A stretch of 49,592 bases of DNA. Origin: Acidipila sp. (GTDB lineage Bacteria; Acidobacteriota; Terriglobia; Acidiferrales; UBA7541). Below are positions 1-49,592 of the stretch, in pieces. How positions within the stretch are numbered: the stretch's first letter is position 1; each line of letters opens with the position of its first letter. The position numbers and the translations under genes were made by a program. The notes under the pieces are model-generated. The model saw only the letters and a list, made by a program, of their open reading frames with translations, was not told the DNA's origin and ran no database searches. Where the stretch lies: the NCBI GenBank assembly GCA_010365215.1, contig JAAFGT010000022.1, forward strand, positions 1 to 49,592, read 5' to 3'.

Positions 1-463
1 AGCTTTTGGTGTGCGCGAACGCAGTCTCCAATTCGCAAGTGGGAATCACATGATCCGCCTCACCCACTCCGCTCCCTTCGCCCGTCAGCAGGATGGTGAG
101 CGCGCCGGCCGCTCGCGACCGGTCGAGCGCCTGCATGGAAAAGCTTTTATTGCCCCGGTGGCTGATAACCACCACCGCGTCGTGCGCACCCACCGCGATG
201 GGATAGTGCAAGAACTGGAACGAGGTATCCACCCGCGCCTCCGCGCGGCCGCCGGTGAGATGCCGTAGAAATAATTCTCCGAGCAGCGCGGCATGATACG
301 AGGTGCCGATGCCCAAAAAAATAATGCGCTGCTGGGCGGCGGCGCGCGCAGCGGCGCGGTCGATAGCTTCACACTGGCGTTCGAGAACCCGCGCCACGCG
401 CTCCGGCTGCTGTTCCATCGCCTCGTACATGAAGTAAGGATGCGCGTTGCGGTATTCGGTCAT
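1..463 (-). CDS. SIS-domain sugar isomerase, GlmS isomerase-like (partial)
   Basis: The gene runs off the left edge of the window, so only its first ~154 codons are visible. The protein opens with MTEYRNAHPYFMYEAMEQQP, which resembles the start of the isomerase half of glucosamine-6-phosphate synthase. A SIS fold follows, with the sugar-phosphate loop GIGTSYHAA and a second phosphate-site stretch VVVISHRGNKSFSM. The N-terminal glutaminase domain of GlmS is absent because translation begins directly at the isomerase part. The start is supported by AAGGA six bases upstream of the ATG. SIS proteins of this type isomerise or deaminate amino-sugar phosphates in the cytoplasm; the exact substrate cannot be told here. 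Confidence 0.8.
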   Translation of the reverse strand, partial: MTEYRNAHPYFMYEAMEQQPERVARVLERQCEAIDRAAARAAAQQRIIFLGIGTSYHAALLGELFLRHLTGGRAEARVDTSFQFLHYPIAVGAHDAVVVISHRGNKSFSMQALDRSRAAGALTILLTGEGSGVGEADHVIPTCELETAFAHTKS

Positions 464-658
464 CAGTATCCTTAACAACATCCTTACAAGCCATGCGGAA
501 GGATCGCAGGCTACTTGCGCGGCGGTTCTCCCGCGTTGCAAAAGGCTAACATAGCAAGGAGCGCGTTTCGCGAGGTAACGCGAGGGGACTTTACAGCGGG
601 AGAAATCAGAAGCGAAGTAAGCCCGAATTACTTAGAAAAACTGGAACACCGTAACGGC

Positions 659-982
659 CTATCCGATCAGGCGAATTTCCTCTACCACCGACCACGTCGT
701 GCGCGTTAGATCGGCAAACTGCGCCAGATCCTCGGTGGCGGCCACCCCGGCAGGCGAGGCCCAGGCCGCTTCCATGGCCGTTCTTTCTTCCCAGTAGAGC
801 TCCACAATGGCGCTCCAGTCAGGCAGTTTGCGTTTGGGGTCTTCCACCGGAATATTCTGCTCGTACTTCTTCACATCCGGAAGTTTTTTGGCCAGCGGCC
901 CGTGCACATCCCGGAAATAACTCTGGAACTGTTCGCGGCTGATATCCGTGCGCTTGTAGAGAACGATGACAAATTTGAGCAT
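659..982 (-). CDS. EthD-domain family protein
   Basis: This protein of 107 residues begins MLKFVIVLYKRTDISREQF and contains YFRDVHGPLAKKLP, the typical pattern of the EthD/dimeric alpha-beta barrel family (a strand, then a helix with HGPL). The size matches the family. Members are small ferredoxin-like-fold proteins, some tied to degradation of ethers or aromatics, most of unknown function. No Shine-Dalgarno sequence is obvious. The neighbours give no pathway context. The family call is fairly firm, but no function can be assigned. Confidence 0.75.
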   Translation of the reverse strand: MLKFVIVLYKRTDISREQFQSYFRDVHGPLAKKLPDVKKYEQNIPVEDPKRKLPDWSAIVELYWEERTAMEAAWASPAGVAATEDLAQFADLTRTTWSVVEEIRLIG

Positions 983-1022
983 GGGAGATGGACAGGCACT
1001 ATCCTTGGGAAGAGATTGGCGT

Positions 1023-1535
1023 TCACCGAAGTTCGTTTAAAGAATATCCGTTGCGGCGCGCTTCGTCCTCGATATCCGAGATCCGCTGCTGAGTATTCTT
1101 GCGCTTCAGTTCCAGCTCCGCCAGTAAGTCCGCTGGGCGCATCACCACGCTGGCGTGCCGCAGATCGACGGCGTTGCTGCCCTCGATCGGATTCTTCAGC
1201 TGCTCGCGCAATACCATGATTTGCGAGTCCAACATGGCAAGACTCGCCCGCAGGGGCGCTAATTTTCCCAGGTAAGCTTTAGGATCTCGCTCCATCTTGA
1301 CCGGCGGCTTATCCTTATCTTTCACATCGGCATTCGGTTCCGTGGCCCCCGGGAGGACCGTAGCCGGCGGAGGCCCGCCGCCCGGAGTCCAGCGCGTGCC
1401 TGCGCCAAGCTGCTCCAGGTTGTCATTGGTCCAGACGATTTTCGCCTTCTTGGGGGGTGGAATTTGCGTGGTTGAGGTCTGGGCTAAAGCCCCCAGGCTG
1501 AGAACCAGAATAAGTGGAGCGGCCATTACGAGCAT
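1023..1535 (-). CDS. Secreted protein of unknown function
   Basis: The protein has 170 residues. I chose the ATG at 1535 rather than a longer frame because GAGGAG lies six bases before it and the new N terminus (MLVMAAPLILVLSLGALAQT) is a signal peptide ending in an A-x-A-like site. The mature part is charged and Pro/Lys-rich at first (IPPPKKAKIVWTNDNLEQL), then helical, with ELKRKNTQQRISDIEDEA near the end suggesting a short coiled coil. I recognise no family. It probably acts in the periplasm. Confidence 0.65.
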   Translation of the reverse strand: MLVMAAPLILVLSLGALAQTSTTQIPPPKKAKIVWTNDNLEQLGAGTRWTPGGGPPPATVLPGATEPNADVKDKDKPPVKMERDPKAYLGKLAPLRASLAMLDSQIMVLREQLKNPIEGSNAVDLRHASVVMRPADLLAELELKRKNTQQRISDIEDEARRNGYSLNELR

Positions 1536-1724
1536 ACTGATCTCCTCGACTTCCGCGATTCTATACCCTAGGCATCCTCTGCAGACTAACCATTGAGAAC
1601 GCCGCGTGCTCAAAAAGCACATTCCCTGCGAGTAATCTGCGGTATGCGCTATGTAGTGGCCCGCCCCGTCTGAGCTCCCTGTCCCGCCTGTTGCAGTTGC
1701 GCAAAGTGTGGCTCCGATGTCGCG

Positions 1725-2645
1725 CTAAGACTGCGCGTGTCCCTCGAGGCGCGCCCGCTCGCTCTTCACTAACGGCAGCGCTTCCCGCGGCGGACCCACC
1801 CGCCGGTAATCGCTGGCCTCAACCGCGCGCCATTGCTCCTCCGAAAAAAGAAACTTGCGGCCTTTGACCTCATAGCGCGTCTCGCGCGGCATCCACAATC
1901 CCGGCGCCACTTCTATTTGCTCGATGGTGATGTGCCCGCCCTTGTAAATCTTGCCCAGCAGTCCGCCGCCGAAGGCCATGTCGCGCAACAGTTCGGCTTC
2001 CAGACGCACCGGCTGCGCGTCGCTGTTTAGCCACACCGTTATGCGGCTGTTGCTGAGAATTTCCCCGCTCGTGTAATTCTCATGGGAATCGAGCTTAGGC
2101 TCGAAATGAATTTTCTCCACGGAGCGCCCGTCGCGCGTCTCCCGGCCGAGCCAGGTCACTGTGTAGGCGCTGCGAAAAGATTCCACTGCCTGATAGCGCT
2201 CCGCCGTGCGGCTCTTGAATTTCTCAATGCGTTTTTGCTGTCCCGGCAACTCCGGTTGCAGCACCTGGCCCAGCGCGTACTCCAGATCATGCAGCTCGTG
2301 GATATAAGCGACGGGCGCGACGGCCGCGCCGTTTTCCTTCAACAGCAGCTTGAGTGTTCCAGTGCCGGTGGGGAACACGCGATAGGTCTTGTCCAAACGC
2401 ACCTGCGGGTCATTCTGACTGGAGCGTTCGATCCAGTGCTCCACCCGTTCGTATTCCCCCAACGCCACGTCGCTGCGGTGCGTGTTGGCAATCAACCGCT
2501 CGACGAGCCGGTGCAAATTTTCGGGGGATGGTGTCGCATCGCGAGACTGCGCGGCCGCCGGCCAAACCGCACCGCCTATACATGCCGCCACGGCGAGCAA
2601 AACAGAGGCTGCTCGAACCGGCAAGAAGAAGCGCCATCTACTCAT
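1725..2645 (-). CDS. Secreted protein, possibly LolA/LppX-like fold
   Basis: The protein has 306 residues with an N-terminal signal peptide (SVLLAVAACIGGAVWPAAAQ). The mature chain is rich in alternating strands, such as RVFPTGTGTLKLLLKENG, YTVTWLGRETRDGRSVEKIHFEPK and ITVWLNSDAQPVRLEAELL. That pattern recalls periplasmic outer-membrane-lipoprotein-sorting (LolA-like) half-barrels, but no decisive motif is seen, so the fold is an inference. No good Shine-Dalgarno sequence precedes the ATG. The gene lies downstream of the DinB-like gene on the same strand but is separated from it by a strong terminator. Confidence 0.6.
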   Translation of the reverse strand: MSRWRFFLPVRAASVLLAVAACIGGAVWPAAAQSRDATPSPENLHRLVERLIANTHRSDVALGEYERVEHWIERSSQNDPQVRLDKTYRVFPTGTGTLKLLLKENGAAVAPVAYIHELHDLEYALGQVLQPELPGQQKRIEKFKSRTAERYQAVESFRSAYTVTWLGRETRDGRSVEKIHFEPKLDSHENYTSGEILSNSRITVWLNSDAQPVRLEAELLRDMAFGGGLLGKIYKGGHITIEQIEVAPGLWMPRETRYEVKGRKFLFSEEQWRAVEASDYRRVGPPREALPLVKSERARLEGHAQS

Positions 2646-2696
2646 AAGGATTTGATTCCCGCTTGCGAGGTGGGGTTGTCGGAGCGGTCCGTGCGG

Positions 2697-2742
2697 GATT
2701 TAAAATAAAGCGCCGGGAAATCGCTGGCGATTCCCCGGCGCT
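2697..2742 (-). terminator. Rho-independent terminator of the DinB-like gene
   Basis: A 34-base hairpin at 2709-2742 has outer arms AGCGCCGGG/CCCGGCGCT and inner arms AATCGC/GCGATT around a two-base loop, with a single mismatch. On the minus strand it is followed by TTATTTTAA. It starts seven bases after the stop codon of the DinB-like gene, so it ends that transcript. Confidence 0.85.
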
Positions 2743-2749
2743 CAGCCAG

Positions 2750-3337
2750 TTAAGGCTTCTTGGGCATATCTTTTTTCATGTCGTGTTCGTGATCATGTTC
2801 CATGGTCCACGGCGGCACAATGCCATTCATCCGCGCGTACGCAATGCTCTGGCCCAGATGTTCATGGGCGTGCGTGGCCAGGATCAGCAGGACTTCGCGT
2901 GCGGTGCCCTCGCGGCCACCCATCAGCTTCACCTTGCTCTCGAGATCCGTGGTCGAGCTGACGGCCTGCCGGGCATGGGCAAAAGACTTCTGCAAGGCAT
3001 CGATGACCTGGGCCTTCTCCGAGATCTTGGGCATCTCGCGCACGTTTACGCCCTCGGGAACTTTTGCGCCCAATAGCGTCGAGATTCCGTAGTTGGCCTG
3101 AGCCACGTGCATGAAGACTTCCCCGGTGGTGCGCACTCCCTCCGCCGGCTTCCAGGAATACTTCTCCTGCGGCGTCGCTTCGGCCAGGGCTACTAGCTTT
3201 TTCTCCACATCATCGATTGACCGGGTGACCTCCGCCTGAATGCCGGCCGGCGCGGCAGTCATCTGCGCCCGAGCTACACCGGTACCGAATCCACTGAGCA
3301 ATAAGAGCGACACAATCCCCATTTTGTACATTTTCAT
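2750..3337 (-). CDS. Exported DinB-like protein
   Basis: The protein has 195 residues: a signal peptide (GIVSLLLLSGFGTGVARAQ) followed by a DinB-type four-helix bundle. The putative metal-binding histidines are in EVFMHVAQANY and in ILATHAHEHLGQSIAYAR. DinB-superfamily proteins are metal-binding, sometimes thiol-transferase related; the exported versions common in acidobacteria have no known role. The tail is His/Asp/Lys-rich (MEHDHEHDMKKDMPKKP), which may add metal binding. GAGGAG precedes the start. An ATG two codons further in (3331) would have a better spacing from it. Confidence 0.8.
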   Translation of the reverse strand: MKMYKMGIVSLLLLSGFGTGVARAQMTAAPAGIQAEVTRSIDDVEKKLVALAEATPQEKYSWKPAEGVRTTGEVFMHVAQANYGISTLLGAKVPEGVNVREMPKISEKAQVIDALQKSFAHARQAVSSTTDLESKVKLMGGREGTAREVLLILATHAHEHLGQSIAYARMNGIVPPWTMEHDHEHDMKKDMPKKP

Positions 3338-3553
3338 TTCTCCTCACTTTTATCGTTATTGTTTCGACTCCGTGCCATTACCCACGCTAATAGCCACCGG
3401 CTAATAGGACGTTCAGCCCTTTCGGGAGGTTTCTTTCTATCACAGCAGGTCCGGGAATCCGAAGGCCCAGCCGTCAACGGTTAGCTGGGTAGCCGCCTAT
3501 CTCCGTTGATATGGAAACCTTTCAGGGGCCCCAGACGTACTACAATAAGGAGC

Positions 3554-4816
3554 ATGCGTATCGATATGCCCTCCCACCACCGCGCAAACGCCCTAGCCTT
3601 TGGAGAGACCGTGCACCTGGCGCTCGACGCCCTGCGCGCCCACAAGCTGCGCACTTTTTTGACCCTGCTCGGCGTCATCCTGGCGGTCTTCACGCTGGTG
3701 CTGGTGATGTCCGTGGTCGAAGGCCTGAATCATTACGTGGCCGACAAAATCGCCAATCTCGGCGCCAACGTCTACGTGGTTTCTAAAACCGGGATCATCA
3801 CTAGTTGGGAGGAGTTCGTTCACGCGCAACGCCGTCCGCCGCTGCGCATGGAAGATTACGAATTCCTGAAAGCGAGTTTGCGCCAGGCCAAGGAAGTAGG
3901 GGCCAGCGAAGACCAGACCGCCGACGTGCGCTTCGGCAACGAGACCCTGAAAGATGTCAGCATCTCCGGCGTCACATCCAACATCCCCGATATGCGCAGC
4001 CTCAATGTGGCGCAGGGGCGCAATTTGAACGACACCGACGATGTCCACCGCTCGCCCGTCTGCTTTATCGGCAGCGACCTGGTGGATCGCTTCTTCCCCA
4101 ATACCGACCCCGTCGGCAAGTCGCTGCACGTGGGTTCCGAGGTGTACGAGGTGGTAGGAACCGCCAAGTCCATGGGCAATGTGTTCGGGCAATCGCGCGA
4201 CAACTTTGTTTTCGTCCCGCTGACGACATTTCTCAAAGGCTGGCACCGCCCCAATGATTCGCTGGAGATCTGGGTAAAAGCCTATAACGGCGACGCTATG
4301 GATAGCTCCGCTGACGAAGCGCGTTCGGTCATGCGCGCGCGCCGCCGCGTGCCCTATCGCGACCCTGACAATTTCGGCATTGTGATGCCCTCTTCGATCA
4401 CCGACCTGTGGCAATCCATCACGGGAAATATCGTCATGCTGGCGGTGATGCTGACATCGGTGTTCCTGGTGGTGGGCGGCATCGTGATTATGAATATCAT
4501 GCTGGCCAGCGTCACCGAGCGCACCCGCGAGATTGGCGTCCGCAAGTCGCTGGGAGCGCGCCGCCGTCATATCGTGATGCAGTTCCTGGTGGAGTCCGCC
4601 GTGCTCGCTGCCACCGGCGGTTTGCTTGGACTCCTGATGGGGATGGGAGTCAGCGCCCTGGTGAATGCGCTCACTCCGGTGCCGGTCAAGACTCCGGTGA
4701 GCGCCATCATTATTTCTCTCACCATGTCGACCGCCGTGGGACTGTTCTTCGGCATCTATCCGGCGGTGCGCGCTTCGAAGCTCGATCCCATCGAGGCGCT
4801 TCGCGCCGAGGCCTGA
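3554..4816 (+). CDS. ABC transporter permease, MacB/FtsX type (first of a pair)
   Basis: The protein has about 420 residues: a cytoplasmic start with LDALRAHKLRTFLTLLGVIL, one membrane segment, a periplasmic MacB-like domain of roughly 220 residues, then three membrane segments in the FtsX domain, with the signature ITERTREIGVRKSLGARRRH-like stretch near residue 330. MacB-type permeases move substrates from the periplasm outward or drive envelope remodelling. No ATPase gene is adjacent, so its ATPase must be encoded elsewhere. AAGGAG sits one base before this ATG and 13 bases before the next (3566), so either start is possible. The next gene is a paralogue 70 bases downstream. Confidence 0.85.
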   Translation: MRIDMPSHHRANALAFGETVHLALDALRAHKLRTFLTLLGVILAVFTLVLVMSVVEGLNHYVADKIANLGANVYVVSKTGIITSWEEFVHAQRRPPLRMEDYEFLKASLRQAKEVGASEDQTADVRFGNETLKDVSISGVTSNIPDMRSLNVAQGRNLNDTDDVHRSPVCFIGSDLVDRFFPNTDPVGKSLHVGSEVYEVVGTAKSMGNVFGQSRDNFVFVPLTTFLKGWHRPNDSLEIWVKAYNGDAMDSSADEARSVMRARRRVPYRDPDNFGIVMPSSITDLWQSITGNIVMLAVMLTSVFLVVGGIVIMNIMLASVTERTREIGVRKSLGARRRHIVMQFLVESAVLAATGGLLGLLMGMGVSALVNALTPVPVKTPVSAIIISLTMSTAVGLFFGIYPAVRASKLDPIEALRAEA

Positions 4817-4886
4817 GCGGGCGCCGCCACGCGCCGCAGCACTTTGTTTCTGTCGTGAATGTTATTAAGTAAGTGTCGAGGACACC

Positions 4887-6125
4887 GTGAGACAGGACTT
4901 TCGAGAAAATCTGATGCTGGCCCTGGACACGCTGCGCGCTCACAAACTACGCAGCTTCCTCACCGTGCTTGGAGTGGTGATCGGCGTGGGCATCATTATT
5001 GTTGTGGGCGCGTTGCTGGCGGGATTCAACTCTACCGTTACCGAAGCCTTCACCGGTTTTGGCGCAGACACCGCCTTCATCTCCAAGTTCAGCCAGGGCA
5101 TTCATTTTGGCAGGATGGATTCTGACGAGCGTATGCGCAAGCCGCTGCGGCTCGAAGATGGCGAAGCCATCCTCGAGCAGTGCTCCGGTGTAAAGGCCAT
5201 CGCCATCTCTCTTTTTGGCGATAATGACTCCAACTCCATCCGCGTCGGCGACAAGGAAGTGGTGGCCATCGACTTTCGCGGCACCTTCCCGGCATTCGTT
5301 CAGGTCTACGCCAATGCCTCGATGAAGAAAGGGCGGTTTTTCAGCGATGCCGAGAACCGCCACGCTCAGCGTGTCGTCGTTCTAGGGTCAAGCGTTGCCG
5401 AGGCTATCTACCCTTCGGTGGATCCCATCGGCAAACCCGTCCTGATTAACGGCACCGAATTCAATATCATCGGCGTGTTCCTGCTGCCCAAAGGCGGTTT
5501 TGGCGGCAGCAGCGAAGACCGTCGCGTCCTGGTTCCCTATTACACTTTCCATAAGCTCTATCCCGCCGCCAAGGAACACGGCTTCCGCATCGAGTCCTAT
5601 CCCAACCAACTCGATAACGCCGTGGACCAGGTGCGCGAGCTGTTGCGCCGCCGCCGCAACCTGGCCTATCGCGAGCCGGACAGTTTTGCCATTTCCACGT
5701 CGCAGCAAACCCTCGAGCAGTTCTACAGCATCGTGCAGGCGGTGGCCATCGCCACCATTGTGCTGAGCTCCATCGGTCTGCTGATCGGCGGCGTGGGCGT
5801 AATGAATATCATGCTGGTGAGCGTCACCGAACGCACGCGCGAGATCGGAGTCCGCAAAGCCATTGGCGCGCGCCGTCGCGACATCACCTGGCAGTTTTTA
5901 TTCGAAGCCATGACCCTTACCGGGATGGGCGGGATACTGGGCGTGCTCGTAGGCAGCGGCTTGGCCATGGCCGTGCGCGCCGCCACCGATATGCGCGCCG
6001 TGGTGCCCCTCTGGGCGGTGGTCATTGGTCTGCTCGTGGCCCTGGCTGTGGGCCTCGTCTTCGGCGTGTGGCCCGCTCTCAAGGCCGCGCGGCTTGAGCC
6101 GGTGGAAGCTCTGCGCTACGAGTAA
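4887..6125 (+). CDS. ABC transporter permease, MacB/FtsX type (second of a pair)
   Basis: The protein has 412 residues and the same layout as its upstream neighbour: LDTLRAHKLRSFLTVLGVVI, one membrane segment, a periplasmic MacB domain, then three membrane segments with VTERTREIGVRKAIGARRRD. The start is GTG at 4887 with GAGGA a few bases before it. The two proteins are clearly paralogues and probably form a heterodimer, which is the usual functional state of such permeases. Acidobacteria are known for fused double permeases of this kind without an ATPase (the ADOP family); this pair looks like an unfused counterpart. The substrate is unknown. Confidence 0.85.
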   Translation: MRQDFRENLMLALDTLRAHKLRSFLTVLGVVIGVGIIIVVGALLAGFNSTVTEAFTGFGADTAFISKFSQGIHFGRMDSDERMRKPLRLEDGEAILEQCSGVKAIAISLFGDNDSNSIRVGDKEVVAIDFRGTFPAFVQVYANASMKKGRFFSDAENRHAQRVVVLGSSVAEAIYPSVDPIGKPVLINGTEFNIIGVFLLPKGGFGGSSEDRRVLVPYYTFHKLYPAAKEHGFRIESYPNQLDNAVDQVRELLRRRRNLAYREPDSFAISTSQQTLEQFYSIVQAVAIATIVLSSIGLLIGGVGVMNIMLVSVTERTREIGVRKAIGARRRDITWQFLFEAMTLTGMGGILGVLVGSGLAMAVRAATDMRAVVPLWAVVIGLLVALAVGLVFGVWPALKAARLEPVEALRYE

Positions 6126-6185
6126 CGCTTAACATTCCAGATGCCGCGCTCTGAATACCACGCGCGCGAGCCTGTTCTTCTGTTC

Positions 6186-7019
6186 TTACCCCAGATATTT
6201 CACGCAGATCACTTCGTTGTGCGCTTCGTTGTAAACCAGCTCATCTACCAGGGACTTGGTAAGCAGCAGCCCCAGTCCGCCGGGACGAATCCCCTTGGCT
6301 TCCCGTATGTCCGAGTGCTCGATGGGATTGTTCTCGGGATTGCTGATCGCCGCGTGGGTCAGGCCTTCGAACTTAAAGCCTGTGCCGGGATCGGCGATGC
6401 GGTACATCAGCATTTTTCGGGCGCGCACGTAGGAGATGCGCACCTTCAGGTTGGGGTCCAGCTTGCCGCCCCACTCGATGGCGTTGTTCAGAAGCTCGCG
6501 GAACGCCTGGATCATGTTGTCGCGGATTTCGGGAGAAAGATCGGCTTCCAGGCGAATCAGAACGGCCTCGATGCGGTCCACCACTCCCAGCTCGCAAGGA
6601 ACCAGCAGCTCCACCCAATTGTTTTGCCCGGAGATCACTTCAATCGGCGGAGCCGCCGGCCGCGCGGCCAGCGCATCGCGCGCCATCTCCACCAGCGCAG
6701 CCGGATCGACGGGTTTCGTTACGTACTGGTAGGCATGCTCGCGCACGGCTTGGAGCATCGTCGCCGGAGTGCCGTCGGAGGTCATCACAATTACGCGCGG
6801 CGCCGTGGGTTCATTGCGCAGCATGGCCAGCACTTCCAGGCCGTTGATGTGCGGCATCCAGATATCCAGCACCAGCAGGTCGCAGGGAGTTTTCTTGAGC
6901 TGCCGCAGCGCCGCGCGCCCGTCCGGTGCGGTGGAGACGGCGAACCCGGCGGCTTTAAAAACTCCGCGGAGAAGGTGGCAGCTCACTTTGTCGTCGTCGG
7001 CAATCAGGATCGATTTCAT
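6186..7019 (-). CDS. Receiver domain fused to a GHKL-type ATPase domain
   Basis: The protein has 277 residues. Residues 1-120 are a complete receiver: acidic pocket DDD at 8-10, phospho-acceptor Asp52 in LLVLDIWMPHING and Lys102 in YVTKPVD. Residues ~130-277 form a histidine-kinase-like ATPase of the anti-sigma (RsbW-like) kind: N box FRELLNNAIEWGG, then ADPGTGF and a glycine-rich GIRPGGLGLLLTKSLVDELVY. No dimerisation/phosphotransfer helix is present, so it is likely a phosphorylation-controlled kinase of an anti-anti-sigma protein or a similar partner switch. It overlaps the hybrid kinase gene by four bases (ATGA), showing translational coupling; that kinase is its probable phosphodonor. 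Confidence 0.85.
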   Translation of the reverse strand: MKSILIADDDKVSCHLLRGVFKAAGFAVSTAPDGRAALRQLKKTPCDLLVLDIWMPHINGLEVLAMLRNEPTAPRVIVMTSDGTPATMLQAVREHAYQYVTKPVDPAALVEMARDALAARPAAPPIEVISGQNNWVELLVPCELGVVDRIEAVLIRLEADLSPEIRDNMIQAFRELLNNAIEWGGKLDPNLKVRISYVRARKMLMYRIADPGTGFKFEGLTHAAISNPENNPIEHSDIREAKGIRPGGLGLLLTKSLVDELVYNEAHNEVICVKYLG

Positions 7020-9052
7020 TTTCTCTCCCGTGGGGTCCGGCGAGGTGTCCTCGGCGCGGAAGACCCACGCGCCATGGCGGAGACGGCGTCCAGTTTTTTC
7101 TCTAGTGCGGCAATATCCTTTTCCAATGCCGCGAGAGCGTGGCTTGCACCGGTGAGCTCGCCGTTCCAGCCCGTCGCTTCGAGCGATTTCGCCTTGGCCA
7201 GCGCTCCGTGCGCGCCGAAATTTCCCACCAGTCCGTTGACCGCATGCGCCGCTCCGGCCAGCGCCCGGGCATCGCCCTTGCGAATCGCCTGGTGCGCTTC
7301 CTTGAGCTTCTTGGGATACTCCGCGCGGAACAGCCGGATCAACCCGCTGAGCAATTTGCGATCGCCGCCCACGCGCTGCAGCAGGGCCTCTGCAAAACCG
7401 TTTTTTTCCTCGCCTGTTTCCGTGGCTGTCGCCGGCGAAGTTTCTGATTTCTGGTCGCTGGGTTCGACGACGCCTTCAAGGACGTCAATCAACCGGTCCA
7501 TGTCGAATAGCTTGGCGATGTGCGCGTCCATGCCCGCTTCCAGCAGATGTTGCCGGATGGCCTTGCTCTCGTGCGCGGTCATGGCCACGATGCGCGTGTG
7601 CCCGCCGGACGTTTTTTCTTTTTCACGGATTATCTTTGTCGCCTCGATGCCATTCATCTCCGGCATCTGCAGGTCCATCAGCACTACGTCAAAAGTTTCG
7701 CGCCCGAATGCCGCTACCGCCTCGCGCCCGTTTTTAGCGCACACCACGGTGTGACCGTGTTTCTCCAGCATCTTCGCCATCAATTCCCGGTTCACGCCGA
7801 GATCCTCGGCCAGCAGGATTCGCAGCGGCCGCGTGTTTCTGGTGGGGGAGGCCGCCTGGTCGACGTCGCGTTTTGCATCCGGGCCCTGCGCGTTTTCAGG
7901 TGGTTCTCCCAGGCGTACGCTGGCCGCCGTCTTCGCCTGCTGCCAGCGCGGCAGGCGAAACCAGAACCGCGCGCCTCCTTCGCGCCGCGATTCTGCGCCG
8001 ATCTCTCCACCCCAGCGCTCCACCGTCATCTTGCAAAAATAAAGTCCCAAGCCGGCTTTGCCGCCGCCTCGCTTGCTCTTGCCGAACAATGAGAAGAGCT
8101 GCGGCGCCGCGTCGCCTTTGGGCAATCCCGGGCCCTGGTCGTCCACCGTCGCGAGCAAGCAGCCATCTTGCTCGGCAATTCCCAGCGTGACTTTCGATCC
8201 CGCCGGGCTGTAACGCAGCGCATTTTCCACCAGGTTCGAGTAGACGCGGCGCAGCCGCGGCGCATCCCCGCACACGCGCCAATCTCCACTAAGATCCACC
8301 GCGGCATCCAATTCAATCCGCGAGCCGCGTTCCGCGAAGGCCGGCGCGTAATCCTTGGCCACTTCCTGGGCGCAGCGCGCCAGGTCGGGCCCACTGTCTG
8401 TATCGCCTGCCCCCAATTTCCGCGCGGCCAACTCCCCGGAAAAGGCATCGAGAATTCCGCGAATCATTTCCTCCTGGTGCCGGGTCTGGCTGAGCGCGAC
8501 TTCGAGAACCGGACGGGCCGACTCGGGAATTTTCTCCATGCCCATCAGGGAAAGACATCCGCGGATCGCCGTCAGCGGCTGGGAAAGATCGTGGATGATG
8601 CAGTGCAGCAGGATCTCCTTTTTGGCAATTTCCTTTTGCAGGCGTTCGTGCTGCAGCGTAAAGTCCCGCGCCGTCTGCAGTGTCCCCGCGCGCTCCTGGT
8701 AATGGTGTTCGGGATTTGCCAGCACAAGAATGTTCTTGCCGGCCAGGCGCATGGCCGAAGCTTCCAGTGCGAATTCGCGGCCTTGTAGTCCGCGCTCGAT
8801 CCAGACTCCGGAATTGACGGTGCCCTGCTTATCCGAGTTCCAAAAGTTATCCGCATCCACAAAGAAGTTTTCGAGGAAAGGAGATCTCTCGGCAAGCCAC
8901 GCCCGCGTCTCGACGTTTGCGCCGGCGCCAAAAATTTCGTGAAACCACTCGGGGAGCGTGCCGATGCGGCGCAGCACGCCTTTTTCGCAATTCTCAAAGA
9001 CCGCATAGCCTTCTTTTTCCAGAAGAAGCTCGGAAAGGATCACATTGGTCAT
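7016..9052 (-). CDS. Hybrid sensor histidine kinase with receiver and HPt domains
   Basis: The protein has 678 residues. Residues 1-125 are a PAS-like sensory region. The phosphotransfer helix carries His154 (IIHDLSQPLTAIRG). The ATPase domain shows N277 (NLVENALRYSP), DDQGPGLP and GKAGLGLYFCK. A receiver covers ~410-530 with Asp460 (VLMDLQMPEMNG); its conserved Lys is followed by Leu rather than Pro (AKLFD). A C-terminal HPt domain has His603 (GAAHAVNGLVG). No membrane segment is seen, so it is cytoplasmic. The chain His-Asp-His suggests a phosphorelay ending on the receiver-ATPase protein encoded next. It starts ten bases after the GTPase gene. Confidence 0.9.
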   Translation of the reverse strand: MTNVILSELLLEKEGYAVFENCEKGVLRRIGTLPEWFHEIFGAGANVETRAWLAERSPFLENFFVDADNFWNSDKQGTVNSGVWIERGLQGREFALEASAMRLAGKNILVLANPEHHYQERAGTLQTARDFTLQHERLQKEIAKKEILLHCIIHDLSQPLTAIRGCLSLMGMEKIPESARPVLEVALSQTRHQEEMIRGILDAFSGELAARKLGAGDTDSGPDLARCAQEVAKDYAPAFAERGSRIELDAAVDLSGDWRVCGDAPRLRRVYSNLVENALRYSPAGSKVTLGIAEQDGCLLATVDDQGPGLPKGDAAPQLFSLFGKSKRGGGKAGLGLYFCKMTVERWGGEIGAESRREGGARFWFRLPRWQQAKTAASVRLGEPPENAQGPDAKRDVDQAASPTRNTRPLRILLAEDLGVNRELMAKMLEKHGHTVVCAKNGREAVAAFGRETFDVVLMDLQMPEMNGIEATKIIREKEKTSGGHTRIVAMTAHESKAIRQHLLEAGMDAHIAKLFDMDRLIDVLEGVVEPSDQKSETSPATATETGEEKNGFAEALLQRVGGDRKLLSGLIRLFRAEYPKKLKEAHQAIRKGDARALAGAAHAVNGLVGNFGAHGALAKAKSLEATGWNGELTGASHALAALEKDIAALEKKLDAVSAMARGSSAPRTPRRTPRERK

Positions 9053-9062
9053 TGCCGGGTTC

Positions 9063-9560
9063 CTACTTCGCCAGCGTGAGGCGCGCGAGACCCTGGAAGG
9101 CCTCTTCCACTCCAGCGCCTGTCTTTGCGCTGGTGCGCATCAAACTCCAGCCGTCCTGGGAGAGGCTGTTTTCCGTCTGCTGCGAAATTTCCCACTCGCT
9201 CGCCAAATCGCTTTTATTGATGGCTATCATCGCGGGGATTTTTCCGAATTCCTGCTCCGCGCTGCGATGGACGGCCAGCGCCTTCTCGAGTGTGTCCTTC
9301 CGCGTGCCGTCGCAAACCACCAGGAATCCCGCAGCCCCGCGCAGATACGAAAGCCTGAGCTTCTGAAAGTCATCCTCGCCGTAGAGATCCCACAGCAGCA
9401 GCATCACATCTTCTCCGCCGGCGTTCAAAACCTTCTTCTCGATCTTTACGCCTACTGTAGTTTGGTAGCCATCGGAATAAATGCTTTCGACGAACCGGCG
9501 CACCAGGCTGGTCTTGCCCACGGCCGACGCCCCCAACAGGCAGATTTTTTTCTGCAGCAT
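9063..9560 (-). CDS. Small Rab/Ras-like GTPase
   Basis: The protein has 165 residues and is a minimal G domain. The P-loop is GASAVGKTS, the switch I threonine lies in YQTTVGVKIEKK, the G3 motif is WDLYGED, G4 is NKSD and G5 is TSAKTG. In G3 the residue after Gly, equivalent to Ras Gln61, is Glu, which may lower intrinsic hydrolysis. Bacterial Rab-like GTPases of this class act as switches, often with roadblock/longin partners. It is embedded between the OmpA-like gene (13 bases) and the hybrid kinase gene (10 bases), so the three products probably work together. It lacks a C-terminal prenylation motif. Confidence 0.88.
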   Translation of the reverse strand: MLQKKICLLGASAVGKTSLVRRFVESIYSDGYQTTVGVKIEKKVLNAGGEDVMLLLWDLYGEDDFQKLRLSYLRGAAGFLVVCDGTRKDTLEKALAVHRSAEQEFGKIPAMIAINKSDLASEWEISQQTENSLSQDGWSLMRTSAKTGAGVEEAFQGLARLTLAK

Positions 9561-9573
9561 AGGATGGAATCCC

Positions 9574-11352
9574 TTATTGTGTCTTTGCGGAAATCACGCG
9601 CAGCGTGATGCTGCGGTTGAACTTTCGCTCGTCTTCCGAATCCTCATTTCGCAGGGGCTCGTTGTAACCCGCTCCGCGGGTGCGAATCAAGTTCCGCGCA
9701 ATTCCTCTTCTCACCAGTTCCGCGCGCATCGCTCTCGCCCGGCGATCACTCAACAGAATATTATGCGCATCCGTTCCCGTGTCGTCCGCGTGTCCCACCA
9801 ATTCAAGACTTACCGTATCTCCCAGGGCTTTGGCGCGGGCGACAACTTCCCGGATGTCCCTGGCAAGTTTGTCGAGCTCCACCTTGCGGTCGGCGGGAAT
9901 TTCCGCCACGCCCACCGGAAATAAAATTGTGGTGCTCTCCAGGCTTTTTTTCAGCACGGAGAATTCCGAGTGGTCGGTATTGGTCAGCCCGGAGATGTCT
10001 GCCGCTTTTACGCCGGCAACAAACGGGGCGCGCTCACGAAATGTTTCCTGCCAGCGCCGCGGCGCCTCTCCGCGGGCGTAGAGCACGCCATTTTGCAGGG
10101 CCAGCGTAGCCGCGGCGGGCGGCTCCAGAATCGCATTCGCGCGTTTCAGCACCAGAACCGGATCTAGCGCCTGATATTGCCGCCACTCGAAGTCGGCCAG
10201 GTTGGCATCCAGATTGTCCTTCATCAACAATACTTCCGGGTTCACGGCCAGCGGGTCGCGCAGCCCGCGAATGTGAAATCGCCCGCCGCTTTTCGCGAAC
10301 GATGTAATCAGAATTCCCGGCTGTGCGCGCAACTCGGTTGCAAACCGGTTCCACTTGCGGTTTTCCCGCCACGTCAGAGTGGCCCACAGCAGCCCCACCA
10401 GCAACAGCACCGCCGTGGCGATCTGAAAAAATGGCGTGGGCTTTCCGCCTCTCTCCTTATAATGCGCCGCGAAGCAATCCGATAGGCTCGGCACCAGCTC
10501 CTGGAACGGCGCCGCGTCTCCCTGAAAATCTTCCAATTGCTGCCCGAACAACTGGTGCGCCTCTTCGAGTTTCTCCTGCATCCGCAACCGAACTTCCGGC
10601 GGCGCCTGCCCGCGGATCACCGCAGCCAGCGAAGCGGAAGGCCCTTGCTCCACGCATACCTGCAACTCCCCGACTTGCATGCTTTCCAGGGTCTCTCCCG
10701 CCGGCGCTTTGAACGAATCCCGCACAAAGTCCTGAATCGCCGTGAGCATGGCGGAAACCATATCGGGGTCCTGCACCGGCACGAACGGCGCAACCACGTG
10801 CACCAGCATCAGCCCCGTTTTCTTATGAATCAGAAAAAGCTGCTCCACCCGGAACAGCAGGCTATGCAGCAGGACCACGTCGGCAAATTTTCTTCCCGTG
10901 CGTATCGACTCGAACCGCCACTTCAGTCCCTGCAGCGAAAAACTGTGCTCCATGGCCAGGTCGAACGACTGCGTCATGGAGCGAAGGGCTTCCCCGATGG
11001 CTCTGCGGATGGCCGGCCCCATCGATGGAAAAAGCGCGTCGGCCAGAATCCGCGGATCTTTGCGCACCGATTCGCGCAGAGCCTCTTCCACGGACGGAGC
11101 CAGCGCCTCGCTCAGCGCCTGGCGGCCGCCTTTTCCGCGGCGCAAACGAATCGCTTCCGCGAGAATTTCGCTTACATCTTTAGCGCGAAGCCGGGGATTG
11201 TGAAGTCTTTCGCGGAGAGCAATCAGTTCGCTGCGTTCGGCATGGAACAGCAGTTCGCGCAGCTCGTGCAGCTCGGCGAGCGCACGCGCGTCGATTTCAA
11301 CGGCGTCCTCTTCCTTTCCGGATGGGACCTGGCGTGCCGGCTGCTCAGCCAT
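9574..11352 (-). CDS. Single-pass membrane protein with periplasmic BON-like and OmpA domains
   Basis: The protein has 592 residues. Residues 1-300 are cytoplasmic and helical, and include a block at ~163-250 (FLIHKKTGLMLVHV ... MLTAIQDFVRDSF ... GELQVCVEQG ... LAAVIRG) that looks like a longin/roadblock-type fold. One membrane segment lies at ~308-328 (IATAVLLLVGLLWATLTW). Two BON-like repeats follow (~335-455), then an OmpA/MotB peptidoglycan-binding domain (~470-590) with ELVGHADDTGTDAHN and LSDRRARAMRAELVRRG. It would anchor to the cell wall and expose its N-terminal half to the cytoplasm. It is the obvious partner of the Rab-like GTPase encoded next. The longin reading is inference; the OmpA domain is firm. 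Confidence 0.85.
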   Translation of the reverse strand: MAEQPARQVPSGKEEDAVEIDARALAELHELRELLFHAERSELIALRERLHNPRLRAKDVSEILAEAIRLRRGKGGRQALSEALAPSVEEALRESVRKDPRILADALFPSMGPAIRRAIGEALRSMTQSFDLAMEHSFSLQGLKWRFESIRTGRKFADVVLLHSLLFRVEQLFLIHKKTGLMLVHVVAPFVPVQDPDMVSAMLTAIQDFVRDSFKAPAGETLESMQVGELQVCVEQGPSASLAAVIRGQAPPEVRLRMQEKLEEAHQLFGQQLEDFQGDAAPFQELVPSLSDCFAAHYKERGGKPTPFFQIATAVLLLVGLLWATLTWRENRKWNRFATELRAQPGILITSFAKSGGRFHIRGLRDPLAVNPEVLLMKDNLDANLADFEWRQYQALDPVLVLKRANAILEPPAAATLALQNGVLYARGEAPRRWQETFRERAPFVAGVKAADISGLTNTDHSEFSVLKKSLESTTILFPVGVAEIPADRKVELDKLARDIREVVARAKALGDTVSLELVGHADDTGTDAHNILLSDRRARAMRAELVRRGIARNLIRTRGAGYNEPLRNEDSEDERKFNRSITLRVISAKTQ

Positions 11353-11421
11353 ACGCTTCGTGCTGGAATGCCTCCTGATGCTTCTCCGCGTTGCCGGGGA
11401 ATTGCGGCGCGCCGGCGGTTG

Positions 11422-11988
11422 CTATTTTTCCGGGAGGTTGAATTCCTTCTTCAGGCGCATGGACATTTCAGCCAGCAGGTCGGCGAGCGCGGCGCGGTCG
11501 GTGAGGTCCTCGCGCAGGGACTCGACCTCGCCCTCCAGCGTGGTGTTGATGGTGCGATGCTTCTCCTGAATGTCCGCGGAAAGCGTCTTGGATTGTTCGA
11601 GGATTCGCGCCCGCAGGTCGCCCTGCCCGCTGGAGAACTCTTCCTCCAGTTGCGAAAGTTTCTTTTCGAAAGCCTTCGATGCATCGCGCAGCTCGCGCGC
11701 GAGCTCCTTCAGTGCTTCCAGACGCTCGCTCTTCTCCCCTTTCAGCCGCTGCCCCAGCGATTCCGCTTCCTGCTTCACGAACGATTCCAGCGCATCGAAG
11801 CGCTTCTTCAGGTCGTCCCGCAGCACTGCGGCATCCTTGGCCAGGCGTTCCTCCATGCGCGAGAACCGCTTCTCGTAATCGCGCATCTGCGAACCGAAGA
11901 GGATATCGCGGATCTTATCCACATTGGCGACTTCGCCGGTCTCGCCGTTCGCGGCGGCATTCAACTCTGGATCTTTCGCGGGAGACAT
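11422..11988 (-). CDS. Coiled-coil protein of unknown function
   Basis: The protein has 188 residues and is nearly all charged helix from residue ~25 (IRDILFGSQMRDYEKRF) to the end, with heptad-like runs such as LESFVKQEAESLGQRL and LREDLTDRAALADLL. The ATG at 11988 is preferred over one at 12057 because AAGGGG lies just upstream. It is first in a five-gene minus-strand unit with the OmpA-like protein, GTPase, hybrid kinase and receiver-ATPase, with 69 bases to the next gene. It may be a scaffold or GTPase effector. No enzyme motif is seen. Confidence 0.75.
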   Translation of the reverse strand: MSPAKDPELNAAANGETGEVANVDKIRDILFGSQMRDYEKRFSRMEERLAKDAAVLRDDLKKRFDALESFVKQEAESLGQRLKGEKSERLEALKELARELRDASKAFEKKLSQLEEEFSSGQGDLRARILEQSKTLSADIQEKHRTINTTLEGEVESLREDLTDRAALADLLAEMSMRLKKEFNLPEK

Positions 11989-12180
11989 GGTTTTCCCCTT
12001 CTTTTTTCGTTTGCTTCTCTGCGGAGCACGGGCTCTTCGCCGCTGTGATACCGGCATCCGGGCAGCGTACTACGGATGTCGGCGCTGAATCAATCCGTTG
12101 CGAAAGCCCGGATCAAATTCGCTGCGCCGCACGCTGCAGCCGCGTAGTTTCGCCGGCACCAGGGTTCGACAAGAAGTGTT

Positions 12181-13020
12181 CTAAGGCGTGGGAGGCTTGG
12201 CGGGAGCGGGAACTGCACCGACCAGCGTGGGGTCAAGTTGCAACTGTTGCGGGAATCCTTGTACAAAGCGCGCCAGATGCGGAAACCAGAACGCGTGGTA
12301 ATGGTAGTCGTGCATCTCTTTCACCGCATCGGTCACCTGCCACTTTTCCGTGGCGATGCGGTAGATTGCCATCATCGTCCCGGTGCGGTCCGCGCCTTTC
12401 TGGCAATGCACAAAAACTCTCTTGTCCGGGTTTGCTCGCAGTATTTCGAAAAACTCGCGGACCTGCAGCGAAGAGGGATTATCCGTGGCGCTCCAGGGAA
12501 TGCTGAAATACTTCATGTTCCTGGTCTCGACAGCCCGGCGCTCTTCGGCGACCTGATCGTTTTCATTGCGGAAATTAACGACGATATCTACGCCCATTTT
12601 CTGCAGCAGATCGTATCCCTTGTTTGACGGCTGCGCGCCCCGGTAGAGGCGCGGCGTTACCTGCCCGAAGTTATTGATCCCCGGAACGGTATGACTGGTG
12701 AGCGGCGGCATATCCGCGTCGGGAGTTTCACCCCTCGCCGCCGGGCCGGCCGGAATGGGCTTCGGCGTCGGTGCGGTCTGCGGCGGCGGCGCGGGAGGCA
12801 TCGGTGTGGACGGTGGCGGAGCTTGCTGAGACGGTGCCTGCTGCGGTGGCGCCTGCTTTGGCGGCTCAGATTGCGTGGGCGGCTGCTGTGCTCGCATCGC
12901 GGGAACCGAACTGCTGAATGCAGTCAGCGCCAATAGGGCTGCGGCCACTCGTAAGAATCGTGCGGCGCCATGTACCCGATATTTTTGTGCGCTCGTTTGT
13001 GCGCTGGTTTGTGCGTTCAT
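12181..13020 (-). CDS. Exported protein tyrosine/dual-specificity phosphatase
   Basis: The protein has about 279 residues: a signal peptide (FLRVAAALLALTAFSSSVPA), a Pro/Gln/Ala-rich linker (~47-92) and a cysteine-based phosphatase domain. The catalytic loop is HCQKGADRTG (Cys206, Arg212 by this start), with RLYRGAQPS upstream and a candidate general-acid Asp in SATDNPSS. Such enzymes dephosphorylate tyrosine or phosphoinositides; the signal peptide places this one in the periplasm. The start is uncertain: ATGs at 13053 and 13062 are in frame but do not improve the signal peptide. It is divergent from the next gene. Confidence 0.82.
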   Translation of the reverse strand: MNAQTSAQTSAQKYRVHGAARFLRVAAALLALTAFSSSVPAMRAQQPPTQSEPPKQAPPQQAPSQQAPPPSTPMPPAPPPQTAPTPKPIPAGPAARGETPDADMPPLTSHTVPGINNFGQVTPRLYRGAQPSNKGYDLLQKMGVDIVVNFRNENDQVAEERRAVETRNMKYFSIPWSATDNPSSLQVREFFEILRANPDKRVFVHCQKGADRTGTMMAIYRIATEKWQVTDAVKEMHDYHYHAFWFPHLARFVQGFPQQLQLDPTLVGAVPAPAKPPTP

Positions 13021-13133
13021 TTTTTCCACGTGATCCACAACTTTTCCTAGCATTATCCACATAAACCCTGCCTGGTAGCATGCAACCGCATTGTTTGGGC
13101 GTGGCCCGCGTGCTAAAACTTCCGTTACGTTAG

Positions 13134-14438
13134 ATGCTTTGCTCCACACAATCGTCGCATCGCTGGCTTCGACCCTGTGCCACGGGGCCCTCGCCGCCCG
13201 TCCGTTTGGTTCAGCCGCTTGTTCTTTTTGGCATTCTCGCACTTGCTGTTTTTTCGCTTGCCCTCCCCGTCCGGGCCCAGACCCAGAATCCGATCTCGGA
13301 TCCCGCAGCCGCCCGGCGCGCACTGAAATCGCAGCACAAAGCTGCGCCTGCTGCACCGCTATCCCCCGAAGCCGGCAGCATTGCCGGCGAACCGTGTCCG
13401 GGAACGCGGCGCGTCACGGGCGATGCAGCCTTTCATCACTATCGCGTGCGCACCTATCGCGGGCCTAACCCCGCCGGCTGCGTGGAAATCCTCCGCGACA
13501 ACAAGCGGATCTTTTCCGAGACCGGCGTCATTTTCCAGATTGGCGGCAGTCCCAACTATGCTGACGACCCCAACGCGCTGGTCCGCGTGGGCACCGACGT
13601 CACCGGCGACGGCAAGCCCAATCTCATTCTAGGCCATTGGACCGGGGAGGCCGGCTGCTGCTACCGCCTGGAAGTTTTCGAGGTCGGATCCGATTTTCGC
13701 AAAGTTGCCAGCATTGATGTGCAGCGCTCTGCCGACGCCGAATTTGCCGACGTGGACGGCGACGGCCGCCTCGAGCTGATCGCCGAAGATTGGACCTTCG
13801 CCGAGTGGCAAGCCGCGTCTCCGGCAACGTCCCCTGCAACGTCCCCTGCAACGCCCGCTCCGCAAGTGATTCTGCGCTTCCGCGATGGCGCGTTTCATCT
13901 CGCCGCCGACGTGATGCACAAGCCCGCGCCTGCAGACTCCACGCTCTGGGCCAGGGCGCAGCAAGTCCTCGCCAGTCCCGCGTGGAAAAATTCCGACGCG
14001 CCGCCCGCTTCGCTTTGGGCCGCCATGCTCGATCTGATTTACAGCGGTAACGCCGCCGAAGCCTGGAATTTTTGCGAAGCCTCCTGGCCGCCAGGGCGCG
14101 CTGGCAAAGAAGATTTCTTGAAAGAATTTCGCAGTCAGCTCTCGCACAGCCCTTACTGGACGGATCTCAAGACATTGCAGAGCGATTCTTCGCTCGAGAA
14201 TCCTCCGCCGCGCGATGCCGGCGCGAATCTGCAGTCCAGAACCCCACCACTACATGTAGATCTATTCTTGACTCATGCACTACATTTTGCGATTTCCACC
14301 CTTGACAACTCCCAGCCACGCGCTACACTCCACAAAAGCAGCGGGGGATTTATCGGGTCGGTTTTGTCAGGCAAATCTTTCGCAGCGCGCCTGTGGACGC
14401 CCCGGGAAAGGGTCCGCCACCGCAATTCAAAAACGTAA
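13134..14438 (+). CDS. Exported FG-GAP/VCBS-like protein of unknown function
   Basis: The protein has 434 residues: a long N-terminal region ending in a signal-like segment (LVLFGILALAVFSLALPVRA), then a domain with two calcium-loop-like repeats, VGTDVTGDGKPNLILGH and FADVDGDGRLELIAEDW, as in FG-GAP/VCBS blades. A short PATS repeat comes from tandem DNA near 13815. The last ~70 residues (from about 14225) look unlike protein under selection and overlap the nrdJ regulatory sites and promoter, so the true 3' end may have been lost by a frameshift. Function is unknown. Confidence 0.55.
   Translation: MLCSTQSSHRWLRPCATGPSPPVRLVQPLVLFGILALAVFSLALPVRAQTQNPISDPAAARRALKSQHKAAPAAPLSPEAGSIAGEPCPGTRRVTGDAAFHHYRVRTYRGPNPAGCVEILRDNKRIFSETGVIFQIGGSPNYADDPNALVRVGTDVTGDGKPNLILGHWTGEAGCCYRLEVFEVGSDFRKVASIDVQRSADAEFADVDGDGRLELIAEDWTFAEWQAASPATSPATSPATPAPQVILRFRDGAFHLAADVMHKPAPADSTLWARAQQVLASPAWKNSDAPPASLWAAMLDLIYSGNAAEAWNFCEASWPPGRAGKEDFLKEFRSQLSHSPYWTDLKTLQSDSSLENPPPRDAGANLQSRTPPLHVDLFLTHALHFAISTLDNSQPRATLHKSSGGFIGSVLSGKSFAARLWTPRERVRHRNSKT
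14247..14292 (+). promoter_or_regulatory. Tandem NrdR-box-like sites upstream of nrdJ
   Basis: Two similar 16-base sites, 14247-14262 (CCACTACATGTAGATC) and 14277-14292 (GCACTACATTTTGCGA), start 30 bases apart. Each matches 11 of 16 positions of the published NrdR consensus ACACwATATATwGTGT, and both share CACTACAT. They sit directly upstream of a consensus promoter and of a ribonucleotide reductase gene, which is exactly where NrdR represses in other bacteria. Confidence 0.6.
14302..14329 (+). promoter_or_regulatory. Sigma-70-type promoter for nrdJ
   Basis: TTGACA (14302-14307) and TACACT (14324-14329) are separated by 16 bases. The promoter lies ten bases downstream of the NrdR-like sites and would give an nrdJ transcript with a leader of about 360 bases. 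Confidence 0.6.
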
Positions 14439-14694
14439 GCGTCGCCGTCATTTGTCATCTTCGGTTTTTGGCAACCGGAGACTTGGGACGGTGGAGGGAT
14501 ATGCTTTCTGTTTTTTTGAATTCCATTGGCACTCTCGTTGTTTTCTTCGCGCGGGAAACATGCATGTTTCGAAACGGCACAGCAGCAGGGATTTTCAAGC
14601 AGCGGTATAATGGTAGGGTTCCCTCTCCAGCAGAGAACCCGTCACCCTATTCGGCGGGACTGCCCGCAACAATTTAAGAATGCGCGGAGGGGAG
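14330..14694 (+). other. Long untranslated leader of nrdJ with two hairpins
   Basis: About 360 bases separate the promoter from the nrdJ start, and no convincing gene lies here apart from the tail of the upstream reading frame. Two stem-loops are visible near the end: GGGTTC...GAACCC at 14616-14640 and GCGGG-ACT-GCCCGC-like at about 14654-14667. A TATAAT hexamer at 14606-14611 has no good -35 partner. I do not see the conserved B12-box core (CAGGAGACC-like), so a standard cobalamin riboswitch is not supported. Confidence 0.4.
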
Positions 14695-17601
<2,907 letters not shown>

Positions 17602-17640
17602 GCCGCTTATTTTTGGTGGAGTTGCGGTTAGCGTGACTGA

Positions 17641-17676
17641 AATGGGCGGGGCTCAGGTGCTCCGCCCATTTTGTTT
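17641..17676 (+). terminator. Rho-independent terminator of nrdJ
   Basis: A 12-bp stem (AATGGGCGGGGC with GCTCCGCCCATT, one G-T pair) and a six-base loop are followed by TTGTTT. It lies 40 bases after the nrdJ stop codon and just touches the stop of the convergent LOG-family gene. Confidence 0.9.
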
Positions 17677-18232
17677 AGTGCGGCAACAACTTGCTCGCCA
17701 GGTAGCGCGCAACCTCGGACGGCGTCGATGCCGCGTGCAACAGCCGATTCTCCGCTTCTCCCCACGGCGAAGACGTATCGGCCTCCACTTCGCGCACGCA
17801 TTCCAGAATCGGCACCCAGAAATCTCCCAGAACCACGAACGGTTTTCCCGGAATCACACGCTTGTTCAGCATTTCCCACACGACCGATAGCTCCACCAGC
17901 GTTCCGGTGCCGCCCTTGCAGGCCACATATCCCGCGCCGCGCTCGATCAGCGCAAATAGCCGCTGCTGCCAGCTGGCCACGCGCACCTCTTCGTCTATCC
18001 AGCGGTTGGCGAGGCCGCCAAAAAATTCCGCTGTGATCCCAATCGTCTGCCCACCGGCTTCCTTCGCGCCCCGCGAGACTGCTTCCATCGTCCCGCCGTA
18101 TCCTCCCGAGCACACCGTAAGCCCCGCCTCTGCCAGCGCGCATCCCAATGCACGGGCCTCTTGGTAATCCGCGTGTCCTTCGCGCGGCCGCGAGCTGCCA
18201 AACACCGTAATCACCGGATTTGCCGCTGCCAT
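17675..18232 (-). CDS. LOG/DprA-related (SLOG-fold) family protein
   Basis: The protein has 185 residues and a Rossmann-like SLOG fold. It starts PVITVFGSSRPREG, then GGYGGTMEAVSRGAKEAGG, and carries ACKGGTGTLVELSVVWE, a variant of the PGGxGTxxE nucleotide-binding signature. Relatives (TIGR00725/TIGR00730 groups) include cytokinin-activating nucleoside-5'-monophosphate phosphoribohydrolases; many members have no tested role. The ATG at 18232 is chosen by comparison with family N termini; a frame from 18283 is possible. Family membership is firm, the reaction is not. Confidence 0.82.
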   Translation of the reverse strand: MAAANPVITVFGSSRPREGHADYQEARALGCALAEAGLTVCSGGYGGTMEAVSRGAKEAGGQTIGITAEFFGGLANRWIDEEVRVASWQQRLFALIERGAGYVACKGGTGTLVELSVVWEMLNKRVIPGKPFVVLGDFWVPILECVREVEADTSSPWGEAENRLLHAASTPSEVARYLASKLLPH

Positions 18233-18349
18233 GGCGCCGCAGTCTATCAAAGAATCAAACCATAAGAGATCAAACCGCCACATTTAAGATTCTGGGGCTT
18301 CGCATCCCTGGCGCATCCGTGGGACTGGGCATGAGAGAATGCCTTCGTC

Positions 18350-18379
18350 AGAGAACATTGTCGTGAGAGAACATTGTCG
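18350..18379. repeat. 14-bp direct repeat, two copies
   Basis: AGAACATTGTCG with preceding AG occurs at 18350-18363 and again at 18366-18379. It lies between the divergent LOG-family and Ysc84-like genes. It may be a regulator site or a local duplication. Confidence 0.5.
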
Positions 18380-18495
18380 CTAGCAAATCTGCCTTGTCCG
18401 GAAAACTCGCACGGAAGCTGTCGCATCTAGCCTGTAGCGCCTTAGCGATCACTTGTGAATCGCCACGCGTGGAAACTTGGGGGAGGAAAAGACAA

Positions 18496-19185
18496 ATGAA
18501 ACGAATTTTAATTGCTGCTCTGGTCATCGGGCTCGCCGGTTTGCCGGCTTTTGCGCAGAAGGAGCAGCAAGACCGCCTCAAAATCTGCGGCGAAGTCTTT
18601 CGCGAAATTTCCCACATCCCTGACAACATTCCCGACAGTCTGATTCAAAAGGCTGTCTGCGTCCTGGTTATTCCCAGTGTCAAAAAAGCCGCCTTTGTCA
18701 TCGGCGGCAGTTACGGTCGTGGCGCCATCACCTGCCGCACGGGAGCGAATCTTGACGGCCCGTGGAGCGCGCCCGCCATGTACCGCCTGATCGAAGGCAA
18801 TATCGGATTCCAGATCGGCGCAGAGGCCACGGACTACGTCCTCTTGGTGATGAACGAGGGCGGCGCTAAAGCCATTCTCAAGGGCAAGGCCAAGCTCGGC
18901 GCTGACGCTTCCGCCGCTATCGGCCCGGTGGGTCGCACCGCCTCCGCGCAGACCGGCGAAACTCTGGATGCCCAGGTCCTGAGCTATTCGCGCTCCAGGG
19001 GAGCCTTCGCAGGCATCTCGTTGGCCGGTGCAAACCTCCAAGCCGACGATGGCGATAACGAAGCGCTCTACGGCAAGAGCGTGACCCCCATGGAAATTGT
19101 CCGCGAAGGCAAAGTACCGCCGCCAGCCTCCGCTGCCGATTTTCTGGCCGCCGTTGGCGAAAAATCTGCCACCAGAGATAAATAA
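18496..19185 (+). CDS. Exported Ysc84-like lipid-binding domain protein
   Basis: The protein has 229 residues with a signal peptide (MKRILIAALVIGLAGLPAFA). The mature domain matches the Ysc84/SYLF (DUF500) family: VCVLVIPSVKKAAFVIGGSYGRG, then IGFQIGAEATDYVLLVMN, GKAKLGADASAAIGPVGR and YSRSRGAFAGISLAGANL. In eukaryotes this domain binds phosphoinositides and actin; bacterial exported forms are common in acidobacteria and have no established role. GGGAGGAAAAG lies just before the ATG and fixes the start. The gene stands alone. Confidence 0.85.
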   Translation: MKRILIAALVIGLAGLPAFAQKEQQDRLKICGEVFREISHIPDNIPDSLIQKAVCVLVIPSVKKAAFVIGGSYGRGAITCRTGANLDGPWSAPAMYRLIEGNIGFQIGAEATDYVLLVMNEGGAKAILKGKAKLGADASAAIGPVGRTASAQTGETLDAQVLSYSRSRGAFAGISLAGANLQADDGDNEALYGKSVTPMEIVREGKVPPPASAADFLAAVGEKSATRDK

Positions 19186-19267
19186 CCCTATTAAGTGCTT
19201 TAAATATAGTAATTTACACTGTAGGGTCCAACCTGCGTACACGCGCGCCTAGGCGCTAGAATTACAC

Positions 19268-19296
19268 TTGACCAAACACCGTATATGACTTACAGT
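19268..19296 (+). promoter_or_regulatory. Sigma-70-type promoter of the TetR-efflux operon
   Basis: TTGACC (19268-19273) and TACAGT (19291-19296) are 17 bases apart. The -10 element overlaps the left arm of the palindromic operator, so repressor binding would block RNA polymerase. Transcription would start about 15 bases before the TetR gene ATG. Confidence 0.6.
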
Positions 19297-19314
19297 CAGT
19301 ACTGACTGCGAGTC
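19287..19314. promoter_or_regulatory. Palindromic TetR-type operator
   Basis: CAGTCAGTACTGACTG (19293-19308) is a perfect 16-bp palindrome. It extends outward to GACT...AGTC, giving 12 of 14 matching positions per half over 28 bases. A direct repeat GTATATGACT flanks it at 19281-19290 and 19315-19324. It ends five bases before the start codon of the TetR-like regulator, so it is probably the autoregulatory site. Confidence 0.75.
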
Positions 19315-19318
19315 GTAT

Positions 19319-20089
19319 ATGACTTTTAACAAATCTAACGCCCCTGCGTCGGCACCCGCTCCCGAAGCTGACCTTCCCGAGTCCGGCGACCGCCGCTCGC
19401 GTCGCCAAACGGCAACCCGGGAGAGACTGTTCCGCGCGGCGATGAAGCTTTTCGCCGAGCGCGGATTCTTCGAAACCACCGTCGAGGACATCACCGAAGC
19501 CGCCGACGTCGGAAAGGGAACCTTCTTCAATTATTTCCCGACCAAAGAGCATGTGTTGGAAGCGTTCGGGGAAATCCAGCGCAGCAAAATCGAAGCCGCG
19601 CTGGTGCAGGCACGTACCACGCAAACTCCTTTTCCGGTTCTTTTCCGCCGCATGGGCGATGCGCTTCTTGAGGAGCCCGGCCGCAGCCCGGCGTTTCTGC
19701 GCAGCGTGATGATTGCGAATCTTTCCAGCGAGTCGGTGCGCGCACATCTGTGCGACAACCTGGCACTCGGCCGCCACAAGCTCGCGGAGTTGCTTTCGCT
19801 GGCTCAAGAGCGCGGCGAAGTGCGCAGCGACATGGAGCCGGCGGCGATGGCCCGCAGCGTTCAGCAAAGCTTTTTCGGCGCCATGCTGTTCTGGTGTATG
19901 CACGGCGGCACCGACTTGCGCAGCTGGTACGAACCGGCATTTCGCTTAATCCTCTCCGGTCTCGAAGCGCGGGCGGCACAGCCAGTTGAGGCTGGGTCAG
20001 CGCCTGCGTCTGCGCTCGCGTCGCCGGAAAGTTCCTCCATCCCAGCCATCCCCTCTAGCCCGAACAGCCCCCCGACAAAGGAGCGGTAG
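19319..20089 (+). CDS. TetR/AcrR-family transcriptional regulator
   Basis: The protein has 256 residues. After a disordered Ala/Pro-rich start, the DNA-binding helices are clear: RERLFRAAMKLFAERGFFET, TVEDITEAADVGKGTFFNYF, then PTKEHVLEAF. The ligand-binding half follows, and the C terminus (SSIPAIPSSPNSPPTKER) is again disordered. It is the first gene of an operon with a HlyD adaptor (two bases away), an ABC ATPase and an ABC-2 permease, so it most likely represses this exporter and is induced by a substrate. No Shine-Dalgarno sequence precedes the ATG, and the short leader suggests near-leaderless translation. Confidence 0.9.
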   Translation: MTFNKSNAPASAPAPEADLPESGDRRSRRQTATRERLFRAAMKLFAERGFFETTVEDITEAADVGKGTFFNYFPTKEHVLEAFGEIQRSKIEAALVQARTTQTPFPVLFRRMGDALLEEPGRSPAFLRSVMIANLSSESVRAHLCDNLALGRHKLAELLSLAQERGEVRSDMEPAAMARSVQQSFFGAMLFWCMHGGTDLRSWYEPAFRLILSGLEARAAQPVEAGSAPASALASPESSSIPAIPSSPNSPPTKER

Positions 20090-20091
20090 CA

Positions 20092-21192
20092 ATGAACTCC
20101 CGCAGGAAACTCGTCATTCCCATCGTGGCGCTGGTAGCGCTCGCCGTCGCTCTCTACGCGTGGTCTTCGCGCGGCAACACCGACTTGGTGGCCTCGGGCA
20201 CCATCGAGGCGCGCAACATTCGCGTGGGCTCGAAAATCGGGGGCCGCGTGCTCGAAGTCAAAGTTCGCGAAGGCGATCGCGTCGAACCGCAGCAGGTACT
20301 GGTGACTTTCGACGACCGCGAGCTTCTCGCCGGCCTCGAGGAGTCCCAGGCGAATCTGGCGAAGCTCGAGCACGGCAGCCGCCCCGAGGAGATTGCGCAA
20401 GCGCGCGCCGCCGCGTCGCAAGCCGAAGCGGATTACTCGCTGAAGAAGAACGGCAGCCGGCGCGAGGATGTCGCCGCCGCACTCGCCGACGTGAATCGCG
20501 CAAAAGCAGACTCGGCGCGCGCCGAGCTCGACTACAAGCGTGCGCAACAACTCGCCACCGAAGGCGTCTTTTCGCGCCAACAACGCGATGAAGCCGAAGC
20601 CACCGCGAAGATAGCCGCTGCGCAGGTAGAGAGCGCGTCGCAGAAACTCGCCGAGCTGCAGCAAGGTTTTCGCCCGGAAGAGATCGCCTCGGCGCTGGGA
20701 AGCTACAAGAAAGCCCAAGCCGCGCGCCAGCTTTCCGAGCACGGCTCTCGCGCGGAAGACATCGCCCTGGCGCGAGCGCAATACGCGTTTGACGAAGCGC
20801 GCTACCGCGAGCGCCAGGTGGAGTCTCCGGCCAGCGCCACGGTGGAAGTGCTTGACGTGCGTCCCGGCGACCTGATCGCTCCGAACACTCCCATCGGCAC
20901 GCTGCTCGAGCGCGATCAGTTGTACATCCGCATCTACGTTCCCGAGACGGAAATCGGCCTGGTACACGAAGGCCAGAAAGCCGAGCTCCGCGTCAATTCA
21001 TTTCCCAACAACGTCTTCGAGGGTTTGGTCGAGCAGATCAATCAGAAAGCCGAATTTCTTCCGCGCAACGTGCAGACGCGCGCCGAGCGCGTGCACCAGG
21101 TATTCGGCGTGAAAGTTCGCGTCACCGATTCCACCGGCCGCCTCCGCGCGGGAATGGCTGCCGACGTCAAGCTCAAGCTGGCGGAGAAATAG
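20092..21192 (+). CDS. HlyD-family membrane-fusion (adaptor) protein
   Basis: The protein has 366 residues. One N-terminal membrane anchor (VIPIVALVALAVALYAW) is followed by the lipoyl-like half motif GSKIGGRVLEVKVREGDRVE, a long alpha-hairpin (~75-235) with three copies of a HGSR[PA]E[ED]IA-type segment, and the second half-motif and barrel (VLDVRPGDLIAPNTPIGTLL). It resembles YbhG-type adaptors that link an ABC-2 exporter to the outer membrane. AGGAG lies seven bases before the ATG. It precedes the ATPase gene by one base. Confidence 0.9.
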   Translation: MNSRRKLVIPIVALVALAVALYAWSSRGNTDLVASGTIEARNIRVGSKIGGRVLEVKVREGDRVEPQQVLVTFDDRELLAGLEESQANLAKLEHGSRPEEIAQARAAASQAEADYSLKKNGSRREDVAAALADVNRAKADSARAELDYKRAQQLATEGVFSRQQRDEAEATAKIAAAQVESASQKLAELQQGFRPEEIASALGSYKKAQAARQLSEHGSRAEDIALARAQYAFDEARYRERQVESPASATVEVLDVRPGDLIAPNTPIGTLLERDQLYIRIYVPETEIGLVHEGQKAELRVNSFPNNVFEGLVEQINQKAEFLPRNVQTRAERVHQVFGVKVRVTDSTGRLRAGMAADVKLKLAEK

Positions 21193-21193
21193 C

Positions 21194-22150
21194 GTGGCGG
21201 CCATAGTGGCGCGAAATCTGGTGCGGCGTTTCGGCGATTTCACTGCCGTCGACGACGTCAGCTTCACCGTCGAGAAAGGCGAAGTCTTCGGCTTTCTCGG
21301 GCCCAATGGCAGCGGCAAGACCACGGTGATCAAAATGCTCACCGGCCTGCTGCCTCTCAGCGGCGGTGAAGCGCAGATCGATGGCCTCGACGTGCGCACG
21401 CATTCCGACGAAGTTCGCCAGCGCATCGGCTACATGTCTCAGAAGTTCAGCCTCTATGACGACCTCACCGTCGCGGAAAATCTTAGTTTCTACGCGCGCG
21501 TGTACGACCTGGCCAAAAACCAGCAGCAGAAACGCATCGGCGAAATCGTGGAGATGAACGGCTTGGGTCCTTATCTGAATCGTCTGGCGGGAAAGCTTTC
21601 CGGCGGATGGAAGCAGCGGCTGGCGCTGGGTTGCGCGCTGTTGCACGAGCCGCGCATCCTCTTCCTCGATGAGCCCACCGCGGGCATCGACCCGGTGGCG
21701 CGCCGCCAGTTGTGGGATCTGATCTTCGAGCTTTCCGGGCAGGGAATTACTTTCCTGGTCACCACGCACTACATGGATGAAGCCGAGCGCTGCAGCCACG
21801 TGGCCTATCTCTATTACGGCAAGCTCATCGCCGACGGCACGCCCGAAGGCCTCAAGCTCATGCCCGAAGTAAATCCGCCGGAGACGCATCGCATCGAAAT
21901 CACCGCGCCGGAAATCACCCGCGCTTTGAAGTACGCGCGAAAAGTGGATTGCGTGCGCAGCGCCACGATTTTCGGCACTTCGATTCACGCCTTAGTGGAC
22001 GATTGCTTCCATCAGGCAGACCTGGTGGGGGCGCTGGCCCGCGAAGGCATTACCGTCAGCAACATCGTGCCGCTGACTCCGAGTCTGGAAGATGTATTCG
22101 TCGAGCTCACCTACCAGCATCAAGCCCAATTGGAGGCGCCCGTTGGATAA
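21194..22150 (+). CDS. ABC transporter ATP-binding protein
   Basis: The protein has 318 residues. Walker A is GPNGSGKTT, the signature LSGGWKQRLALG, Walker B ILFLDEPTAGID and the switch His is in VTTHYMDEA. The C-terminal extension (~220-318) is typical of drug-exporter ATPases of the DrrA/YbhF type. The start is GTG one base after the stop of the adaptor gene. It powers the ABC-2 permease encoded next, and its end overlaps that gene's start. Confidence 0.93.
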   Translation: MAAIVARNLVRRFGDFTAVDDVSFTVEKGEVFGFLGPNGSGKTTVIKMLTGLLPLSGGEAQIDGLDVRTHSDEVRQRIGYMSQKFSLYDDLTVAENLSFYARVYDLAKNQQQKRIGEIVEMNGLGPYLNRLAGKLSGGWKQRLALGCALLHEPRILFLDEPTAGIDPVARRQLWDLIFELSGQGITFLVTTHYMDEAERCSHVAYLYYGKLIADGTPEGLKLMPEVNPPETHRIEITAPEITRALKYARKVDCVRSATIFGTSIHALVDDCFHQADLVGALAREGITVSNIVPLTPSLEDVFVELTYQHQAQLEAPVG

Positions 22151-23264
22151 TCCTTTTCGCGGGCTCGGCGCGGTGTTTTACAAAGAACGCCTGCACGTTC
22201 GCCGCGACTTCGGCACGCTGTTTTTTTCGCTGATCATCCCGCTGCTGCAGATGGTCATCCTGGGTTTCGGCATCGACACCAACATTCGCCAGGTGAATAC
22301 CGTGGTGTTCAACGAAGACAACCACGTGGCCAGCCGCGAGCTTCTCGATCGTCTGCGCAACTCGGACACTTTCCGCATCCGCGGCTTCGTAACTTCAGAC
22401 GAAGCGCTCAACGACGCCATCGTCAGCGGCCGCGCCAAAGTAGGCATCAAGATTCCCGTCGACTATTCCGACCAGCTCAGCAAAAACGCTTCCGCGCAGG
22501 TTCTGGTGCTGGTGGATGGCTCGGACTCGTCCGTAGCCGGCCAGGCGCTCAACGTCGCCACTGCGATCGGCTTCGACGAATCTCTCAAGCGCATCCTCGG
22601 GCCCCGCCAGGCGCTGCCCATCGACGTGCGCCCCAAGCTTCTTTTCAATCCCGATTCGCGATCGCCCAATTTTTTTCTGCCCGGCTTGATGTCCACGTTG
22701 CTGCTCAACGTCACCACGTTTCTCACCGCCTTCGCGCTGGTGCGCGAAAAAGAGCGCGGCACCATCGAGCAGCTTTTCCTCACTCCCATCCGCCCGCTCG
22801 GGCTGATGGTCGGTAAGCTGCTCCCCTACTTCGCCATCGGCTTCCTGGAGACCTGCGTCATCATCCTTTTCATGCGCACTGCTTTTCAGGTGCCCATCAA
22901 CGGCAGCGTCATCCTGCTGGTGTTGCTCTCGGTCCCTTATCTTTTCGTAGCCCTGGCGCTGGGCATGCTCATTTCCAGCAAAGCCAATTCCCAGGCCGAA
23001 GCCATGCAGCTGGCTTTTCTCACCATCCTGCCCAGCATTTTTTTCTCGGGTTATATTTTCCCGCGGGAGACCATGCCCCTGGGCTTTTACCTGCTGAGTT
23101 TCCTGATCCCGGCCACCTATTACATCGATATCACGCGCGGCGTGATTTTACGCGGCGCCGGAATTCGCCATCTGTGGGTTGACGGACTGGTGCTTACGGC
23201 CATGGGTTCCGCGCTGCTTTTCCTCGCCGCGCGGCGCTTCCAGAAAAAAATCATCATCGCCTGA
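22143..23264 (+). CDS. ABC-2 type transporter permease
   Basis: The protein has 373 residues. The N-terminal membrane segment is LFFSLIIPLLQMVILGFGI, then a periplasmic domain to ~residue 170, then five membrane segments including LFVALALGMLISS and the ABC-2 signature region FSGYIFPRETMPLGFYLLS. The start is TTG at 22143, with GGAGG six bases upstream; it overlaps the ATPase gene end by eight bases, so the two are translationally coupled. With the ATPase and HlyD adaptor it forms an exporter related to YbhFSR, here with one permease gene, so a homodimer is likely. Confidence 0.9.
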   Translation: MDNPFRGLGAVFYKERLHVRRDFGTLFFSLIIPLLQMVILGFGIDTNIRQVNTVVFNEDNHVASRELLDRLRNSDTFRIRGFVTSDEALNDAIVSGRAKVGIKIPVDYSDQLSKNASAQVLVLVDGSDSSVAGQALNVATAIGFDESLKRILGPRQALPIDVRPKLLFNPDSRSPNFFLPGLMSTLLLNVTTFLTAFALVREKERGTIEQLFLTPIRPLGLMVGKLLPYFAIGFLETCVIILFMRTAFQVPINGSVILLVLLSVPYLFVALALGMLISSKANSQAEAMQLAFLTILPSIFFSGYIFPRETMPLGFYLLSFLIPATYYIDITRGVILRGAGIRHLWVDGLVLTAMGSALLFLAARRFQKKIIIA

Positions 23265-23372
23265 AAGCCAAGTCCAGGTGGATCATGATCGCTAAAGAAA
23301 GCTTAGCTCAGCCGGCAAATGAGCTCGTCACTCGTTCTTTTTCGTGCTCAGCCCGAGCACGCGGTAGCCCAG

Positions 23373-23552
23373 TCAAGTTCCCCAGCCGGCGCCAAGAATA
23401 ATCACCGCGCCGGTAATCCCCAATATGCGGCCAAGGTGAGGGTGCCCGCTGATAAGGATACCGGTAATTCCCAAGGCCATGCCCAACACCATGCGCAGCG
23501 CCCGATCCGTTCGTCCGAGATTGCAAGCCAGTGCCAAACTCTTCTCCCTCAT
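23373..23552 (-). CDS. Small inner-membrane protein, DUF2892-like
   Basis: This 59-residue product reads MREKSLALACNLGRTDRALR and then two membrane segments (VLGMALGITGILIS and ILGITGAVIILGAGWGT). The opening N-L-G-x-x-D-R-x-x-R followed by two hydrophobic helices is the pattern of the YgaP-C/DUF2892 family. The ribosome site is weak. It sits alone between the efflux operon and the radical SAM gene. Function of the family is unknown; some members are fused to rhodanese domains. Confidence 0.65.
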   Translation of the reverse strand: MREKSLALACNLGRTDRALRMVLGMALGITGILISGHPHLGRILGITGAVIILGAGWGT

Positions 23553-23637
23553 CGAGTACCTGACTGAATACGTAAATTATGCGCCCGCAGGATCACCGCA
23601 GTCACACAATTTTGCTGGTTGGTCTAAATGGCTTGGC

Positions 23638-24603
23638 TTAATTAACAGGTTGGCCCAGCGCAAAAACAAGCTGTGGCGAAGTGCGCGGAGCCGCGGCGGG
23701 GTGCGTGCCCAGCATATATTTCTTGCGTAGCTGCTCCACCCGCTGGGCAATCTCCTTGCGGTAGGCCTCAGGTGCATACGCGTTTTGCGAATACCACTCG
23801 CGGTAGCGCGCCACCAGCTTGGGGAATTTTTCTGCAACGAACGGAAGAAAAATCTTCTGCGCGGAGGGCATCAGGAACAGCACATTGGCTGCAAACCACT
23901 TGGCACCGGCATCCCGCGCGGCGCGCGCCAGCGCATCGAGGTCGGCCTCGCGGTCGGTAAGGCCGGGCAGCACCGGCATGGCGAAGACGCCTGCGTCAAT
24001 GCCCGCCTCGCGAAGCGCGCGCACAGCCTCCATGCGCAGATCCGGGCGTGGAGCGCGCGGCTCGAGCAGCCGCGCCAGTCCCGGCCGCATCGTGGTAATG
24101 CTCAGGTTCACGGAGAGCGACGATCTTTCCGCGATACGCTGCAGTAACTTCACATCCCGCACCACCTGGTTCGACTTGGTGGTGATGGAGATATTCAGCC
24201 CCTGGCGCTCTGCCATCTTTTCCAGAATGGCTCGCGTCGCGCCGTGATCTTTCTCCGCCGGTTGATAAGGATCCGTGGCCGTGCCGATGGCAATCAATTC
24301 GCCATCCACATCTTTACAGCCCAGGTCTCGCGCCGCCAGCGCTCCGGCGTTTTCCTTAACATAAATCTTCTTCTCGAATTCGTTCCCGTCCAGTTCCATG
24401 AACTCGTGCGTATACCGCGCGTAACAGTACCGGCAGGCGAATTCACAACCGCGGTAGGGATTCACCGTCCAGCGAAAGGGCATGTTCTTCGAGTCGGACT
24501 CGTTCAGGATCGACTTCACCGGCAGCAGAAAATATTCCGTGTCGCGTTTTTCGTCCACCAAAGGAGAGGATGCGGCGAGGCGAGCAATCCCGCTCGGAGC
24601 CAT
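23638..24603 (-). CDS. Radical SAM protein, SplB-like (PA0069/Rv2578c group)
   Basis: The protein has about 321 residues. The [4Fe-4S] motif is CEFACRYC (C-x3-C-x2-C) in NPYRGCEFACRYCYARYTHE, followed by IGTATDPYQPAEK and ISITTKSNQVVRD, typical of the SPL-related radical SAM group COG1533. These proteins cleave S-adenosylmethionine to start radical chemistry; spore photoproduct lyase is the characterised relative, but this group has no proven substrate. The start at 24603 (MAPSGIARLAAS) matches family N termini; an in-frame ATG at 24768 would add 55 low-complexity residues. Its distance from the peptide cluster (over 6 kb) argues against a peptide-modifying role. Confidence 0.85.
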   Translation of the reverse strand: MAPSGIARLAASSPLVDEKRDTEYFLLPVKSILNESDSKNMPFRWTVNPYRGCEFACRYCYARYTHEFMELDGNEFEKKIYVKENAGALAARDLGCKDVDGELIAIGTATDPYQPAEKDHGATRAILEKMAERQGLNISITTKSNQVVRDVKLLQRIAERSSLSVNLSITTMRPGLARLLEPRAPRPDLRMEAVRALREAGIDAGVFAMPVLPGLTDREADLDALARAARDAGAKWFAANVLFLMPSAQKIFLPFVAEKFPKLVARYREWYSQNAYAPEAYRKEIAQRVEQLRKKYMLGTHPAAAPRTSPQLVFALGQPVN

Positions 24604-24922
24604 TGCTGTGTCCCATCTCCGGCGCAGGCCCGGAGGGGGCGTTGGAACACAGCGGTCGGCGGTCTGGCTGTCCCCTGGGAGGGGAAAAAGGGTGGGCGCT
24701 AAATTCCTCGCTCGCCGTGGCCGGGTTGCCCCGGTCGCTAGAGATCGAAGAGTGGGTGAAGTAGCCATCCCGCCTCGCCAACCCCATACTATTCGCCTTT
24801 TGTTCGCTATGTCAAGACCTATCGTTCGCTTTAGATTCGCCTAAGGTAATGTCCGGCACGCCGGCTGTACCGCGCTGAAATCCAGCGTATACTCAAGTTT
24901 TGAGACCTGCGAGGGCGCTGCC

Positions 24923-25528
24923 TTGGCCGAAATTACCATTTTAATTTTCGACGACGATGTCACCAGCCAGCGGGCGCTCCAGTCGGTTCTAGATTCTGAG
25001 GGTTGGACTGTCCGTGTGGTCCCTTTGCTTCGCGACGCCATGAAAGAGCTGGCCCAGGGCAACTGGTCCCTGGTCATTGCTAATCTGGCGATGACCGGCA
25101 TCGACAGCCCTGAATTCATCTTGCTCTCCGAGCTTGCCTTGTCGCCCCCTGTGCGCGAAGGCAAGCCTCGCGTGCGCATTCTTTTCATGGTGCCTGAGCT
25201 ACTGGCCGGTCAGGCGTTGCCCATTCTCGAAAGCGCGCACCTGCCCTATGTATCCAAGCCCTTCCACTTCCACGATTTCCTGCAAAAAGTAAGCGACCTG
25301 CTGATCGATTCGAGGGCCCTTCCTAAATCCATCCGCACGACCTCGTTCGGCTTTGAAGAAAATAACCGCAGAAAAAAGGCGGATCGACGGGCTGGCAAGG
25401 AGCGCCGCGGCACGGAGATGTTCGCCTCGCGCGAGGACTACTACATGACCGATGAAGAACTGGCGGAATTTGAAAAGTCAGAAAAAGAAGAAGCCAAGAA
25501 GCGCAAGACCGGCGATCACCCCGTCTGA
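24923..25528 (+). CDS. Receiver-like protein with Asn at the phospho-acceptor position
   Basis: The protein has 201 residues. Residues 1-120 have a receiver fold: acidic pocket DDD (10-12) and Lys112 in YVSKPF are kept, but the phospho-acceptor Asp is replaced by Asn54 (LVIANLAMTG). It is thus probably an unphosphorylated pseudo-receiver. The C-terminal 60 residues are highly charged (NNRRKKADRRAGKERRG, then EFEKSEKEEAKKRK). The start is TTG at 24923 with GAGGG eight bases upstream. There is no output domain and no kinase nearby. Confidence 0.75.
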   Translation: MAEITILIFDDDVTSQRALQSVLDSEGWTVRVVPLLRDAMKELAQGNWSLVIANLAMTGIDSPEFILLSELALSPPVREGKPRVRILFMVPELLAGQALPILESAHLPYVSKPFHFHDFLQKVSDLLIDSRALPKSIRTTSFGFEENNRRKKADRRAGKERRGTEMFASREDYYMTDEELAEFEKSEKEEAKKRKTGDHPV

Positions 25529-25536
25529 GCGCAGTC

Positions 25537-26031
25537 TCAATAGGTCTGCGCTTTTCCCGCCTTTCGGAATTCTTCAAACAGCGCGCGGCACTCTTCGGCC
25601 AGCAGCCCGGACTGGACGCGCAAGGGACTGCCACCCAGGGCCGCCAGCTCTTTTGCGCCAACACGCAGCTCGCTGAATCCCGCCGCGGCGGCGTCGGCGA
25701 TCGACGCGCCGTACACCACGCGATTAATCTTTGCCCAGTGAATCGCAGAAAGGCACATGGGGCAGGGCTCGCAACTGCAGTAGAGCGCGCAGGCACCGAG
25801 CTCGATGGAGCGCAACGCGTGCGCCGCCGCGCGGATATTGTTCACTTCGGCGTGCGCGGTGGGATCAATGTCGCGCCACACCGTGTTGTGCGTCGCCGCT
25901 ATGATTTTTCCGTCCTGTACGATCACCGATCCAAATGGCGATTGCCCTTCCGCAATTCCCCGTCGCGCCACCGCGATCGCGGCGCGCATGAAGCTTTCGT
26001 CGTCCTTCGAATATGCCTCGCCGCTGCTCAC
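25537..26031 (-). CDS. Nucleoside deaminase (CMP/dCMP-type zinc deaminase family)
   Basis: The protein has 164 residues. Zinc and catalytic residues are in PTAHAEVNNIR (HAE) and SCEPCPMCLSA (PCxxC). It resembles guanine deaminase/TadA-like COG0590 proteins; the C-terminal sequence is closer to guanine or broad nucleoside deaminases than to TadA, so purine salvage is the best guess. The start is GTG at 26031: GAGGAG lies five bases upstream, and it begins just after the folK stop codon (26033), so the two genes are coupled. Confidence 0.85.
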   Translation of the reverse strand: MSSGEAYSKDDESFMRAAIAVARRGIAEGQSPFGSVIVQDGKIIAATHNTVWRDIDPTAHAEVNNIRAAAHALRSIELGACALYCSCEPCPMCLSAIHWAKINRVVYGASIADAAAAGFSELRVGAKELAALGGSPLRVQSGLLAEECRALFEEFRKAGKAQTY

Positions 26032-26032
26032 T

Positions 26033-26560
26033 TTATCTCCTCGGCCCCACTCCGTCGTCGCGCTCAGACGGCCCGCCCCAAAGCTGCACCTGGCTGCGGT
26101 CCGCCGTCCGGGCCAGCAGGTCAGTGACGCTACGCCTCGATCGTGGAAGCCGCAATCCCGGCTCCAATTCGCACAGAGGCACCAGCACAAAGCGCCGCTC
26201 GCCCATCCGCGGGTGCGGCACATCGAGACCCGAGGCGTGAATCACGCTCGAGCCGTAGAGCAGAATATCGATATCGATGGTCCGCGGGCCTCCTGGCGTC
26301 GTGCGCTCGCGGCCCAGATCCTTCTCTACGCGCTGCACCACGCGAAGCAGTTGCCGAGGCGTCAGTTTCGTCTCCGCTTTCAGCACGCAGTTCAGAAACC
26401 ATGATTGCGCCAGGAATCCCACCGGCTCGGTGGCATATAACGATGAGAGCCGCCGTGGCGTCACCCCCGCCCGCGCCAGCTCTTCCACGGCTCGGGCAAT
26501 CATCGCTTCGCGGTCGCCCAGGTTTGACCCCAGCGACAGATAGATCAATTTGGCCTGCAC
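26033..26560 (-). CDS. folK: 2-amino-4-hydroxy-6-hydroxymethyldihydropteridine pyrophosphokinase
   Basis: The protein has 175 residues. It transfers pyrophosphate from ATP to the pterin in folate synthesis. The family blocks are clear: YLSLGSNLGDREAMI, YATEPVGFLAQSWFLNCV, LGRERTTPGGPRTIDIDILL and VPHPRMGERRFVLVPL. The start is GTG at 26560. The end carries the GAGGAG that serves the deaminase gene directly downstream. No other folate genes are nearby. Confidence 0.93.
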   Translation of the reverse strand: MQAKLIYLSLGSNLGDREAMIARAVEELARAGVTPRRLSSLYATEPVGFLAQSWFLNCVLKAETKLTPRQLLRVVQRVEKDLGRERTTPGGPRTIDIDILLYGSSVIHASGLDVPHPRMGERRFVLVPLCELEPGLRLPRSRRSVTDLLARTADRSQVQLWGGPSERDDGVGPRR

Positions 26561-26640
26561 CGTTGCGATCTATAGTTTTGCGGAAATCGCTGCGCCCGTC
26601 ATTATCTGCAAAAATTTGCTCGCATCTGATCGAATCCGGC

Positions 26641-28827
26641 TTATTGCTGAGGGCTGACTTCGAGCAGCAGGTAACCGGTGAACTGTACGGCAATCCGCAG
26701 CCGCGGGCTGGTGACCGTGCCCAGCTCTTTGCCATTGGCATAATCGAACACGCGGAATCTTCCCCTCTTGAGTCCGCGCAAATCGAGTTCCCCTTTCCAC
26801 GGTTTATCCGGCTGCGATGCAAAGAAAGCAAAATAAGTCTTCTCATGCTGCTGGATCACGTAGCCTTCGGGGTCGTCGAATCCGGTCACGTAGAGATTCT
26901 GGAACTCCCCCTGTGAAAGCATCAAGTCGTTGTAAATTTTCAGCCACTTCTTGTAGCCGGCGTCATCCGCGCCGGCGGACCTGTTGAATCTCGCGCCAAC
27001 AACTGCTCCAAGTCCGACCGTCGAAGCGAATTCGCCCCCCAGGTCTTCACGGGAGCCCGTGCCTTCGATCGTGTTTGCCGAGACCGCAGCCGCAGGCCCC
27101 AGCAGCGCTTTGTACATTTTGATCCCGTGCCGCACCTGCGGGCTGCCCGCCGGGCCTCCCGTTTCAACCTTATTCACGTACGGCAGCCAGGCAAAATTCG
27201 GCGGCGTTCCACCGGAAGCGATAGTTACGGCGCCCTCGGGCCGCAAGCTTTTAACCGTCAGCAGAATCTGCTTGTGGACTTCAGCAATCGCCCGCTGCGA
27301 ATCCTGCGGGGATTTGTGATGGTGCGCCGGATTGTGGCAGTCCGGCACGGTGTATACATCCTCCAGCCGCAGCCCATCGAATCCCCACGTCTGAATGAAA
27401 CGCACCACCGCTTGTTTGATGTACTCCTGGACTTCCGGCACTGCCGGACAGAGTGCCGCCAGGTTGTGCCCGGTCCGCGCATGATGCCCGCTCTTATCCA
27501 GCACCAGCCATTCCGGATGATCCTTCGCCACGCGCGCGCCGCCGCTCTTCCTGCCGGCTTCTCCGTCTTCCACCGCCAGCGGCGTCCAGCTAAGCCCGGC
27601 AAGAATTCCCTGCCTGTGCAGGCCGGTCACCAGTTCCTGTATCGCCTCCGCGGAAAAAGTTTCGCCGCGAGGCTGCCAGTCTCCAGACGCTCCGAACCAT
27701 TTGCCGGCCAGCGTCACCCAGCGAACGTTCAACGCCTTCAGCTGCGGAATCCTCGCCGCTATTTGCGCAGGTGCCGCGCCGGCATCGTCCGCGCGTGCGA
27801 CCCATTCCGCGCCGTAGGCCGCGCTGCCTGGCTTGGCCGGCGGCGAACCCTGGCGGCTCATCACCTGCGCATACAGGCTCAACGGTTCGAAATAATCTCC
27901 CGTATAAGTAGCCACGAAACTGCGCGGCGTCGAATATTGCTCGTGCGATTTCAGTCGCGCGCCGGGTTCCACCTCCATGTAGGTCTCCACGACTCCGTCA
28001 GGGAATGTGTGCACCGGAAAAGCCACGGCTTGTGAGAGCGGCTCCACGTGCCCGATGGCCAGGCCCAGAGTTGCGGTCCACAATGCCACCACGGGCACCC
28101 CGCCTCCGACGCTGCCCAGTTCGCCTTTTACCGCCACCGGCGAAGCCATCACGTTTCGTTGAGAAAAACCGATGGGAATCGGGAACACGGCGTCGCGTTC
28201 CGCTTCCATGCTGGCTCCATGAAATGACCAGAACGCATTGCGTTGCCCACTGACAACCACAATCGACGCGTCCAGCCGGTGTCTCTGCGCCTGAATGCGA
28301 TCCAGGCGAATATCCGCAGTCCCCAGATTCAGGTAGGTCAACTGTTCCACGGCCATATTGGGAAAATCATCGAAAACTTCCAGCGCCAAAGTCTTTTCGA
28401 TCTGTTTCGACATGCTGCGCGCTTTCACCTCCACGCGTTTTCCCAGCTTCCCAATCTTGCTCCGTACGTCGTACTCCTTGTGGCTCTTGAAGTCGTAGAC
28501 AAAATCGCTCACTTCTTTTCCGTCTACCCACAGCTTGTCGCCCCACGACGCGGCGCCCGCCTCCTGCTGTTCGATGGAAAATCGCCGCGAGGTCCGCTTC
28601 TGAATCTGGTAGGCCTGAACGTATCCCGAGGGCCAGATGTCATATTCCGCGCCCGGCAGCCGCGTCACAACCGGCGAGGCGCGCTCCGCGGTCACCGATA
28701 CCGCGCTGATTTTATTTTCTTCCTGGGATCGCGAGCCCCGGCGGCACGCTCCCGAATTGAGGACCAGAACGCCGATCGCGCTCAGGAGCATGGCGCGACC
28801 CGCGCGGAATTTATTCTGCCGAAGCAT
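26641..28827 (-). CDS. Lipoprotein with a glycosidase-like (alpha-galactosidase-type) barrel
   Basis: The protein has 728 residues. A lipoprotein signal ends in LVLNSGAC (lipobox). Beta-rich regions occupy ~25-330. A TIM-barrel-like part follows: VRWVTLAGKWFGASGDWQPR, GILAGLSWTPLAVE, WGFDGLRLEDVY (where clan GH-D enzymes keep their catalytic Asp after GFD) and a small beta domain at the end (GYVIQQHEKTYFAFFAS). The layout recalls GH36-type alpha-galactosidases. The start at 28827 is chosen for the signal peptide; a frame reaching 29136 would bury it. Substrate unknown. Confidence 0.65.
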   Translation of the reverse strand: MLRQNKFRAGRAMLLSAIGVLVLNSGACRRGSRSQEENKISAVSVTAERASPVVTRLPGAEYDIWPSGYVQAYQIQKRTSRRFSIEQQEAGAASWGDKLWVDGKEVSDFVYDFKSHKEYDVRSKIGKLGKRVEVKARSMSKQIEKTLALEVFDDFPNMAVEQLTYLNLGTADIRLDRIQAQRHRLDASIVVVSGQRNAFWSFHGASMEAERDAVFPIPIGFSQRNVMASPVAVKGELGSVGGGVPVVALWTATLGLAIGHVEPLSQAVAFPVHTFPDGVVETYMEVEPGARLKSHEQYSTPRSFVATYTGDYFEPLSLYAQVMSRQGSPPAKPGSAAYGAEWVARADDAGAAPAQIAARIPQLKALNVRWVTLAGKWFGASGDWQPRGETFSAEAIQELVTGLHRQGILAGLSWTPLAVEDGEAGRKSGGARVAKDHPEWLVLDKSGHHARTGHNLAALCPAVPEVQEYIKQAVVRFIQTWGFDGLRLEDVYTVPDCHNPAHHHKSPQDSQRAIAEVHKQILLTVKSLRPEGAVTIASGGTPPNFAWLPYVNKVETGGPAGSPQVRHGIKMYKALLGPAAAVSANTIEGTGSREDLGGEFASTVGLGAVVGARFNRSAGADDAGYKKWLKIYNDLMLSQGEFQNLYVTGFDDPEGYVIQQHEKTYFAFFASQPDKPWKGELDLRGLKRGRFRVFDYANGKELGTVTSPRLRIAVQFTGYLLLEVSPQQ

Positions 28828-29129
28828 GGTCACTTCGCCATCCCTTTGCCAGCGCGGCTTATGGGAGCTGATTCCATCAAGGCGGGTTTGCACTCCTTTT
28901 TGAAGCGGCAGTTTACGCTTTTTTGTCTCTGGCAGAGGACTGAATTCTACGATGATCGCACAAGTTTGCCCAAGTCTACGCCGCCAGTCCCCCGCCGGGC
29001 CAGGCAATCTTAACCGGTTCCGTATTCTCGCCCATGCAAACAAGTAATCCAATCTTCCGTCGTTTGCGTACTCCCAGTGTGCACCATCAGTGCGCGTTAC
29101 AAGACTAGTGAGAAAAGGATAGAAACGAA
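28828..29129. other. 302-base divergent intergenic region
   Basis: The region separates the minus-strand lipoprotein gene from the plus-strand fasciclin gene. On the minus strand TTGGGC (28968-28973) and TAGAAT (28944-28949), 18 bases apart, form a possible promoter for the lipoprotein gene. I see no clear plus-strand promoter and no gene here. Confidence 0.35.
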
Positions 29130-29684
29130 ATGACAAAACGAATTCTGCTGGCCTTAGCCCTGGTTACCACGCTCTCCTCTGCGGTCTCTGCTCATGCTCA
29201 AAAGGACCCCATGGTGGGCGGAGCCGCTATGTACTCGACAAAAGACATCGTCGACAACGCCGTCAATTCGGCCGATCACACCACCCTGGTGGCTGCGGTC
29301 AAGGCTGCCGGTTTGGTAGACACCCTGAAGAGCGCCGGACCCTTCACCGTTTTCGCACCCACCAATGAAGCGTTTGCCAAGCTGCCTGCCGGAACCGTAG
29401 ACACACTGCTGAAGCCCGAAAACAAGGCCATGCTCTCCAAGATCCTCACTTACCACGTTGTGGCCGGAAGATTGAGCGCCTCAGATATCAAGAAAATGAT
29501 TAAGGCAGGCAACGGCTCGGCGAAACTTATGACCGTCAGTGGCGGCACCTTGACCGCCGGGATGCAGGGCAAAAATATCGTCCTGACCGATGAAAAGGGC
29601 GGCACTTCCACTGTCACCATCGCCAATGTGTTTCAGTCCAACGGCGTGATTCACGTGGTTGATTCGGTCGTCCTCCCCAACTAG
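29130..29684 (+). CDS. Secreted fasciclin-domain protein
   Basis: The protein has 184 residues: a signal peptide (ILLALALVTTLSSAVSAHA) and a single FAS1 domain with the usual blocks DHTTLVAAVKAAGLVDTL, GPFTVFAPTNEAFAKLP, LTYHVVAGRLSA and the final NGVIHVVDSVVLP. FAS1 proteins act in adhesion or in the extracellular matrix. AAGGAT precedes the ATG. A strong hairpin follows the stop, so the gene is a single transcription unit. Confidence 0.92.
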   Translation: MTKRILLALALVTTLSSAVSAHAQKDPMVGGAAMYSTKDIVDNAVNSADHTTLVAAVKAAGLVDTLKSAGPFTVFAPTNEAFAKLPAGTVDTLLKPENKAMLSKILTYHVVAGRLSASDIKKMIKAGNGSAKLMTVSGGTLTAGMQGKNIVLTDEKGGTSTVTIANVFQSNGVIHVVDSVVLPN

Positions 29685-29707
29685 CTCTCTGTTCACTCTC
29701 CACCGTT

Positions 29708-29750
29708 CGCAAACCCGGTTGCGCTGCGTCGAGCAGCCGCCGGGTTTGCG
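29708..29750 (+). terminator. Hairpin after the fasciclin gene
   Basis: A perfect 11-bp stem (CGCAAACCCGG/CCGGGTTTGCG) encloses a second stem GCTGC/GCAGC. The tail (GAATAATTT) is only moderately T-rich. It lies 24 bases after the stop codon. Confidence 0.7.
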
Positions 29751-29827
29751 GAATAATTTCACTCTGCTTTATCCTGCAGCTTTTTAATGTAGCGCTGATC
29801 TTCAGGCCTGCATCTTTTCGCATTCGA

Positions 29828-29856
29828 TTGACACTTCCCCCCTCCCTGCCTAGAAT
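29828..29856 (+). promoter_or_regulatory. Near-consensus sigma-70 promoter of the sigma-54 activator
   Basis: TTGACA (29828-29833) and TAGAAT (29851-29856) are exactly 17 bases apart. The predicted transcript starts about 12 bases before the ATG at 29875, leaving little room for a ribosome site. Confidence 0.75.
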
Positions 29857-29874
29857 CTCCGCTCACCCCGGGTC

Positions 29875-31263
29875 ATGCCTCCCGCCTCCACACTTGCGAA
29901 GGTCGTGATTGTCGCGGAAAACGCGACGATGCGCCGCGATCTCGCCTCCGCTCTGCGCGATGAGTTCGAGCCTTTCGAAGCGGGGGACACCGCCGCCGCC
30001 ATTCCCTTACTCGAGGAACACCTCCCCGAGCTGCTTCTCTGGGATCTCCGGCCTCGCGCGTCCGGCTTGCGGGAATGCGTCGAGTTGCTCGACGCCCTCC
30101 GCGAGAGCGACCTCGACACTTTGGTCATCGTCCTCAGCACTGACGCCAAAAAAACAACCGCCCTGCAATTGATGGATGCCGGGGCTTACGATTATTTCGT
30201 ACAGCCGGTGGACCTCGATGTACTCCGGCCCATCCTCAACCGCGCCGTGGAAAAGTTGCGCACCGAGCGCGAAAATCGCATCCTGCGCGACCAGCTCCGC
30301 CGCAAGGACTCCCTGGGCGGCATCATCGGCGGCAGCGAGCCCATGCGCGGCGTGTTCGATTTGATTCGCCGCATTGCCGCCTCCACTACCACCGTTTGTA
30401 TCCGCGGCGAGAGCGGCACCGGCAAGGAACTCGTCGCCCACGCCATCCACGACCTCAGCGACCGCCGCACACGCCCTTTTGTCAGCGTCAATTGTGCGGC
30501 GCTGCCTGAATCACTGATGGAAGCGGAGCTTTTCGGCTATGAAAAAGGCGCGTTTACCGGCGCCGTGGGCACCAAAGAAGGCCGCATCGAGCTCGCTCAT
30601 CGCGGCACGCTGTTTTTGGATGAGATCGGTACTCTCACCCCCATCCTCCAAAGCAAGCTGCTGCGTATCCTGGAAGAGCACAGTCTCATCCGCCTCGGCG
30701 GCAAGCGCGTCATCCGCGTCGATTTTCGCCTGCTTACCGCCACCAATGAGGATCTCGAAGAGCTGGTCCGTCAGCAGCGCTTCCGCGAAGACCTGTACTA
30801 CCGCATTCACGTGATGCCCGTTTACCTGCCGTCGCTGCGCGAGCGTTTGGACGATATCCCCCTGCTCCTGGACCACTTCGTCCGGCTTTACTGCGCCGCC
30901 AACCACATGCTGCTCAAGTCCGTAAGCGACGACGCTATGCAAGTCCTCAAGCGCTATCCCTGGCCGGGAAACGTGCGGGAGCTGGAAAACACCGTCCAGC
31001 GCATCGTGCTGATGGCCGATGGGGACGCCATCACCGCCAAAGACCTTCCTAAGGACCTTGTCCAGGCCGCGGGGCGTGAGTCGCAAAACCGTTTCCGCAT
31101 CCCTGCCTCCGGCTTTCATCTGGAAAACGAAGTGCTCAACTTTGAGAAACGCTGGGTAGAAGCGGCCCTGCAACAAGCCGATGGCGTCAAGGCGAAAGCC
31201 GCTAAAATGCTCGGCGTCAACAAGGACAAGATGAAGTACCTCTGCCGCAAGCACGACCTCTAA
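29875..31263 (+). CDS. Sigma-54-dependent activator with an altered receiver domain
   Basis: The protein has 462 residues. The receiver (~8-125) keeps Asp57 (LLLWDLRPRASG) but has A14/E15 in place of the acidic pair and Gln110 in place of the conserved Lys (FVQPVD), so its control may be unusual. The AAA+ part has GESGTGKE, GAFTGA (sigma-54 contact), LFLDEIGTL and PWPGNVRELENT. A Fis-type helix-turn-helix ends the protein (KAAKMLGVNKDKMKYLCRKH). It has its own sigma-70 promoter. A -24/-12 promoter and dyad lie just downstream, in front of the small-peptide genes, which are its likely targets. Confidence 0.9.
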   Translation: MPPASTLAKVVIVAENATMRRDLASALRDEFEPFEAGDTAAAIPLLEEHLPELLLWDLRPRASGLRECVELLDALRESDLDTLVIVLSTDAKKTTALQLMDAGAYDYFVQPVDLDVLRPILNRAVEKLRTERENRILRDQLRRKDSLGGIIGGSEPMRGVFDLIRRIAASTTTVCIRGESGTGKELVAHAIHDLSDRRTRPFVSVNCAALPESLMEAELFGYEKGAFTGAVGTKEGRIELAHRGTLFLDEIGTLTPILQSKLLRILEEHSLIRLGGKRVIRVDFRLLTATNEDLEELVRQQRFREDLYYRIHVMPVYLPSLRERLDDIPLLLDHFVRLYCAANHMLLKSVSDDAMQVLKRYPWPGNVRELENTVQRIVLMADGDAITAKDLPKDLVQAAGRESQNRFRIPASGFHLENEVLNFEKRWVEAALQQADGVKAKAAKMLGVNKDKMKYLCRKHDL

Positions 31264-31322
31264 AGGGTCCGGGGTTCGCCGTGGCTGGCACAGGAGGCAG
31301 CAAGGGGAAAAATTGCCCCGGT

Positions 31323-31335
31323 GGAGAAATTCTCC
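31323..31335. promoter_or_regulatory. Inverted repeat, candidate activator binding site
   Basis: GGAGAAATTCTCC is a perfect dyad of six-base arms around one base. It lies about 110 bases upstream of the -24 element of the peptide promoter, a usual distance for enhancer sites of sigma-54 activators. Confidence 0.45.
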
Positions 31336-31430
31336 CCCCTTGGCTCAGCCGACGGTCGGGAGAGCGCGGGCTTAGACGGGTATGTCACGTATTTCCCGTC
31401 ATTTGAGGAACCGCCAGGAAAATCAGCAGT

Positions 31431-31447
31431 TTGGCCTTTCAGATGCA
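31431..31447 (+). promoter_or_regulatory. Candidate sigma-54 (-24/-12) promoter of the peptide genes
   Basis: TTGGC (31431-31435) and ATGCA (31443-31447) put the invariant GG and GC ten bases apart, as sigma-54 requires. The match to TTGGCACG-N4-TTGCA is partial at -24 (three inner bases differ). Transcription would start near 31458, 48 bases before the first peptide gene. Confidence 0.5.
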
Positions 31448-31505
31448 TTAGATAAGGCATCGCCCAGACGGGCTTCACAAAATCTCAGATTCGGAGGGTA
31501 CACAC

Positions 31506-31655
31506 ATGCAAAAGAAAGGAATCGCACTCAAGAAGGGTAAGAAGCTTTCCGGCGCCAAGACGCTTAAGGGCGTCAGCAGCCTGCGCGGCGTAAGCACTCT
31601 TCGCGGCATCAACACCCTGCGCAGCATTAACACCACCCGCGCCACCAAGGCATAA
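31506..31655 (+). CDS. Small basic hexapeptide-repeat peptide 1
   Basis: The product has 49 residues. It opens MQKKGIALKKGKKLSGAKT, a Lys-rich leader-like part, then continues in six-residue units: LKGVSS, LRGVST, LRGINT, LRSINT, TRATKA. The core KKLSGAKTLK is shared in pattern with the two small genes that follow. GGAGGG lies eight bases before the ATG. It is preceded by the -24/-12 promoter and followed by a strong hairpin. I recognise no family. The gene context (M50 protease and HlyD proteins facing it) suggests an exported or processed peptide. Confidence 0.7.
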   Translation: MQKKGIALKKGKKLSGAKTLKGVSSLRGVSTLRGINTLRSINTTRATKA

Positions 31656-31666
31656 ACGGTTTTCGT

Positions 31667-31701
31667 CTCTGGCGAGGCCCGCCCATCCGGCCTCGCCAGA
31701 G
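31667..31701 (+). terminator. Hairpin between peptide genes 1 and 2
   Basis: A perfect 12-bp stem (CTCTGGCGAGGC/GCCTCGCCAGAG) has an 11-base loop. No T-run follows, so it may be a processing or stability element or a partial terminator rather than a full stop. Confidence 0.55.
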
Positions 31702-31829
31702 GCTATACTGCCCGCCAACTTCTAGCGGAAGGCAGCAATCCCATCACCCACGGCAGGACTTTAATTCCTGAGCTATACAGCGAAACAAGTGTTTTGTCCT
31801 CGTGAGTAGGGCTTAAAACAGGAGGCAAT

Positions 31830-31967
31830 ATGACAGCGAAGAAAAGCACCGCAAAGGGCACGGCAAAAAAGAGCAGCAAGCATTCCAGCAAGAAACTCGG
31901 CGGCAGCTCAGCGCTCAAGCACGTGTTGAATCTGAAGCACGTGTTGAATCTGAAAAAGGCGAGGTAA
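31830..31967 (+). CDS. Small basic hexapeptide-repeat peptide 2
   Basis: The product has 45 residues: a Lys/Ser/Thr-rich N-terminal half (MTAKKSTAKGTAKKSSKHSS), the core KKLGGSSALK, then two identical hexapeptides LKHVLN and a final LKKAR. The two hexapeptides are encoded by a perfect 18-bp tandem repeat. AGGAGG lies five bases before the ATG. It has the same plan as peptide 1 although the sequence is otherwise different, which argues that both are real and related. A strong terminator follows 80 bases downstream. Confidence 0.7.
   Translation: MTAKKSTAKGTAKKSSKHSSKKLGGSSALKHVLNLKHVLNLKKAR
31916..31951 (+). repeat. Perfect 18-bp tandem repeat inside peptide gene 2
   Basis: The 18-base unit CACGTGTTGAATCTGAAG, read from any phase, occurs twice in a row and encodes the LKHVLN hexapeptide twice. 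The identity at DNA level points to recent duplication. Confidence 0.85.
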
Positions 31968-32046
31968 TTCAGCGCTCGCATCACCATTTCGGCCAGATAG
32001 GATTCGGCTGGCATTTCGTTCCATCTCTCCAGTAAAATAGAATCGT

Positions 32047-32085
32047 AACGGCCCTCGGACCTTACACGAGGGCCGTTTAATTTTT
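32047..32085 (+). terminator. Rho-independent terminator after peptide gene 2
   Basis: An 11-bp perfect stem (AACGGCCCTCG/CGAGGGCCGTT) with a nine-base loop is followed by TAATTTTT. It separates peptide genes 1-2 from peptide gene 3. Confidence 0.9.
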
Positions 32086-32127
32086 CGAACACAGGAACTC
32101 TCACCTGTGCTTGGGGGAAGGGACCAA

Positions 32128-32256
32128 GTGGGAACCAGAAAAAAGGGCAGCCATATTCCGAAGAAATCGGTCAAAAAGAATCTGGGAACGGTGAAGACTC
32201 TCCGCAACATGGCCACCAAGAGTGAACTGCGAATCGCGCCGTCCATCGGCGAGTGA
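32128..32256 (+). CDS. Small basic peptide 3 of the same group
   Basis: The product has 42 residues, starting at GTG 32128 with AAGGGA five bases upstream. It reads MGTRKKGSHIPKKSVKK, then the core KNLGTVKTLRNMAT and an acidic-ended tail (SELRIAPSIGE). The core aligns without gaps to KKLSGAKTLKGV of peptide 1 and KKLGGSSALKHV of peptide 2, but there is only one hexapeptide unit. It lies after the terminator, so it needs read-through or its own promoter, which I could not identify. It converges on the M50 protease gene. Confidence 0.6.
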   Translation: MGTRKKGSHIPKKSVKKNLGTVKTLRNMATKSELRIAPSIGE

Positions 32257-32358
32257 CTTTGCGTCCGCATCATTTCACCCGGGGGTTGCGCCGCACACGG
32301 GCGGAAACTGACGGACAAGGATCCAGCGCTGAGGGCTTTCTTCAATTGACGCGCTGCA

Positions 32359-34503
32359 TCACCAGATCAGCGATTTGATCCAGCGCCATCCGCCTCGCGC
32401 CCATTGCCAGGCCAGCGGCCGGCGTACTCCATAAATCTTTGCCGTTCCGGTCATGCCCTCGGTCAACGCGCCGTCGGTATTCGAAAACTCCAGAACCACC
32501 GCGAAGTAATTACTAAGTGGCCGGCCCGCGCGCTCCGGCATCTTCTCCGCGGTGACCGGTTCCTCAGCAGCCGCCGCGGGAAGCATGGCGCGCACGCGCC
32601 CGGAAAAAGTCCGGTAAGGATACGCGCGCACGTTCATTTTCACCGTGGCGTGTTCCGCAACGTCCTGCAGCTCCCAGTCGCGCACCAGCACGCGCGCGCG
32701 CGCCGTCGAGCGGTCCGCCAGAATGACGAACAGCTCGCCCTCCGCCAGGTACTCTCCGGCGCGCCGCTCCACTCCCGGCGTGGTCACCACTCCCGCGATA
32801 GGAGCGCGCAGCACCAGCGCGTCGCGTTTGCGCAGCGCCTCCGCCAATTCCACCTTCACCCGCTCGTATTCCGCGGAAAATTTCTGCGCCGCGGTCATGT
32901 CGCCCGCGCCGCTGGCGGCGAGCAGCCCTCGTTCGGCCAGAGCCTTCTCTTCGGTGAGGCTGGCGGCGCGCGCCTCCAGTTGCGCGTTATGCAGCACGCC
33001 CAGCACGGCGCCTGCTTCCACGCGCGCACCCTCGTGCACGCCTTCCTGCTGCAGCACGCCCGGGGCGATGGCGCGAACCTCCGCGCGCGCGCCCGGCTCC
33101 AGCACAAATTCGCTGCCGATTTTTGTAGCCGTGGGAGGCAGCACCAGCAGCAGCCCTGCCGCAGCCACGGCGACGGTCTGCCCGCGCGTCATTTTCCAGG
33201 CCATGAATTTCTCCTTGGCGTGCGGCCAGCCGATGCGGATCGCCGCGGTCACCTTGTTTACGCGTTTGCGCAGCATGAAGTAAAGCGCCGCCGCGGTAGC
33301 CACGTACCCCCAGTCTCCATACCAGCGCACAAACACATTCTTCATGAACGACCCAAAAACGTAGATGATCAGCGCGCTGTATAAGGACGCGCAGATTCCG
33401 TAGGTCAGGAAAATCCGCCGCTTGCGCTTGCTCACCGCCGGCAGTTCCACCTCTTGCCGAAGCACATATCTCTCCACCCACAGCTTCAGGTACTCGAAAG
33501 AATCTTCGCGCAGGTTGTCTACTTCCAGGTATTGCCCCAGCGCGTAGTAGCCGTCGTACTTCATTAGCGGGTTCAAATTGAAAACCAGCCCGGAGACGCC
33601 GGTCAGCAGCAGCAGCTTGTAACCCAGGTCTCCGGTGAACGAACCCGGCGGCGCGAAATACCACACCAGCGTAGCCAGCGCGCAGATCACCATCTCGATC
33701 CATAATCCCGCGAAGATGGTCCACTGGCGCTTGGAAGTCTTGTCGAAAACGTGCATGTCCGTGGTGTCGGTGAAAAACGCCGGCCCGAAATAGATGAGCA
33801 TGAATCCCATCTGCGGCACTTCGCCGCCGAAGTTTTTGCAGGTCAGCCCGTGGCCGAATTCGTGCACGCCGATCACCAGGAACAGCAGCACCCAGAAAAT
33901 CCAGAGGTCGTAAGCTGATTTATTGGAGAAGGTATAAAAAGCGATCGTATCCCGCTGGATGCGCGTCCAGTCGCTGGCCAGTATCACGCCCATCACGAAA
34001 AAGAGAAAAAGCGAGAAGATCACGAACCCGCGCGTGTACATCCAGCGCAGATACGGCAGTATGCGCTCCAGCGTTTCGTCCGGATTCCACGCCGAAAAAT
34101 GAATATAGAGCAGGCTCGAAGTGTTTACCCGTTCCCGCCGCTCCTCACGGATTTTTTCCAGGATGGCCAGGTTTCTTTCCGCCGCGCCGCGCTCCAGGAA
34201 ATTCGGATTGATGCTCTCGATGAATTCCGCCACATCTTCTTCCGTGACCGAACCCTCGCCATGCTCCTGGTTGATGGCCCCGGCGATTTCCGCGTGCGTG
34301 CGCGTGCCGTCGGCCAGCCGCAGCAGGGAGTATTCCAGCGGGCCGTAGCGCGCGAAGGTAAACAACTCGGGGATTTTAATGACGAAGCTGGTCTCGCCGG
34401 CCACCACCTGTTCGCTGATCTGCAGATCGGTGCGCAGCTTGGGGCGGCGCAGCCCTCGCGCCATGCTCACCGAAGTTTTCAGAGTGGTGGGGCCGAAGCG
34501 CAT
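32359..34503 (-). CDS. PqqD-like / M50 metalloprotease / HlyD fusion protein
   Basis: The protein has 714 residues. Residues ~20-105 look like a PqqD-type winged-helix peptide-binding domain (FARYGPLEYSLLRLADGTRT). The membrane protease core has HEFGH (214-218) and NPLMKYDGYY (Asp317), the zinc ligands of M50 site-2 proteases. After further membrane segments, a HlyD/biotinyl-lipoyl-like part (~450-690) carries APIAGVVTTPGVERRAGEYL. Such putative peptide zinc metalloproteases (for example YydH of Bacillus subtilis) occur in peptide-maturation clusters. It is the last gene of a three-gene minus-strand operon and faces the small-peptide genes, its possible substrates. Confidence 0.88.
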   Translation of the reverse strand: MRFGPTTLKTSVSMARGLRRPKLRTDLQISEQVVAGETSFVIKIPELFTFARYGPLEYSLLRLADGTRTHAEIAGAINQEHGEGSVTEEDVAEFIESINPNFLERGAAERNLAILEKIREERRERVNTSSLLYIHFSAWNPDETLERILPYLRWMYTRGFVIFSLFLFFVMGVILASDWTRIQRDTIAFYTFSNKSAYDLWIFWVLLFLVIGVHEFGHGLTCKNFGGEVPQMGFMLIYFGPAFFTDTTDMHVFDKTSKRQWTIFAGLWIEMVICALATLVWYFAPPGSFTGDLGYKLLLLTGVSGLVFNLNPLMKYDGYYALGQYLEVDNLREDSFEYLKLWVERYVLRQEVELPAVSKRKRRIFLTYGICASLYSALIIYVFGSFMKNVFVRWYGDWGYVATAAALYFMLRKRVNKVTAAIRIGWPHAKEKFMAWKMTRGQTVAVAAAGLLLVLPPTATKIGSEFVLEPGARAEVRAIAPGVLQQEGVHEGARVEAGAVLGVLHNAQLEARAASLTEEKALAERGLLAASGAGDMTAAQKFSAEYERVKVELAEALRKRDALVLRAPIAGVVTTPGVERRAGEYLAEGELFVILADRSTARARVLVRDWELQDVAEHATVKMNVRAYPYRTFSGRVRAMLPAAAAEEPVTAEKMPERAGRPLSNYFAVVLEFSNTDGALTEGMTGTAKIYGVRRPLAWQWARGGWRWIKSLIW

Positions 34504-34545
34504 GGGTTAAGCACTCATCTCGATTTCACAGAACTTCGCGGAGCT

Positions 34546-35520
34546 TTAAGGAATGCGGGATCTGATCGAGCGCGGCGCCTCACTCCACTCGATCCGCACC
34601 GCCATTCCCGGGCGCAGATCCCGGCCCGCGCCGGCGAGCTGCGCAGTGACGTCATAAGTCCCGCTGGCCGCGTCCACGTTCGGGCTCACGCGACGAATTC
34701 GCGCTTCGAAGCTGCGCTGGGCGTCATTTGCCATCGCCACGTGCACGCGCTCGCCCATTAAGGGACGGCGCGCGGAAGCTTCCGGCACCTGAAAGCGCAC
34801 CAGCAGCGGCCCCAGCTGGCTGAGCCGAAAACATTTTTCATCTTTCAGGACGTTTTGGCCTTCGCGGATGTAGCGGCGCGCCACCACTCCCTGAAACGGT
34901 GCGCGAATGTGCGTCTTGTCGACCTCTAGCTCCAGAAGGCGCACTTCGGATTTGTTCTTGTCCACCGCCGCTTTCCAGCTTTCCAGGTCGAACGTCGAGC
35001 CTTTCGCCTTGAACTCGGCTTCTTCCAGATCTGCCTGGCTGTTGAGGCCGGCCTTTTGCATCTCTTCGGCGCGGCGCAGGCGGGCCTGCGAGGCCTTCAG
35101 CTCGGCCTCGTTGTATTTCACGTTACTTTCCGCCACGCGCAGGTCGGCTTTGGCTTTTTCGAGTTGCGCGAGAATCGTGCGGTCATCCAGGTGAGCAAGA
35201 ATCCCGCCCTTGGGCAGCGTCGCGCCTTCCTCCGCATTCACCGCCGTCACCGCGCCGTCGCGTTGCGCAAGCACATCCACTTCATGCTCCACGGAAAGCA
35301 CTCCCAGGATTTCACGAGAGGCGGTGTTGGATGCGTTGAACGAATTGTTCGGTGAGCTGTCGGGTGCGCGGCCGCCCGCATTTGGCGGCGCAGACATGCC
35401 CTTAGCTGCGGGCGCCGCAGGGCGATCGTCGCTCGCGCCGCCGCAGCCCGTCAACGCGAGCAGGGTTGCCGCGGTGAACGCCAGCGGCGAATTCGCCATC
35501 CATGTGCCGCACAGCTTCAT
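34546..35520 (-). CDS. HlyD-family periplasmic adaptor lipoprotein
   Basis: The protein has 324 residues. The lipoprotein signal ends in LLALTGC. A disordered Ala/Pro/Ser stretch follows, then the adaptor parts: VEHEVDVLAQRDGAVTAVNAEEG, a helical hairpin (~105-180), the return motif IRAPFQGVVARRYIREGQNV and a beta-barrel end (GTYDVTAQLAGAGRDLRPGM). It lies 42 bases before the M50 fusion gene and 51 after the GAF-HlyD gene, so three HlyD-type proteins are made together. No inner-membrane pump is encoded beside it. Confidence 0.88.
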   Translation of the reverse strand: MKLCGTWMANSPLAFTAATLLALTGCGGASDDRPAAPAAKGMSAPPNAGGRAPDSSPNNSFNASNTASREILGVLSVEHEVDVLAQRDGAVTAVNAEEGATLPKGGILAHLDDRTILAQLEKAKADLRVAESNVKYNEAELKASQARLRRAEEMQKAGLNSQADLEEAEFKAKGSTFDLESWKAAVDKNKSEVRLLELEVDKTHIRAPFQGVVARRYIREGQNVLKDEKCFRLSQLGPLLVRFQVPEASARRPLMGERVHVAMANDAQRSFEARIRRVSPNVDAASGTYDVTAQLAGAGRDLRPGMAVRIEWSEAPRSIRSRIP

Positions 35521-35571
35521 AATGTTCTCCCTAATTTGCGACCATCGCCACAGCGGTCTCCCGGCAGAGCG

Positions 35572-37989
35572 TCATGGCAGCCACGTCCACAACTTGCGCC
35601 ACGCCCAGCGCGCCGGATCGCGCAGAAAAACGTACCCCACCGGGTACCACCCGCTGCCGAACCACCCGCCCGTCGCGGTGATCTTTGCGCGCCCGACCAT
35701 TCCGGTGCGCGCAGCGCCAGTGGGATTTGGAAACAGCATGCGCACAAAGAAATACTGCTCGCCATCCGCCGCCACCGTTTGCGCCGCCACGCGCTCCACC
35801 GCACCGTGAAAACTCTCCGTGGGAAATGCGTTAAGTTTCAAAACTGCTGGCTGGCCGGTGCGCAGCAGGCTGACATCCGTTTCCGGAACCTGCACGTCGG
35901 CAGCCATGCGATCCTGCTCCACCACTTCGCAGAACCGCTCGCCGCGCGCCAGGAAGCGCCCTGCTTTCTCCTCCACCTTGGGTGTCACCACCACGCCGGC
36001 TATGGGCGCCACCAGGCGGGCGTGCGCCACCTTTTCACGATCGAGATTAACTTCGGCCTGCTCCATATCCATGCGCAGTCGGGCCTGCGCGGCAGCGCCA
36101 AATTCCTGGCGCGCTTCGGCCTGGGTCATATCGCGCCCGGCCATGGCCAGCCGTTCGGTGGCGCGCTCGAACGCTACGCGCGACTCGCTGTCGTCCAGCT
36201 CGGCCAGCGGCGTTCCCACTGCGACGACGTCGCCTTCGTGCACCAGGACGCGGCGCACCACGCCCTCCACTTCCGCACTGACTGCGCGGCGTTCCGCGGG
36301 CACCACCACGGAGCTGCCCGCCACACGCATTTTGATGGGCACAATGATCAGCGCTAGGATAGCCAAGCCAACCTTGCTGAGCAGCTCCACCCGCCTTCCC
36401 AGGCCCGCCTTGCGCAGCTTGTCCCGGGTTTTGGCCACTGGCGCCAGCACGCCCATCAACGGCAGCGACTGATATAGGCGCGCGTTGCGCAAGGCCACGC
36501 TGATCTGGCTGCCAAGGATAGCCAGTGTCTCGAGCTGGCTTTCTCCCAGAAAGTCCGCATCGCCGCTTTCGAGCGCGAGCACGCCCAGCGTGCCCTGGTC
36601 GTCGCGCAGCGGCAGCGCGTAAAAACCGTTGCGCTCCATCTCCGCGAGAAACGCCACCATCTGCGTACGCACCGCTTCGTGCGAAACCTTCCAGCCGGTG
36701 TCGTACTGGTCGGCGGAGACCGGCTCACTCTGCGTCGACACCCACTCCAGCAGATCGCGCAGCCGGGTCATCTCTTTTGTGCGCGGCACCTCGGCTTCTC
36801 CGGAAACTGCCGCCAGCAGAAATCGCGAGCGGTCCACCAGGCCGATGGAGCAGCGATCGAACGGCACCACCGTAGCCGCCTGGTGCACCACCGTGGTCAG
36901 AATATGATCGAGGTCCAGCGTCGAGGTGATCTGCTTGCTGATTTCCAGCAGCGCGTCCAGTTCATGCACCTTGCGCTCGGCGTCGAGCAGCCTCGCGTTG
37001 TGCAGCGCCAGCGCGGCCTGCTCCCCGATCGTGGTTACAAAAAAAAGATCGTCATCGTCGAAGGGCGTGCCGTCGAGCTTGTTCACCACTTCGATGACCC
37101 CGAGCACCTTCTCTTCCTCCAGCAGCGGCGCGGCGATGCACGTCACCAGCGTAAAGTCTTTCAACTGGCGCCGGCTCTCCAGCAGTGGCTCTTCCGCAGC
37201 GTCGGGCACCAGACGCGGCTGCCCGTCGCGCGCCACCGTTCCCAGAAATCCGTCGCCCAGCGCGAGCTTCCCATCTTCCAGCGTGGTCGGATCGTTGCCA
37301 TCCTGGTGCGCGAATTCAATGGTTTCGCCGTCTCCCGACACCAGCCACAGATTGCAGGCCTCCGCGCCCAGCAGATCGCGAATCTTTCCGGTGATGATCG
37401 GGGACAGGTCTTCCAATTCGAGAGTGGAATTAAAAATCCGGCTGATGTCATAGAGCGCAGTGAGCCGCTCCAGGGTTCCGAACTGCGTGTCGCGGTCCGC
37501 TTCCGATGCGCGCAGAGTGTCCAACGCCCGTCCGGTTAGCCGCGCCGCTTCCTCCACGAACGCGGCATCCTCGCCGGTAAATTCACCGCTCGCTTTGTTG
37601 AGCACTTCCAATACGCCCGCTTCCCCGGCGGCCGAAGGAATGGGGGCGTACAGCGCGTCAATGACGCGGTCGCGATGCGCCGGCTCCAGATGGATCAGCG
37701 GTTCTTTTTTTTCCGAAGCGCCGATGCGCCGCGCTCCTCCGGCCCCGGCCATCTCCGCCAGAATTCCGCCCGTACTCGTGCCGCTGGCCGGCTCAAACCT
37801 CTCGCCCGGCGCGAACCACTTTCCGCGGCAGCGCAGCGCGCCATCCTCTTTTTCGGGAAGCCACAGCAGGATTCCTCGCGCGTCCACACGCGTTCGCAAA
37901 GACGCGGAAAGAGCTTTGAAAATACTGTCGAGGTCGCGGCAGGAAAGATAAGCGGTGGCAAGCTCGTATAACGCCGGCAACCGCTCCAT
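35572..37989 (-). CDS. GAF-domain sensor fused to a HlyD-type adaptor
   Basis: The protein has 805 residues. Three GAF-like domains (~1-165, 170-340, 345-510) are recognised from repeated endings such as VLGVIEVVNKLDGTPF and TLGVLALESGDADF. A single membrane segment (GLAILALIIVPIKM) follows, then a HlyD adaptor (~565-780) with VEGVVRRVLVHEGDVVAVGTP and LVAPIAGVVVTPKVEEKAGR. It would sense cytoplasmic small molecules and act across the membrane in export. ATG 37989 has GGGAGGAATTG just upstream. A promoter (TTGACA, 17 bases, TAGCGT) precedes it. It heads the operon with the HlyD lipoprotein and the M50 fusion protein. Confidence 0.88.
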   Translation of the reverse strand: MERLPALYELATAYLSCRDLDSIFKALSASLRTRVDARGILLWLPEKEDGALRCRGKWFAPGERFEPASGTSTGGILAEMAGAGGARRIGASEKKEPLIHLEPAHRDRVIDALYAPIPSAAGEAGVLEVLNKASGEFTGEDAAFVEEAARLTGRALDTLRASEADRDTQFGTLERLTALYDISRIFNSTLELEDLSPIITGKIRDLLGAEACNLWLVSGDGETIEFAHQDGNDPTTLEDGKLALGDGFLGTVARDGQPRLVPDAAEEPLLESRRQLKDFTLVTCIAAPLLEEEKVLGVIEVVNKLDGTPFDDDDLFFVTTIGEQAALALHNARLLDAERKVHELDALLEISKQITSTLDLDHILTTVVHQAATVVPFDRCSIGLVDRSRFLLAAVSGEAEVPRTKEMTRLRDLLEWVSTQSEPVSADQYDTGWKVSHEAVRTQMVAFLAEMERNGFYALPLRDDQGTLGVLALESGDADFLGESQLETLAILGSQISVALRNARLYQSLPLMGVLAPVAKTRDKLRKAGLGRRVELLSKVGLAILALIIVPIKMRVAGSSVVVPAERRAVSAEVEGVVRRVLVHEGDVVAVGTPLAELDDSESRVAFERATERLAMAGRDMTQAEARQEFGAAAQARLRMDMEQAEVNLDREKVAHARLVAPIAGVVVTPKVEEKAGRFLARGERFCEVVEQDRMAADVQVPETDVSLLRTGQPAVLKLNAFPTESFHGAVERVAAQTVAADGEQYFFVRMLFPNPTGAARTGMVGRAKITATGGWFGSGWYPVGYVFLRDPARWAWRKLWTWLP

Positions 37990-38063
37990 CAATTCCTCCC
38001 CATGGCGGACACAAATCCGCTAGAAATACGCTGCGGAAAATCGCTTTTCACGAGCAGGCCGCA

Positions 38064-38092
38064 ACGCTAACAAATGAGTTCCGGGCTGTCAA
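38064..38092 (-). promoter_or_regulatory. Sigma-70-type promoter of the GAF-HlyD operon
   Basis: On the minus strand TTGACA (38092-38087) and TAGCGT (38069-38064) are 17 bases apart, about 75 bases upstream of the start codon of the GAF-HlyD gene. Confidence 0.55.
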
Positions 38093-38126
38093 GGAAGCCG
38101 AAAACAAGACGGCGTCATCCGCCGAT

Positions 38127-38155
38127 TTGACAGCGCTGGCCCGTATCGGTTAGTT
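38127..38155 (+). promoter_or_regulatory. Possible sigma-70 promoter of the STAS gene
   Basis: TTGACA (38127-38132) and TTAGTT (38150-38155) are 17 bases apart, about 60 bases upstream of the likely start of the STAS-domain gene. The -10 element is weak. Confidence 0.4.
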
Positions 38156-38212
38156 TTGCGGCTTGCGTCGCGGCTTTTCTATTCAATTGGGCTATCGCCT
38201 GTGGGGCAGCCG

Positions 38213-38560
38213 GTGATTGAGAAGACACTCTACAAGGTTCGCGTTGTCGAAAAAGGCGTGGTCATCGACATTACCGGCGGCCTTCGCCTGGGCGAGTCGG
38301 AGCAGGCCTTCCGGCAGCAGGTGCAGGAGCTGCTCGACTCCGGCAAGCGCAATATCGCCGTAAATCTCGGCGCGGTAACTTTTGTGGACAGCTCGGGAAT
38401 CGGCGGCATGGTGCGGGCATTCACATCCGTCAACCGCGCCGGCGGCAAGCTGTTTTTTTTCGCTCCCAGCAAAATGATTCGGCAGACGCTGAAGATGGTC
38501 CGCCTCGATACCGTCCTGAGCCTTTACGACGACGAAGCCGCCGCCATCGCGGCCCTGTAG
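38213..38560 (+). CDS. STAS-domain anti-anti-sigma factor
   Basis: The protein has 115 residues from GTG 38213, a normal length for SpoIIAA-like proteins; a TTG at 38156 would add 19 residues. The strand order and the phosphorylatable serine motif FVDSSGIGGMVRAF are typical. Such proteins bind an anti-sigma kinase when unphosphorylated and so free a sigma factor. A candidate kinase domain in this window is the receiver-ATPase protein at 6186-7019, but the two are 31 kb apart and any link is speculation. Confidence 0.88.
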   Translation: MIEKTLYKVRVVEKGVVIDITGGLRLGESEQAFRQQVQELLDSGKRNIAVNLGAVTFVDSSGIGGMVRAFTSVNRAGGKLFFFAPSKMIRQTLKMVRLDTVLSLYDDEAAAIAAL

Positions 38561-38619
38561 TCCGCTCTTCCGGAATCCGGCTGGCATCACGGCTTGTCCG
38601 GTAACAGCCCATCGAGTAC

Positions 38620-38647
38620 GTTTGTTTGCCAACGTTTGTTTGCCAAT
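38620..38647. repeat. 14-bp tandem repeat upstream of the amidohydrolase gene
   Basis: GTTTGTTTGCCAAC (38620-38633) is followed directly by GTTTGTTTGCCAAT (38634-38647). It ends 23 bases before the start codon of the amidohydrolase gene, where it could affect its expression. Confidence 0.6.
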
Positions 38648-38670
38648 ATTCATCCGGGAGGGATCGCTTT

Positions 38671-40191
38671 ATGATTTTGCTGCGCGCCGCAAATCGGTTC
38701 TTTATCCTGCCGCTGGTCTTCGCGGTTGCGACCATCTGCTCGCAGTCTACACAGGCGCAGACGCCGCCCGCCGCGGCGACATCGATTGTGTTTAGCGGCG
38801 CGCAGGTCGCCGACGGCACGGGCGCGCCCATGCGCCGCGCAAATGTGCGCATCGCCGGCGACACCATCACCCGCGTGGGCGACTTCAAGCCCGATCCGTC
38901 TGACCAGGTTGTCGATGCCTCCGGTCTGGTGCTTGCTCCCGGTTTTATCGACACTCACAACCATTCCACCGAAGGTCTCGAGGCCGAGCCTCTGGCCGTC
39001 TCCCAGATTTCTCAGGGTCTGACCACTTTGCTTCTCGGCCAGGATGGCGATTCGCCCTGGCCCATCGGCGAGTATCTCGATAAATTCCGCAAGAATCCTC
39101 CCGCGCTCAACTTCCTGATGCTGGTGGGCCATGCTACGGTGCGCTCAAAAGTGATGGGCGATGATTTTCGCCGCGTGGCGCGGCCCGAAGAAGTTGCGCA
39201 GATGGAAAAGCTGGTGGAACAGGGAATGAAGGAAGGCGCCGTAGGACTCTCGAGCGGCATCGAGTACGAAGTGGCCAGTTACAGCGACACGGCTGAAGTC
39301 GTGGCCGCGGCGCGCGTTGCCGGACGCTACGGCGGCTTCTACATCAGCCACATTCGCGACGAAGCCGACAAAGCATTCGACGCCACGCGCGAGCTGCTCA
39401 CCATCGGCCGCGAAGGCCATCTGCCCGTGCAGAACACGCACATCAAACTCGGCACCGTGGGCGTGCAGGGCAAAGCCGGCCAGATCATCAAAATGTTCGA
39501 TGACGCTCGCGCGCAAGGCATCGACGTCACTGCCGATTGCTACCCGTACGACGCGTGGCATTCCAACTTTAAAGTGCTCGTTCCCAACAAGCGCTGGGAC
39601 GATCCCGCCAGCGTCTCGCGCGCGATTGCTGACGTCGGCGGTCCGCAGAACCTGCTGATCACCGAGGTGAAATCGCATCCCGAATACACCGGCCGCACTC
39701 TGGAAGAAGCCGCGAAAACAAGAGAGATCACTCCCGTGCAACTGCTCATCGAAATTATTCGCGATGGCGATGGCGGCGTGATCGGCAAATCCATGATCGA
39801 TTCCGACATACGAATTTTCTACACCTGGCCGTGGACCATGGTCTCGAGCGATGGCGGCATCGGCATGCATCATCCTCGCGGCGCGGGAACGTTTCCGCGT
39901 GTGCTGGGGCGCTTTGTGCGCGAGAAGCACTGGCTCACGCTCGAAGAAGCGGTTCGAAAAATGACGTCGCTCCCCGCCTGGCGCCTGAAACTGGCCGACC
40001 GCGGCAGCATCAAAGAGGGAATGAAAGCGGATATCGTGCTCTTCAATCCCGCCACGGTGGTCGATAATTCCACCTTCGAGAAACCGCAACTGCTCTCCAC
40101 CGGCATCGAAAAGGTTTTTGTGAATGGCGTGATGGTCTGGGATGGCGCCAAAGCCACCGGCGCCCGCCCCGGGCGCGTATTGCCAAAGTAA
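38671..40191 (+). CDS. Exported D-aminoacylase-like amidohydrolase
   Basis: The protein has 506 residues. A signal peptide (FFILPLVFAVATICSQSTQA) leads to an amidohydrolase: small beta part (IVFSGAQVADGTGAP), metal motif GFIDTHNHS (HxH), then GAVGLSSGIEYEV, ISHIRDEAD, the later metal/catalytic region MVSSDGGIGMHHPRGAGTFP, and the closing KADIVLFNPATVVD. The family (N-acyl-D-amino-acid deacylase, COG3653) cleaves N-acyl-D-amino acids using zinc. GGGAGGGATC lies just before the ATG and fixes the start. It probably acts in the periplasm on D-amino-acid derivatives. Confidence 0.88.
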   Translation: MILLRAANRFFILPLVFAVATICSQSTQAQTPPAAATSIVFSGAQVADGTGAPMRRANVRIAGDTITRVGDFKPDPSDQVVDASGLVLAPGFIDTHNHSTEGLEAEPLAVSQISQGLTTLLLGQDGDSPWPIGEYLDKFRKNPPALNFLMLVGHATVRSKVMGDDFRRVARPEEVAQMEKLVEQGMKEGAVGLSSGIEYEVASYSDTAEVVAAARVAGRYGGFYISHIRDEADKAFDATRELLTIGREGHLPVQNTHIKLGTVGVQGKAGQIIKMFDDARAQGIDVTADCYPYDAWHSNFKVLVPNKRWDDPASVSRAIADVGGPQNLLITEVKSHPEYTGRTLEEAAKTREITPVQLLIEIIRDGDGGVIGKSMIDSDIRIFYTWPWTMVSSDGGIGMHHPRGAGTFPRVLGRFVREKHWLTLEEAVRKMTSLPAWRLKLADRGSIKEGMKADIVLFNPATVVDNSTFEKPQLLSTGIEKVFVNGVMVWDGAKATGARPGRVLPK

Positions 40192-40287
40192 AACCAGGAA
40201 CAGATGAACATCACCGCGGATGCGTGGTTTTAGCGCAACTTTTAGCGGAACTTTAAGCTCAACCAGGACAAAAACAGCGAGGATTTC

Positions 40288-41484
40288 TCAGCCGCCGACG
40301 CGCTCGGGGTCTACTTCCTCGGCGAAGACGATCCCCACGGCGTTGCGGGTGTCGCCCGGCGGGTGTTCCCTGCGAATGACGAAGCCGCGCAGCGGGATGC
40401 GGCCATCGGGGTGCAGTTCATCCACCGGCGCTTCCATCATCACCTGCAGCTCGGATTGCAGCCGCGGCATATTCTCGAGGTAGAGCAGAGCGCCGTGCAG
40501 GCTCAAGTCACGGATGACGGTCTCTTCCTCGAAGGCGCGGCCTTCTTCGGTGTAGCCGACAATCGTGGCGCGGAAGAATCCCTCGCGGCGCTGGCCCGTG
40601 CGCGTGTCGCGCATGACCACGTCCATTTTTTTCTCTTCCAGCGTCATGACCATGCCTTCGGATGCCGCCCAGGCATTGGCAAACTGCTGCCGCGTATTGC
40701 GCAAGATGCTGTCGATGGCGCGGTCGGCTGAGTCCGGGTCATGGTGAAAAAGCACAAGATTGCGCACGCCCGCATCCTTGGCCACTTTCACGCCTTCGAG
40801 CCACGAAGAGTGGCCCCAGTTTTTATGATCCCCGGCCAGTTGTTCGGGAGTGTATTGCGCGTCGTGAATATAAATATCCGCGCCTTTGGCCAGATCGCGC
40901 AGGTTTTGATCGAGCTTGGGCACGCCAGGTTCGTTGTCGGTGGCGTAGACCACCACGCCGGCGGGAGTCTCGAAACGAAAACCGAGGCAGCCCTGCGGAT
41001 GGTTGAGCCACTGCGCGGTAACTTTCATCCCGCGAACTTCCAGTTTGTCGCCGCCGGCAATTTCCGTGAATTCGCGCTCGGCTTTGAGCACGCTCAGATC
41101 CACCGGAAAATAAGGCAGCGCCATCTGCGCCTGCATGACCCGCTTCAGGCTGTCCTGCCCGAGATACTCCGAGCGAAAGCTATAAAAGTGGAAACGATTC
41201 TGCTCGGAATAAAGCGGATAGAAAAAGGGCAGGCCTTGGATGTGGTCCCAGTGGTAGTGGGTGACGAAGACCAGCGCGTCGATGGGCTTCTCGCCGAAGG
41301 TGTCGGCATAGCGCCGGCCAAGAATCCGCAAACCGGTGCCGCAATCCAGGATGAATCGGTTGCCATCGCCCGCCTCGATTTCAATGCAAGGCGTGTTTCC
41401 GCCATAGCGCCAGGTGGTGCGATCCACGGTCGGCGTTGAGCCGCGAACCCCCCAAAATCGAACTTTAACTGAGCCGTCAGACAT
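40288..41484 (-). CDS. Metallo-beta-lactamase-fold hydrolase with a C-terminal PilZ domain
   Basis: The protein has about 398 residues. Residues 1-270 are an MBL-fold hydrolase (VRFWGVRGSTP, THYHWDHIQG as HxHxDH, WLNHPQG, YATDNEPG, LFHHDPD). The C-terminal ~110 residues read as a PilZ domain: RTGQRREGFFRATIVGY supplies arginines and DLSLHGALLYL matches D-x-S-x-x-G, the cyclic-di-GMP-binding pattern. The hydrolase could thus be controlled by cyclic di-GMP. I prefer ATG 41484 (MSDGSVKVRFWG) over 41559, since family members begin near VRFWG; neither has a good ribosome site. Confidence 0.8.
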   Translation of the reverse strand: MSDGSVKVRFWGVRGSTPTVDRTTWRYGGNTPCIEIEAGDGNRFILDCGTGLRILGRRYADTFGEKPIDALVFVTHYHWDHIQGLPFFYPLYSEQNRFHFYSFRSEYLGQDSLKRVMQAQMALPYFPVDLSVLKAEREFTEIAGGDKLEVRGMKVTAQWLNHPQGCLGFRFETPAGVVVYATDNEPGVPKLDQNLRDLAKGADIYIHDAQYTPEQLAGDHKNWGHSSWLEGVKVAKDAGVRNLVLFHHDPDSADRAIDSILRNTRQQFANAWAASEGMVMTLEEKKMDVVMRDTRTGQRREGFFRATIVGYTEEGRAFEEETVIRDLSLHGALLYLENMPRLQSELQVMMEAPVDELHPDGRIPLRGFVIRREHPPGDTRNAVGIVFAEEVDPERVGG

Positions 41485-41672
41485 GCGGTGGCCGTCCGGA
41501 GAGGGAGCTACCCAGGTCGCTTCCAATCCGGGAATGGAACAGGACTTTGCGCGATTCATACTAGGCGGGGGTTGAGTGCTAAGTCAATTTCCTTTCCTGA
41601 TGGCGTTGCCGGGTGCGCATCAGTACCTCCGCAGGATGCCCCGCAGCGCGCGGGCTGGAGTAGAATCGGGGA

Positions 41673-42680
41673 ATGGGATCGCGAGGAGCAGCGCCGGTGC
41701 ACGACCATGCGCAGCCGAATGCAAGCGCGCACGGGCATTCGCACGGGCAATCCCATGCGCACGGCCACCTGCACGCGCACTTTCCAGCTTCCGCCGATAT
41801 GCAGAAAGTTCTTCAACTGGCGGTATTCGCCACCGCGTCATTGGTGGTGGTGGAGATTATTGCCGGGACCGTCGCCGGCTCTCTGGCGGTGGTGAGCGAC
41901 GGCGTCCACAACCTTTCCGACCTGCCCACTCTGCTGATTTCGTGGTTCGCGATGCGCATGGCCCAACGGCCGCCCACCGCGGAGAAAACTTACGGTTATC
42001 ACCGCGCGGGGATTTTAGCTGCGTTCGCCAATGCGCTGCTGCTGGTGGGAGTAGCAGTTTTCTTGTTCGTGACGGCGATTGGGCGCTTGCTGGCGCCGGT
42101 GCCGGTCCATTCCGGAGTGATGGTGTGGACGTCGCTGCTGGCGCTGGCGGTTAACGGCGGCATTACGCTGGCGCTGGTTCGCGGGCGGCGCGACCTGAAC
42201 CTGCGCAGCGTGCTGGTGCACAACGCCGGCGACGCGCTTTCCAATATCGCGATTCTTGCCGGCGCGATAATGATCGGCCTGACCGGAGCCGAATGGATCG
42301 ATCCGCTGTTGGGATTGGGCATCGGCGCGCTGGTGCTGTGGTCGAGCGTAGGCATTCTGCGCGAGACCAGCCACATTTTGCTGGAGGGCCTGCCGCGCGA
42401 AGTTCGTCTGGAAGCCGTGGCCCGCGCCATTCTATCGGCGGAAGGCGTGCAGGAAGTGCACGACATCCACATCTGGACGCTGGGCACCGACCTGCTCGCG
42501 CTGTCGTGCCACGTGCGCATCCCCGACATGCACCTGGAAGAGTGCGAAAAAATTATTTCCAGCGTGCGCGACGCTCTTGCCCGCGATTTTCACATTACCC
42601 ACACGACCATCCAAATCGAACGCGCCGGCCTGCCAGTCAGCACGGAATTCATTATGCCCGCGCCGTTTAACGCCACTTAA
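41673..42680 (+). CDS. Cation diffusion facilitator (zinc/divalent metal exporter)
   Basis: The protein has 335 residues. A His-rich cytoplasmic start (HGHSHGQSHAHGHLHAHF) binds metal. Six membrane segments follow, with the transport-site residues in SDGVHNLSD (TM2) and HNAGDALSN (TM5), the HxxxD pairs expected for zinc. The C-terminal cytoplasmic domain (VQEVHDIHIWTLGTD) is the usual metal-sensing part. Members swap metal ions for protons to protect the cell from excess zinc or cobalt. Its gene lies 88 bases upstream of polA. Confidence 0.93.
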   Translation: MGSRGAAPVHDHAQPNASAHGHSHGQSHAHGHLHAHFPASADMQKVLQLAVFATASLVVVEIIAGTVAGSLAVVSDGVHNLSDLPTLLISWFAMRMAQRPPTAEKTYGYHRAGILAAFANALLLVGVAVFLFVTAIGRLLAPVPVHSGVMVWTSLLALAVNGGITLALVRGRRDLNLRSVLVHNAGDALSNIAILAGAIMIGLTGAEWIDPLLGLGIGALVLWSSVGILRETSHILLEGLPREVRLEAVARAILSAEGVQEVHDIHIWTLGTDLLALSCHVRIPDMHLEECEKIISSVRDALARDFHITHTTIQIERAGLPVSTEFIMPAPFNAT

Positions 42681-42768
42681 GCACCCCGCTGCCAACGAAG
42701 AAGTTATAACGCCGGTTCGAACCGCGGAGATAACGCGCGGCTTTGAGCGCTGTGTTACCTTTGGATGT

Positions 42769-45612
42769 ATGCCTGAAGCAAATCCGAAGCGCCTGTTCCT
42801 GATTGATGCCATGGGCTTTATTTTCAGGGCCTTCTTTGCGCCTATGGACCGGCTACGCAACCCGCAGGGCATGCCCACCAAGGTGCCCTATATTTTTAAC
42901 AACATGGTGCGCAAGCTTTTGCGGGAGTGGGAGCCGGAGTATGTAGCGGCGGTGTTCGACGTAAGCGGGCCCACGTTTCGCGACGAGCTGTTCAAACAAT
43001 ACAAGGCCCAGCGCCCGCCCATGCCCGACGATCTTTCCATCCAGTTGCCATTCGTGCGCCGGGTGTGCGAAGCCATGCGGCTGCCCATCCTGGAACATCG
43101 AGGCTTCGAGGCCGACGACGTAATCGGAACTTTGGCGCGGCTAGGCGCGGAGAAAGGGCTGGATGTTTTTATCGTAACCAGCGACAAGGATATGTTGCAA
43201 CTGGTGAGTGCTGACGCTGCAAACGGCGAGGCAAACGGCGAGGCAAGCGACAAGGCAGGCGGCAAGGCAGGCGGCAAGGCAGGTGACAAGTTGATCGGCA
43301 AGGTGAGAGACACTGTGGCCGCCAAGAAAGCATCGCCGGGCGGCGAGAGGGCACCGGCGGGCCGCGTGCGCGTGCTCAACCCCACCAAAGACAACCTGCT
43401 GTTCGACGCAAAAAAAGTGGAAGAGATTATGGGTGTGCCTCCGGCGCTGGTGCCCGACGTGATGGCGCTGATGGGCGACAACATCGACAACATTCCCGGC
43501 GCCAAGGGCATCGGCGAAAAAGGCGCGCGCGAGATCATCCAGCGATTTGGCTCGGCGGAGAGCGCGCTCGAGCGCGCGCAGGAAGTGGAAGGCAAGCGCT
43601 ACCGCGAGGCGCTGGTGAATTCCCGCGACAATGTATTGCTATCGAAGAAGCTGGCTACGATCGATACCCACACGCCGGTGGAGTTGAATCTGGCAGCGCT
43701 GGTGAGAATGGCGCCGGATTTCGAGGCGCTGCGCGGCCTTTACACCGAGCTGGGATTTACCTCGCTGCTCCGGGAGATGGCTGCTTCCGCGCCCGCGGAT
43801 CCGGCTACGGCGCCCGCGGCAATCGACTGCGCGCCACTCGATTCACCGGCCGCGCTGACTAAATTCCTTGAGGGAATTCCGAAAGGGCAAGAGGTCGCGT
43901 TTTGGATTGCGCCGCTGAGCGCTGCTGCACGTGACGCCGAACGGGAGGTTGCGGAAGGGGGAGCGGAAGGGGAAACTGAGGCGGCGGACACTCAGGGCGA
44001 GCTGCAATACAACGATAACTCCAGAACCCAGGTGGTGGAGATCGGCATTTCCCCGGGGCCGGGAGTGGCGCGGACCACGCGCCTGGATGAAAAGGGAGAG
44101 ATGTTGAAGGCGCTGCAACCGTGGCTGGCGGATCGCGAGCGCCTTAAGATCGTGCACGATCCCAAGGCCGCGGCGCTGTTGCTGGAAGGGTCGGTGACCC
44201 TGGAGGGCACGCGTCACGCGACAATGTATTACTCCTACCTGCTGCGCCCCACCACGGCGAAGCACGAATTGGGCGACGTAGCGCTGCGCCACCTGAATCA
44301 AGCGCTTTCCGGAGGGGCGGGCGAGAAGGCGGAAGCCCTGGGGCGTCTGGCGCCCATGCTGCGCGCGGAAGTGGAAGCGCAAGGGCTCGCGGAGCTTTAC
44401 GAAACGATGGATCTGCCGCTGGCTTCCGTACTGGCGCGAATGCAGCGCACCGGCCTGCTGGTGGACCGCGCGGCGCTCGCGGCAATGTCCGTGGTGATGG
44501 AGAAGGAGATTGCCGCGCACGAAGCGGAGATTTACCAGCTGGCGGGCAGCACCTTCAACATCAACTCCTCGCAGCAGCTTGGGGAAATCCTATTCGACAA
44601 GCTGGGACTTTCCGCCGGGCGCAAGACCGGCAAGACCAAAGGCCGCTCCACCGCCGCGGACATTTTGCAGGATCTGGCGGCAAAGCATCCGCTGCCGAAA
44701 AAAATCCTGGACTACCGCGAAGTGGCCAAGCTGAAATCCACTTATGTGGACGCGCTTCCAAAACTGATCGACCCGCGCGACGGCCGGCTGCACAGCAGCC
44801 TCAGCCAGACGGTGGCGGCAACTGGGCGCCTGGCCTCTTCCAATCCAAACTTGCAGAACATTCCCGTGCGCACGGAGGTGGGACGCCAGATCCGCGCAGC
44901 CTTCGTGGCGCCGCCGGGCAGCGTGCTGCTTTCTGCGGACTATTCGCAGATCGAGCTGCGCATCCTGGCGCATTTTTCCGGCGACGCGGTGCTGCTGGAC
45001 GCCTTCGAGCACGGCGAAGACATTCACTCGCGCACGGCGCAGGAAGTGTTTGGCGTGGGCGCGCTGGGGCAGACCGCAGAGCACCGGCGCTCGGCGAAGG
45101 CCATCAATTTCGGGATCATTTACGGGCTCTCGGCATTTGGCCTGGCGCAGCAGTTGGGCATCGAGCACAAAGAGGCGGCGAAATTTATCGCCGCGTATTT
45201 CGCGCGTTACACCGCGGTGAAGGAATATCTGGACCAGCATCTGGAAACGGTGCGCAAGAGCGGTTTCACGCGCACGCTGTTCGGACGCGTGCGGCACATT
45301 CCGGAGATCACCGCGCCGCAGGCCATGTTGAGAAATTCCGGCGAGCGCATCGCGCTCAATACTCCGCTGCAGGGCACGGCGGCGGATTTGATCAAGCTGG
45401 CCATGATCGATATCGACCGCAAACTGGCGGCGTCGAAGCTGGACGCCAGAATGATCCTGCAGGTTCACGACGAACTGCTGTTCGAAGTGGCGGAGAATGA
45501 TCGCCAGGCCTTGCGTGAGCTGGTGAAGTCGGCCATGGAGCAGGTGTACGCGTTGCGTGTTCCGCTGCTGGTGGAAATTAAGATTGGCCACAATTGGCGT
45601 GATATGCAGTAA
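42769..45612 (+). CDS. polA: DNA polymerase I
   Basis: The protein has 947 residues. The 5'-3' exonuclease half starts RLFLIDAMGFIFRAFFAP and includes DVFIVTSDKDMLQLVS and MALMGDNIDNIPGAKGIGEK. The polymerase half has motif A DYSQIELRILAHFSGD (Asp724), motif B AKAINFGIIYGLSAFG and motif C QVHDELLFEV (Asp901). The middle proofreading domain lacks the DxE metal residues (region FWIAPLSAAARDAE), so 3'-5' exonuclease activity is probably lost, as in Taq. A repetitive Ala/Gly/Lys insert (~150-205) sits in the exonuclease domain. The ATG at 42769 matches the usual N terminus. Confidence 0.95.
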   Translation: MPEANPKRLFLIDAMGFIFRAFFAPMDRLRNPQGMPTKVPYIFNNMVRKLLREWEPEYVAAVFDVSGPTFRDELFKQYKAQRPPMPDDLSIQLPFVRRVCEAMRLPILEHRGFEADDVIGTLARLGAEKGLDVFIVTSDKDMLQLVSADAANGEANGEASDKAGGKAGGKAGDKLIGKVRDTVAAKKASPGGERAPAGRVRVLNPTKDNLLFDAKKVEEIMGVPPALVPDVMALMGDNIDNIPGAKGIGEKGAREIIQRFGSAESALERAQEVEGKRYREALVNSRDNVLLSKKLATIDTHTPVELNLAALVRMAPDFEALRGLYTELGFTSLLREMAASAPADPATAPAAIDCAPLDSPAALTKFLEGIPKGQEVAFWIAPLSAAARDAEREVAEGGAEGETEAADTQGELQYNDNSRTQVVEIGISPGPGVARTTRLDEKGEMLKALQPWLADRERLKIVHDPKAAALLLEGSVTLEGTRHATMYYSYLLRPTTAKHELGDVALRHLNQALSGGAGEKAEALGRLAPMLRAEVEAQGLAELYETMDLPLASVLARMQRTGLLVDRAALAAMSVVMEKEIAAHEAEIYQLAGSTFNINSSQQLGEILFDKLGLSAGRKTGKTKGRSTAADILQDLAAKHPLPKKILDYREVAKLKSTYVDALPKLIDPRDGRLHSSLSQTVAATGRLASSNPNLQNIPVRTEVGRQIRAAFVAPPGSVLLSADYSQIELRILAHFSGDAVLLDAFEHGEDIHSRTAQEVFGVGALGQTAEHRRSAKAINFGIIYGLSAFGLAQQLGIEHKEAAKFIAAYFARYTAVKEYLDQHLETVRKSGFTRTLFGRVRHIPEITAPQAMLRNSGERIALNTPLQGTAADLIKLAMIDIDRKLAASKLDARMILQVHDELLFEVAENDRQALRELVKSAMEQVYALRVPLLVEIKIGHNWRDMQ

Positions 45613-45687
45613 GATGGCGTCTTAATACCCCCTCTTTGCGCAGCACCCGTGCGCCGCACTCTTTCAAACGCATTAGCGGAGGTCGCC

Positions 45688-46212
45688 ATGACTCGACAGT
45701 TTGCATTACTCCTAGCACTATTCGGCGCCGCGGTGTGCGCGCCCGCAGTTCCAACTGCAGCCATGCCGCGGAGCACGCAGGCTGCCGAGCAGAAAACGCC
45801 TGAGCAAAAGACGCCGGAAGCGGCTGCGTCAACGGCCAAGCCGGTCGACAGGTCTACGCTGAAGATTCCCCCGGAAGATTCCAAGCGCGTGAACACGGTG
45901 AAGTCGGATGCGGATTCCGTGGCCCAGGGAAAACATACTTTCACTTCGCAGTGCGCCATGTGCCACGGCGCAACGGGCGACGGCAAAGGCGATCTGGCGG
46001 ACGATATGAAGCTCAAGCTGCTCGATTACCGCGATCCCGAAGCACTGAAAGACTACAGCGATGGCGATCTGTTCTACATCCTGAGCAAAGGCAATGAAAA
46101 AATGCCCGGCCAGGGCGATCGCATGGGCGACGCGCAGAAATGGAACCTGGTGAATTACATCCGCTCGTTTTCGAAGAAAACCACAGCCGCAAAAAAAGAA
46201 TCCAAACCGTAA
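45688..46212 (+). CDS. Exported c-type cytochrome
   Basis: The protein has 174 residues: a signal peptide (FALLLALFGAAVCAPAV), an Ala/Pro/Lys-rich linker with a repeated QKTPE motif, and one class I cytochrome c domain with CAMCHG (heme attachment) and Met ligand in NEKMPGQGDRM. The tail is Lys-rich (SKKTTAAKKESKP). It carries electrons in the periplasm, probably tethered or soluble. GGAGG lies five bases before the ATG. Confidence 0.92.
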   Translation: MTRQFALLLALFGAAVCAPAVPTAAMPRSTQAAEQKTPEQKTPEAAASTAKPVDRSTLKIPPEDSKRVNTVKSDADSVAQGKHTFTSQCAMCHGATGDGKGDLADDMKLKLLDYRDPEALKDYSDGDLFYILSKGNEKMPGQGDRMGDAQKWNLVNYIRSFSKKTTAAKKESKP

Positions 46213-46290
46213 CAGCCGCCCCGCTCGGCGCCGCGCAAGATGGCGCGCGTGCCTGCCCGTGATACTCTTTCCTTTTCCGGAGGTTTGGCC

Positions 46291-46662
46291 ATGACCCACG
46301 CTCCCCGATTTCTTGCGCTGGTGACGGATGCCAAGTCACGCATCCGCGAAACCAACGTGGCGGAAGTGAAGAAGCGCCTCGATGCGGGAGAGAAGCTGCT
46401 CATCGTAGACGTTAGAGAAGAGAGCGAGTTTGCCAAAGGGCACATCCCCGGCGCGCTTCATCTGGGCAAAGGAATCATCGAGCGCGACATCGAGGGCGCG
46501 GTTCCCGATGCATCGAAGGAGATTATTCTCTATTGCGGCGGCGGATTCCGTTCCGCAATTGCCGCGGACAATTTGAAGAAGATGGGCTACACCAACGCGG
46601 TTTCGATGGATGGCGGGTGGAAGGGTTGGTCCGACGCCGGCCTGCCGGTAACAAAAGAATAG
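46291..46662 (+). CDS. Rhodanese-like sulfurtransferase
   Basis: The protein has 123 residues and a single rhodanese domain. It contains LLIVDVREESEFAKGHIPGALHL and the active-site loop LYCGGGFRS, where the catalytic Cys is present. The end DGGWKGWSDAGLPV is typical. Family members transfer sulfane sulfur to cyanide or thiols. GGAGG precedes the ATG at 46291. The gene lies 78 bases after the cytochrome gene on the same strand. Confidence 0.9.
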   Translation: MTHAPRFLALVTDAKSRIRETNVAEVKKRLDAGEKLLIVDVREESEFAKGHIPGALHLGKGIIERDIEGAVPDASKEIILYCGGGFRSAIAADNLKKMGYTNAVSMDGGWKGWSDAGLPVTKE

Positions 46663-46726
46663 GCGCGCGCGCTGCGTTGAAAGATTTACCAGTAACTGTT
46701 TTGTTGTCCGGCCGGCTTCTCCTGCG

Positions 46727-47335
46727 ATGAAAAGCAAGCAACGCTGCGCGTGGGCAAAACTCAGCAATCCTTTGTACCTCCAGTATCACGATGAGGAATG
46801 GGGCGTGCCGTTGCATGACGACCGCAGGCTCTTCGAGATGCTGGTGCTGGAAGGCGCGCAGGCGGGATTGAGCTGGGAAACAATTTTGAACAAGCGCGAA
46901 AATTACCGCGCGGCGTTCGATGGATTCGATCCGCAGCGCGTGGCGCGCTACGGCGAGAGCCGCATCCGCAAGCTGCTGCAGAATGAAGGAATCGTTCGCA
47001 ACCGCCTGAAAATCCGCGCGGCAGTGACCAATGCGCAGGCGTGCTTGACGGTGACCCGGGAATTCGGCAGCTTTGACCGCTACATCTGGAGCTTTGTCGC
47101 CGGCCAGCCGCTGCGCAATCGCTGGAAGACACTGCGTCAGGTTCCACCGCGTACCGAGCTGAGCGACGCGATGAGCAAGGACCTGAAGCAGCGCGGCTTT
47201 AAATTCGTGGGCAGCACGATATGTTACGCGTTCATGCAGGCTGTGGGGATGGTTAACGACCACGTCATTGCGTGCCACCGGTCCAAGCGATCTTCCGATC
47301 CGCGGCGCGTGCCGTCGGGAAAAAAACGCGCGTAG
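46727..47335 (+). CDS. tag: DNA-3-methyladenine glycosylase I
   Basis: The protein has 202 residues. It removes 3-methyladenine from alkylated DNA. The family blocks are RCAW near the N terminus, YHDEEWGVPLHDDRRLFEML, EGAQAGLSWETIL (with the catalytic Glu), FKFVGSTICYAFMQAVGMVNDH and CHR at the end. The zinc ligands Cys and His are in RCAW, YHDEEWG and VNDHVIACHR. The tail after residue 185 is basic (RSKRSSDPRRVPSGKKRA). The length is near the family's usual size. Confidence 0.94.
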   Translation: MKSKQRCAWAKLSNPLYLQYHDEEWGVPLHDDRRLFEMLVLEGAQAGLSWETILNKRENYRAAFDGFDPQRVARYGESRIRKLLQNEGIVRNRLKIRAAVTNAQACLTVTREFGSFDRYIWSFVAGQPLRNRWKTLRQVPPRTELSDAMSKDLKQRGFKFVGSTICYAFMQAVGMVNDHVIACHRSKRSSDPRRVPSGKKRA

Positions 47336-47363
47336 AACGCAGAGGCGCGGGAGGATGGGCCAG

Positions 47364-48164
47364 ATGGAAATCAACATGAAGGAAACGTCGGCGAGATTTG
47401 GGCGGCGATGGAGCCCGCTGTCCGCCGGCGTGCCCGCGCCGGTACTCATCGGTGCGCCGCTGCTCCTCGGTGCGCTGTTGTGCGTCGCGGGCTGCGGGGG
47501 CAGGTCGATGCGCAGTGGCGAGCCCAGAGTGGAAACCAGTTCTACGAAGCTGGGCCGCGCGAAAGCAGTAAGCGTTACCCTGACCATGGGCGCCGGCGAA
47601 ATGAAGGTCTCGGACGATGCACCCGATCTGATGAACGGCACGTTTTCTTACAACGATCCCGCTCAAAAACCCAAGATCGGCTATGTCGATTCCAGCGACC
47701 ACGCTCAGCTTACCATCGAGCAACCGGGAGATCAGCACAGCCACGTTGGCGGCGACACATACTCCTGGGATGTCCGGCTGAACAAAGATGTAATCACGGA
47801 GCTGCATGTGCAGTTGGGTGCGGGCAAACTGAATCTGGTTTTGGGCGATCTGCCTCTCACGCGGCTGCATGTGGAGATGGGCGCGGGCTCATCGCTCGTG
47901 GATCTGGTCGGGAACTGGAAGCACGATGTGGACGTGCACCTGGAAGGCGGCGTTGGGAATGCAACGGTGAGGCTGCCGCGGAGCGTGGGCGTGCGCGTCT
48001 CCGTGCACGGAGGCTTGGGGTCGGTGAGCTCGGATGATTTTAAGAAAAATGGCGACGCCTATGTAAACGACCAGTTCGGCAAGTCCCCGATCACGGTGAA
48101 CGTGAAGATCGAAGGCGGGATTGGAAAAGTGGTCTTGGAATTAGCCGGGGGCCCGACAGTTTAA
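47364..48164 (+). CDS. Putative lipoprotein with a toastrack-like beta-repeat domain
   Basis: The protein has 266 residues. The signal segment LLLGALLCVAGCGG has a lipobox-like VAGC, though the N-terminal basic part is long. The mature part repeats GAGEMKVSDDAPDLMNGTF, GAGKLNLVLGDLPLTRLHVE, GGVGNATVRLPRSVGVRVSV and GGIGKVVLELAGG: a ladder of short Gly-bounded strands as in the LiaF-C/DUF2154 toastrack fold. Its role is unknown; related domains occur in envelope stress proteins. ATG 47364 has GGAGG nine bases upstream. Confidence 0.65.
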   Translation: MEINMKETSARFGRRWSPLSAGVPAPVLIGAPLLLGALLCVAGCGGRSMRSGEPRVETSSTKLGRAKAVSVTLTMGAGEMKVSDDAPDLMNGTFSYNDPAQKPKIGYVDSSDHAQLTIEQPGDQHSHVGGDTYSWDVRLNKDVITELHVQLGAGKLNLVLGDLPLTRLHVEMGAGSSLVDLVGNWKHDVDVHLEGGVGNATVRLPRSVGVRVSVHGGLGSVSSDDFKKNGDAYVNDQFGKSPITVNVKIEGGIGKVVLELAGGPTV

Positions 48165-48294
48165 CCGCTGCATTTGAAGGAGCGCCGTGAGCCATCGAGC
48201 AAAGTAAAGCAAAAGCAAGTAAAACGTCCGGCGCGATACATCGTCTCAAAACTTCGCTTCAAAATCCGGTCAATCCATCGGGTGAAAAATAATT

Positions 48295-48370
48295 TGGCTG
48301 GGGCGGGAGGATTCGAACCTCCACCGTCTGCATTAACAGTGCAGTGTCCTACCAATTGGACCACGCCCCA
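48295..48370 (-). tRNA. tRNA-Asn (GTT)
   Basis: On the minus strand the acceptor arms TGGGGCG/CGCCCCA pair fully over seven bases. The anticodon stem-loop is CTGCA-CTGTTAA-TGCAG, giving anticodon GTT. The T arm reads GGAGGTTCGAATCCTCC. The discriminator is G and CCA is encoded (48297-48295). A TATAAT hexamer lies upstream on the minus strand (48387-48382), without a clear -35 element. Confidence 0.95.
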
Positions 48371-48579
48371 GTGTTGGACAAATTATAATGCGCAGAAAGG
48401 GATTATTGCACAACGACGGATGGAGTGTGAACCGCAGCGATAGGCTGGTTGCGGCGCCGCTAGCAATGGGAATCAGCAGATCTAGGTCGAGGCGCTCGCA
48501 AGCCCGGCGCAGATCAAGCCTCACTCGCGGCGGACGGGCTCGCCAAGCCACGCAAACAACCCTGCAGCGCCGCGGCCGG

Positions 48580-49592
48580 TTAGAACTCGATGGAGAATTC
48601 CGTTTCCACCTCTACTGCTTTTCCGCCAACCATCGTCGGTTGGTACTGCCGCTGCCGGGCATTTTCCAGAGCTGCGGCTTGCAACGGCTGCGGACCAGAC
48701 AGCACGGTGGCGGTCTTAACCCTTCCATCGGTGCCGATCAACGCCTGCACGCGGACGGTGCCGTGAGTAGGCATGGGCTTCGGTTTTGGTTGGGAAGTTA
48801 GTTTCCCGGCTTGCACGTTTTCCGCCACGCGGACCGGCGCGTTGTTTGCAGCGGCCTTCGCCGGGGGCGGCTGTGCGGCCTGCTGCTTAGCCTTTTCTGC
48901 TGCCAGTTGCTGTTCTTGTAGCTTGGTTTTTTCCGCAGCCGCTTGTTGTTGAGCAGCTTGTTGAGCCGCTTGTTGCTTGGCCTTTTCTGCCGCCAGTTGC
49001 TGTTGTTGAAGTTTGGCTTTTTCCGCGGCGGCCTGTTGCTGAACGGCTTGCTGCTGGGCAGCCTGCTGTTTGACCTTTTCTGCAGCCATCTGCTGTTCTT
49101 GGAGTTTCGCTTTTTCCGCGGCTTGTTGACTGGCCTGCTGCTGAGCCGCTTGCTGTTGAGCAGCTTGCTGCTTGGCCTTTTCGGCTGCAGCTTGTTGACT
49201 GGCCTGCTGCTGAGCCGCTTGCTGTTGAGCAGCTTGCTGCTTGGCCTTTTCGGCTGCAGCTTGTTGAGTGGCCTGCTGCTGAGCCGCTTGCTGTTGAGCA
49301 GCTTGCTGCTTGGCCTTTTCGGCTGCAGCTTGTTGAGTGGCTTGTTGCTGAGCCGCTTGCTGTTGAGCAGCCTGCTGCTTGGCCTTTTCTACCGCCATCT
49401 GCTGTTCTTGAAGTTTGGCTTTTTCGGCCGCGGCTTGTTGGGTGGCTTGTTGCTGTGCCGCTTGCTGTTGGGCAGCTTGCTGCTTGGCCTTTTCGGCTGC
49501 GGCTTGTTGAGTGGCGGCTTGCTGCTGCGCTGCCTTCTGTGACCCCGCCGTTGCAGCCGGCGCTCCGGGCGCCGGCGGATGGGCCTGCTGAG
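48580..49592 (-). CDS. TolA/TonB-like protein with A/Q/K repeats (partial)
   Basis: The frame is open to the right edge, so the N terminus is missing. The visible 337 residues begin QQAHPPAPGAPAATAG, then a long helical region of 23-residue repeats (AAAEKAKQQAAQQQAAQQQ and variants), coded by 69-bp near-identical DNA units at about 49130-49340. The C terminus is a TonB-type domain (PTHGTVRVQALIGTDGRVKT, ENARQRQYQPTMVGG, VETEFSIEF). TonB/TolA proteins span the periplasm to pass energy to outer-membrane partners. The helical repeat region would set the reach across the periplasm. Confidence 0.88.
   Translation of the reverse strand, partial: QQAHPPAPGAPAATAGSQKAAQQQAATQQAAAEKAKQQAAQQQAAQQQATQQAAAEKAKLQEQQMAVEKAKQQAAQQQAAQQQATQQAAAEKAKQQAAQQQAAQQQATQQAAAEKAKQQAAQQQAAQQQASQQAAAEKAKQQAAQQQAAQQQASQQAAEKAKLQEQQMAAEKVKQQAAQQQAVQQQAAAEKAKLQQQQLAAEKAKQQAAQQAAQQQAAAEKTKLQEQQLAAEKAKQQAAQPPPAKAAANNAPVRVAENVQAGKLTSQPKPKPMPTHGTVRVQALIGTDGRVKTATVLSGPQPLQAAALENARQRQYQPTMVGGKAVEVETEFSIEF
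49130..49340 (-). repeat. 69-bp tandem repeats coding the TolA-like helix
   Basis: At least three nearly identical 69-base units encode the 23-residue A/Q/K repeats. The neighbouring more divergent units continue on both sides. Such DNA is prone to changes in copy number. Confidence 0.8.

Follow-up and report, generated by a model that had tools for sequence, protein, structure and literature searches.

Introduction

Kamneva, Poudel & Ward (2015; PMC4452313) described, in other phyla, a type-I-secretion-like locus in which a GAF-HlyD protein, an M50-HlyD protein and an HlyD protein are encoded together with a secondary SecA (SecA_DEAD). A sensory or regulatory role for GAF-HlyD was already suggested there; Acidobacteria are unmentioned in that account and no cargo was identified. 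Our literature search returned no other description of the locus and no later account of it.

Here we examine a version of this locus in Acidipila sp. (GenBank assembly GCA_010365215.1, contig JAAFGT010000022.1, positions 1 to 49,592, a stretch of 49,592 nucleotides that we call the window). GAF-HlyD, M50-HlyD and HlyD are co-encoded in the window too, but this genome and the related genomes that carry the triad lack a secondary SecA_DEAD, and the triad is instead accompanied by short repeat peptides and a sigma-54 regulator. In the literature searched we found no account of a version that lacks SecA, is linked to sigma-54 and probably has short repeat peptides as its cargo.

Two other kinds of system invite comparison. 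RiPP maturation and export systems share with this locus an M50 protease (compare the daptide protease), a leader followed by a variable core and, putatively, a PqqD/RRE-like domain. The pairing of conserved leader and variable core that marks RiPP precursors is found in relatives of the window, as leader families A6 and A7 with repeat cores, but no linked modification enzyme occurs among the conserved neighbours, and the protease is here fused to an HlyD adaptor. LEPR-XLL proteins (NF012209) carry an N-terminal signal, lie beside SecA-type triads and have before the motif a basic stretch that recalls the KKGKKL leaders described below; they are thousands of residues long, whereas the putative cargo here has 26-191.

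Results

The triad and its two conserved neighbours occupy the following positions in the window.

29875-31263, forward strand: sigma-54-dependent NtrC-family response regulator, a conserved, convergent, downstream neighbour (Pfam/NCBIfam)
32359-34503, reverse strand: PqqD-M50-HlyD fusion (PqqD-like domain, M50 membrane protease, HlyD), 714 aa (motifs, Pfam, model, family profile)
34546-35520, reverse strand: HlyD lipoprotein, 324 aa, with lipobox LTGC and a hairpin-tip motif of the TolC-docking type (Pfam HlyD_D23, 4.5e-20)
35572-37989, reverse strand: GAF-GAF-GAF-TM-HlyD fusion, 805 aa, ATG start, the putative sensor/adaptor subunit (Pfam, AlphaFold, Foldseek, full-length conservation)
38204-38560, forward strand: STAS (anti-sigma antagonist-like) protein, a divergent neighbour (Pfam, 1.1e-14)

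The three triad genes are closely spaced, with about 50 bp between GAF-HlyD and HlyD and about 40 bp between HlyD and PqqD-M50-HlyD. Pfam searches of the GAF-HlyD protein found three N-terminal stretches that match GAF, with GAF (1e-35), GAF_2 (3e-35, in three stretches) and GAF_3 (1e-27) all over cut-off, and a C-terminus that matches HlyD_D23 (8e-20) and HlyD_3 (7e-17). Its score of 98.0 bits with the RND_mfp profile (curated cut-off 94.9) places the protein among membrane fusion proteins. The structure prediction that had been proposed for the 805-residue protein was run, and the AlphaFold model (mean pLDDT 88.5) contains three separate GAF folds, a helix at residues 530-549 that fits a membrane segment and, after it, a barrel-sandwich/hairpin adaptor. 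Foldseek matched the GAF part to the tandem-GAF structures of PDE5A, PDE2A and CyaB2 and the adaptor part to MacA and MexA. The architecture given in the original prediction, three GAF-like domains joined through one membrane segment to an HlyD adaptor, is therefore borne out by Pfam, AlphaFold and Foldseek alike.

In tandem GAF sensors such as CyaB2, PDE2A and PDE5A the fold is the same but the output is an enzyme, whereas here it is an adaptor. GAF A and GAF B of the window's protein retain NK..F...D from the cyclic-nucleotide signature (NKFDE), whose final E is absent; these residues are no proof of a ligand. Likewise, the barrel-sandwich, beta-barrel and hairpin fold is that of periplasmic adaptors of the MacA/AcrA/MexA type, but the N-terminal parts are here a cytoplasmic triple GAF or a polytopic protease, and there is no cognate pump.

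We considered whether a GAF gene and an HlyD gene had been joined artificially, by frameshift or assembly. This is ruled out because full-length, co-linear homologues of the same architecture (about 33-61% identity) occur in relatives, more than 25 genomes keeping the protein at full length; no point in favour of an artefact was found, and we regard its probability as negligible. Neither of the findings named beforehand as fatal to the prediction, a lack of GAF folds and a frameshift fusion, was thus made. Apparent fusions of triad genes of 1500-1670 aa in three genomes (G230, G316, G293) proved to be long open frames that overlap the GAF-HlyD gene in another frame.

The HlyD lipoprotein scores 145.5 bits with RND_mfp (cut-off 94.9). 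PqqD-M50-HlyD reaches only 53 bits with the same profile, but its match to Pfam HlyD_D23 is over cut-off (37 over 30). In 34 sequences of this family from many phyla, the motifs HExxH and NPL..DGY (NPxxDG type) are invariant, which identifies an M50 membrane protease; with the daptide M50 protease profile NF041824 (daptide_HExxH) the window's protein scores 182.6 bits, below the cut-off of 300. The PqqD profile matches the N-termini of 10 of 16 family members (best 5.5e-8) and matches the window's own protein weakly (E 0.016). A PqqD fold at this N-terminus is suggested by the model and the family profile; the Foldseek and VIA match lists for this protein concern its adaptor part and are silent on the PqqD and protease parts. 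The hairpin-tip motif, which we take to be of the TolC-docking type, is carried by 15 of 20 acidobacterial HlyD lipoproteins, compared with 1 of 30 GAF-HlyD proteins (there outside the hairpin) and 1 of 34 M50-HlyD proteins. Many TolC-type proteins are encoded elsewhere in the Acidipila genome.

Some loci differ in their HlyD or M50-HlyD genes. Loci L166 and L167 have no HlyD gene inside the triad, and an HlyD-type ORF lies beyond or overlaps the regulator gene. Other Acidobacteriota encode a second, longer M50-HlyD family of about 790-810 aa (L050:6520-8955, L051:10776-13139) close to an HD-GAF-GGDEF protein; the two are separated by a subtilase gene in L050.

The original prediction had also remarked that three HlyD-type proteins are encoded without a pump. 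This proved correct: none of ABC, RND, MFS and SecA genes recurs as a neighbour of the triad. The acidobacterial loci thus have no conserved ABC, RND or MFS transporter of the kind that marks a tripartite pump or type I secretion system, and their conserved neighbours include no ATPase and no peptide-modifying enzyme. A dedicated SecA elsewhere in the Acidipila genome was considered and rejected, since the alphaproteobacterial second SecA, used as query, matched only the canonical SecA (957 aa frame). Thirteen related triad genomes also have one SecA each, which in two of them shows in two pieces.

Among 26 acidobacterial loci, only the regulator and STAS families are widely shared besides the triad. 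Of these, 19 have the regulator, and in the remainder the sequence stops shortly beyond the M50 gene; for three split genomes the regulator was located on another contig. STAS homologues occur near the triad in many relatives, usually upstream, and may represent a partner-switching input. In L165, L166 and L175 the STAS gene is on the same strand as GAF-HlyD and immediately upstream of it.

Between the M50 gene and the regulator, acidobacterial loci always have a gap of 0.45-2 kb. This gap holds short ORFs of 26-191 codons on the regulator's strand with strong ribosome-binding sites, and 24 of 25 related loci have peptide genes there. In the window it contains the following features.

31432-31447, forward strand: sigma-54-like -24/-12 site TGGCCTTTCAGATGCA, 74 bp before peptide gene A; weak alone (p=0.038)
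31506-31655, forward strand: peptide gene A, 49 aa, MQKKGIALKKGKKLSGAKTLKGVSSLRGVSTLRGINTLRSINTTRATKA; Shine-Dalgarno GGAGG, 6-residue repeat, Lys-rich type
31830-31967, forward strand: peptide gene B, 45 aa; Shine-Dalgarno AGGAGG, Lys-rich leader, KKLGG, LKHVLN repeat
32107-32256, forward strand: possible peptide gene C, uncertain; GTG start, weak Shine-Dalgarno

Peptide gene C has neither a significant repeat nor a sigma-54 site, and the genome encodes peptide A only once. Gene A is closely followed, at 31665-31706, by a near-perfect inverted repeat (CTCTGGCGAGGC...GCCTCGCCAGAG), possibly a terminator or a processing hairpin. No Rfam RNA was detected in the gap, and a simple scan found no sigma-70 promoter in the region.

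The gap peptides show three leader types (QKKSLI..TKKA; V.IKLT..Q...I..ATG; and Lys-rich KKGKKL) followed by variable and mostly repetitive cores, such as (LQRGT)n, (APNKL)n, (SGKSL)n, (GLKAAK)n and (ARVTPH)n, with a period that is commonly 5, 6 or 12. They have no cysteine, are mostly strongly basic, and gave only low-complexity matches to known families. The 25 gaps contain 33 qualifying ORFs, whereas 200 dinucleotide shuffles gave 2.2 on average and never more than 6. The ORF filter was partly (charge, no Cys) set after examples had been seen; the independent tests therefore weigh more. Purifying selection is evident in two comparisons (dN/dS 0.109/0.856 for L042-L049 and 0.253/1.406 for L169-L177), together with third-position bias. 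Profiles of the two leader families A6 and A7 were searched across 297 Acidobacteriota genomes, about 18 of which carry the triad. This gave 14 strong matches (E<1e-8), seven per profile, all in triad genomes and half from genomes absent from the seed alignments. All 14 adjoin the sigma-54 regulator, including three at which the contig with the triad breaks off. No leader match was obtained in at least one triad genome (G271), and the window's peptides A-C fall outside both families. From these sequence comparisons, it is well supported that the peptide genes are real, tied to the machine and co-inherited with it.

Upstream of the peptide genes, a strict pattern found sigma-54 sites of the type TGGCAC-N5-TTGCA before 11 of 34 genes, compared with 0.15 in shuffles. 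A weighted score reached p<=0.01 before 21 of the 34, and 20 of these sites lie 56-89 bp upstream; overall, the promoters stand some 65-78 bp ahead of the genes. One locus has three paralogous peptide genes, each with its own sigma-54 site at -65 to -67. The window's site before peptide A sits where relatives have strong sites; a search with the exact consensus, allowing up to two mismatches, found no site near the window's operon, and in relatives the strict pattern gave no site ahead of GAF-HlyD. Apparently, then, the peptide genes are switched on by the neighbouring sigma-54 regulator, and the promoter pattern supports this well.

The original prediction had left the sigma-54 regulator unlinked to the operon and had overlooked the short peptide genes, which together explain the pump-less operon more specifically. 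Its idea that a GAF sensor controls the adaptor stands in so far as the protein can fairly be read as a cytoplasmic sensor joined to an adaptor and the pump is truly and generally absent, but the chimera is no one-off: it is of a known kind, since Kamneva et al. reported GAF-HlyD at the SecA-linked locus in 2015, and forms a conserved subunit of that locus.

To survey the distribution of the locus, we scanned one genome per species with an M50-HlyD alignment and then searched the neighbourhoods by profiles. The same gene set was found in Acidobacteria, Planctomycetes, Verrucomicrobia, Gemmatimonadetes, Bdellovibrionales/Oligoflexia, Proteobacteria and Nitrospira. A second, short SecA adjoins the triad in many Proteobacteria and in some Planctomycetes and Verrucomicrobia. 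Annotated alphaproteobacterial plasmids have the second SecA downstream of a giant surface-protein gene of more than 26 kb, and on one such plasmid SecA lies upstream of HlyD and TolC genes. In Planctomycetes and Proteobacteria a small DUF3467 protein is often encoded beside the triad (L079, L083, L085, L086, L096, L099 and others; L030-L032). Both versions coexist in one acidobacterial genome, G110, where L168 is a SecA-type locus and L176 a triad accompanied by the sigma-54 regulator; these are two distinct systems.

In Proteobacteria and Verrucomicrobia, SecA-type triads stand beside a second SecA and giant proteins whose N-termini open with LEPR-XLL (four of those tested are over the NF012209 cut-off). 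In Bdellovibrionales/Oligoflexia, triads adjoin proteins of 1229-2080 aa with a Lys-rich start followed by KKLEERIAPGM or KKLEDRIAPGM. An N-terminal LEPR-XLL or KKLEER/LEDR after a basic stretch is common to the large triad-side proteins (giant gene starts in L179-L181, L103 and L134; L063, L065 and L066) and may be a shared export signal. LEPR-XLL cargo was not found in the Acidipila genome, the best match there reaching 14.7 bits against a cut-off of 17; among this and 21 triad genomes, only G110 has a match over cut-off. These observations suggest, without proving it, that the two cargo classes are handled by a single type of leader-reading PqqD-M50-HlyD protein.

Discussion

We consider it probable that the triad is a leader-recognising, protease-coupled, three-adaptor peptide exporter, in which GAF-HlyD is the sensor/adaptor subunit and the short, cysteine-free, cationic repeat peptides encoded next door are the cargo; export, cleavage and GAF gating by the triad are what we infer. 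The NtrC-family regulator would activate the peptide genes from -24/-12 promoters, for which the sequence evidence is strong in relatives and weak in the window. Judging by its domain type and by the conservation of the leaders, the PqqD-like domain of M50-HlyD would bind the N-terminal leader, and the M50 site, whose catalytic motif is intact, would cut the leader from the core at the membrane. The HlyD domains of all three proteins may then form a periplasmic conduit, with the lipoprotein HlyD as the likely partner of a TolC from elsewhere in the genome, because it alone carries the docking tip; its motif is seen in the sequence, and the complex is predicted. Finally, the GAF domains could bind a small molecule in the cytoplasm and thereby gate or tune the machine.

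M50 proteases often take part in signalling, and the triad could be an envelope signalling device in which M50 together with GAF/STAS regulates sigma activity and the peptides are unexported regulators or nucleoid proteins. The STAS and sigma-54 neighbours are in keeping with this, as are the Lys-rich peptides, one of which is weakly like histone H1-like proteins (5e-7). We nevertheless find it unlikely: a system that transports nothing would hardly need three HlyD adaptors, one of which has a TolC-docking tip, and leaders that are conserved beside repetitive, diverging cores are as expected of cargo. It is likewise unlikely that the triad is a pared-down form of the SecA-linked giant-protein exporter, working with the housekeeping SecA on large cargo encoded elsewhere while the peptides are incidental or regulatory. 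That reading draws on the second SecA and the giant LEPR-XLL proteins that adjoin the same triad in Proteobacteria and Verrucomicrobia, on the one acidobacterium whose triad-side second SecA is accompanied by a LEPR-XLL protein, and on the KKLEER/KKLEDR proteins next to Bdellovibrionales/Oligoflexia triads. However, each tested triad genome has one SecA only, LEPR-XLL stays below cut-off in the Acidipila genome and in 20 other sigma-54-type triad genomes, with G110 as the sole match, and the strict link to sigma-54-driven peptides is left unexplained.

That GAF-HlyD is instead a regulated adaptor of a small-molecule RND, MFS or ABC pump encoded elsewhere seems to us improbable. Its RND_mfp-type score and the many TolC-type proteins of the genome would fit such a role, but no such pump is conserved in acidobacterial neighbourhoods, and the PqqD and M50 domains fused in its partner point to the handling of peptides or proteins.

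More broadly, and more tentatively than for the peptide exporter itself, we put forward that a widespread three-adaptor machine (PqqD, protease, triple GAF) might export by N-terminal leaders of the basic/LExR type. With a second SecA, its substrates would be giant LEPR-XLL proteins; in Acidobacteriota, without that SecA, they would be cationic repeat peptides under sigma-54 control, which would form a new class. When the SecA-linked GAF/M50/HlyD locus was described in 2015 it had no known cargo or function, and the acidobacterial version makes function directly testable, since the SecA-less locus is compact, its cargo genes are tiny, its sigma-54 promoters are recognisable and well-assembled genomes exist in other acidobacterial families. 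If true, the peptide-exporter reading would reveal a class of repeat peptides in bacteria that are too short to be picked up by usual gene calling. If the same PqqD-M50 protein reads both the cargo leader and the LEPR-XLL signal, one mechanism would serve the export of peptides and of giant adhesin-like proteins across several phyla.
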